Below are positions 1 through 64,000 of a DNA stretch of 64,000 bases, in pieces. Numbering within the stretch: the first letter of the stretch is position 1; the number at the start of each line of letters is the position of its first letter. The notes beneath the pieces are model-generated. The model had not been told where the DNA came from. It saw nothing but the letters and a program-made list of their open reading frames with translations, and made no database searches. Where the stretch lies: positions 27,046,293 through 27,110,292 of the forward strand of contig NC_019868.2 of NCBI RefSeq assembly GCF_002234675.1, read 5' to 3'. The translations under genes and the position numbers were made by a program. The DNA comes from Oryzias latipes (taxonomy: Eukaryota > Chordata > Actinopteri > Beloniformes > Adrianichthyidae).

Positions 1-309
1 AAGGGAGCAGATTACTCTGAATGTGGTGTTGGGATGGTATCTGCTTCACCTTTGCTTGATGCTTAAAGGAAAACTTTTTACCGCTGAGTTGATCCAGGAG
101 GCAAGTTTCATGGAATTAATCCTCCTGCTGGTATATATTTATTTTGCAAAGCCAAATAATCCACGTTATTTGGTGAGGAATAACAGAAGCAGCTTGGAAC
201 AAATGGCACCTCAACCAGTTTTCACATTTTTTTTGTTGCTCAAAAAAATCTCCTTGATGATTGATGATGACATTTTTCTTCTCCTCTCTCCGTTGTAAAC
301 TAGACATTT

Positions 310-590
310 TCATCCGTCTATTTTCTAGTCAAGGGGTTTCTGGAGCCTATCCCACCTACTATTGGGCAAAGGCGGGGTACACCCTGAAAAAGGCCGGTGC
401 ACCGAACAATCACACACCCAGGAGTTTAGAGTAACCAATAAACCTGTGAGGCATGAAAGAAACCAGAGTGTCACGCATTCAGAGGGAGACATGAACTCCA
501 CACAGAAAGGTTCAAGCTGGGTTTTGAACCATGGTGACAGATGATGGTGCTAACCACTACCCCACCGTGCGGCCATGCAACTGGAGATAT
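310..590 (-). repeat. SINE-like tRNA-derived repeat, minus orientation
   Basis: Read on the minus strand, this block contains a tRNA B-box-like word (GGTTCAAAACC) and then text typical of a common fish dispersed repeat, ending in a stretch about a summed-up, pitched 'gcctatcccacctact' segment. A second copy in plus orientation lies at 57538-58010, with the same order of words (B box, cttcctcccacagacc, actggcgac, accccgcctttgccc). The short open frames inside it are chance. Confidence 0.6.
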
Positions 591-1660
591 CTCTGGCAGA
601 ATTTAAAACTGGTTAAAACCCTACCTCTTTGTGAAAACGCAGAACATTTTGGTCGCCCAGCTTTCACTGCCTCTGGTGTGCCTCAGGGCTCTGTTCTAAG
701 ACCACTTTTCCTTTCACCCTATGACACATCTCTAAGATTCCGTATTCACGGATACCTTTTTTCTCGCCATTTCATGGCTGATGACACTCAGTTCATGAAG
801 ACAAAACATCTCACAAAGACAGAAGTTTTGTTTTTCTTAATCAACGCTTGTGTGCAGCAACAGTTTTAGCATCTGGTTCTGGTCCTGAATGACGACTCCT
901 GGAAATTCTTCAAGATCATGGGAGGTGACGCATTATGACTTCCTGGGCATGCAGATTTGTCCTCTACGACGTCAAGAAGATTAGAACCATTCTGCCTTTT
1001 TGCTCACCCAAGTCCTTCAGCATGCAGTTGTCATCTCTTGGTTTGACTACAGATTTCTTATGAGGCGGCTGTGGGGCAGCGGTAGGGCAGCCGATCGGAA
1101 GATTGCCGGCTCAATCCGTGTGGGAAAGGCAAGTTATTTTGAAGGAAAAAGATCAGAAAAAAAATACGTAAAACGTTAATGTGTTCATAGAATCTTGGCA
1201 ATCCTCCGGTGGTTATAGGTTGGCAGCAGAGTGAATAGTTGAATGTGACTGTAAAGCACCATGGGCCCTTGAGCAAGGTAGAAGAGCACCATCCGAGTAT
1301 ACAGCATTAGCTCTATCAGGCTGCAGAATTAAGCCTATGCAGATAATCCACAATACAGCTGTAAATATATGTGACAACCTACCCAAACAGACGTCAAACT
1401 ACTGTTCAGATCTCTCCACCGGTTTTCTGTAGCTTTCCTGAAACCCACAGAGTAAATCCAACAGCATCTTCTTACCTGAAAACCTTAATCTGGGTCTTCC
1501 AACCATCCCGTTCTGATGCTCTGCCAACAAACTGCGTCTGATGGTCCATGGACCTGGACCTCTGTAATACTATTTTGGACAAATTAGTTCTTCTGTAGCT
1601 TCCTGAGGCACTTGAAGAGACCCAGCATGGTGACACTGGCGTTTCTAACGTGTTCTTGTG
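580..1660 (+). mobile_element. Decayed LINE (L2/Rex1-like) reverse transcriptase relic
   Basis: The translation at about 675-800 contains SGVPQGSVL followed later by FMADDTQF. These are degenerate forms of the reverse transcriptase motifs GVPQGSVLGP and YADDTQLY. Further downstream (about 960-1020 and 1290-1640) short stretches resemble the C-terminal part of the same ORF type, in broken frames. Another repeat with the word gaaggaaaaagat interrupts it near 1058-1240. No intact ORF remains. The clade assignment is an inference from memory of fish LINEs. Confidence 0.6.
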
Positions 1661-2330
1661 GCATTTTTCTGATGACGGGGGGGGGGGGGGGGGGGGGCAT
1701 ATTTTAAGAATATTAAGCTTAAAATTGAGTTTCTGGTATTTCCTTATTGAAATAGTTGTAAATCAGGACCAGACAAAAAAAATGCCATTGGAAAAAAAAG
1801 CTTATTTGAGAAGTAGAAAATATAATGGGATGGTCACAAGCCCCCTCCTTCAGGCTTCTAGGGGACAGGAATGGGGGCGGGGTTGCTCCAAGTTTCAAAT
1901 AAAATAGTGCTGCTCTGCAGGAACTATGTCATAAAGTTAAAGTCCCACTGTCTGTCACACTCCTAGGTGTGCGAAAGTTGTTATCCGCATTTGACCCATC
2001 CACTGGGGGAGCGGTGAGCTGCAGACACAGCCGCGCTCGGGAACCATTTGGTGGTTTAACCCCCCCAATCCAACCCCTTAATGCTGAATGTCAAGCAGGG
2101 AGGCATGGGATTCCATTTTTAAAGTCTTTGGTATGACTCGGCCTGGGTTTGAACCCACGACCTTCCAGTTAGATTGAAAAAGAAGATCTTTTTGAATTCA
2201 GCCCTTAGCATCTCTGTCTCAGTGTTTGCGTTTTTTCCTCCTCTATTATACATGTTGTTTTGAAGGAAAAAGATGAGAAAAATGCATAAACGGTTAATGT
2301 TTTTAATCAAAACTTGACAAGCCTTCGCTG
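1125..2330 (+). repeat. Two direct copies of a short repeat plus poly-G tract
   Basis: The sequence around 1130-1240 and around 2253-2335 shares the words ttttgaaggaaaaagat, agaaaaa and cgttaatgt in the same order, so two diverged copies of one short repeat lie about 1.1 kb apart. Between them are a 21-base G run (1677-1697), a fragment at about 1800-1935 resembling the unclassified repeat family described at 17008-17470, and a block at 1950-2160 that looks like another dispersed repeat. No coding sequence is recognised. Confidence 0.5.
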
Positions 2331-2335
2331 TTTGA

Positions 2336-5300
2336 CTTCAACAGCTTCCTCCTAAAGAGTCGTCATTGTTTTGATTTTGTCTCCATGTCGCTGCAGGAAA
2401 AGCAGTAAAACCAGCACTTTGTTTTCACTTTCCTTTTTTTTTTGTCAGTCGTGCACCTTCCAGAGGGCTAAATTCATGGGAAAACAGATGTAAAACCTCT
2501 CACTGCTGTGTTTTCTTGCGTAGTCCACAGGGGGACACACCCATTCAGCCACTGATGTGATAATTTCTGCCTTCAGTCCAGGCTCTAAACGCAGAAACCG
2601 CCCCCTCCTCTCAGCAGTGGAGCGGTTTAGGAAAAGCTCGAGGGGAAACAGCCTGTCCCCCCCCATATATATATATATATTTAAAAAAAACGGTCATAAC
2701 CAAATAGCAATTAAGCTGTCATAGCCAGGCAGAGCGGAGGGGTAACAAGGAAATAGCAGGAAGGAGTTAATTCAGGAGCGTCAGGTGCAGCACTATCGCA
2801 CAGCCGAGCCTTTGTGTGCTGGCAGACATCATCTGTGCTGTTACCTGATACTGTCTGTCATTTCCATGATTGTCTACGTGGGACAATCAGTTTGAAATAA
2901 CTCCTGATCTTTCAATTAGACAAATTGCTTTCATGCCGGGAGAGCTTTAACTCTGCACCTGCCGCTTTAACGCACAAGGAAGGAGTAAAGCGGGCCTGTA
3001 TTGCAGGTTTTAGTCGTGCAAAAACATGAGGCACCTGTCATAATTGATGCCAGTGCTTTCTGTGTGGCTGTTTAAGATGCTCATTTGGTTAAAAAAAAAA
3101 CATATTTTAGGATTTTCATTTTAAGTAAATTAACATCCTGCACAATGGTATGCATTTTTATAAATAAAAGCCTCTCAGACATTTCTAGTATAATAGGCAT
3201 GTTCAAAAAACGGCTGTGAAAAAGGTGGAGGACTCTGGATATCAGTATTTCTTGTGTTCCTGATCAAACGCACTGTTTTGTGCGTGCATTATCTGTGAAA
3301 ACAACCCAGTGGAGGTCAAGCGGAGTCTGTTTCTTGACAGCAGGCAAAGTTGACCAAAGATGTCTGCCGGGTTGGCCGTTTATCAGCTTGTAGATGATGA
3401 ACGTCCACCGCCGGCGTAGTCGAACATGCCGGCGTAATCCTCATGCAGACGGTGGCTGAAATAACACGGAAACTGAGTCAATTCAAGTTTGTTATAACAC
3501 AAGGAGAGGCCTTTCTGGGCCACTCTGATTGACAGGTAGCAAAGGGAGAAAAATTTGACCTCCAAGTCGTTTGTTTCCAATCATCTGAAATAGCATCCCC
3601 GAAACGGGGAGGGGGGAAGCCCGACAGAGAGCGTGGACATGTAAATATACTCATTTGCCTTTTATTAGATTAACACACAACACAAACACGCAGATGTCAG
3701 TTATCTCCTAATGATAGTCTCCACAGACCTCCTTGAGATGCTTTGAACCGCCGTCAGCTTTGTGCCCCCGCAGCTTCGCTCATGCTTGGACTTTTCGCCC
3801 AAGTTTATACTATTTTCTTTCCAAACCCACTAAAAGCTGGTTATTTATTAGGTCAGATGAAGGGACACGGCCGAGCCCTTTTGTGAAGTTGAAACCAGCT
3901 GTGGCTGAAAGGGAATTATGCCGTGGTGGTTTAACAGCTATCGAGCACCACACACCGTAGAGCTACTCAGTTACAGTGCAGGAGCTTTTCTCCCAGCATT
4001 CCTTCTGTTCCATCATCAGTAACACCTATATGATTTTAAGTTTTAGTACTCAACATGACAGCAGGACCATGAGCTCTGTGAATTTTTTTTCTCTTTGCTT
4101 TTACGTTTCTTTTGCAGAAAACCGTCCCTTGTGTCTGACGGCAGTACAGATCGCGTTACTTTCCCCCCGCTAAAGGACTTTTTGGTTCACAGTGATTGGG
4201 TTGTCCAGTTTGGCCTAATGCTGTGTTTACACCGAGGTTAGTCGATGTAAATGCACGCATATGCGATTTTTGGCCTTCCATGTTCAAAACTCACGCATTC
4301 ACACGCAGCAATGCAGGTTTTTGAGTCCATTTTCTCGCTCTTCGCACAAAACGTTTTGAGCGCACATCAAAGATTTAAAGTACTTGAGCTTTGACCAATC
4401 AGAGACTTGGATTTTGTAGCGATGTATGGAGAGTGTCCCTAACTGTCCGGTCCTTCTGAAGTCTGCAGAAGGACCAAAGGCTTGTCCGTAGCATGACTGT
4501 GAAAGAAAGAAATCCGCATGAGCTAGTATCTATTATGTTAACATCTTTTTTTTTCTCTTTTTTCTCAAATAAGCTACGTAATTTTTTATTTTGCTTCTTT
4601 ACACTTTATTTCTCAACACACACCAAAGATAACATTCATTTGATGCATTCAAATATATGGGAAAGGTTACCAACTATAAAGTAATTAGCTAAAATCACTG
4701 CTTTTGTTGCTTCTGAGCTACGTAGAAATTACTGGGGGCTTGTCCGGGATCGTCAAGTTAAATTATTTCTGTCACATTTGAGCTCTTTCTCTGGCAATCT
4801 AATGGGTTTATGAAGTAAAAGCCAAAAATTGATTTCATAATTAAATGAGTAGTGAGCTCAGCTTTAGGATTTTGATCTATACAACTTTGAATCACAACAC
4901 AAAGCAGCAAAAAATGTTTGTACAAAAATTCAGAGTTTGAGAAATCCAGGTAATGATGCATTTATTAGCCCAAAAGTCAGCAATAAATGCATTTCACATG
5001 TGTATTTATTCCCACAATGTTTCATTTTCAAATATTGTGTCTAAATGAGAACATCCAAAAAAGAAAAAACTGTTTTAACCCAGATTCCACTGTGAGTTTC
5101 ATGATGAAAGAAGCAGCTCATCTCAATGCAAGGGTGACTGGAAGAGGGCTGTCGCCACTCAGGCTCTGACCAAGAAACACGCACGCCCTGACCTGTGGTG
5201 TCCATCGCCAGCAGCCATCCTTTCTCTGAGAGGAAGTGTGTCCTCAATTCTTCCTCTTTTTTTCTTCTGTAAACGGGGCTTTTCTTTAATACCCGCATTG

Positions 5301-8300
5301 GATTTGTTTTGTACGAAACATAAATCAACTCTTTTGGAACAAGAGATGTGAGATATTCTTTTTCTTTCTGGCTGTATCTCCGACACCGGGATGGATTATT
5401 CTTGCCTCTTTTTTTCTTTTTGCTTCCTGTATATGACAGGTTATCCCTCTTGAGACAGATACTCCAAGAGAAGCGAGGATAAGAAAGAGGCGGGGATGAT
5501 TGAGTGAGAATGATGCTCCGTGGCTGATGTATCGGATGGCGGACCGAGGGCTTGGGTTAAGGGCTACGGTGGTGATTTAACACTGGTTTGCACTCTGCTT
5601 TACTCTTTATACCTACCTTGCTTCTTTCATGTTTCAACCCAGGGTCAGGTCTGCCCGCTGCCCCAGCTGGTGCTGTCTGTCTGGGCTGCCCTCTACAGGA
5701 TGTGGCCCTCCAGCAGACCTGTGCTATGTTTAATTGATTTCAGGGGTATGTTGGGGGGGGGCTTCTTTCTTTTCTGTTTCCTTCACACACACGGACAGCC
5801 TGCCAACAGCTAGTGCGCCCGGCGCGGACACGCATACACGCGGCCGGCGCTGTGCGCTGTCAACGCTAATTCAATTTGAGACGCGGGAGTGTGACTAACA
5901 GCAGACCTGCAGAGTGTTTTACCATATGCACCGCCACACACACTCCCAGCAAAACACTCCCCATTCCTCCACCCACTTAAAACAGCACCAGAGGTTTAAA
6001 TCCTATTAGAGCTTCCACTCTACCTGCTTCTTTTCACTGGAGACCACTAATATGACAACCAAGACCTTGTTTTTTTGCATTAATACTAACCTTAAAAGGT
6101 TAAGAGGGGCGCCTTTTCTCAGTTCCGGGTTTGTTTTTGATGCAGAAAACCACGGTGGAAGGGCAAATCCCACCAACAAATCCACGCAAAAGCACATTAA
6201 AGATCCCAACGACAATTCAAACAGCTGAACCCATAAAAGCAAAACATCCCATTTTAGAAATACAAACAAATTTCCAGAAACCAAACTATACAAAAATTAA
6301 AATGAAACGCTTCAGAAAGTAATTTCCAGCAAACAAAATGAAAATAAAACAATAAAAAAATGGAAAATGTAGATACCATGAGACATCGCTAACCGGTGGA
6401 TGATGTTTGATTTTTGACGTTTCTTGCATCTTCAATGTCTGTACAATAATGACTAGTAATAATGAATAATAATAATAATAGTAATAATGAATAGTACCTG
6501 CATTTTCCGTTTCCCTATTGGGTTTTGTTTTTTAACGTTTCATTTTTAATTTGGAAATGACTTGTTTTCCGAAACATTTTCTGTCTTTTTGTATGTGTGT
6601 ATGTGTGTGTGGGAGGGGGGGGGGGGTAAACTGCAAACAGTGCAGCCAGATTTAAAATAAAAGGATGGCTGTAAAAGGAAAAGAAAAACCTCGAGTTTAG
6701 CGTCTGTCTATCACTTTAATTTGTTTATTTGCATTTTTCCATCTTTTATTTCGATATTTTGCTTTGAAATTGGCTTTTTTTTAGGTATAATGACTAAAAA
6801 TAAGAATTGTTGCTGGGAGACATTTCTTCTGATCTGATAGTTGAACGTCTCGTCAGCATGGCTCCTGAATGTTGGCACAAAAAGCTAGAAAAAATGATAA
6901 AGAATCAAGTTGTCTCTGTTCCAATATGTTGGATTTGGACTAAAGAAACATTTGTGAGGTGCTAAATCCATATAACTGGAGGAAAAACACACGAGTTTAA
7001 TGTGGTAAAGTGCATTTACACGCAGACCAAGAAGTGCTTTTTTTGTGCTTTTTTTGACTGTGAACCAAAATTAAACGAAAATAATTTATTTTATTTCCTT
7101 TCAAGTAATAAAAAAAAGACCTTTAGGGCCGGTGGGTCCATACAAAAGATATCATTTGGTGAGGAGAAGCTTCTGTTGAGAGCGATTGGTCGGACCCTAA
7201 TGAAGCATTTTGTGAGCAGCGATGGATGGATGGGGCCACATGCCTCATGTGCACGTGCGCATACGAGCGTGCACGGCAGCAAACAGTAAAACTGATTAAA
7301 GGCAGCATTAACACGTCTGCCAGAGCGCAGTGGTCAAGAGGTGAGTGGAAACTGAGGGGACACCTTTGGTCTGGAACAATTGGACACAGGCGTGCACGTG
7401 TGCACACACACGCACATACACAGATCCACACAGACACGCTCATGCAGCAGCAGATGGAGACTGGGGAAAGCCCTGAGCAGCAGTGATTGGTCACACATGC
7501 CCATCGATATCTGAGCAGAACCAATCATCTGGGCTTCCTGTGTTTGACCTGACCCTTCATGGACGGTAATTGAATATTTCAAACGGGAAGCTGAGAGGCA
7601 GCAGGAAGACGAGCACACAAAAAAAAAGACTGCGTGAAACCTTTCCACGTGAGATTCACCTTTAAAAATACAGCATGTTTCACAACTACTGGGAAAGAAA
7701 CTTTCATAGAAATGGGGGGGGGGAATCATCATAAAAATATGCCAAAAAACGACCAAAGAAATGTGCAAATATAAACGCAAAGGGAACATTTTGCCTTAGA
7801 AAACATAAAATGTAGCAAAAAATGTCTAGGTTTGTGTCAAGTAAAGAGGATTCAGTATTTTCTGCGTGAATTCTTGACAAACATTCAGGAGGATATGAGT
7901 GAGTCTTTCCTTCTTTGAGTCCAACACGCATTCTTAATGTGGTTTCAAGCAACTGAGAGAAAAATTGACCAGGTCGCCCTGACTTTACGTTTCGATGAAA
8001 GAGGCCAAAAGGGGCTTTGAATCTTTAGAAAATGCTGTGTTTCAGAAAGATTTCTTTCTTCATCCTGCAGGAACAAAGCGGCAAAAAAAACACTGAGAAG
8101 GTTAAAGAACCTTTGAAATGAATTTACATACTGTTTTATTACTGACGCTTCATTAAAATTTCTAGTCTGATGCATTGATTCAAAGCTTTTAGTGATCCCT
8201 AATTCACTTAAGGACAGGATTTGAAATAAATATGAATATTTAACATCAGAGTTTGATTGTTAAACTAATGCTGCTTTCTATTCTGCTGCTTTAATGCTTT

Positions 8301-8870
8301 TGATGGCATCTTTCACAACACTGTGTGCACTTTTCTCCTCTTATTTCTCTCCGTTATTCGTGTTTTTTTTTTCATTTCTAGCTTTTTATTTGTGCTGTTT
8401 TTGCTCACTGTGGATGGGTTCATTGTATCGAAGCCATTATTCCACCCTGTGTGCTTCAAAAAAGCAAAAAAAAAAGTAAAATATTTCAAGACAAGAAAAA
8501 TTGAATTTGCTCAATAATATACTTTATATAATACAGTTATAATAAATGTTTAGAATGGATGGACATTTTTTCTTTTTAAATTATTTTTCAAGGCACTTTT
8601 TTGGTAACATCTAAATCCAAAATCAAGACCATTGTTCCCAAATAATCTGCATATATTCAGATCTATTATATACTTTTTATCTTAAAAAAATCTAATTAAT
8701 GTTCATTCATTGATTTTTAAATGAAAATACAGCCTTTCATGATTGTGTTTTCTGACATTTAAAGCTCAAGGATGTGTTGTGGAGGACGTGTCAAACGTTT
8801 AGGGTGATCATATAGATCTTCAGTTAACCCACCCACTCAGAATTAGGCTGTTAAACCAAAGAAACTGACA
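2336..8870. other. Intergenic stretch without recognisable gene
   Basis: No open frame here is long enough or similar enough to a known family to call. The sequence is AT-rich, with poly-A/T runs, an (AAT)n-like stretch at about 6455-6495, a TG/G-rich stretch at about 6590-6626 and CA-rich sequence at about 7400-7440. A block at about 2840-3010 has the mixed, non-repetitive look of conserved noncoding DNA, but this cannot be tested from one sequence. Confidence 0.5.
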
Positions 8871-8874
8871 TGTG

Positions 8875-9345
8875 ACCCTGTGGTGGTGTATATTTAGGTA
8901 TCAACACCTTATTGAACCCAGGTTTCCACTTGCAATGAAAGCATCCACGCACACACCACACGCTTCCACGACAGCTTCTTCCCAACAGCAATCAGAATGC
9001 TGGCAAAGGACATCAGAGAGGGAAGACTTGACTAAATTACTAAGTGCAATAAACAATAATATGTGCAATAATTCTATGTGCAATAATGCTTCTGTACAAA
9101 TTGGGTCTCTGCAATATTCATTATCATATTTTACTGATATTCATATTTTTTTATACACCATGTAAATTTGTTGTCTAATTTTGACTTTTAACTTAATTCT
9201 ATTTATTTTTATTTTCTTTATTATTTCTTCTTCAAATTTTTCTTTTGTCCTTTTTTAACCTACCCTGACATGAGAGATGCCAAAGACAAATTCCGATGTA
9301 CCGCATGTGCAAACGGCAATAAAAAACTTGAATCTTGAGCAATTG
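8875..9345 (+). repeat. Probable 3' end of a non-LTR retroelement
   Basis: The block reads through words often seen at the 3' end of fish non-LTR elements (a Ser/Thr-rich tail peptide with SSQQQSECW, then gtgcaataa repeats, then caataaaaaacttgaatcttgag). A similar tail with 'gctaataaagttccattcattc' sits at about 10240-10295. There is no intact ORF. The assignment rests on memory of similar tails. Confidence 0.4.
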
Positions 9346-12300
9346 CTCTTAAAGGAGTTTTAAGTGCTGGGATAAAAAAATAAAATAAAAACATAAATCC
9401 AAATACTATTGTTAGGTTTTACTTTACTGGTTGAAAACAGAAATGACTGTCGGCTGCTGGTCAGAAAAATCCCCGACGAAGACTCTTGGAGACGCTTCAG
9501 CGTTTGAAACTGGGCTCTGATGATGAAGATGATGATGGGGAAGGACACAGGAAGGGGTCAGAGGTGCGCATGTGCGGATGGCACCTGTAATGGCTCCCAG
9601 CTGAGACACGTCTGCTGCTCTAGAACATGTGTGTGTGTGTAAAATGGGGCATTGGCATTCCGGCAGCAGAAGAACCACTTCCTCCACAGGTGACACCTTT
9701 GACCCCTCATCTGCTCCCTGCTGGAGGAGAGATAAAAAAGGGGCAGGAGGACAAATGGAGAGTGTGTTTGAGTGTTTTCATCAAGAAAAACCATAAAATC
9801 TGCTAAATTAGAAAGAAAAGTGTTCAATGATGCTTTTGCATTTACGTAGTGGGTCCCTGATGATGCTAAGCTGCCTTGTCTACAGCGACTTTACATGTTT
9901 TTTTTTTTTTATCAGCCCTCTTGCGGGATTAAAGAAAACAGTTTAAAAATTTCATTTCCCAGGGGAGTTTTTTTCTTGTCCTCACAACAAAAACACTGGG
10001 GAGACCATGCTTTTTATGCGGCTGCCCCCATAAATATATGGTCCTCCGGAACTGATCTAAATACTTTTAGACCTTTTTAAAATGGCTTTTAATACTCAGT
10101 AGTTGCTGGCATCTTTTTTTCTTTTACTCGCTTCATTGAATTCTTTCCTGTCTTTTATTTATTTGTTTTGCCTTTTGTAATTTTATATTTTTTTTGTTCT
10201 AAATTTTCTCAAATAATTTTTTAGAACCTTTTCTTTAATTGCAAAGAACTGTGACACCCTAATGAAGTGCTAATAAAGTTCCATTCATTCAAAATACTTC
10301 TTGAAACATTTGTTATTGCTGAAAAATTAAAGATAAAACGGTTTAACCGGCAAAAAAAAAGGAGGTAGTGAGCAGCTATAAGCTCAACTTTCTTTAAATA
10401 AATTTCATTTTATTTAAATAAATAAAGAATTAACATGAATTTGCTGGTGAAGCATTCAGACACAAGATCCTCTCTTAACGCTGTTTCCCGCTCTTTTTGG
10501 TCCCACAGCTTTTGCAAAGACTGAGCTAATCCTGAGTGCAAAAAAGAAAGGTTGAGGAGGAGAAAACTTGAATAAAAATAAAACCAAGAAACCAGAGAGT
10601 GAATCAGAGGAAACATACCTGTTAAATCTGTCAGCGTAGGATTTCCAGTTTCTGAAAGATTAAAGACTGTTAACCGGAAAAATTACACAAAATCCTGATG
10701 GGATTAACAAATGTCTTAGACCGGCTTATCTATAAAAACCCTCTTTTTTCACAGGTTCATGAACTAAAAAGGTCTTTTTTTGGATGCATTGTGTATTTAT
10801 TTGCAATTAAAAAGTAAAAGTGCTGCAGGAACGTCTTTTGTTTACTAATATTTTAGCTCCTAAAGTTGCCGGAGAAAACAAAACTTGTTGTTTCCTGTTG
10901 TGGGTCTGCACAAAATGTGTCCATCTAAGGCAGTCAGATTTAAATGAACCGCAAAAACGTATCAGTCCAGTTATCCTTTTAATGTAAAAATTGGCTTAAA
11001 TTGACTTATATGTTGTTTTTGAATTCATCAGAGTTCATGCAAGAGTCTGGAATCGAATTTATCTAAGACACTAAATGATGTTTAAACATTCAAATCTTAT
11101 TTATTTTCAGTTTAAAACTGACAGCAAAATAATTCATAGTTACAAAACTCAATTTTGATTCAATTTCAATTCGTTAGCAAGATTTGTGTCAAATATATCC
11201 CCTAATTTGTGTGATTTCTGCAGAAATCAGCCATGAAAAAACCACATCCTTCAGGACAAAAAAACTATAGACATTTTATTCATGTTCAGGGGCGGGGTAA
11301 GTGAGCAGATGCTTCAAAGCGTGACACCCCCAGAGCATGAAAGAGGCCAAAGCGGGTCGTTCCTTCCTCCAGCCTTCAGACCCTGCAACATGTTGGTTCA
11401 GTGGTTATCTCATAAACCCACTTTATGTTAAAAGCTTGTCACTAATTCCTTTCCTTTCTGTGATCCAAATATGATATAATTAAGCTTATATTTTCACTTT
11501 TATGTTTTTTTATTCTACTCCTACTTTCTTGTTATACTAAATTCTATTGCATACTGTAGAGCTTTTCTCTTTATGACTGTAGAATTTCCGTTTTAGGCCG
11601 TAATCTTTTCCGTCTCTTATCTTTTGTGGCAGAAACTGTATATTAAAAACAACGGAAAAAACATTTGGGTTTGAGAGGCAGCAGATTTAGAGCAGGATGT
11701 GACATGCAAAATGTATACAAATCTCTTTGGTTGCATGTAAACACAGGAAGAAAACAGTGAGCCTTACATGAAGTTCCTGCATCTGCTGGTCCTGATGCTG
11801 AACCCGGTGAGGTCGATGGATGTATTTTCCTCCACAAATAATGCTTTAGAAGCTAAATTAGTGAAGTTTCATCTACCATCTCACCCAGTCCACTTCACTC
11901 TAGATCACAACTTCAACTGTTTCCCAGGTTGAAAATTGCAGGAATCATTTACCACGGTTGGAGTCGCCGTTCCTGGTCACTTGGGTGTGGTCAGAGCGGC
12001 GGTGCTCCCCATCGTGTGTTCGACTGGAGCTGTTTGCTCACAGAGAATCTCAAACTGGCTTAAAACGTCTCCATCTGTGTGCAGAAAAAACACAAAAATG
12101 CCTACACCAACTTGATGCTCTTCAGTCTAGCATCTGTAGATCTGACCACCATAGATATAGATATAGAAAAAAATAAGCAGAGGCCCCTGCAGACTGCATT
12201 AGACCACAAAATGAAGCATGTTGTGACCTAGTCCTGCCACTAGGTGTCACTTTAACTCTTTAAGCTTCATGGTTTACCTGATAAGACTTCTGCTAAAAGC

Positions 12301-13360
12301 TTCCTTAGTCAATGATTAAAGGTTCATTTAGTCAAAACTGACCATATATTACTGAATTAGCAACGGTGACTGTCTTAGTGTTTCATGCGGCTGCATTCAC
12401 GTTTCACACTTCACGGTGTGAAAAGGTGGTTTTATTTTATTTTTACAGCTTTGCACGGCTTTTCTGCAGACAGACAGTAAGCTCAGTTTCTTCTCCGTAG
12501 AAGACTTTGAGTAAATGGGAGGCGGTTCTCTGAGCTGTGACTTCGAGAGGGGGACATTTGTTTGTTTGCCACGCAGTTTTGCTTTTACATGAGGCCTGGT
12601 TCATGATGGCAGTCTGCACCCTTGGGTGGTGTTTTCTAACTGCCTTCATGTTTAAATCAGCCACAAGTTAATAAACATGTTTACTTTAGCTTTTTCAGTC
12701 TTTTACTCTTATTTTTTAAATGAAATAAAACTACTAAGGTAGAAACTACTATTTAATCATTGCTATAATACTGAAAAACAGCAGACAGTTAACACATAAC
12801 ACTAAAATACCCTTAAAAAATAACAATAACAGCAATTATTGGCTACAGTCTATTAGCTGACAGGAAGAATAATCTGCATTGCAGCTCCTCGGTTGCAAAT
12901 CTGCGGTTAGCTAGGTGTTCCAGTGATTCTAGTCAAGGAATTGTGGAAGGTTTCCAGTTCGCCACGCTACAGCATGATGATGCGTTCACGGACGTGCCCC
13001 GAAGCACACGGCTAATGGAGGCCACGTCAGTGCAGATAAGGAAAACGCAGTTCCACCACCAACCGAGTCAAACATTAACCAGGATCATAAAAAAAATAAA
13101 AGGCGGTTGAGCCGCACAGCTGTCGCTGTTTTCCACCTTCAGTTCGATGACGACGCTTGGAGTTAACGAGCACGTCAACGTCGTTACGTTAGCCAAACAG
13201 AGGACCGCTTGACTTAAACAACACAGGAAAGGATGTTGTCCTATAATATACTCGATGCGATGGACGTGTTTTTCAGGCAAAAGTTTGTCTGATTTCAAAC
13301 CAAAAATCTGAAATGGGAACAAAAAAGGTGCCTAGTTTTTGTTTGATTTGGTTCGCTTTC
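9346..13360. other. Intergenic stretch without recognisable gene
   Basis: Only short frames with no family similarity were seen. There are AT-rich runs and small low-complexity patches, for example a gatata repeat at about 12150-12170. I see no RNA gene or assignable mobile element here, apart from the retroelement-like tail near 10240-10295. Confidence 0.45.
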
Positions 13361-13779
13361 CTGGGAATCGACGACACTAAAGGGTTAAAGATGGTTCTCC
13401 GTGACGTACTTCCGCATTAGTTTCGGTCGCAAAATCGCAGCTTATTTTTTCCTCTTGTACACAGAAAAAATAGTATTTTAATTGTTATGGTATAATTTCA
13501 TTATCGTATTTACATTTTTTAGTGTATATAATTATGAGAATTAAAAAAAACTTTGAGGAGCTTTAATGTGCGCACGCGCGAAAATCTTGCCTCGAAAAAA
13601 GAAACAAAAATGGTTAAAAAATATTCATATTGTCTTACTTTTTTTTATAAAATATGCATATACATCTATAATACATAACTACGTTGAAATAGTAATAACA
13701 ATAAAGAATAAGAAAAGAGGAGAGTTCCATCTCAACTCTTTTTTTTATCTTTGATAAAAACCGCTGGTACCTCTCATCT

Positions 13780-13925
13780 CCGTCGTCACGATTCACCGAG
13801 CTCGCGCCGTCTACGTCACGACTGCCTTGTGGACAGGCGCGCGTGTCCAGTGCAGACAAGTTACAGCGGGGCTATAAATAGTTTGTACCCGGTATCGGTG
13901 GGCTGGGGAACAAGTGACGCAATCG
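13780..13925 (+). promoter_or_regulatory. Candidate TATA-containing promoter
   Basis: A clear TATA box (tataaatag, beginning at about 13872) lies in a short GC- and CpG-rich patch. A CRE-like ctacgtcacg word sits about 60 bases upstream. A start site roughly 30 bases downstream of the TATA box, near 13900, would suit a plus-strand transcript. The next plus-strand gene is the TENT5 gene at 16396, whose first coding exon is preceded by a splice acceptor, so this could be one of its upstream promoters. This is inference. Confidence 0.4.
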
Positions 13926-14599
13926 ATGCTTTTTATGTGAGGGAGTAAATTGACCTTTTCTACAAAGCTGCGCTCCGTTTGTGTGTCTCTGGGTTTCCAC
14001 TCGGCGTTTTGTTCACTTTTCCATTTGCAAACATGTGTTTTTATTATTATTGTTATTATTTTCTTTCTGTGGGTGCCAACAAACCTGATCAGTTCCAGAA
14101 ACGCATTAATGAACGTGGGTGTCGGTGTGCTTCAGTGAGAAAACACAAATACTGCACCACATAGAGTGGATCAGGGTCCAGATAGAAGGTGGCTTCAGTG
14201 CGCACCGGCCGAATCAAGGTCTGGGGGAGGGGGAAGAGTGGATGACTCATTCTGTATCTGCTGGACACTCTAAAGACGCAGGATAAGATACAATGATGTT
14301 TCCTTCAGGGAAAAAGGAAAACTTTTTTTGGGGGGAAACACCCCAGAGGAGCACTCTTCTAACACATTTTCTTCATAGATCGGTTTTGAATGTATGACAC
14401 ACTGAAGTAAAAAGTAATAAGCTTTATTTAATAAAAATAACTCCACGTATTTCCAGTAAACAGCCTTTATTTGTGTCTATTTTACGCAAACCATGAGTTT
14501 CACTGACAGATCATCCCTGCCACTATGTTGACGCCCTCTTTCCCACCATTGTTGTGAGCATAGACTCGTTTACACACATGCACACGCTCCCCCAGTCAT

Positions 14600-14900
14600 G
14601 ACTGAGTGACGGCAGGTTGCTATGGAAACTGCGTTACGCTCCGGGCAGCGGAGGGAGAAAACAAGAACGCGAGGACTCGTTTCACTCCTCATTTCAGCAC
14701 CGCGCTCCCGGACAGCGCCCGCATGAACGCCGGCGACGCGCAGCCGGATGAGTCTGCCCAGACTTGGCGTAGAGACCCGACAGGCGAAACGCGCATCGTC
14801 CCCGCGACGCAACCGCTTCGGCTCGGTGGAACCTCGAGGTTCAGTCCCGCTTTCACGCGCAGGAGCCAGACGCTCCCTTAAATGCCACAGCAACAGGTAA
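14600..14900 (+). promoter_or_regulatory. CpG-rich block, candidate 5' UTR exon of the TENT5 gene
   Basis: The block is dense in CpG and differs from the AT-rich flanks. It ends with a good splice donor (caacag|gtaaaaac, boundary after about 14896). The first TENT5 coding exon has a polypyrimidine tract and acceptor ending at 16385, so a noncoding first exon here spliced to 16386 is plausible. A second CpG-rich patch is at about 15850-16000. RNA evidence would be needed to choose between them. Confidence 0.4.
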
Positions 14901-16395
14901 AAACCCCTTAAACTCCGGGAAGTTTTGGGTTGTGGGAGAAAGTCCACTACGCTGCTTCTGGTGTATCAAGTGTAAAAAAAAAATACTCTAGAGCCCAAAG
15001 GTAGTCATGACTTGATTTGTAACTATCACTCCTTTAATTGGTTTAATTTTATTAGATTTTTTAAAATGTAAAACGTCTTTAATACTATTTAGTCAACTGT
15101 AAAATGGAAAGTGTGTAAATGTTTTAGCTTTGGTCCATAAATGTTAATTTACACACTAAATTATTGATAAAACATAAAAGTTTATGACATAATAACAAAA
15201 ATAAATCCTCAAGTTTTCCACGTTGTGTTGTTTGCTTACTTGTTCACAGATTGTGATACACCAAGCAAAGTTAATGGAGCCTTGTGTGTATTTTTTGTCA
15301 CGTTAGTGCGCACTCGCTTCAGAGGCTTTGTTAGTGGGTTTTTTTTTCTCAGAGACCGTGGATTATATGCGAGTTGAGCCAACACGCCGGGATGAGTCAC
15401 TCAGCCTTCAAGTTTGCAGAAGAGTGCGAAATGGGAAGGAGGGAGGGGAGCATTCAGGGAGGGGGGCAGCTGTTTGAAATAGTCCCGCAGTGCCTCTTGT
15501 GTTTCCTCCACACATTTGTTTCCTTGTGTACATGATCAGTGACAACACGTGGAGCTGTATTTGCTGCCTGCAGTTGTGTTGCAGGAGCCTTTTTTTAAAT
15601 AAATTAGATTTATTTTTAAGTTTAAAGATGACCACAATGTGCAAGGTGAGATGTTGGAACATTTTTTTTTGTAACAGGCTCCAGCCCTCCGATGAGTGAG
15701 GAAACTGGGAACAGAAAGCATCCCATTAGTCCTCATTAGTCTCCCAGTGTTTACCCTGACAGATCGTAGCAATCAGCGGCAATCGGCTCCGGCGCTGAGT
15801 GACAACCATTGATTAAAGCAAACAAAAGATCGTAATGGACTGGCGTGAACCTCAGCCGCTCACTTTCCTCCACACATGGACTCGCGGGACTCGGTTGGGC
15901 ACAAAAGACGCGCTGCGCTCCCCTCCTCTCCCGGGAGGTGCGCGCGTCCAAGCGCCACGAGGACTGCGCACGTGAAAGCGCGGTCGTTTTCCCGAGACGC
16001 GTTAACACAAAAACAGATGTGCGTCTTTAATTAGTGACGTTGGTGTGATTAATGCAGATGATGACTCATTCGGCTTAACCGTTGCACCTCTGGTGGACAA
16101 AAGGGTGAATTTTACCTTCAGAAGTTTGGCTTTTGGAGGCAAAATAACCCCAGCGGAACTGAGGCAGGAGGGGTAATTATGCTGAACCCATTTATGCGAC
16201 GTCTTCCATGTGTCAGCCCATAGGCACAGCAGTTCCATTGTGGAGAAACTGTCAGCCAAGCTGTGATCTGAAGACAGCAGACTGTCAAATGAGTCTGGCT
16301 TGTTTGTCAAACAGAAAATGGAGCTGCAATAAAACGATCCTGCCCCCCCTCCCCCTCTTCCTCCTCCTCCCCCTCTTCCTCTTCAGGACAGCAGC

Positions 16396-19300
16396 ATGTC
16401 TGAAAGGAAACCCGGCCAGCGGTTTCACAGCTTGAACGCTGAGCAGGTGGAGGTCCTTCATCAGGTTCTGTCGGAGGTGGTCCCAATCCACGGCCGCGGG
16501 AACTTTCCCACGCTGGAGCTGCGTCCTCGTGACATCATCATCGCCGTGCGGGCCAGGCTGCAGAGGCAGGGCATCACGGTCCGTGATGTCCGCCTGAACG
16601 GCTCCACAGCCAGCCACGTGCTTGTCAGAGACAACGGAACCAGCTACAAAGACCTGGACATCATCTTTGGAGTCGAGCTGCCCAGTCAGGAGGAGTTCCA
16701 GGTAGGACCTCTTTAAGTTTTTTGTTTTTTTTTTCTGATCTGTTGAACACAAAATTGATTTATTTCCCTGTGAAGAGAATAGTCCTTCAATTTCGTCTGT
16801 TATAGAATTAAAAGTTTATAGGGTCGGAGGTAAATCCTTCCTGCATATTTTATGCAGGTTTTATAATGAAACACTGAAAGTGTGCAAAAGTTGAGACAAC
16901 GCACGAAAGAAATGCCTTAAATAGAAATAAACATTTTAGAGTCTCACTCCGATTGTCTTAATCTACTGTAAAATCAACCCCAGTGGCTTTTTTTCTTTCT
17001 CAAAATAAAAAAAACTGGTGTCGTTTTCTATGACATAGATTCTGTAGAGTAGCAAAATTTCGCCTCTGAGCTGCAGGCGAGACTGTGGAGCAACCTCACC
17101 CCCCCCCCCCCCCCCCTTCCCCTCCCCATTGCTGAGAGCTCTCTGTTTACAGCTCTCCGCCTACCTTACACCCCCCCACAACCCCAACATAACGTCATCG
17201 GTGCAACAAAAATGGTGAGCAATATTGGAGCTATGAAATCGTACAGTTTTGAGCCAGATTTCAGCTCAGACGTGGAAAACTGCGTCTACGTCTACGTTTT
17301 TTCAAGCGCCGTTCCTTCGTCTGCTCCTGATTAATGATTTGAATAAATGATCAGGAATGCAATTCTAAGCCTAATTTTCTTTAAATATGTCCCCCATCAT
17401 CAGAAAATGTCACAAGAACATGTTTAAAACACCAAAAATATCCATATTATTGATCACAGTGGGTCTTCAATGGTTGTGAACACAACTGAAAAGCAAACGT
17501 ATTAGAAATAACGCAGACTTATTTTTGAAGCTTAAATTGATGATTCAGTTTAATACGACAATGCAAATGTGGAAAAAAGTTTAAATGCCATTTTTATAAA
17601 AAAAAAAAAAAAAATCATGTTTTATGTGACATTTAATTTTTCCCTAAATGATCTAGACAACTAAATCCATTTATACCACATCTGGAATAACAGCTATTTA
17701 TTTTATTCAGTGATATTCCCCCAAAGAACATAAATATAGATTTGAAAATAGTTTACTTTATTTAAAGGCTTCTAAAGGCCGTATTATAATAGTTAAAAAA
17801 AAAGTTCCAAAGGAGAGGCAAAAACATGAGAAATAAACAACTACCTGGTAATAATTGTTGCCATCGTCTCGACGACTTCTTGTCCCCCCAGGTAATCAAA
17901 GAGTCAGTGCTTGGCTGTCTGCTAGACTGCCTGCCTGCCGCCGTCAACAGAGAGCGGATAAGCAACGCCACCATGAAGGAGGCCTACGTCCAGAAAATGG
18001 TCAAAGTCTTCAACGAGCACGACCGCTGGAGCCTCATCTCCCTGTCCAACAACTCTGGCAAAAACCTTGAGCTCAAATTTGTGAGCGCTTTGAGGCGGCA
18101 GTTTGAGTTCAGCGTGGACTCCTTCCAGATCATTCTGGACCGTCTGCTGGAGTCCTACATGCAGCAGGACCTGCAGCACAAAATGAACGCTTTCAACTTC
18201 AGGGACCGGCCGGAAGAGGGCCAAAAGAAGGAGCCCTCCTCCGTTGTCAGTGGGGCCGCCGCTCCGGATTCAGAGACGTCCACGGGTAGAAGCGGGTCTC
18301 AAATCAGCAGGTCGCAGAAAAAAGATGACGTGCGCGAAAAGGAGTCTCAGACAGAATCCCTTCAGGCGGAACATCTTAACCAGACCAAACCCTCCACAGA
18401 CGAAAAACCATCTGCAGAACCAGAGGAAGGGTCTGAAATCCTTAAAGAAAACCTTTTGCCAGAAAAGAAACCAAAGTCTGGAGAACCCAAGCAAATGGCT
18501 CCAGAGGAACTCAAGCACAGGCTTGAGCTCGTAGACAAGACTCAATCATCGACGGTAACGGGACATTTTGAGCAAACGAGTCCCAAAGAAGGCCCCAAAC
18601 CGCCGGACGAAAATCACCAGAACTTCTCTGCCGAAAGCAAAGCGGCGATCCCCACCAAAGCGTCCGGCGAACAGAAAGAAGTAACAGGGCAGATGGGATG
18701 CACTGATATGCCCAGTAGCTCGAAGAAAATCCCCGCAGATAGTCCAAACTTTCCGGAGGAGCCTGATAGCGTAGACAAATCTGATCAAACAAAGTGTTTC
18801 AGAGAGGAGCCGAGGAGTAATGAGGCAGATAAAACCCAACACGCGTCTTCTCCAGACGATGGCGCGTCTTCACGTGCCGAGATAGAGACTCGCCTCGCAG
18901 ATGAACGGAGAATGGAAGCAGAGAGCGACGAGGAAACGGAGGGGAAAACTCCAGAGGAGACTTCAGCTTCAAAGGAAAGACAGACAGAAGACACGCAAAG
19001 CATCGACTGCACCTCCTCCACCTCTCTTCCGCATGGCATAAGTGACACAGAGGAGATCAGCAGCACCCAACACACAGATAACTCAGAGAAAAGCGCAGAG
19101 CCGCTCGACGCCGTCGCCCCTTCAGATACTCAGGATGTTTCACCCGCACCGCCTGGCCTTGTTTCTGACAAAAAAACCTCGTCTTCTCCCTCGGGTAAGG
19201 TCTCAGACAGACTGTCGCATATGGTGGTCCTCAAACACTCATCACCCAAACCCCCTCGTAGGATGTGTCGAAAGGCTCCACCCAACCCGAACCTTACTCT

Positions 19301-21068
19301 TGAAGGTGAATTCCTGGATTTGCCCATCCCAAATTCAAATCCTCATTCCACGTCTGAGGTGAACCCGAGGATTTTAGACCCTCCAGACACACCAGCAGAT
19401 GTTATCTCTCCTGAGGCTGATTCAGACATGACTCCTAATCCTTCCAATAAGCTGTCATCAAACTCTGGCCTTTCCTCACCCGCTGGTCCGGACTCTGAAA
19501 TAGTTTCCATCGCGACTCTGGATCCCACGTCTTTGTTACCTCAAGAGGCGTCCTCTTCTCCTCAGATAATCACAGGAGGTGGAGATCTTAAAGAGACACT
19601 CGACACTGCCACTGATGAGTTGAGCCATTCTTTCCCTCCAGAAATCCCCTCTGATCTTCAACAGCCGGAGCTCCTTAAGTCGTTGAGAGCATCGATTTGC
19701 CTGTTCGACCCGCTGAGCCCCAACAGTCAGGAACCTGCATGCGACCCTGACGAAGCTGAGGCTCCCGCAGAACAGACCCCAAACACAGACCTCAATCCCG
19801 CCGGTCCACAAGACATCACACCCACTTTACCTCTTTCTCCCATTTGTCTCCCCCCTCCTGTGGTTAGCCTCACCCCCTTGCCCCCCAGCCTCAGCCCTCC
19901 GCCGTGTCTGACGCCTCCGTCGCCGATGCTCAGCGCTGTAAGCCCTGCGACCAGCTTCAGCTCCCCACCTCTCAGTTTCAGCCCAGCGTCGTCCTGCCTC
20001 AGCTCGCCTCCTTACCTCACCCCCCCCATGCTCAGCCTCAGCCCCCCTCCACTCTGTCTCACCCCACCCTCCCCCTGCCTCACCCCTCCCCTCCTCTGCC
20101 TCACTCCTCCTGTGGAGTCCGAGGAGCTCACGCGTCAGCTGTCCTCAGACATGGAGCCTTTGATCCTGAACGCCGATGGAGCCGAGCAGGCCCTGCAGCC
20201 CCCTCCTCAGTTAGGAGTCCCCCTCCTGGAGGAAAAAATGGATATCACTCCAGCAGAGCCTCAGGCTGCCGAGCCCGTCTCGTTTCCAATCACCATTCCA
20301 AGCTCCACCTCACACGTCCAGCCTCGCTCTTCATCAGCAGGCCCGGCAGATCCCGCCCCTCCCAAACCCATTCAGGCGCCGGCCCCCATCACTGAGACAA
20401 GAGAGGCTCCCGAGATAACCACCGATGTTTCTGAGCAGGGCAAGGCGTCGCACATGTCTGACTCGGCCCCTGACGTGGAGGTCCTGGCAGAGAGCATGTA
20501 CGGCGACTTTGAGGCTGCCATGGACCACCTGCGCTATCGCCTGATCGCCACCAGAAATCCAGAGGAGATCCGAGGCGGCGGCTTGTTGAAGTACAGCAAC
20601 CTGTTGGTGAGAGACTACAGGCCCGCCAGCGAGACTCAGATAAAGACCCTGGAGCGCTACATGTGCTCGCGCTTTTTCATCGACTTCCCCGACGTGCAGG
20701 AGCAGCAGAGGAAGATCCTGTCCTACTTGAAGAACCACTTCATCGGCGAGGAGAGAAGCAAGTACCAGTACCTGATGACGCTGCGTCGCGTGATAGACGA
20801 CAGCACCGTGTGCCTGATGGGCCACGAGAGGCGTCAGACCCTGAACATGATCACCGTGTTGGCACTGAAGGTCCTCGGAGAGCAGAATATAATACCCAAC
20901 ACTGACCACGTGACCTGCTTTTACCAGCCCGCCCCATACCTTGCCGAGCACAGCTCTCCTTATCTAGCAGAACCCAGCTACTGCAGTTACTACATACCGC
21001 AAGGGGGGTCGACTCTACTCTACCAGCCATACCCCTTACACCTGCATCCCCAGACCGGGCTGGTCTGA
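16396..21068 (+). CDS. tent5d: TENT5 (FAM46) family non-canonical poly(A) polymerase with a giant in-frame insert
   Basis: Coding exons are 16396-16701 and 17892-21068, giving 1160 residues. The intron runs from a donor (ccag|gtagga) to an acceptor (ccccag|gtaatc) in phase 0. Exon 1 carries the nucleotidyltransferase signature: LNGS at about residues 67-70 and the catalytic pair in YKDLDIIF (Asp86, Asp88). Exon 2 begins [11 protein letters not shown] and continues with [21 protein letters not shown] and [13 protein letters not shown] to about residue 197. The family block then resumes at about 964 with [46 protein letters not shown] and [13 protein letters not shown]. The two conserved blocks add up to about 394 residues, the normal TENT5 length. 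The roughly 765 residues between them are Glu/Ser/Lys-rich and then Pro-rich. TENT5 proteins extend mRNA poly(A) tails. The paralogue (d) is chosen from HMGN and SH3BGRL neighbours and is less certain than the family. The ATG follows a splice acceptor by about 10 bases. Confidence 0.88.
16702..17891 (+). other. Intron of the TENT5 gene, containing a repeat copy
   Basis: The intron is bounded by gtagga and a polypyrimidine-cag acceptor. It contains one copy of an unclassified dispersed repeat (about 17008-17470), including an 18-base C run (17099-17116), and a long A run at about 17599-17614. It contains no exon that I can support. Confidence 0.7.
17008..17470 (+). repeat. Unclassified dispersed repeat family, copy 1
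   Basis: The words aactggtgtcgttttc, acatag, ctgcag, 'cagctctccgcc' and gtctgctcctgatt, followed by caccaaaaat and cagtgggtctt, recur in the same order at 28138-28470 and 36365-36870. They occur in reverse complement at 26670-26990 and 63225-63597. A partial copy lies at about 1795-1935. The copies are diverged and none contains an ORF. The superfamily is unknown to me. Confidence 0.65.
18182..20470 (+). other. Low-complexity insert region within the TENT5 exon
   Basis: This stretch encodes about residues 198-962. It stays open for about 2.3 kb. The first part is charged and Ser/Glu/Lys-rich (for example repeated PEE, SEKS and EETEG-like words). The last third (about 19840-20110, residues about 750-842) is a degenerate proline repeat with units such as [16 protein letters not shown] and CLTPPLLC. 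No folded domain is recognised, so it is probably disordered. It is absent from the 390-440 residue mammalian family members as I remember them. Confidence 0.75.
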
Positions 21069-22510
21069 GACCTCCAAGAAAAAACTGCACACAAAACACA
21101 CTACTGAGCATTGGTCTGACCACACGGGAGCAGCCGGAGAGCATAACGCAGGGATTACCTGCTTGGTCTATAATAGACTGTGGGGGTGGGCTTGAGTGGG
21201 TTTATTACCGCAAAACTCCCTCTGTAAGGTTCTAACGTGTAATTACCTGGGCTTTTGTGGGAAAATAACAATAAGTCTAACAATTCTTCCGATATTGTTT
21301 GGGTTGCAGAAAAACGCTTCATGCACTGCATGAGTCGTTGGGGGGGGGGGCTCTTTGGTCTCCCTTGGAAACCAACCGTTGACATTTACACACTTGCACA
21401 GACACAGACACACAAACACACTTCCAGGTTCTTAAACTCTTGTACACTTTTTTTTCTATGTTCTTACTGTGTCGTTCTCAATGGGATCGTTCAGAATGTG
21501 GACTTTGCCTGTGGTTGATATCGTGCATGGATACGTTAGGACTGTTTTTCTCACTGCCAAATACTGTGTGGAATGGATACTATGCTTCTCAAACGATTCC
21601 TTGTGACTTTGTAATTCCTCCAGAGAGAAAAAAAAAAGGGGAAACTATAGCGAGAGGAGACAAGTCTGCTCGTGTCACGCGGTATTCTCATCTCAAACAA
21701 CACGCCGCATGCACAACACATTCTACACGCACGCAACCAAACATCCAATACTGTGTGCACATGAAGTGAGACGATGCATGAGTAGCTAAATAGATCACAT
21801 CTGAAGTCGAAATAAAGCTTTTCAATGATTAGAAATTGATCTATTTTTGCAAGAATTTCCCAGATTCTAAAGACTGGTTAGTTCCTTAAGAAAAAAAAAG
21901 AAGCCAACGATAAATGCCTTTGGTGTAGACTGTATAGCATATTGTTTACAGTATACTGTGTGCAAATACAATGTATTGTTTTTCAGGTAAATTGTGTTGA
22001 AACGTAGTGCTTGGTTCCTTTCTCGCGTGGAGTCCATTCTGTAACCGTGTGACAGTATCGTATCATCTGGTGTGGATTTGATGCAGACGTTTAATTCCGT
22101 TGTTAAGGTGGTCAGATCCTTCATGCATCTTTGGGTCATCCCTGAACACGGCAGATGCAGAATCTGCGAGGGCGGGAACTCGCGTCGACTCACCTTTCGA
22201 TTCGAACCGAGAAAACGGACAACGTGTTCAGATTTAAACGCCAACGACAGCAAACTTTGACCAAAGATGATGGTTCAGTTGGGAAATCAAGTGCCTCAAT
22301 GTTGAGACATCGTCGGCATGTCTTTTATTTTCCTCTGCACTGTGGGTGTTGAATGGGGATTGGGGGGGGTAGGTCCAGGGCTGGGTGGGTTTATGTTCAG
22401 CTGTTTGACCCCTGTTACTGCTGCTCGTTTTGATGTCCTCTTTAATGTAGTCTTTTGTTGTTATTTATTCATGTACATTTTGATAAAAAAATAAAAGAGA
22501 AATAATGCAG
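21069..22510 (+). other. Probable TENT5 3' UTR with two polyadenylation signals
   Basis: After the TGA at 21066-21068 the sequence continues without another gene. AATAAA hexamers occur at 21811-21816 and 22490-22495, either of which could end the transcript. The second is preceded by T-rich sequence (tcttttgttgttatttattc) typical of a mature 3' end. Long 3' UTRs are usual for this family. Confidence 0.55.
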
Positions 22511-24780
22511 GCGCGTGAAAGAGAGAGTTTTATTTCATCCTTTCCCCGGATGCTCATCTTCCAAAACCCTCCTTCTTCCCCCAACATCCGCACAATTCCC
22601 CCCAAAAAACGACGCGCTGCACAACTCACCCATCCTTCCAGTGATTGCGCTCGGCACAGATCCACTTAAGCATGACAGTCAAATCATGCCGGGGCGCCCA
22701 GGAGAGCGAACCAAAGCTGTGAAATTCCGTCTGTGTGCGGCTCCTTCTCACAAATCACCTGTCCTTCAGATGTGAATGTACCAAGGTGACGCACAGGCTA
22801 CACGCAACATAGCAACAATGTGTAAATGTGAAGGGGAATGTGGTTGGTGAGGTGTGAAGCAGAAAGGAGAGGCGGTGGAGGGGAGGAGAGCATGTTTGTG
22901 GATGGCAACATCTATCCATGCAGAGGCGGCATCAGGTGCTCCATCTCCACCGCTGGTAATTAAGTTGCCATCAAACAATAGACGAAAATTTGCCTCTTTT
23001 TAAAAAAAAATTAATCTTTTTTATTCTGTTTTTTTCCCTCCGCCGGTGGAAGAAAGGTTGCATGCATACGTCTCATTTTGTAAGACAAAAGATGTGATCT
23101 GGTGGGGGTCTCTATCAGTCTCCGACAGACCTCTAAGGCACTGTTGTCCACTCTGGGTTTCCATAGAGACACAGACAGGGAGCACTGTGGGCGCAGAGAG
23201 CATGACAGAAGACAGGGAAGACCCACACACCAAATGAGGAGGAGTGAGACAAACGCAGAGCTCAGAGAATGGAGAGCTGGATGGAGAACAGAGAGACGGA
23301 GGGATGAGAAAATTAGAGGATGAGACAGGAGGAGGTGAGGGGACGGATAAAGCCGGGAGCAGGGGGAGTTGATGGGGAGCGCGTGGGAGGTTGTCAGGCC
23401 TTCAGTCACAGGGGAGTCACTGAGAGACGGCTGCAGTGACGGCAGCAGTGATGTCAGAGCGCCACACATGTTTACACACACACACCACATCAATTTGGCT
23501 AATGGCCTGCCCACCCATCCACCCTCGACAAATTTTTCAAAACTCACCGAGGCAAATAAGAGATCATCTCCCACACATCTGCCTCTGAAACGCTCCGGAC
23601 CCCCTATGAAATCCCAGTTCGCCCATGTTTCCTGCTTTTTTATGATCCTTTTCCAACATTGACGGGGAGATTTAAGTGGAGCATTCTGTTTGAAGTGTGA
23701 TCCCACATATAATTATGACTGCTGGCCAATTTATTTCTCCTAATCCCTTGATCATAATTCTGAAATTTAATCAAGTCTTTCTGTTCCCTCAGCGGCTTAT
23801 TTCAGATCCCGCACTTCAGGTGGAACAATTCTTCAGCTGAGCATTAGAACAGCTTCATTCATAACTTTTTTTTCCTTCTTCTTCTTTCACTACCATCCTC
23901 CTGCCCACATCCTCCGCCCTTCTCCTCACTCGTTCCCCACCAAGCAGCTCTGCTTCCTTTCCTGCTGTGACTCAGTGTTCTTTCAGCAGAGGATACATGA
24001 AGATAAATAAAAAAAATCTTGTTTTTAGCTCAAAGAAGTGGAGCGATTGCAAAGCAGTTCCCTTTGCTCGGGCTCACACGAGCACAGATGCCTCCCCCAC
24101 TGGAACCACCTCTTTATCTGCTAATTCATCCTTTAAAAGCAAAATTGTGAAAGGCAGTTGAGGAGGGTTTCAAAAATAGATCTTCATTTCTCTAGACAGA
24201 AGTCTGTGTCGTCACGACTCGGTGACATGGATGAATGATTCCTCAAAGGCAAGCTCGCCAAATGCGTACCTTACGTGGGACCGGAATCAGAAGACCTTGA
24301 GGAATCACTGCTGTCAATCAAACAAAACCCATCTTTCTTTTTTTTTGTTTCTCTCTCAGACTTTTAGGGCCTCATCTATCTCACACACAAATCCGAGCCA
24401 TCTGCCTCCCTGTTTTTCTCCAAGCTGAATTTTAGAGCTTCTGGGTCACTGAGACTTTGCTTTCGTTAAGTATGCAAACCCAATGCAGCGACATGATAGA
24501 CCCTAATGTCAGTGTGATAAAGTTTGCATAACTAGTGATCAAAAGAGCGTCCCGCTTCTAACAGAGCGAGGCACAGCTGGACATGCAGCTGGCTGGAACT
24601 TGCCTTACAAAGAAATTCACTTCCCAGAGCAGCAACAGGTGCCACTGGGAGAAACGTGTACATTATTCCGACTAGAAAAAAAGCCTTCGCACCAGAGGGC
24701 AGCTTTGCCAGATGTGAAGTCGCGACAAATGTTGCTGCACATGTTTGTGTTCCAGTAAGGTCACGGCGACTTCCATTTTG
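22511..24780. other. Intergenic stretch, possible conserved noncoding DNA
   Basis: No gene is recognised. The minus-strand open frame of 231 codons at 23011-23706 has no family similarity and no splice or start context, and is treated as chance. The segment at about 23690-23870 is non-repetitive and rich in TAAT-like homeodomain words (ataattatgac, gatcataattctg, taatcaag), so it is a candidate enhancer. Confidence 0.4.
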
Positions 24781-24799
24781 GCTTGTGATGGCGAGGATC

Positions 24800-25110
24800 C
24801 GGCCTTTGATTCATCCATCTTCTCCCGCTTCTAAGTGGCCAAAGTTGTGGGGTTAAGCAGCAGCTTAAGCAGAGATCTCCACAGAGACGTCCTCCAGATC
24901 TGCCAGTGGAACCACAAGGAGCTACCAACTCAGCAGGTGGCACTCCTGGACCTTCTCTGGGGCGTTCTCCCACCCAAAACACCTCCCCAGAGAGAGAGAT
25001 GTCCCGGAGGAGGAGATGACCGAGCCTCCTTGATTTTCATTTCTCGATGTGAAGGACCACGGACTACACTCCAAGCTCCTCCCGGGTGACAGACCTCATC
25101 ATAGTTGGAC
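24800..25110 (+). repeat. Decayed copy of a common fish dispersed repeat
   Basis: The phrase order (cagcagcttaagcagagat, ccacagagacgtcctcc, ggcactcctggacctt, cacctccccagagaga, ccaagctcctcccgggtgac) matches from memory an abundant fish repeat with the consensus 'agcagcctaagcagagaagcc ... ctccgagctcctcccggatgac'. No intact ORF remains. Confidence 0.5.
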
Positions 25111-26120
25111 GCCATGGGTTGTGTCCGAATTCCTTCCCTACTTACTTTAATAGTGCGTTCGCCATTTTCTAGTGCTGTCTGAATCTACAATTCCAAAATC
25201 CAGTGCCCTGGAAATTACCCAGAAGTCTTTTTCAAAAACCAGTGTGCATCAATGCTCACTAGATCGGTGAATATAGACCACAATGCATTGCATCGGAACA
25301 ATTTTTGCACAAAAAAAAAGTATTTAAATGTAGTTTTTAAAAAACCATCAACGTTCTTATCTTCAGACGACAGTGGATACGTAAATAATAATTGCAAAAT
25401 GCTCAAATCAATGAGATTTTAACTTCATAACATTTATTTTGGTAGTTAGGGATTACCGGTAATTGTAAAGAAAATATAAAATCAAAAGGATCATGAATAA
25501 ACAGAAATTCAATAGGAGAATACTAAACCAAATTAGGCGGCCATTTAAAAATGTCATTTCTGAATACGTTTTCCTTTTTTTTTTACTTGTCCTGTCCAAC
25601 ACCTAAGCAAACAAATGATTTTACTTTAACAACAGGGGTTATGAATCTTCTGACAAACCAGAGGTATGTCTGAATAAACCCCTTTTGTAATCGAGGCCAA
25701 ACTTATTCATTTTAAATCATATCTGAAAATCTTTTGTGTTGGACTGGACAGGAAAGGAAAGGAGGGAGGAAGAAAGAGGGATATTAGAGAGGGGGGGGAT
25801 AGGAGGGTGATTATAGAAGGGGGGTAAAACCATGAAGCAGCATAAAGCAACAAGTTTCTGGATGGTTATACTTATTACAGTGAGTTTCAGATGTAATACA
25901 AGTATAAAGGGCGGGGCCTGTCCACACACACACTCAGATGTTATAAACATACCTGTTTGCCCCAAAAATGTTCACATGTCAACATGTACACAATACAAAT
26001 ATAGTTCACACACGCATACTTATGCCTTTAAACCAACTAGTGTGAAATATTTCATTCAATCACACAAAGTATTTGTGCAAAGGTGAGCTAACACCTGTGC
26101 TCAAGTGAGTGTTTATGTTC
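25111..26120. other. Intergenic, AT-rich, no gene seen
   Basis: Only short frames are present. A purine-rich stretch (aggaaaggagggaggaagaaag) lies at about 25750-25800 and CA-rich sequence at about 25920-26030. There is nothing that I can assign to a gene or RNA. Confidence 0.4.
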
Positions 26121-26139
26121 TTCTAAAATGGATGATGGA

Positions 26140-26600
26140 ATGTAAAAAGAAAGAGGGAGAGTTCCCAGCCATCCCCAAAGACCCCAACCGCATAGACCCC
26201 ATAGACCTCCCATAGACCCCCACCGCAGCAGTGGCAGCTAGAACCCCCCCAACACCCGCATGGTAGCAGATAGAGATCAACCGCCCCCCGGGCGATCACA
26301 GCCGCCACCCAGGCCAGGGCCAGCAGGACCGCCACGGGGCCCCCAGAGCCAGAGAGCAGGGAGGCATGGGGGGGACAGAGAGTGCAAGCTCCAGCCCAAC
26401 CAGGAGAGCAGCCCCCTTGCTGCGCCGGCGAGGGCCCACTGCGGGATCCCGCCCCAGAAGAGCGCCCACAGCCCCAGACCAGCACCCCACCACCATCCTG
26501 AAGTTCTGGGCATCCCCTTACCCCAACACCAGGTACGAGCCAGGACCCCCCAAAGGGACCCGCCCCAAGCTCCAGGCAGCCACCCACCTGGCCCACGTTA
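26140..26600. repeat. C-rich, GC-rich island of probable repeat origin
   Basis: About 460 bases of strongly C-rich plus-strand sequence start abruptly in AT-rich DNA, with imperfect local repeats of agaccccatagacc and cccagcc words. Open frames run through several phases of both strands because stop codons are rare in this composition, so none is taken as a gene. It resembles GC-rich parts of fish retroelements, but I cannot name the element. Confidence 0.4.
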
Positions 26601-26669
26601 TGTCTTTATTCAAATCATTGGGAATCACAGAAAAATGTAATTTGGAAAAAATATGTATTTGTTAAAAGG

Positions 26670-26990
26670 AAAATATGCTGCAGACCACAAGGTTCCTGCT
26701 CCACTCTATTCTGATGCATCTACCTGCAGTGGAATAGATCCACGTACATCTTTGTTTTCCTCATCTGAGCTGCAATCTGGATCAAAACTGAACGGCTCCA
26801 AATCTGCTCCCCATTTTTTATTGCATCGGTAATGACAGGTTTGGGGTTTATGGGGCTGTAAGCTAGCAGGAGAGAGAGAGAGAGACAGGGGGCGGGGCTG
26901 CTCCATGCCAAATTCTAATGAGCTCCTGCCACTCTGCAGAAACTATGTCTTGGATTTAGATTTTGGCTAAAACAGCAACTTCTTTGAAGC
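26670..26990 (-). repeat. Unclassified dispersed repeat family, copy in minus orientation
   Basis: This is the reverse complement of the family at 17008-17470. Shared words with the 63225-63597 copy include ccacaaggttcctgctcc, atgcatctacctgcagtgg, taatgagctcctgcc and ctctgcagaaactatgtc. Confidence 0.6.
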
Positions 26991-26999
26991 TGAACATGT

Positions 27000-28137
27000 G
27001 TTAAAGGGAGAAATACGCAGCAACTCTTCTAACATTCTGTTTAATGTCAAAAATGACCAAAGCCCCGAAATAACGCAACTTTACTCAATTTTTGATTTAA
27101 AATCTATATAACAGTATAAAAGGTTTACAATGTTAAGATAACGGATGATCGTCTTTTTGTATTTGGTTTTCTTTTATACAGAAAGTGTGTGTGTCTGTGT
27201 GTAGGTCTGTGTTTATGCGTAGGTATGTTTGTTTGTGAATTAGAGAGTTTGTTTTGGGTCAATGAACTTATGGTGTTCAAATGCTTTCATAATTTAAGGC
27301 ACAAGCAGCAAAACCCATGAGACAATGTTGGTACTGTAGTGGCAGGTCCACAGCCCTGCTGTGGGGTGCAGGTAGAATATCAGAAAGGGTCAAGTGTGGG
27401 TGTGCTGAGAGTCCCTCCGAGCCCCTGAAATGCTTAAAACACCATCATATGGTATATATCTATTGAATATGTCTTACAAGTTTTCTGTTGAATGCTTTTC
27501 CTGACACTTTCCACTGCATTTACCGGACTAGGGACAGGCACAAGCAGGACACTGGTCTGAGCCCTGTTGAAGCTGCATTTATCTTTTATTTTTTTGTATT
27601 ATATTAACTTTTTGTTTGTGGCGCTTTTTGTGTGTTTCTGGCTTTTTTGTGATTTTGATCTCTTTAGTTAGTTGGGAATTTTTGCGGGCCATCACATTTG
27701 GGGGGGGGGGGGGGGGTGCAGAGAGGGCACCCCCCCCCCCACTCCCCCCTTTGCCCATGCACTCATCCAGCCTTGTCCACTGCTGTACAGCCCAGATGTA
27801 AACAAGAACAAAAAACAAAGGTAGGAGTTTCTTATCGAAAGGTGGAGCACCTTTAAGAAAGGTGATAAAGTTTCAGTTGGGTACTTTATCTATAAATGAA
27901 CGTCACTTTTGCGCTCTCATCTAACGGCTGCTCTGCTTGTGACTTCATGACACGTTTACAGAACAGATGAAGGCTGGTGACGCATTCTTTAAAATCCCGC
28001 TCTGGTTCTCCATTTACGTCATTCTTTTCATACTTGTATGAACGTTTTATTTTTATTTTTAAATCTTTTATTTGTTTTGTGTTTATAGTGGCAAATGGAC
28101 TTTGAGTCGGTAATAAAGCTTCTTCTTTGGTCTATTT
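27000..28137. other. Intergenic, contains a paired G-run/C-run patch
   Basis: No gene is seen. A 17-base G run (27700-27716) is followed 20 bases later by C-rich sequence (27731-27750), which could form a G/C hairpin. A TG-rich patch is at about 27186-27240. Confidence 0.4.
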
Positions 28138-28470
28138 TCAAAGCATTCCCAGTGGGTTTTTTTTTTAATTCTGATGATGTCGTTTTTTTAAAACTGGTGT
28201 CGTTTTCAAGAAAGTTTCTGCAGAGGGGTCGGAGTTCATTAGAAACTTGCGTTAAGTAAGTCCGCCCCTGCTTCCCGACATTTTTTTGTTTACAATTTCT
28301 CCCGCTAGCTTACAGCCCCCCTTTCAATGGAAATGTTTTTGTCTCCATCTGATTCACAGCGATTTCAATTAATGAATTAACTCAGAAATGCTTAATGTCC
28401 TTTCTATATGTCCTCTATCATGACAAAAACACCAAAAACGTTATTTTCATCGAGTGGGTCTTTGAAACCT
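28138..28470 (+). repeat. Unclassified dispersed repeat family, copy in plus orientation
   Basis: It begins cattcccagtgggttttt and shares ctggtgtcgttttcaag, ttctgcagagg, tcacagcgatttcaatta and caccaaaaacg with the copies at 17008 and 36365. Its start matches, in reverse complement, the end of the 63225-63597 copy (ccactgggaacgctt), which helps to define one end of the element. Confidence 0.6.
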
Positions 28471-28879
28471 TCATCCTGATTGTGATGGCCGCCCTCTTCT
28501 TTCAACTTTGAAAAGTTAGCAGCCCATTCGCATGAGCCACTGAAAGTCTTGACAGAAAAGCCTGTTTTGTGTGAATAAAAAGGGAAATGTGTGGAGGATG
28601 AATCAGAATAGATCCATAGACGGTGTCCTTCTTCCACTCCGTTTATGATAGATGTTTTAAAATAGCTCAGAGTGATGAGCAGATCTCTCACCTTTCACCT
28701 TAAATATGGCGCAGCTCAGAAAAAAAAAGCACCTTTTCTGTCTGGATGAATAACCCAAATCAAGTTGGGATGAAACTCCGAAGCGCGCGCCTGGAGTGTG
28801 CCCGTGTTGGGTGGAGGGGCTGTTGGGGGGGGGGGGGGGGGGGGGCAGATGTTTAAGCATGGATGAGGTTGGAGGAGAA

Positions 28880-29490
28880 GAAGAGGAGTGTCTCGCTGCA
28901 TGTGTCTACGCTGATTGACGTCACAGACGCCCACTCATTTCCATCTCGTCTGCGTGCGCGGAGAGAATAGACTCCCATCATCCGCATCCATCTCCTCTCC
29001 TCTGCACGCGGCGCTCTTTCTTTGCCCCCCCCCCCTCCCCCCCCTCTCCTTCCTTCCCCTCTCCGTCACCTCCCGGTCCTCTTTCTCTCTGTCGTCCTGC
29101 CTCTTCCTCCCATCCACTCGTGTTCTTCCCACCCCCGTAGAGAGCAACGGATAAACACAAACAGTTTAAGACAGCCAGACAGCGACGTCCTCGCGGAGCG
29201 GCGTAAGTTATTATTAGAAACTTGCCAGAAAACATCTGCTCATTTCGAGCCCCACCAAAGTCCGCGCGGGTCTCTTTGACTCGGGATTTCTCACCAGGAA
29301 CGCGCCCGTGTGTACCTGTTGGCACGTTGGCGTGTGTGCGTGTTTCCCGGCGCGCGCGCGTCTTTTGTCCTTTTCGCTTTTTACGCATGAGCGAAAGGAG
29401 CCCGTGACGTTCTTTCCACAACAATTGCCCATCCACATTCACACGGCGACATCTCCGCTGACGACAGGACGTGATTAAAATCGTTTCCTC
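28880..29490 (+). promoter_or_regulatory. Orphan CpG-rich island with a candidate noncoding first exon
   Basis: This block is rich in CpG and cytosine, unlike its flanks, and includes agcggcgtaagttatt at about 29196-29215, a good splice donor (GGC|GTAAGT). A 21-base G run lies just upstream (28825-28845). No protein-coding gene starts here on either strand. It lies between the TENT5 3' end and the HMGN 3' end, so it may be the promoter of an unannotated long noncoding RNA. It could instead be a regulatory island of a neighbour. Confidence 0.4.
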
Positions 29491-30107
29491 GTGAAAGGTC
29501 ATCTTCATTCGTTTGTCAGAGATGATCCCACCCCAACACAAACACGCACATACGCACACACACACACACTCCCACATCTGAAGAGAAACAAACTAACAAA
29601 GCAAAACAAAAAGCAGGTATGTGCAAACATGGTCCTTGACCAGAATGATTTGGACAGAAGAGCACCCACGGCGTTAAAAGTTATATTCCAACAAAACATG
29701 CAACCATGAGTCTCATAGTCGCTTTAGGCCCCAACAGGCAACTGTGTCTGCGTCCATGTGATCCTTGCAAAGATTCAAAACCCTATTTTTAGATGTTCGA
29801 GATGATTTTTTTTTACCAGTTTTCAAGTTGCTTTAACTTCTCTTTGCTCCACACCTTTCCAAACTTTTCTTTCAATCTGTACAGCCAAGAATATTTGTCT
29901 CCTCAAGATCTAACAAAAAAAGGAAATTATTGTTATTAAAATGAGTCAAAATCCTTTTGCTCCAGTCTTGACAATAGAAAAACTTGAGTTCAGACTAAAA
30001 AGAACTCAAATTTCTCAGTAATCTATAGTTTAAAATATGGATGCCATTTTACAGTTCAATAAAAGTTAGACTGGCATTGATTGTCATTATTTTTGGAATC
30101 AAAAATC
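29491..30107. other. Intergenic, no gene seen
   Basis: It contains a CA-rich microsatellite at about 29540-29570, followed by AT-rich sequence with no open frame of interest. Confidence 0.4.
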
Positions 30108-30109
30108 TA

Positions 30110-31543
30110 CAGTCAGGTCCATAAATACTGGGACAGCAACACAATTCCAACATTTTTGGCTCTATACACCACCACAATGGATTTGAAATGAAACGAACAA
30201 GATGTGCGTCAACGGCAGACTGTCAGCTTTATTTTCAGGGGAATTTACGTCCAGATCAAGGGAGCGGTGTAGAAATCACAACAGTTTGCATATCTGCTTC
30301 CCGCTTGCTAAGGAACCGAAAGTTATTGGGACAGAACATAAATCAAACATTCACTTTTTAATACTTGGTTGCAAATCCTTTGCAGTCAACTACAGCCTGA
30401 AGTCTGAAACGCATAGACATCAGCAGACGCCGGGTTTCATCCCTGAATAATGCCAGGCCTTCAGTTCCTGCTTGTTCTTGGGGCCTTTTCCCTTCAGTTT
30501 TGTCTTCACCAAGTGAAACGCATTTTCAATTGGATTCAGGTCAGGTGATTGACTTGGCCATTGCATATCATTCCATTTCAGTCCCTTAAGAAGTCCTTGG
30601 TTGCTTATGCAGTATGCTTTGGGTCATTGTCCATCTGCACCGTGAAGCGCCGTCCAACGAGTGCTGAAGCCTTTGGCTGAATATGAACCAGAAACATTTC
30701 CGAATTCATCCTACTGCTTTTGTCATTCACATCAATAAATACAGGAGAACCAGTTTCATTAGCAGCCATACATGCCCACGCCATGACATTACCACCCCCA
30801 TGCTTCACTGATGAGTTGCTACTGTGTGCTTAGGACCAGTTCATTTCCTTCTCTTCCATCCCTCTGGTACAAGTTGGTCTCATCTGCCCGTAGGACATTT
30901 TGCCAGAACAGTGAAGACTGTTTTAGACGTCGTTTGGCAAACTCTTCCTGTTTTTGAGGCTCACCAATGGTTTCCATCTTGTGGTCAACCCTCTGTATTC
31001 TGGTGAAGTCTTCTGTTGATTGTCGACTTCGACACACACACACACACACCTACCTCCTGGAGGGTGTTCTTGTTTGGACCAACTTTTGTGACGGGCGTTC
31101 TCCTCACTGGGGACAGAATACTTCGGTCAGTTGTTTTCCGTGGTCTTTATCAGCCCAATGATGGCCTGCTTCACTGATACTGACAGCTCTTTGGATCTCA
31201 TCTTGAGAGGTGACAGCAGCAGATTCCAAATGCATACAGCACACCTTAAAAATTCTGGACCTTTTATCTGCTCATTGTAATTGGAATGCTGAGGGAATAA
31301 CACACACCTGGCCGTGGAACAGCTGAGAGGCCAATTGGCCCATTACTTTTGGTTCCTTAACAAGTGAGAGGCACAGATGCAAACTGTTCCTGCACCGCCC
31401 ACCTGATCTGGATGTAAATACCCTCAAATTAAAGCTGACAGTCTGTAGTTAACGCACACTTTGTTCGCTTCATTTCAAATCCATTGTGGTGAGCCAAAAA
31501 TGTTGGAATTATGTCCCTGTCCCAACATTTATGGACCTGACTG
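30110..31543 (-). mobile_element. Tc1/mariner-type element with complete inverted ends
   Basis: The left end begins cagtcaggtccataaata and the right end is its inverted counterpart (tatttatggacctgactg-like, reading atttatggacctgactg). Both are flanked by TA (30108-30109 and 31544-31545), the Tc1/mariner target site. The inverted repeats extend roughly 85 bases. The 1434-bp length fits the class. Transposase coding sequence lies on the minus strand but is broken. Confidence 0.85.
30605..31050 (-). pseudogene. Tc1-like transposase remnant
   Basis: Two minus-strand frames carry transposase pieces. One (31049-30819) contains SSLFWQNVLRADETNLYQRDG, covering the region of the second catalytic acidic residue (DE). 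The other (30808-30605) contains MKHGGGNVMAWACM and ends QMDNDPKHTA, the region of the catalytic Asp before DPKHT. The frames are separated by a stop or shift, the N-terminal DNA-binding part is degraded, and a CA microsatellite (about 31033-31050) interrupts it. It is inactive. Confidence 0.8.
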
Positions 31544-31559
31544 TAGATTTATACTCTTA

Positions 31560-31985
31560 AAAATAAGGGCCGGTGCCAGGTGTGGAGGGCTGGGGACCTT
31601 GAAGGACCCAAAACGCAGAGATGGGAGGCACATGGTTCCAGGGCAACGGGTTTATTCACAAACAAAAGGCGCTGCTAAGCAGGGAAACAAAACTAAAACT
31701 CACTGCTGGCATAGCATGAACACAAGGTATGAAGGGAGTCAGGGAAGAGACGTTAATGGACCAGCACGAGAGGACGGCAGAGACAAGACTTAAATACAAA
31801 CAGGAATGACAAGACACAGGTGAACAAGATCAGGAGAGATTGGGACTATGGGAATAAAACTCAAAAGCATGACAAAAGAGGAAACCTTTCAAAATAAAAC
31901 AGGAAACAGAACTCAAACATGACAGAACAAGATAGAAAGCAAAAACCAATACAAAGAAACCCAAACCATGACAGCTGATTTACTA
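31560..31985. repeat. Probable unclassified dispersed repeat
   Basis: A purine-rich, non-coding block with phrases such as gggcaacgggtttattcac, gacttaaatacaaacagg and aggtgaacaagatcagg resembles ends of fish retroelements seen elsewhere. There is only one copy in this window, so the assignment is weak. Confidence 0.35.
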
Positions 31986-32928
31986 TGATGAGCCAACTTA
32001 TACTAGGATAGTATCCTCATTTTGTTCATACTTTGTTCTAAAATGAGTCACTTTCTCATATTACACCAGGTTTTTGTCATTGTAATCAAAATGAACTATG
32101 GGTACATAAAAACTCCAAAAATACAAGAGCTAGCAAAAAGTACTACTATGTTAAGTACCAGTTATTTTTTAGCTTATTTTTTCTCTTGTGTGGGACTCTT
32201 TGTTTCTAGATTTTGATATCTTATAAGTTTTCTGGTTAAGTTAAAAAAACCTGCTGCATGTACAGATCCTTTGACTACCTTCTTGTGATTTTCCTCTTTA
32301 GTTTAGAGCTCTTTTCATTTTTTCAACTACACTGAAAAGATTTACTTAAGAAAATCCTTGTAACAATTTGCACTAACAATGAAGTACATTTTACTGCATT
32401 TATGAACATGAAAGCTTCCAAAAACAATCTAAGATTTACTCACTTCCACAAGTCACATTATGATACTATCTTAGGTAAAAATTACTTAGTGATTTTTCTA
32501 TTTCATGGCCCATTTACTTAATAATATTAAATAAAACATGACTTCATGTTCTTCATGATTTCATGTTGTTTTACAACTACCGGTGTAAGTGTGGCTCTGT
32601 CTAATGTCTGAAGTTACACTTAAGCTATAGTGTCAGAGCTTTTAGTTGACGCGTCCTTCTTAAATGAACTTCCACAGTTCAAATTATTAGTTTTTTAGAT
32701 GTTTAATTCCAGAAAAGGTCGTTACAAAAAATGTAAATACAAAAACATACCGTATAAACATAAGAACTTTAAAGTACGGTCAAAAACTAGTGCCGTCTAG
32801 GCTCTGCAGCTTCACAAAACTAACGAAATCTGGCTACATCTTACATCTCAGCCAATGGAACTGCTGGGCTCCTAGGTTGACCTAGTCTTTTGCAAATCCA
32901 GTAAAAAAAAACGTTGTAGGCTGTTCAA
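31986..32928. other. Intergenic, AT-rich, no gene seen
   Basis: There is no open frame of interest and no recognised repeat. Confidence 0.4.
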
Positions 32929-33981
32929 CCCTTGTCCTATCCAAGGCTTTTTAACATTGGGATTTGGGTCATCTAGACCAGTGTTTTTCAACCAGTGTGC
33001 ACACTAGTGTGCCGTGGGAAATTGCCCTCATTAACTGATCTAAAAACATTTTCCATCTCCAGGATTTCAGTTCTGTGTTCATCCAAACAGGTCCTGATAA
33101 AACACTGAGGAGTTACGAATATAAAAGATCATAAAATACTTTTTCTTTGCGTTTATTTTATTTTATTTAAGACATTTTGATGTCTTTATGTCTTAATTCA
33201 GCTGCACCTTCGGCTGTATTTTGGAAAAGTCCCGTCCCTTTAACTGTCTCCACCAATCATCCCTGGGGGCTTAATCACATGTCATCGGTCTGACCAATCA
33301 GAAGTGGTTAAAGTCTTCACTTCCTTGTCCCGATTTAGCTCGTAAAGTCGCTCAGTTCTAACAAAAATACCAGCTAAAGCTCGTCTTTAGCGGTGTAGCT
33401 TTCCACAGAATCCGGTATCAGACCGTGGAACAAGTGAACAAAACAATGAAGCTCCGAAAAGCGATCTTTTGCCGTTTTATGCACTACATCTCCCATGATG
33501 CATTGGGTTGTGAGAGTGACAGCGCACAAGGAGATCTGTTGTTAAACGTCTTGAAACCAACGAACACACAACAAACTGTTTTTAAATCTTCTAACTTAAC
33601 TTTTATTGCATCTTTTAGAAAAAAAACAGCTGCAGTTTCCAGCTTTTTCTGTAACGATTATCTCAAAAATGCATGTGAGATTGTGGAGGGGCTGTAGATC
33701 AATACAGACCATGAGTTTCTCCTTGTTTTTTTTTAATTTTTGGATGCTGGTGTGCCGCGGGATTTTTTTTAAGGTTAAAGTGTGCCGTGGCTCAGAAAAG
33801 GTTGAAAAACACTGATCTAGACCCACTACACAGAGCTCTAAACCTTTTTTCTTCAATGATTTGTGATCTTCACTGGTGTCCATGGATTACATGAAATCTT
33901 TCCACCTTTATCCACCTTTGTCATGGTAGGGAGAACACGTCATTGTAAGGGGGGGGGGGGTCATCTAAGACAGCACAAGGG
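32929..33981. mobile_element. piggyBac-type MITE (copy 4), split by a hAT element
   Basis: The ends are cccttgtcctatcc (32929) and agcacaaggg (ending 33981), followed by TTAA at 33982-33985. The left TTAA has mutated to ttca. Its body (atctagaccc, gatttgtgatcttcactgg, ccatggattacatgaaat) matches the copies at 35909, 45214 and 57700. The body is interrupted by the 836-bp element at 32979-33814. Confidence 0.8.
32979..33814. mobile_element. Non-autonomous hAT element nested in the MITE
   Basis: Terminal inverted repeats are cagtgtttttcaacc (start) and ggttgaaaaacactg (end). Both sides carry a perfect 8-bp target duplication, atctagac (32971-32978 and 33815-33822), which is diagnostic of hAT insertion. 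The subterminal sequence on both sides includes gtgccgtgg. There is no transposase ORF. Confidence 0.88.
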
Positions 33982-34454
33982 TTAAATGGCTCTAACAACC
34001 GGTATGAAGCTCATTGAGACAACTGTTGTTGTAATACTGGGCTAAAATAAGTCAAATAAATTATTCAGTTCAATTTTATATAAATAGAATTGAATTAAAA
34101 TGTATAATACTTTACTAAAGAAGGAATTGAAAATATTAAATTTACACTGAGCTATTGCTGTAACTATGACATGTACTTTCTTATTAACCTTTTTTTGCCA
34201 CAAATTGAGTAAATTTAACTGATTTTCAAATATATTTTCCCCAACCCCATCTCCACAATAAATAAAACAAAAACCATATAATTTAATCGTTTTAGATTTA
34301 CTCCAACACAACACCATTAAACAAACTTATGCTAGCGGCTTCGTTTTCAATACTTGTGTTTTAGGGAGAGAATAGTTGAATCAAGTACCACTAAAAGTTT
34401 GTGAAAAACTTCAAATGTGTAGCGAAGTCTTCAAGGGTATTCCAAGTTCAGCCC

Positions 34455-34565
34455 ACAAATCAAATCGAATCAAATCAAATCAAATCAAATCAAATCCAAC
34501 TTTATTTATATAGCACTTTTCATTTGGAACACAACACAAAGTGCACCCCATGAGCCGAGCCCAGG
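34455..34565 (-). repeat. AATCA satellite tail joined to a LINE 3' end
   Basis: About seven units of aatca (34462-34495) are followed by ctttatttatatagcactttt. Read on the minus strand this is the usual 3' end of an L2-like LINE (aaaagtgctatataaataaag) followed by a short tandem tail. It is a 5'-truncated insertion in minus orientation. Confidence 0.6.
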
Positions 34566-35900
34566 CTTCTGCAGTATCTAGACAATGGGAATGGATCTCT
34601 TTTCCCTTAAGAACAATTTAAACATTTTTTAACTGGATCTTTTTCAGTAGAATGGACAACCAAGGTTTTCATGATGTCCGCATCCTTCTGTAACAAAAAG
34701 AATTTGACAATTACATTAAAAGGCAGGGGATGATGTGAGAATCTATGGTGTAAAATCTCCTTATGCAATTTCTCCTGACAAATGTATACGTATAAAGTAC
34801 AAGGCTGGAACAACAGCAGACATTCATGAGACACTAAATATTTGTTGCAGGCAAGGTCGTCTTAAAGGCCGGTTTGATGCAAGATTCCCTTTTTGGAAGC
34901 TTCTATTTTGTTCTAATGTCATTCCTTCATCAAAAACGTGCCTGGAACGGTTTTGCTAATTCAACATGTCATTTTAGAACAATTTACAATTTCTCCTGAC
35001 AAGAATTCATTCTGGCCGAGAATCTAAAATTGGATTCCTGCATCAGAACTCTTGTACGTACGCATGTGCCAAATGCGTCTATACTTCCTTTCCAAAAGAT
35101 TTTACTTTTACCGCTCAAGGATGTCCTTTCAGATGTTAACCACAATTATTATTTCTAAAAATATTTTAAAAAATGACAAAGTTTATGTTCAAGACGACAA
35201 AAACAAACTAAAAAGTGATACTTTGGTGGAAAGGGAAATGACGGAGGATCTGCACCTCTCATAACAGTCGTGTCTGGGAAAGCTTGGAAACAAGTCGTTT
35301 CTTTTCAAACATCCACCTGCTACACCACGATAGACCACATCCCAGAATTGATCGACGAAGAAAATTGTCCGGACCAAAATAATCCAAGTGTGAAAGTGCA
35401 CTTAAAGTGTTTTGAACCGCTGTCTGCGCATTGAAGACTCCATATTTTAAATCCAACCCAAGTTGGACCAAACTTCAAGGTTAAAAAAGGACTAACTTTT
35501 AAATGAAACCAACATAACCCCCAAAATTCGTAGTGTAGTGCTCTGAAAAGTACCCCCCCCCAAAAAAAAGATGCCCCTACATTAAAAATCCCATGAAGAA
35601 ATAATCCAAGTGTGTTGGCTTATGATATAAAATGTATAGTTGGATTGTCTCCTCTTGTTATTTTTGCAAAATAGTGTGAGATCTGTGTGACAATTTTATT
35701 TTTACTGTAAGTGCCACCCAGCTTTTTATTTTTTTAATTGAAAGACTCTGAAGTTATTCTCTTGGGTTATTTCCATTCAATCCTTGGTAATTCATGGGAT
35801 GTATTTTTGGGTCACTTTTTGGGTCATTTTGACCCAATGTATGTTTTTTCTTGAGTTTTTTAAAACAACAAAAAGTTAGTTTCCTTTTTAACGTCGGCGC
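34566..35900. other. Intergenic, AT-rich, no gene seen
   Basis: Several frames of about 70 codons show no similarity to known families. The stretch at about 35810-35840 (gggtcactttttgggtcattttgaccc) contains gggtc/gaccc inverted words of the kind seen in fish MITE ends. Confidence 0.4.
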
Positions 35901-35908
35901 TCGGTTAA

Positions 35909-36113
35909 CCCTTGTGCTATCTTAGATGACCCCACCCTTACTTTGACGTGTTCTCCCTACCATGACAAAGGTGGATAAAGGTGGAAAGATTTCATGTCAT
36001 CCATGGACACCAGTGAAGATCACAAATCATTGAAGAAAAAAGGTTCAGAGCACTGTCTAGTGGGTCTAGATGACCCAACTCCCAATGTTAAAGTGTCTAG
36101 GATAGCACAAGGG
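35909..36113. mobile_element. piggyBac-type MITE, copy 1 (intact ends)
   Basis: The ends are CCCTTGTGCTATC and GATAGCACAAGGG, perfectly inverted, flanked by TTAA at 35905-35908 and 36114-36117, the piggyBac target. It is 205 bp long with no coding capacity. It shares its body with the copies at 32929, 45214 (opposite orientation) and 57700. Confidence 0.88.
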
Positions 36114-36364
36114 TTAAAGACAACCCAACTTGAGTGTAATTATGGAGGTTTTAGTGTGTAGTCGCTGTATGGCTGAGGTTAGACATTAAACAATGCATTT
36201 AAAGACAATTAAAACAATATTGATTGAAAATAGATTATATAATATACCTACTGTTGGTGACATCATCTCTTTTCATGCATTACATGGCCTCCTCAGAAAC
36301 AGTGCTTCAAAGTTCCAATCATCTTTTCTTGTGTGGTAAAAGTGTTTGCAGTTGTCTTTTAATT

Positions 36365-36870
36365 ATGATTTTTGCGGGGTGTTGTTATTTTTTTTGCGAG
36401 AATCAAAAAACATGTTGTTTTCTAGGACATAGTTTCTGCAGAGTGGCAGTAGTTCAACAGAAATTTCCCTCTCAGCTGTGGGTGAGCTGGTGTACAATGA
36501 TCCATCTCTCATTTCCCATCATCCCTCTGTTTTTTACACTCTTTTTTTTAGCTTACAGCACCTCACACCCCCAAGCTAAAAAAAAAGGCATTTTGCAACC
36601 TGTCGTAGATATGTAGCCGTATACTTTTGAGCCAGATGCCACCTCGGGCGAGGAAAACAAAGACATTCATGGATCTAGTCGTCCACAAGTGGACATACCA
36701 GAATGGATCTTGTAGCCCGCCGACTGTAGCCCCCCTTTATGCAGCGCCATCTTTTCATCTGCTCCTGATTCACAGCGATTTGGGAAAAGGAATACTCAGA
36801 AATGCAGTTTTAAGCCCAATTTTAATAATACATGTCCTCAATCACGAGCGAACCAAAACCAGCAGTTTTC
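36365..36870 (+). repeat. Unclassified dispersed repeat family, copy in plus orientation
   Basis: It shares tctaggacatagtttctgc, ctctcagctgtgg, cttacagcac, gtctgctcctgattcac (here catctgctcctgattcac) and agaaatgcagttttaagcc with the copies at 17008 and 28138. Confidence 0.6.
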
Positions 36871-36879
36871 ATAGGGATG

Positions 36880-38690
36880 AGTAGTTCCAAACACACACTG
36901 AAAGGTGTGAGAAAATAAAGTATGATGTGAAAATTTGGTGGTATTATTATTATTTATTTTTGTCTCCTTTGAGAAGTTTTCTTACTGCTGCGGGTCACAG
37001 GAGCCAAAGACAGTAAAGGACGAGCAGACAGACTGGCAGATGGTCAGATAGACAGATAAGCAGGCAGGCGAACCTTCAGTTCAGACATGAAATAATGCTG
37101 CGGGCTGATTAGCGCGCTGATGCCCGATATAGGAGAGAGCGGTGCGTCTGCGTCTTAGTGGCCTATCAAAGCCGTTAATGAGTCTGAGGGCAGATCACAG
37201 GAGAGGGGATAAATGGACGGATCAGTAAAAGGTGTAGCAGCTGAGCACTATCACAAGGACAGATGATGAAAGGAGGTTGTGCACAGGAGATCCAAAATAA
37301 TAATAATAAAACTTTGAGCCGGATCAATATCATTGTGGCGCATCAAATATATCAGTCTTATCAATTTCTCAGCTGGATTTCTCACCTGCTTCTATAACCA
37401 AATGAGTAATAAAAAGTACTAAACAGATGTTTCCTGAGGCCAGAAAGCATGAAGGAGGAGCAGGAGGACTTAAAAAAACAACCTTTGAAGCCAATTTTCA
37501 TTGAGAAATGTGTGACTCATCCCTTATCGTTTATCAGTGATTCATACGCGCCTAATGTATGCCTCGGGAAAAATAGTAACATCTTTAATGCGCCAGTTAA
37601 TAAAATGTGGGCTTAATAAAAGCTCCACCGCATGGAGGATGGGAGGGGGAAGGCTGAGAGTATGCGAGCGCTTCCGCGTGGCAATGCCGCCATCTAGTGG
37701 CGCCGTGCGTAATGACGCGTTTCACAACAGAAGGAAACGTTTTAGACAAAATGGAGCCCGGCGCTCGGCCATGACAATGCAGGTCAGAGTGGCTGCAAGT
37801 GCGCAACGCATCCGCAGAAGATGCATGAGAATGGAGAAAAATAACCAGTGAAGGCAGAATTAGTCTAAAAAACAAAAAACTGAACGAATGGTTTGCGTTT
37901 GAACAGGAACTGGAGGTGGGCCTGCTGCAGGCAGCAAGGGGCTGCACACAAATGCCCTCTGCAAGAAGGGGACCGCGCTCCACTTTCGCTTTATGTGCCC
38001 TCACAGAGGAATGCAACTCGCAAAATATGCAATAAGAATTTTGGCAGTTGCAGGAAATAATGCAAGACCCCCCCACCCCCATGCTGTCAGCACCGGAAGC
38101 TAATGCAGAGCATTGAAAAGCCCAGAAAGAGCAGTGTGTTTGCCCAGTCGACTGCATTCAATGTCTCAGCCCTTCAGCTGCATGTCGTCTGTGCAGCTTT
38201 GTGTGTCTGCTCTCCATAGGGATGTCACAGGATGAGACAGAGGCCCACCGGTGGATGCTTGAGGTGAATGTGGGTCACTGGGGTCCAGGAGCAGCTTGAA
38301 GGGGCTGCAGCCTGCTGCTGGCTCAGGTGCATGGAGAGGCTGCTAAGCCTTTCAAGAAATGTATTTTTATAGTCTTATCTTTACTTATTTAGAGTACAAA
38401 AAGTGGGACAAGCAAAAAAGGATTCTGATCAGAGAAAAGATTGAATTACAGACGACAAAAATGTTCATTTTAACCCTCTAAGGTCAGGAAAAGAGGCCTG
38501 TCCAGCGGATATTTCAAAATTTGTAGCGGCAGCTCATCACGCTGGCGTTTTGAAGCTCATCATAAGCCCTTTGTTGTACTTGTGAGGATTACATTTGCTG
38601 CCAGAGATGCTTACAAGGTACTTTTCCGTCCTAAACCCGTCACCGCTTCCGTGTCCAAAGAACAAAACCACAGACGATGATTCGAGGAAA
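36880..38690. other. Intergenic region with possible regulatory blocks
   Basis: No gene is recognised. The segments at about 37080-37260 and 37540-37830 are non-repetitive and CpG-containing, and the latter supports overlapping frames on both strands (104 and 186 codons) that lack any family signature. They may be conserved noncoding elements. Cross-species alignment is required. Confidence 0.35.
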
Positions 38691-39559
38691 ATTCCCAGGA
38701 CTTCTTTTTATTAAGAGAACTTCAGAACATAAGAGAGGGACCAGACACCTGCATTTGTCAGATAAAAGATTTCCAAATCCAATCTTTTAACAAAAAAGAA
38801 AGAAAAGAAAAAGAAAAGAAAGAAAGAGTGTTTAGAAAAGCTGACATGACAGCCTGGATGGAGCAGGAGCTGTTTATCGTCTAGGAGACAGGTCAGAGGC
38901 AATCGCTGTTCCCGGAATGTTTCACATGTTCATCTTCCTCTTTCTTTTTGGACAAAACACACGTTTAATGTTTGCAATATCAATGGAAAAAAAAAAAATG
39001 GAGGGGAAACGAGACCATGAGACGGAAGCGAAGGGAAGAAGTCACTGCACATTTAGAGGTCTAAAAGAATCACATTAACATGGCTGAACCGTTAATAAAA
39101 CATGGAGAAAAGCTGAGCTGTATGGGGGGGGGGGTCTAATCTGTGGAGGATGAAGGACAGAGCGGGGGGGGGGTAGGTAGGGCGGGGGGCAAAAAACACA
39201 GTAATACACAACTCACGACATGGCCAATCCGACAGGGGGATAACGCGTCTTTTTTTTTTCCTACACCAAAACGAGCCTTCAATCATAAAATGCCTTTTAA
39301 AAAAGATTTTAGTGTGTTTCTCTTGCAGACACTTTGATATGATCACTGCAAATCTGCAAGGCGCTCCATGTTCAGCTTTTTTTTTGTGCTAAAAATCTGT
39401 ACGGATACTTATAAAATCATTGATAAAAATATTCCTCTGTTAACAATACGCCTTGGAGGGAAACCGTGTGAGACTTGAGGAGGGCAGGGAGGACCGGCTG
39501 GCTGGCTGGGTGTGTGGGGAGGTGGGCCGTCGAGGAGGGGGAACAGTTGGGCAGTGGTG
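38690..39559 (-). other. Probable 3' UTR of the HMGN gene
   Basis: Downstream of the minus-strand stop (39560-39562), the transcript can run to an AATAAA signal at 38712-38707 (read on the minus strand; plus strand tttatt). Long AT-rich 3' UTRs are typical of HMGN mRNAs. The segment includes G-rich and A-rich low-complexity runs. Confidence 0.5.
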
Positions 39560-41371
39560 CTACTCGGACTTGGCCTCCTCCTTGGCCTCCTCGGGGGCTG
39601 CTTCCACCTGGGAAAGGACGAAGAGGAAGAAGAAGTCAAGCCTTTTGGTTTTTGGCGCGTCGGGTCGGCTCCCGCCCGCCGGCGCTCACCTCGTTGGTCT
39701 TGGCCTCTCCGTTCTCAGAGTGGTTCTCCTCGTTGGCCTCTGCCTCGGCGTTCTCCTTTGCCTTCTTGGTCTTCTTGTCCTCCTTCTTGTCATTCACAGC
39801 CTTTTCTTTCTGTTAAAAGAGAGGCGGCCGTTTTAGTTCTGAGAACTTTGCTCTTCACCTGGTTTCTCGACGTCCTTCACCTTTGCTGCCTTCTTGGCCT
39901 TTGGCTCCGGCTTAGGTGGGGCCGGTTTCTGTGGGGGGGAGAAAAAAATTCCTTAATTTTCACATCAAATTTGTATTTAACACATTTATCATTTCCTAAA
40001 TCTTTTTTATTGTCGTGTGGAACCTTTACATCTCATTTTTAAGTGAAAATAACTGCCTTCAAATTATTTTTTCTTCTTCATAGCAAATAATATACAAATC
40101 TCCTTGTTTTTACAGACAATTGAATGCTTTTCATTCATTTTTAATTCTGTCTTTTGAAAGTAAACACAACGAGCGCGTTTCCTTACCGCCGATAACCGGG
40201 CCGATCTCCTCTGGGGCTGAAAAATATCAAAGATGATTAACGGAGCCGCTTTACTCAGATTGAGACTTTAAACAAAATGCGTTTAAAAATGTGCACAAAC
40301 AATACTTATTTATTAGATTTAATAAAAATATATAAAATATATGTGGAGTTAAAAACGACTTACCTCTTCCTTCTCTCCTGCTTCTGTTCCTTGTGCCTGA
40401 GAAACGCACAAAAAAACAGACTAATATGAGAATAAATGACCAAATTAACAATAATGTGTTTTTATTTTGATGCAAAGGGCTGAAAAGTGGTTTTTGCACG
40501 TTTTTAGGCCCATTTAATTTTGCTCCAGAAAACTTCTCAGATTCAGGTGGAAACTGACAAATAATTGTAAACCAGGTGAATTTTCTTGCCCAAAGGGCCT
40601 AAATTGTTGCTTTCATGCGAGGATTGGAACGTGGGCCACGTTAGCCGAGCCATGTGGACCCGTGGAGCCATAAGTTGAGGGCCTGGGCCCTGTTTTTTCC
40701 CTCTCACTCCCCCATTTCTTTCTCTCATTCAATGCATGGAGCTCAGATTTGAAAGCTGGCGCGGGAGTCTTTCAGAAAAGGGGGAGGGACCTTTTTTCGC
40801 GCTCTCGGCTGCCCCCTGGCGGTAGAGGCGGGTCATCGCAGCCATTTGGGACCGCGAACAAAGAGAGAAAATACGTAATTTTATCGAAACGCGCGCGCGA
40901 ATGCCATCGTTTTTCAGTCAAAATGACAAGGAGAGGCACTGGAGGAATTTTGGGCGGCACTTCCGGGCGGTTTGGTGGCGAAATGGCGATAAACAGAGCG
41001 TTTGTTCTCGGTAGGTCGGGCAACGAAGGTGGACAAGAGCTGCAAAGCATGGCTGCTGCTTGTGCTTTAACTGCATGGAGACCGAGACTTCTGACTCCCC
41101 CCCCAAAAAAAGGACAGCGGCGCTCGCAGTCAAACGCGTTTCTACGGTCGCACTCGAACAGGAAAATATTCGTTTTGACACACAAAAAATGCACATTATG
41201 TCTAGAAAATTTAGGGGGAATTAGCGGCGGCGAACAACTGACGGACGTTGCGTTATAATTAAGTAATGTCTCGGAGGGATGTCTCCACAATCATTTGCAT
41301 CGCGTTAATAGCCGATATCCGCCTCGAAATATTTTTATCGCCTCACGAATACGTACCTTTCTCTTGGGCAT
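39560..41371 (-). CDS. HMGN family nucleosome-binding protein
   Basis: Six minus-strand coding exons: 41371-41357 (MPKRK), 40396-40364 (AQGTEAGEKEE), 40216-40187 (PQRRSARLSA), 39928-39881 (KPAPPKPEPKAKKAAK), 39809-39690 (40 residues, Lys/Glu/Asn-rich) and 39607-39560 (VEAAPEEAKEEAKSE, stop). All introns are phase 0 with GT-AG ends. The total is 97 residues, normal for HMGN. The nucleosome-binding core RRSARLSA is intact. The C-terminal tail is acidic. HMGN proteins bind nucleosomes beside linker histone sites and loosen chromatin. The small exons follow the conserved HMGN exon layout. It is head to head with sh3bgrl, sharing a CpG-rich upstream region. Which member this is (hmgn2, 3, 6 or 7 in fish usage) cannot be settled by eye. 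Confidence 0.93.
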
Positions 41372-42370
41372 GGTGAATTCTTTGAGGTTTTCTCACAAAC
41401 ACAACTAAAGCGGCTTTTATTCGCGGGTTCAGTGCATGTGAAGACGAGTGTCTCCCTAATGCTCGGCAGTGTAGTAAACACACTGGAACAGAGAAGCGAG
41501 TGGTTGAATGGGGGGAGGGGTGCGGCTAAAGGCATGATTGATAGGCTCTGGACCAATCAGATGACGCCATTCGGGCCCCGCAGAACACTTGGAATTTTTT
41601 GGAGCCGGTGGTGTTCTAGGGGGTCTGCGCGAATGGCTCCTTCTTCGGTGGGAGAGGAAGCCTGCGAGAAATGGAAGGGGGGAGTCTCCCGTTCGAGGAC
41701 ATGTTTGATTTCACACGCGCGTGAGATGTCACCGCGATAGCGGAGGGCCTAACGGCGGAGGGCTCGCCTGCGTGCTTAGGCCTCCGCCGCGGGGATAAGC
41801 CCCCTGCTTTTTTTTTTTTTTTCCGGGCTCGCGTGTCAAAAAAAGCGCGAGCTCGCGTGTTTAAAAGTTTAAAAATTCACACCGTTGTTGTTTGAGCCCA
41901 ATATGGCGCCTACACCTCTTCCGACATATTTTTTTTTGTTTGTTTTGTCGGTCGGCTTTGCTACATTCGTCTGCCGCCGCGTGCCATAAACGCCTGCAGG
42001 GGGCTCACAAAGCCCGTTTAATGAAAGTAGCTGCTTAACAGCCGTGCTGTTGCACAAAACCCCTAAAAATGAGAGAGGGGGGGGGGTGTCATAGCTGCAA
42101 ATGTTTTCTGTTCAATTTGCAATAAATTCGAACAGAAAACACTTTAGATTCGTGTACGAGCGGGTGGCAGACAATAGGAGGGGGGGGTCAAAGCTGAAAG
42201 ATTCACACAGTAAAAAGCCTCGACGTGTTGCCATCTTGGAACGGGAGCCTTCTCGCGTCGGTGTGCGCGCGCGCGCTAGCTTCCTCGCGGAGGGTAGGGG
42301 AGGGGGGAGTCTGGAAGGGGCGTGGAGGCGGAGGAGGAATGTGAAGCTCCATCCACAGAGCTGAGAACCG
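40740..42370. promoter_or_regulatory. CpG-rich bidirectional promoter region (HMGN and sh3bgrl)
   Basis: CpG-dense sequence covers the HMGN first exon and the upstream side of sh3bgrl. The two start codons (41371 minus and 42551 plus) are about 1.2 kb apart and diverge. A CCAAT word lies at 41553-41557, about 180 bases upstream of the HMGN ATG, next to a TGACGCC word. GC-box-like words (ggggcgtgg) lie at about 42315-42330 upstream of sh3bgrl. Open frames here are by-products of the composition. Confidence 0.65.
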
Positions 42371-42550
42371 GAGCATTTGCGCAGATAGTCTGCGCTGCGA
42401 ACATCTGAACGCTGCTTCTTTTTGGTTTTCGAAGTTTGTTGTAGTTTTTTTCCGTTGTTGTGTCCTTTTGTTGTTGTTATTTCACGTCATCCTTCCTGCA
42501 CGAAGCCGAGCAAAGCAGCTGCTGGAACGGAGAGCATCAAGAGGAAGAAG

Positions 42551-54982
<12,432 letters not shown>

Positions 54983-55560
54983 CACCTTTCCACTGGAACC
55001 TCTGGCCTTCCCCACATCCACGCCTGGACCCAGACCGACCCAGAACACAGAGAAGAGAGCCTCCACTCTTCAGTCGGCTAATAACTAACAATTCTACTTA
55101 CTTTGTTGGAACCTTTTTGTATGATTCGTCTTCAGCTGTGCCTTGAGGCCCCCGGACCTCAGAGTGTGAATCCGATGAAATGTTCCGTTCACGGTTAGCG
55201 TCTCGTTGTAGCGTCCTCTGCAGGAGCACATCCTCACGAATATTGATCCAATCCAAGCATTCATCAGAACTTTCTGGAAAAGTTGTTGATAAACCTCCAT
55301 ATTCATATTTACATGATTCTGATTTAGTGCCATTTGAATCCCAAACTTTTTTTTAATGATTGTTTTTTACTAAGACTGATAAAAGTTTAGAGACTGAAAG
55401 TACATTCCAAAAGGGCCAGAAGAGGGAAGCTTGTTTTGTTTTATTATTGGCCGTCTTTGTTTAAAGGAAGTAGCAGTTTCTCTTCCTTCTGTTGGACGTC
55501 CTGTTGATGATCTTGTACAGCCTGGCCTGACGTGAAATAAAGATTTAGGTGGCAAAAATG
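54983..55560 (+). other. Probable sh3bgrl 3' UTR
   Basis: It follows the TAG at 54980-54982. The AATAAA hexamer at 55536-55541 (tgaaataaagattt) is a good end signal. Confidence 0.55.
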
Positions 55561-57537
55561 ATCCTGTGTGCTCTCCTTTTGGTGTAAAATACATTAAGGC
55601 TGCACCTAAATAAAGGACAGAAAAACTAAACTGCAACTCCAGGGAGTTAGACGAACACAAAAAATGATTTGTCTTTCAAAGAGAACAGTAACTCACAAAG
55701 AAAGTAAGACTAGTCTGTTAAACCCAGTTTATTCAAAATATGTGGAAAATAGAGGAGAAAGGGATTTGCCTAAAGCACAAATTGGACCTCAAGCATCTTA
55801 AAATATTTTGAATAAACTGGATTATACCAGTAATATTTTGATTTTTGCCGGCTTACGTGGTTTCCTGCTGCAGGATGTGTGTAAAATCTTTAGAAAACCT
55901 CAGTCGTGATTCGTCAAAATAAGTCATTTGAAACGGACACTTGGATGCTAAACTGACAAATATATTCTGCTAAAAACAAGGACAGAACAGGTATTTTGTT
56001 GGATAGTTTGCAATTCCACCTGGTGTTTGTGCAAATGACCTAAAACTAAGTGCCTTCACATTTTGAATTTGGAGGAACTTCATAATATTAAAGTATTGGG
56101 ACAGAAGGAGAGGTACATATTCCCCATTTGCATAGCAGTTCAAATAACTAACATGCAAAGTTTTTTTGTCTTAACTCAGTGTTTCCTTCTGGATGGACAT
56201 TGTTAACTTGAAGTGTTGCAACTCATTACTCAAAATGAAGGAGGGTTTTGAACAACGATGCAAATTAATGCTGAAATACACAAATCAAGTCAGATGAAAC
56301 TATACCGGGGAGTCTTTTTATTGAACTGTGACAAATATTGCACATATAGAACATCATGCAACACGTGCAAGTCTGTTGAGTGAAGCAGCAACATGGCATT
56401 TAACTTGCCAGGAGGTTGACAGACAGAAAGAAGCCATATTACTTAAAAATAAATAAAGATATAACTTATCTAAACTCTTAAATGTGACCAAACTTCAGTT
56501 TTAACAGCTTATCCTTTTGTGCTGGAATTAATACTTGTTACACACAAAAAACATAAGCATATTTACACTTATGTATGTGATATTTGGCTGTGCTTTTTTA
56601 AAAATAATCTCTATTAAAAATATACAGAATCATACAAAAATAAGCCAACTTTAAAATCCACTGATAGAAAAATGAGTAAAAAAGAAAAGAAAAACATTTT
56701 TTGCATTAACAAGAGCATAAAAGCAGTAAATTGTTAATCTGTACATTTAAAAAAAATCCAAGGTGTCAAAAGTTTTACATCTTTGGGGTTAGAGGAAGAT
56801 TTTGTTTTTTTGTTATATTGGATATTTGGCCGTACTGGTGAACACAGTTCTTCCTGGTTTGTGCATTATGGGTAATTGAGTCCAGAGGAAGAACTTGTTG
56901 AATTCATCTCATTATGCAGTTCACTTAGAACATACAAGCAAATGCAATTTATTTCAAAGCTAAAAATAAACCTTTGAAAACCAATCATTTTACAATAAAC
57001 ATTCTGTGTTTACAAAGCTAAAAAGCTAAAAAAAATAATAATTTCTACAGTGTAAATGCGGTTTTACAAGATCTACTACAGCTGCCTAAAATAGTTTAAA
57101 GCTTCCACTTTGATTAGTTCCAATCGACTCATGTTTTTTGTGCTTTTGGAGCCTCATATTTTATGGCTGATTGGCCCTAAAATCCAACCCTGGGTGCTGG
57201 GAGGGATGCAAGTCATCACAGCTGAGCTGCACAGCGGTGGAAATGTGCTGCGAGGTGACAAATCGCCGCGTTCTGCTGGCAGTCAGACGGAGGGAAATCA
57301 TCAGCAGGCAGGCTGACCGTGAAAATGGAGCAGCTGTTTGGTGGGGAAGAGGAAAAAGAGAGGGTTTGAGCCTCCTCAGTTCACTCCGTTCCAACACTGT
57401 CCAGTAGTTTGCTGTAGGAAATAGAAATGAACAACAGATGCAAACGGATTCGCATCCGTGGCGTTTAGAACTAGAACGGCACACGCAAAGCAATTGCAAA
57501 TATTTTAAACATGGTCATTACGACGACATTGATTTGC
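55561..57537. other. Intergenic, AT-rich, no gene seen
   Basis: The stretch has no notable ORF or recognised repeat. It lies between the sh3bgrl 3' end and the SINE-like repeat. Confidence 0.45.
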
Positions 57538-58010
57538 TGCATGGTGGGGGTAGAGGTTAGCACCCTCACCTCTCAGAGAGAAGGCCGCGGTTCGAATCCC
57601 GGCTGGGTCCTTTCTGTGTGGAGTTTGCATGTGTGGGTTTTCTCTGGACACTCCAGCTTCCTCCCACAGACCAAAAAACAGGTTCATTGGTCACTTTAAC
57701 CCTTGTGCTTTCTTATGGGGTCCAGATGACCCCACCCTTAAATTGACGTGTTCTCCCTAACATGACAAAGGTGGATAAAGGTGGAAGGATTTCATGTAAT
57801 TCATGGACACCAGTGAAGATCACAAATCATTGAAGAAAAAAGGTTCAGAGCACTGTCTAGTGGGTCTAGATGACCCAACGTTAACGTGCCTAGGATAGCA
57901 CAAGGGATAAGTTTTCCACTGGTGTGTGTGAGTGTGTGGCCCCTGCAGCAGACTGGCGACATGTTCAGGACGCACCCCGCCTTTGCCCAACGGTAGCCGG
58001 GATAAGAGGA
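57538..58010 (+). repeat. SINE-like tRNA-derived repeat, split by a MITE
   Basis: The left part (57538-57695) has a perfect B box (GGTTCGAATCC) and then ggagtttgcatgtgtgggtt and ccagcttcctcccacaga. The right part (57910-58010) continues with gactggcgacatgttcagg and accccgcctttgccc. The piggyBac-type MITE at 57700-57906 sits between them. Another copy lies at 310-590 on the minus strand. Confidence 0.7.
57700..57906. mobile_element. piggyBac-type MITE, copy 3, inside the SINE-like repeat
   Basis: The ends are cccttgtgctttc and agcacaaggg, with TTAA on the left (57696-57699) and ataa on the right. The body is the same as the copy at 35909, in the same orientation. Confidence 0.85.
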
Positions 58011-58159
58011 ATTCAATGATTTGCCCTCTGAAACTTTTTTAAAGTGGGTTGTGAAAGTTGGAAGTGAGAGACACTCCCTTGTTGAGAGCGGTGGACTGTA
58101 CTGTACTGTGTGTTTTCTTTTTTTTTCTTTTTTGAAAAACACTTTTAGAACTGTTGCAA

Positions 58160-58225
58160 ACATTTAACCCTGCTGTTGTGTTCTGGGTCAAATCGACCCG
58201 TTTAGACCTTTTTTCGCGTGCAGAA
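58160..58225 (+). repeat. Fragment of a second TTAA MITE family
   Basis: The sequence tttaaccctgctgttgtgttc followed by gggtcaaatcgaccc is a typical start of another fish TTAA-type MITE, with its internal gggtc/gaccc palindrome. The other end is not found nearby. Confidence 0.45.
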
Positions 58226-58651
58226 ATTTCTCCTGCATGGATGAAATGAAAGATTTCAACCTAAAGATGGAAACAAATATCCGTGCTGTTCCTCAGAAAC
58301 AAACACAAACTTTTCTAAACGGGAACAAAAACAGAAATAAAGTTGATTTTTCTAAGCAAAGAAGCCGTTTTTGTTTTTGTTTTTAGCATTAAAGGTTGTA
58401 GTATCCTGGTTTAGATCATAGTACTTCAAGTTTATCATTTCTTTTGCATGCACTGTACTGTATTTTACTTTACTGCCGTGATTTTCTGTCCCAGTGGTGG
58501 AGGAAGTGAGCCCGTGTGGGTGGAGGGCCCAGTCGTCACATGCAGAAGTGAAACAGGACAGAGGAAGAGAAGTCAAACTTCTGAACCGGCCATCTATGAA
58601 GAGCTGAGAGACGTGCAAAAAGAGGCAGAAAGAAAGACGTTCCTCGGTGTC

Positions 58652-59805
58652 ATGTTGGCGGAAGGTTTTTTGACATCACTGCCCTTCAGGGAGGAGAAAC
58701 GGTTTGCCTCCAAGCAGAAGAGAGGTCAGACGAGCGCTCATGGCGTGAACCCGCTGACGTGTGCAGCTTCTTGCTCCAGGTCTGCGCTGCCACAGATGCT
58801 TTCAGCCGAAGCAGGTAAAGAGCCAAGGCTCTGCAACTCGACTCAAATGCTCTGACGAGGGTCAGCTTGAACTTCCTACAGTCACTTTATGAAGCAAATG
58901 GGTCCTCGAGCTGTTTGCCCTCCGTCTGAAATGCTTCCTCTTTTCTCCTACAAAGACAGCTTCTTCCTTTCAATTGGTCTCTGTTCAGGATAAAACCTGA
59001 ACTTCTTGAGGCTTTAAATAAAAATTTTGATCAAAGTGAATAGAAAAACTAACAGTTGGGCTTTGAAAACATCTTATAATCCATCTGCGTTTGTTCTTTT
59101 GTCAGTAAAAATGTATATTTCTTACATTTAGGACCAAACTTGGAAGATTTAAGCTCAGCCCAGAGACGGAGAGTGCCTCCTCAGCCACCGGGCCTCTTCA
59201 TCCCCGGGTACTCACCTGCACCAACCCCAAATCTCGTCTGCATTGAGAACTGCAGCCTCCTGGACCAGTATCCAGACCTACAGGTGGCCGATTCAGGTCG
59301 CATCTCCCACAATCCAGTGAGAGCCAACTCAAGCCAGCAGGACTCCGGCTACCCTGCGGTGAATTTTAAGCCAGAGGTCTATGCTGGTTCAGCTGTGTCC
59401 ATCCCAGACCAGGGCTATCTGGTCATGGGCGGCACTCAGAGCATCAGCCTGGACGCGAACGAACCAGGGTTGGAGCCCATGTCCAACTCCGTGCTGAACG
59501 GACTGCTGGAAAAGAAGCTGGAGGAGGTTTACATGCAGCATCTGACGGATAATTTAGCTCGATGCAACTCCCACCTGGAGAACAGCCTCCTGCACGGCCT
59601 GGTGCCCCCGCCGCAGCCCGGGTCCCAAGAACCCTACTCACTTGAGAACAGCATGGATCAAGGTCCACAAAGAGGCAGCGGTGACAAAATAAGTTATCTG
59701 AGCACCCAGAATGTTGCTCCCTCCTCACACTTCAGCTCCCCAGTGTTGAGGATTTCTGAAGCTGAAAATCCACATCTGCAGGCAAACGTCCTCCTAAAGT
59801 ATTGA
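58652..59805 (+). CDS. tasl: TASL (CXorf21)-like innate immune adaptor
   Basis: Two coding exons are proposed: 58652-58814 and 59132-59805, joined in phase 1 (AAGCAG|GTAAAG and ttacatttag|GACC), giving 278 residues; human TASL has about 301. The start MLAEGFLTSL resembles the human start MLSEGYLSGL. Central NPVR and MSNSVLNGLLEKKLEEVYMQ resemble the family's NAVLNEYLEQK region. Near the C-terminus SSPVLRIS (Ser at about residue 263) matches the pLxIS motif that recruits IRF5. TASL binds the endolysosomal transporter SLC15A4 and links TLR7/8/9 to IRF5. A weaker alternative donor (AAGAGAG|GTCAGA, about 58724) is also phase 1 and would remove 30 residues. A splice acceptor at 58493-58494 suggests an upstream noncoding exon. 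Family assignment is by motif, not by database search. Confidence 0.75.
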
Positions 59806-60260
59806 ATATGCTCGACCAGGGATTCTGCACGGTCACTCATATGTACCCGTGAAAGGAAATTAAGTGTAATTCCATGTTGCAGCTCTGTTTTATGCATGAT
59901 GGAGTGATGCCTCAAACTCAACTGGTTCCATGCGCCACCTGCTGTCAAAAGGTGGCACTACAGGTCAGCAGTCTGATATGATTTTTAAAGCTTGTTCTTA
60001 GTCACTTCCAGCCTGTTTCTATTTTAAACCTCAATTTAAAAAAACAACAACTCATTTTTAAATATTTGAAAAATCTGAAAGGTTACTTTCCCAAAATCAT
60101 GTAAAGTTAAAGAGTTGAAATAAGATCAATTTGATGAGAGAGAAACCTCAAAGGTCTAAAACCACAGTCCGTTTCCCACCACAAGTCTTCAAACTTTCAA
60201 GAAAAAAACGTTTCAAATAAATTGTCACAAATCTATTCTTTACAAATAAAAATAAAGCTC
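59806..60260 (+). other. Probable tasl 3' UTR
   Basis: It follows the TGA at 59803-59805. AATAAA hexamers occur at 60216-60221 and near 60245-60255. The downstream region to about 61130 is AT-rich with poly-A/T runs and no gene. Confidence 0.5.
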
Positions 60261-61268
60261 ATAAAACCAACCTGTTGCAGTCGGTTTTGGTGTTTGAATA
60301 TATGAATGTCTGCCAGGTAAGAACTGTTTTTGTGGTGCGCAACAAGTATGTCGACCATTGAATGAACGTTTTATCTCATTTTCAAACCATGTCCATTTTT
60401 TTTTAAAATGTAATAGAAAAAAAAGTAAAAAAAACAAAAATAAAAATCGAGAAATAGATTTTCATTTTCAGCCCAAAAGGACCACAAAATTCCTTAGTGG
60501 AGTTCTCGATTTACCACATAACCTTTTTATGTCTTTTAGTAAAAGCGTCCCCAATCTAAACATGTTTCGTGGGATCAATAAGATTAATAGTTTCATTATA
60601 AAAGCAGAAAACAGTCAAGTTTGCCTTTTCCTTTACATTTAAGAAGATTTTTTTTTTTACAAAATAAGGTTTTGTTTTGCAAAAAAACAAACAAAAAAAC
60701 AGCCAGGCTGTCATAAAATCTCTTTTAGTAATTTAATTAAAATAATTAAAATCCTGCGCAAACGTCGACATTAAGTTTAAAACTCAAACTAGTGTCTAAA
60801 ATGAACTTCAGCTGCATTTATAGATTCAATCATGACTTTTCTTTCTGCTTTCAGAAAGAATCTACATTTTAAAACAAAACAGAGTCGTTTAAAACTCAAA
60901 TTCTCATTCAAATAGGACATTAAACAACCCTCAGATTATTCTCAAATGAAGCCTTGGCTCATCGTGTGTAAAATTCTATGTTCTAATCTGGTTTTAGGTT
61001 TAGGAATATGCAGATTGGGTTAATTTGAAAAGAGTGTCTGTAATGCGCTCCTAAACTTGGAGATGTGGCTGTGAATGTTGTGGTGCTTCAACTCTGTGCT
61101 GTTGGTGGGGTGTCCCTGCAAGCTCAGGGATTCCTGTGCACATTAGCAGCAGCATGAGTTCTGCTCAGGGGGTTGTGTGTGTGTGTGTATTGTGTGTGTT
61201 TTTGCGTGCCTCTCTGCCTTCCTGTCCCTGTCCTCCGTCTGTGCCTCACGTTGTCCCGGCATGGCAGC

Positions 61269-62873
61269 ATGATGGCTGCACCGCGGACTCTCTTTTGGCT
61301 CCTTTCTGGTTCTCTCCTGGGATGTGGGGGTCTGACTCCCCCTCAAGCCCACAGCCCGCCACCTTCGGCGGGCGTCAACAGCAGTCTGCATGCGGATGCT
61401 CCCACGGCTCTGCGGGTGTTCAGCGTGGACTACCACCACGTCCAGGCTCCCTTTGAAATCGTGCTGTGGATCATGCTGGCCTCCCTGGCCAAGCTGGGTA
61501 AGAGAGATGAGCCTGTTGGGTCATTCAGGGCGACAATCCAGAAACGTCTAATAAAGTCTTTTTGAATTAGGGTCTATGCATCTGTTCTAGATAAGAATGT
61601 TCTTGTAACATAACTTTAAAAATGTGTCATTCTGTTTCTATGCTGATGATATTCAGCTGTACTTCTCCTTCAATGACTCAGAACTCCACAAACTTACAAA
61701 ACTACTGGATTGCCTTGCCTGTCTGAAGTCTTGGCTCACAAGTAACAGTCTTCAGCTAAACCCACAAAAGACGGAAACACTAATAGTTTCCCCAGAAAAC
61801 ACAATCCCAATAATTTCCCAGCATCTTGGTTCTTTGAGATCCTCTGTACAACCCTGTTTCAGAAATCCTGGTGTCCGGTTTGACCAGTCAATGTCTTTGG
61901 ACCATCATTCCAGCCTTTTAAATAGAAATTGTTTTTATCATTTACGTATCGTAAGAAAACCGCAGGCCTTTTCATCTAAATCAGTCTCTGAGATGGTTAT
62001 CCATGCTTTTATTTCTTCTCGTTTATTGTAATTCTCTTTTTACTTGTTTTAATAAATCTGTTCTTAACCGTCTTCAGTTAGTTCAAAACACTGCTGCAAG
62101 GCTTTTAACAGGATCAGACAAAAGGGAACACATTACCCCCATTTTATCCTCCTTGCACTGACTCCCAATCAAGTGGCGTATTGATTTTAAAATTCTAGTT
62201 TTAACCTATAGAGCTTTAAATGGACAGACCCCAAAATACTTATCAGACTTGCTCTGTCCCTACGCTTCCGTCCGTGCCCTCCAATCCTCGGATCAAAATC
62301 TTTTAAAGATTTTTAAGACCAAGTATAAAACCAGAGGTGACTGGTCGTTCCAGGCAAGAGCTGCCGACACTGCCGATTCTTTTAAAAGTCAACTGAAGAC
62401 ACTTTTATTCAAAAATGCTTTTAGCTGACTGGTTTCATTGTTGTTTTTATTCTACGTTTATTTTTCTTCAATTTAGTTTTTGCTTTACATGATATTTAAT
62501 TAATTCTTTTTCTGCTTTTACTGTATTGTATGCTTTTTTTATTGTTCAGTGCTTTGTGATTTCATCTGTGAAAGGCGTTATATAAATAAAACTTACTTTC
62601 TTGTTCAATTCTGGTTCAGCATTAGAACCGCTAACTACTAAAAAACTATACAGTGCAGGACATATCTAGTGCCCTTAATATTAAAAGCTATTCAGACACC
62701 ATGCTCAATACCCAGCGGGGGCTGGAAGGGGGAGGGGGGGTGAGGGTGCCATCCAGTGTTTCACCCATGGCGTCAAACTAGCCAGGACCGCCTCTGGTGT
62801 TACGATTTTGTTTCGGTTCAACATGAGATTCGCGTATTAAAAAACAACAACAAAAAGCTACAAATTTAGACCC

Positions 62874-62904
<31 letters not shown>

Positions 62905-63982
62905 ATGGCTGAGTTTTAAACAGAATTTTGTGGCGCCCCATAGTACCACCCTATCCTTCATGGTCCACTCTTCTGGTCTCATGGCAGGTTTCCATTGGTC
63001 AGGTCGGGTCCCAGCCGTCGTGCCGGAGAGCTGTGTCCTCATCATGGTGGGCCTTCTTGTTGGAGGGGTCATCTACGGCGTTCGACACTCCGCTCCTCCA
63101 ACTCTGAGTGCAGACTCCTTCTTCCTCTTCCTGCTGCCGCCCATCGTCTTGGACGCAGGATACTTCCTTCCCGGGAGGCTCTTCTTTGAAAACCTCGGAA
63201 CCATCCTTTGGTTTGTTTACCTTTGATGACCCACTCCAATGAAAGTCATGTTTTTCGGTGGGCGGGGCCACAAGCTTCCTGCTCCGCTCCATTCGGATGC
63301 CTCCACTTGCACGGCTTGGATAGCTCAGATGTTGATTTTGTTGCCCCGGTAATGTTAAGTTGGGGTTGTGAGGGGCTACAAGCTAGCGGTAGAGCGTGTA
63401 AACAGAGAGCTCTCAGCAACAAGCACCCGGGGAAGGACTGTACTGTAGTCTCTCTGCGCCAACTGTCCCGCCCACAACTCAGAGGTGAATTTCTAATGAA
63501 CTCCTGCCGCTCTGCAGGACCTGTGTCCTAGAAAACAACACAGGGGTTTGCATTTTAGCTAAAAACATCATAATCCTAAGACCACTGGGAACGCTTTTAC
63601 AACAGATCAAATGGTTCATCTTGAACATGTGGTTGTTTGATTTGGCCATAAACACCAACTGTCAACTTAAGTATGCTTTAAAAGCTAAAAGAAGGAGGAT
63701 TCTAGCTTCAGTAAAGTTGACTAGCTGTCGTGCTCCTGCAGGTACGCAGTGCTGGGAACCTTCTGGAACGTGCTGGGCATCGGCCTGTCTCTGTACGGCG
63801 TTTGCCTCCTGGCGCCGTCGTCTCTGGGGGACATCTCTCTGCTCCACTGCCTGCTGTTCGGCTCCCTAATCGCCGCCGTCGACCCGGTGGCCGTGCTCTC
63901 CGTCTACCAAGAGATGCAAGTCAATGAGCAGCTGCACATCCTGGTGTTTGGGGAGTCACTGCTCAATGACGCGGTCACTGTG
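61269..63982 (+). CDS. slc9a2: Na+/H+ exchanger, Slc9a2-like, 5' part (cut by window edge)
   Basis: Three coding exons are visible: 61269-61497, 62988-63210 and 63742-63982. Splice phases are consistent (1, 2, 0). The gene continues beyond 64000. Exon 1 gives a signal-like start ([18 protein letters not shown]) and [25 protein letters not shown], a first transmembrane segment. Exon 2 has [17 protein letters not shown] and [18 protein letters not shown]. Exon 3 has [16 protein letters not shown] and [12 protein letters not shown], which contains the Glu and Asn-Asp residues of the ion-transport core. Plasma-membrane NHEs swap intracellular H+ for Na+ and regulate pH and volume. Text such as [20 protein letters not shown] and HVQAPFEI is closest to NHE2, with NHE4 next, from memory. 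A paralogue mis-assignment within NHE1-5 remains possible. Either Met at 61269 or 61272 may be the start. Confidence 0.8.
61498..62987 (+). other. Intron 1 of the Na+/H+ exchanger gene
   Basis: It is bounded by gtaaga and ggcag. It is largely occupied by a LINE 3' fragment (about 61618-62600). Near its right end is a C20 run (62871-62890) followed by an (AC)n stretch to about 62905. Confidence 0.7.
61618..62605 (+). mobile_element. 5'-truncated LINE (L2/Rex1-like) fragment
   Basis: The frame at 61624-62031 contains [16 protein letters not shown], the reverse transcriptase YADD motif, and [24 protein letters not shown], a typical following segment. A second, shifted frame carries the C-terminal [20 protein letters not shown] and LHWLP-like text. 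The 3' end (gtgaaaggcgttatataaataaaac) is an L2-like terminus. Frameshifts make it inactive. Clade assignment is tentative. Confidence 0.75.
63225..63597 (-). repeat. Unclassified dispersed repeat family, copy in exchanger intron 2
   Basis: This minus-orientation copy lies between exchanger exons 2 and 3. It shares taatgaactcctgcc, ctctgcaggacctgtgtcc, gagagctctcagca and ccactgggaacgctt with the other copies (minus orientation at 26670, plus at 17008, 28138 and 36365). Confidence 0.6.
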
Positions 63983-64000
63983 GTGAGGGCAGCACGGAGG

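Follow-up and report, generated by a model that had tools for sequence, protein, structure and literature searches.

Human and mouse TENT5D (FAM46D), a protein of 389 amino acids, is described as an ER-associated non-canonical poly(A) polymerase required for male fertility (PMC13291444, PMC8901658, PMC11193744). According to one of these reports, the C-terminal region of the human enzyme binds FNDC3 proteins and targets it to the ER (PMC13291444). The catalytic pattern of the family is given as hG[GS], [DE]h[DE]h and h[DE]h (PMC7988573). In stickleback, a gene annotated Fam46d (ENSGACG00000018558) is reported to be expressed in the brain, at higher levels in group-housed fish (PMC4569571), and so the lineage seems to be present and expressed in at least this teleost. 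The gene considered here lies within a 64,000-nucleotide stretch of the genome of the medaka Oryzias latipes (NC_019868.2, positions 27,046,293 to 27,110,292; "the window") and is referred to below as the C10 copy. It resembles mammalian TENT5D in its catalytic motifs, in both core blocks, in a C-terminal tail of the type QPY-PLH, in its gene neighbourhood and in its grouping in a phylogenetic tree. Unlike human and mouse, however, the medaka genome holds two TENT5D-like copies, and where human TENT5D has about 16 residues, the C10 protein has about 770. The C10 protein also matches the solved structures of TENT5B and TENT5C (6jyj, 7cqz) in two blocks of the same fold, but those chains have no insert, their matched blocks being 13-15 residues apart. 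Among the papers listed in literature searches, none had a title or abstract dealing with an unusually long TENT5 protein.

Gene organization and family membership

The coding sequence is divided between two exons, which join in frame to specify 1160 amino acids. Its parts, in window coordinates, are as follows.

16396..16701, + strand: coding part of exon 1, aa 1-102, with the start, LNGS at aa 67 and KDLDIIF at aa 85
16702..17891, + strand: intron; GC 0.36, 23-28 stops per frame, missing in the C14 paralogue
17892..21068, + strand: exon 2 including the stop codon, aa 103-1160
17892..18176, + strand: remainder of the nucleotidyltransferase block, with LELKF at aa 161 (catalytic base region)
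18177..20480, + strand: in-frame insert, 768 aa (aa 198-965), low-complexity and disorder-promoting
20003..20110, + strand: 21-bp tandem repeat, in frame, 5.2 copies; gives proline-rich heptads such as CLTPPSP
20481..21068, + strand: helical-domain block and a TENT5D-like C-terminal tail

The donor of the intron ranks in the top 0.5% of GT sites in the window and its acceptor in the top 1.1% of AG sites. A strong acceptor-like site at 16387, directly upstream of the coding part of exon 1, suggests that a 5' UTR exon is probably present. Exon 2 alone matches the Pfam family NTP_transf_7 (PF07984) with 367.7 bits (cut-off 27). Along the gene, the family profile is matched piecewise, at positions 1-91, 90-185 and 184-321 out of 321, with matches on both flanks of the insert. 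Together with the three motifs listed above, all of which conform to the TENT5 catalytic pattern, this match bears out, at the level of sequence, the preliminary description, in which the predicted product had been taken for a TENT5 poly(A) polymerase.

An insert at the domain junction

The two-domain fold of about 390 residues is interrupted in the C10 protein by the 768-aa insert, which falls at the domain junction. An uninterrupted fold of this size is usual in TENT5/FAM46 proteins, without being a condition of membership. The insert is preceded by QQDLQ (aa 193-197) and followed by the second conserved block, which begins at aa 966; with its bounds set where clear alignment to the family ends, it extends from aa 192 to aa 967 (776 aa). 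The preliminary description had put its length at about 765 residues, with other figures equally within a few residues of ours, and had placed it wholly within one exon, between the nucleotidyltransferase core and the helical part. Both points hold. The NTP_transf_7 pieces break at position ~185.

The insert contains no in-frame stop codon, compared to a mean of 21.1 (minimum 8) in 1000 order-2 Markov sequences; its other five frames contain 17-42. A charged Ser/Glu/Lys part is followed by a part rich in Pro, Ser and Thr. On the TOP-IDP scale, disorder propensity is highest in frame 0 among the six frames, at a value reached by none of 1000 simulations, and Trp, Tyr, Phe and Cys are depleted (3 of 1000 simulations as low). 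Synonymous codon usage is unlike that of the cores, and frame 0 does no better than the other frames or than Markov sequences, 255 of 500 of which reach its score. Ser/Thr-Pro sites number 31, against 25.1 expected from composition, a count reached in 184 of 2000 shuffles. The disordered composition proposed earlier is supported. So is the view that the segment is apparently coding, though not by every test: the absence of stops and the disorder-promoting frame speak in its favor, whereas codon usage is no better than chance. The insert is apparently a coding, in-frame, disorder-promoting segment inside a TENT5 fold.

AlphaFold2, run on exon 2 as a single sequence, returned a mean pLDDT of 35.9, with 1025 of 1058 residues below 50. 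Since the known folded parts are mostly among these, the model adds no evidence beyond the hint, at low confidence, of two short helices near the motif at aa 683-692. No Pfam family was matched by the insert itself at E values up to 1. NCBIfam, a prokaryote-minded library, gave no match for exon 2 or for the C14 protein, nor did Rfam over 15000-23000 of the window. DNA and protein searches of medaka's own genome with the insert matched only the insert itself (the counts are lower bounds). Its origin as a transposon or exonised repeat was rejected on these last searches and on the lack of a Pfam match. Sequence scans of the genome_contigs and viral_contigs collections yielded no relatives, as expected of collections without fish.

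An open frame divisible by three is also what one would expect if all or much of the insert were an intron retained in frame (an exitron), the usual mRNA lacking it and the usual arm being short or absent. Splice site scores bear on this possibility. Two donor-like sites within the insert, at 19195 (5.2) and 19306 (4.9), score above the real donor (4.56), and three acceptor-like sites, at 19642 (6.3), 19566 (6.2) and 20341 (5.1), come close to the real acceptor (5.52) or surpass it. By arithmetic on the positions, joining either donor to the acceptor at 19642 or at 20341 would take out a number of bases divisible by three, making partial in-frame splicing of the arm possible. Removal of the whole insert, however, needs a donor near its start, and the best one between 18101 and 18500 scores -1.0, a value reached by 14% of the GTs in the window; in the C14 paralogue, the highest donor score is 2.6 in the interval that opens 80 bases ahead of the insert and ends 250 bases into it. 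We consider an exitron unlikely.

The C14 paralogue and probable assignment to TENT5D

Seven TENT5 genes were found in the medaka genome, two of which are interrupted at Pfam position ~185 within one open frame. The second is a single-exon paralogue on C14 whose insert measures about 379 aa; the Pfam pieces break at 185|184 in the C10 copy and at 185|186 in the C14 copy. The other five genes cross this position unbroken and, where broken elsewhere, are so only by introns. Like its C10 counterpart, the C14 insert has no in-frame stop (17.6 expected) and, among its six frames, frame 0 scores highest for disorder propensity (4 of 1000 simulations reach the value). Its Trp, Tyr, Phe and Cys are not depleted (333 of 1000 as low), its codon usage lends no coding support (426 of 500 Markov sequences as high), its Ser/Thr-Pro sites number 3 against 4.5 expected, and no Pfam family was matched.

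The existence of a sister gene whose arm, though shorter, sits at the corresponding point makes the arm look real and inherited rather than an error. That foreign or low-complexity DNA was misjoined into the gene during assembly, or that the gene is a pseudogene, might be suspected from an insert that is matched nowhere else in the genome and belongs to no Pfam family. With an independent copy on another chromosome, the frame intact on both sides, intact catalytic motifs and no N in the window, this seems extremely improbable.

Overall alignment of the two inserts scores no higher than shuffles (55, null median 60; 776 versus 379 aa). Two short motifs are colinear in both.

19242..19274, + strand: basic motif of 11 residues, aa 553-563; C14 counterpart SPKLQRKMSRK, suggestive only
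19632..19661, + strand: motif of 10 residues, aa 683-692; C14 counterpart FPPIEIPKNLQ, suggestive only

Their significance varies with the test applied (0/150, 2/150, 75/1000 and 10/1000). The aa 683-692 motif sits between two stretches modelled as helix with low confidence. Position and the two motifs suggest a common origin of the inserts. Poor alignment and unequal length would suit a translated but functionless loop, drifting and disordered, in which repeats expanded in frame within a surface linker that tolerates them, and whose frame is kept free of stops only because any stop would ruin the enzyme. The in-frame tandem repeat, the codon usage foreign to the cores and the short, variable linker of other TENT5s fit such a history; less easily accommodated are the colinear motifs, the retention of a long arm in both copies and, in both inserts, more disorder promotion than nucleotide content predicts. 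We regard a functionless loop as doubtful, though it deserves serious consideration.

In a tree of 11 sequences and 341 columns, unrooted and without outgroup, the C10 and C14 copies join human TENT5D, to the exclusion of A, B and C, with support 99. The human TENT5D sequence used was checked against the papers for its length (389) and for residues D210, E213, I289, F355, D82 and D84, all of which agree (D82 and D84 being mouse numbering there). T-box exons lie beside the C10 copy (C10:27040811-27043504; closest relatives on C24 and C21) and a BRWD/PHIP-type bromodomain gene beside the C14 copy (C14:16565798-16567398), both neighbours being assigned to type only. Relative to the human order TBX22-TENT5D-BRWD3, each medaka copy would keep one of the two neighbours. 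Comparison of the C10 (83.5 kb) and C14 (68.2 kb) neighbourhoods gave, among the best 60 matches listed, non-TENT5 ones that looked like repeats, and a literature search found no paper with FAM46D, BRWD3 and TBX22 together. From the tree and the neighbours, the two copies look like fish co-orthologues of TENT5D, and the C10 gene is probably one of them. Raw identity favors human TENT5C (69.9% of 322) over human TENT5D (64.0% of 372). This figure, a human TENT5D reference checked in part and a tree lacking an outgroup leave some room for the pair representing another vertebrate TENT5 lineage, one that mammals have lost; given the tree support, the TENT5D-like tail (that of the C10 copy resembles the human tail), the T-box and BRWD-type neighbours and the lack of any other TENT5D candidate among the seven genes, we judge that quite improbable.

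In human TENT5D numbering, the insert presumably replaces residues ~188-203. The truncations described for TENT5D imply a boundary between nucleotidyltransferase and helical domains at 209/210 (PMC13291444). The insertion point would fall just before that boundary.

A proposed disordered arm in a poly(A) polymerase

By sequence, the C10 gene has intact catalytic motifs, an open insert, an insertion point common to both copies and a TENT5D-like tail. The reading we favor, and think rather probable, is that it is a fish TENT5D, one of two co-orthologues, and that it specifies a cytoplasmic non-canonical poly(A) polymerase that seems intact and bears a very long disordered arm at the junction of the nucleotidyltransferase and helical domains. 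The two halves would fold together around the arm, which would loop out of a surface linker. The enzyme might reach its mRNAs mainly via its C-terminal region, by analogy with human TENT5D and the FNDC3 proteins (PMC13291444). Short motifs and phosphorylatable sites in the arm could contribute weak multivalent contacts that draw in clients or adjust the hinge joining the two lobes; the preliminary description had likewise proposed a possible role in localisation or interaction. The arm probably predates the separation of the two copies; since then its length and sequence would have changed fast, frame and composition being kept.

More tentatively, it is possible that fish TENT5D is an enzyme with a built-in scaffold, having gained at the lobe hinge, before the copies split, a disordered arm of several hundred residues that attracts partners or, once phosphorylated, gates the cleft, a route to mRNA choice that mammals, with their short linker, would lack. 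BCCIP-alpha (PMC10075960) offers a partial parallel: a flexible, NLS-bearing loop adjoins a folded core and serves localisation. Unlike that loop, the C10 segment breaks into the enzyme's own chain, and its size is roughly double that of the enzyme.

Recognition of mRNA by TENT5 enzymes has been called far from understood (PMC11193744), and recent work indicates that paralogues owe their specificity to non-catalytic regions (PMC13291444). The two medaka genes form a natural TENT5D pair whose chief difference from the mammalian enzyme is a huge arm at the domain junction. They would offer a clean test of the role of that arm, and they suggest that the lobes of the polymerase may tolerate hundreds of residues between them.

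The window gene and the coding status of its insert

The window gene belongs to an enzyme family that is already known, the TENT5 poly(A) polymerases. Its coding parts lie as follows.

16396-16701, + strand: coding exon 1
17892-21068, + strand: last exon (exon 2)
18177-20480, + strand: insert (aa 198-965, 768 residues), bounded by QQDLQ on one side and a 10-residue motif on the other

The exons, separated by a coding intron of 1190 bases (between 16701 and 17892), together specify a product of 1160 aa with intact catalytic motifs. On its own, exon 2 scores 367.7 bits against Pfam NTP_transf_7 (cut-off 27), the match falling into two parts, and its relatives in PDB (E up to 0.1) are exclusively TENT5 chains, representing 6 distinct sequences. 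The intron falls at EEFQ/VIK, unlike the coding introns of 5A and 5B in the same genome, and is missing from the second long-insert gene on contig C14; it thus represents a gain or loss of an intron within TENT5D. The insert itself matched no family in a Pfam search, and searching its own genome with it, as DNA and as protein, returned no copy beyond the locus.

The insert contains no in-frame stops, compared to a mean of 21.1 and a minimum of 8 in 1000 order-2 Markov sequences matched to it in composition. The disorder propensity of frame 0 is the highest of the six frames and exceeds that of all 1000 simulated sequences; Trp, Tyr, Phe and Cys are scarce (as low in 3 of 1000 simulations). No usable splice donor was found near the insert's start, the best score in 18101-18500 being -1.0 versus 4.56 for the donor of the coding intron. 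Two observations count against coding: synonymous codon usage is unlike that of TENT5 cores and does not beat the null (as high in 255 of 500 trials), and third-position GC is 0.56 versus 0.78-0.80 in the cores. Both mismatches probably reflect fast evolution of a low-complexity segment. Donor-like sites (19195 and 19306) and acceptor-like sites (19642, 19566 and 20341) within the insert score near or above the real sites. Since joining 19195 or 19306 to 19642 or 20341 preserves the reading frame, alternative splicing may produce shorter arms.

A second long-insert gene in the same genome

Seven TENT5 loci were found in the genome (734 Mb, 25 contigs). Five have a short linker at the insert position (C21, C11, C24 and two on C16). 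The C14 copy, 755 aa encoded in one uninterrupted open frame, has an insert of about 379 aa, free of stops where 17.6 were expected (minimum 6 in 1000 simulations). Disorder propensity is again above simulation (4 of 1000 reach the value); depletion of Trp, Tyr, Phe and Cys was not found in this insert (333 of 1000 as low). The Pfam match breaks at 185/184 in the window gene (on C10) and at 185/186 in the C14 copy, each time inside one open frame. In the other five proteins it crosses position ~185 unbroken; in four of these it is interrupted elsewhere, at their own introns. With two long open inserts at the same point, it is very unlikely that the assembly is wrong or that the frame is open by chance.

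Position favours homology of the two inserts, to which their sequences add little. The whole-insert alignment lies inside the shuffle range (score 55, median 60). The best shared 11-mer exceeded all 150 shuffles; 2 of 150 reached its 13-mer version, and 75 of 1000 reached the block under BLOSUM62 scoring. A second common motif, picked post hoc, was reached by 10 of 1000 shuffles; for the entire middle region, 75 of 2000 shuffles did as well. The two motifs occur in the same order in both inserts, and are suggestive of common descent.

Probable assignment to TENT5D and chromosomal neighbours

The cores were placed in an unrooted tree (11 sequences, 341 columns, no outgroup), where the two fish copies and human TENT5D stand apart from A, B and C with a support of 99. 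The human TENT5D sequence used agrees with the published numbering in its length and in six residue identities, and is presumed correct elsewhere. Raw identity of the window gene to human TENT5C (69.9% of 322) exceeds that to TENT5D (64.0% of 372), a difference that may be due to fast TENT5D evolution.

The neighbouring genes support this assignment independently. The window gene has T-box exons ~19 kb upstream, and the C14 copy has a BRWD1/PHIP-like bromodomain gene ~9 kb downstream; in human the order is TBX22-TENT5D-BRWD3. Each fish copy retains one of the two neighbours, as expected of a segment that was duplicated and then lost genes reciprocally; the duplication may be that of the teleost genome. 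The closest relatives of the window-adjacent T-box are on C24 and C21; C24 also bears TENT5A, at a distance of 12 Mb, and C21 bears TENT5C, at 0.9 Mb.

C21:1664839-1665792 (genome G000): TENT5, with a T-box on the same chromosome at C21:2507900-2522315

C21 and C24 each carry a TENT5 and a nearest T-box relative, as if TENT5 and this T-box group (presumably Tbx15/18/22) had remained linked during the genome duplications of vertebrates.

The window also contains:

52737-53492, - strand: Tc1-like transposase frame (HTH_Tnp_Tc3_2)
59134-59802, + strand: exon matching Pfam TASL (PF15133; 36.5 bits, cut-off 27)
~61270-64000, + strand: sodium/hydrogen exchanger gene (Pfam PF00999; best PDB relative NHE1), extending past the window end
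~61609-62425, + strand: fragments in an exchanger-gene intron resembling, by eye, non-LTR retrotransposon reverse transcriptase

The TASL-type exon, found as a single copy in the genome search, ends in a VLRIS stretch, which resembles the pLxIS signalling motif. The exchanger gene has six more matching places in the genome, none on C14.

Possible role of the arm

The portions of the literature consulted do not mention a TENT5 whose insert is double the enzyme's own size, and predicted proteins of such length may be present in databases; variable disordered terminal tails, rather than inserts, figure in the part consulted of one TENT5 account (PMC13291444). The main alternative, that the arm is a tolerated, drifting loop, seems rather unlikely to us. 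In TENT5D the C-terminal region binds FNDC3 proteins and targets the enzyme to the ER (PMC13291444). Both fish proteins retain a tail similar to that of human TENT5D, and ER-linked polyadenylation would therefore be expected of the fish enzyme, the arm being an extra module. According to the portion consulted of a study of FAM46, the C-terminal lobe swings away from the N-lobe, admitting BCCIP-alpha (PMC10075960); an arm placed at the junction could therefore also influence the opening between the lobes.
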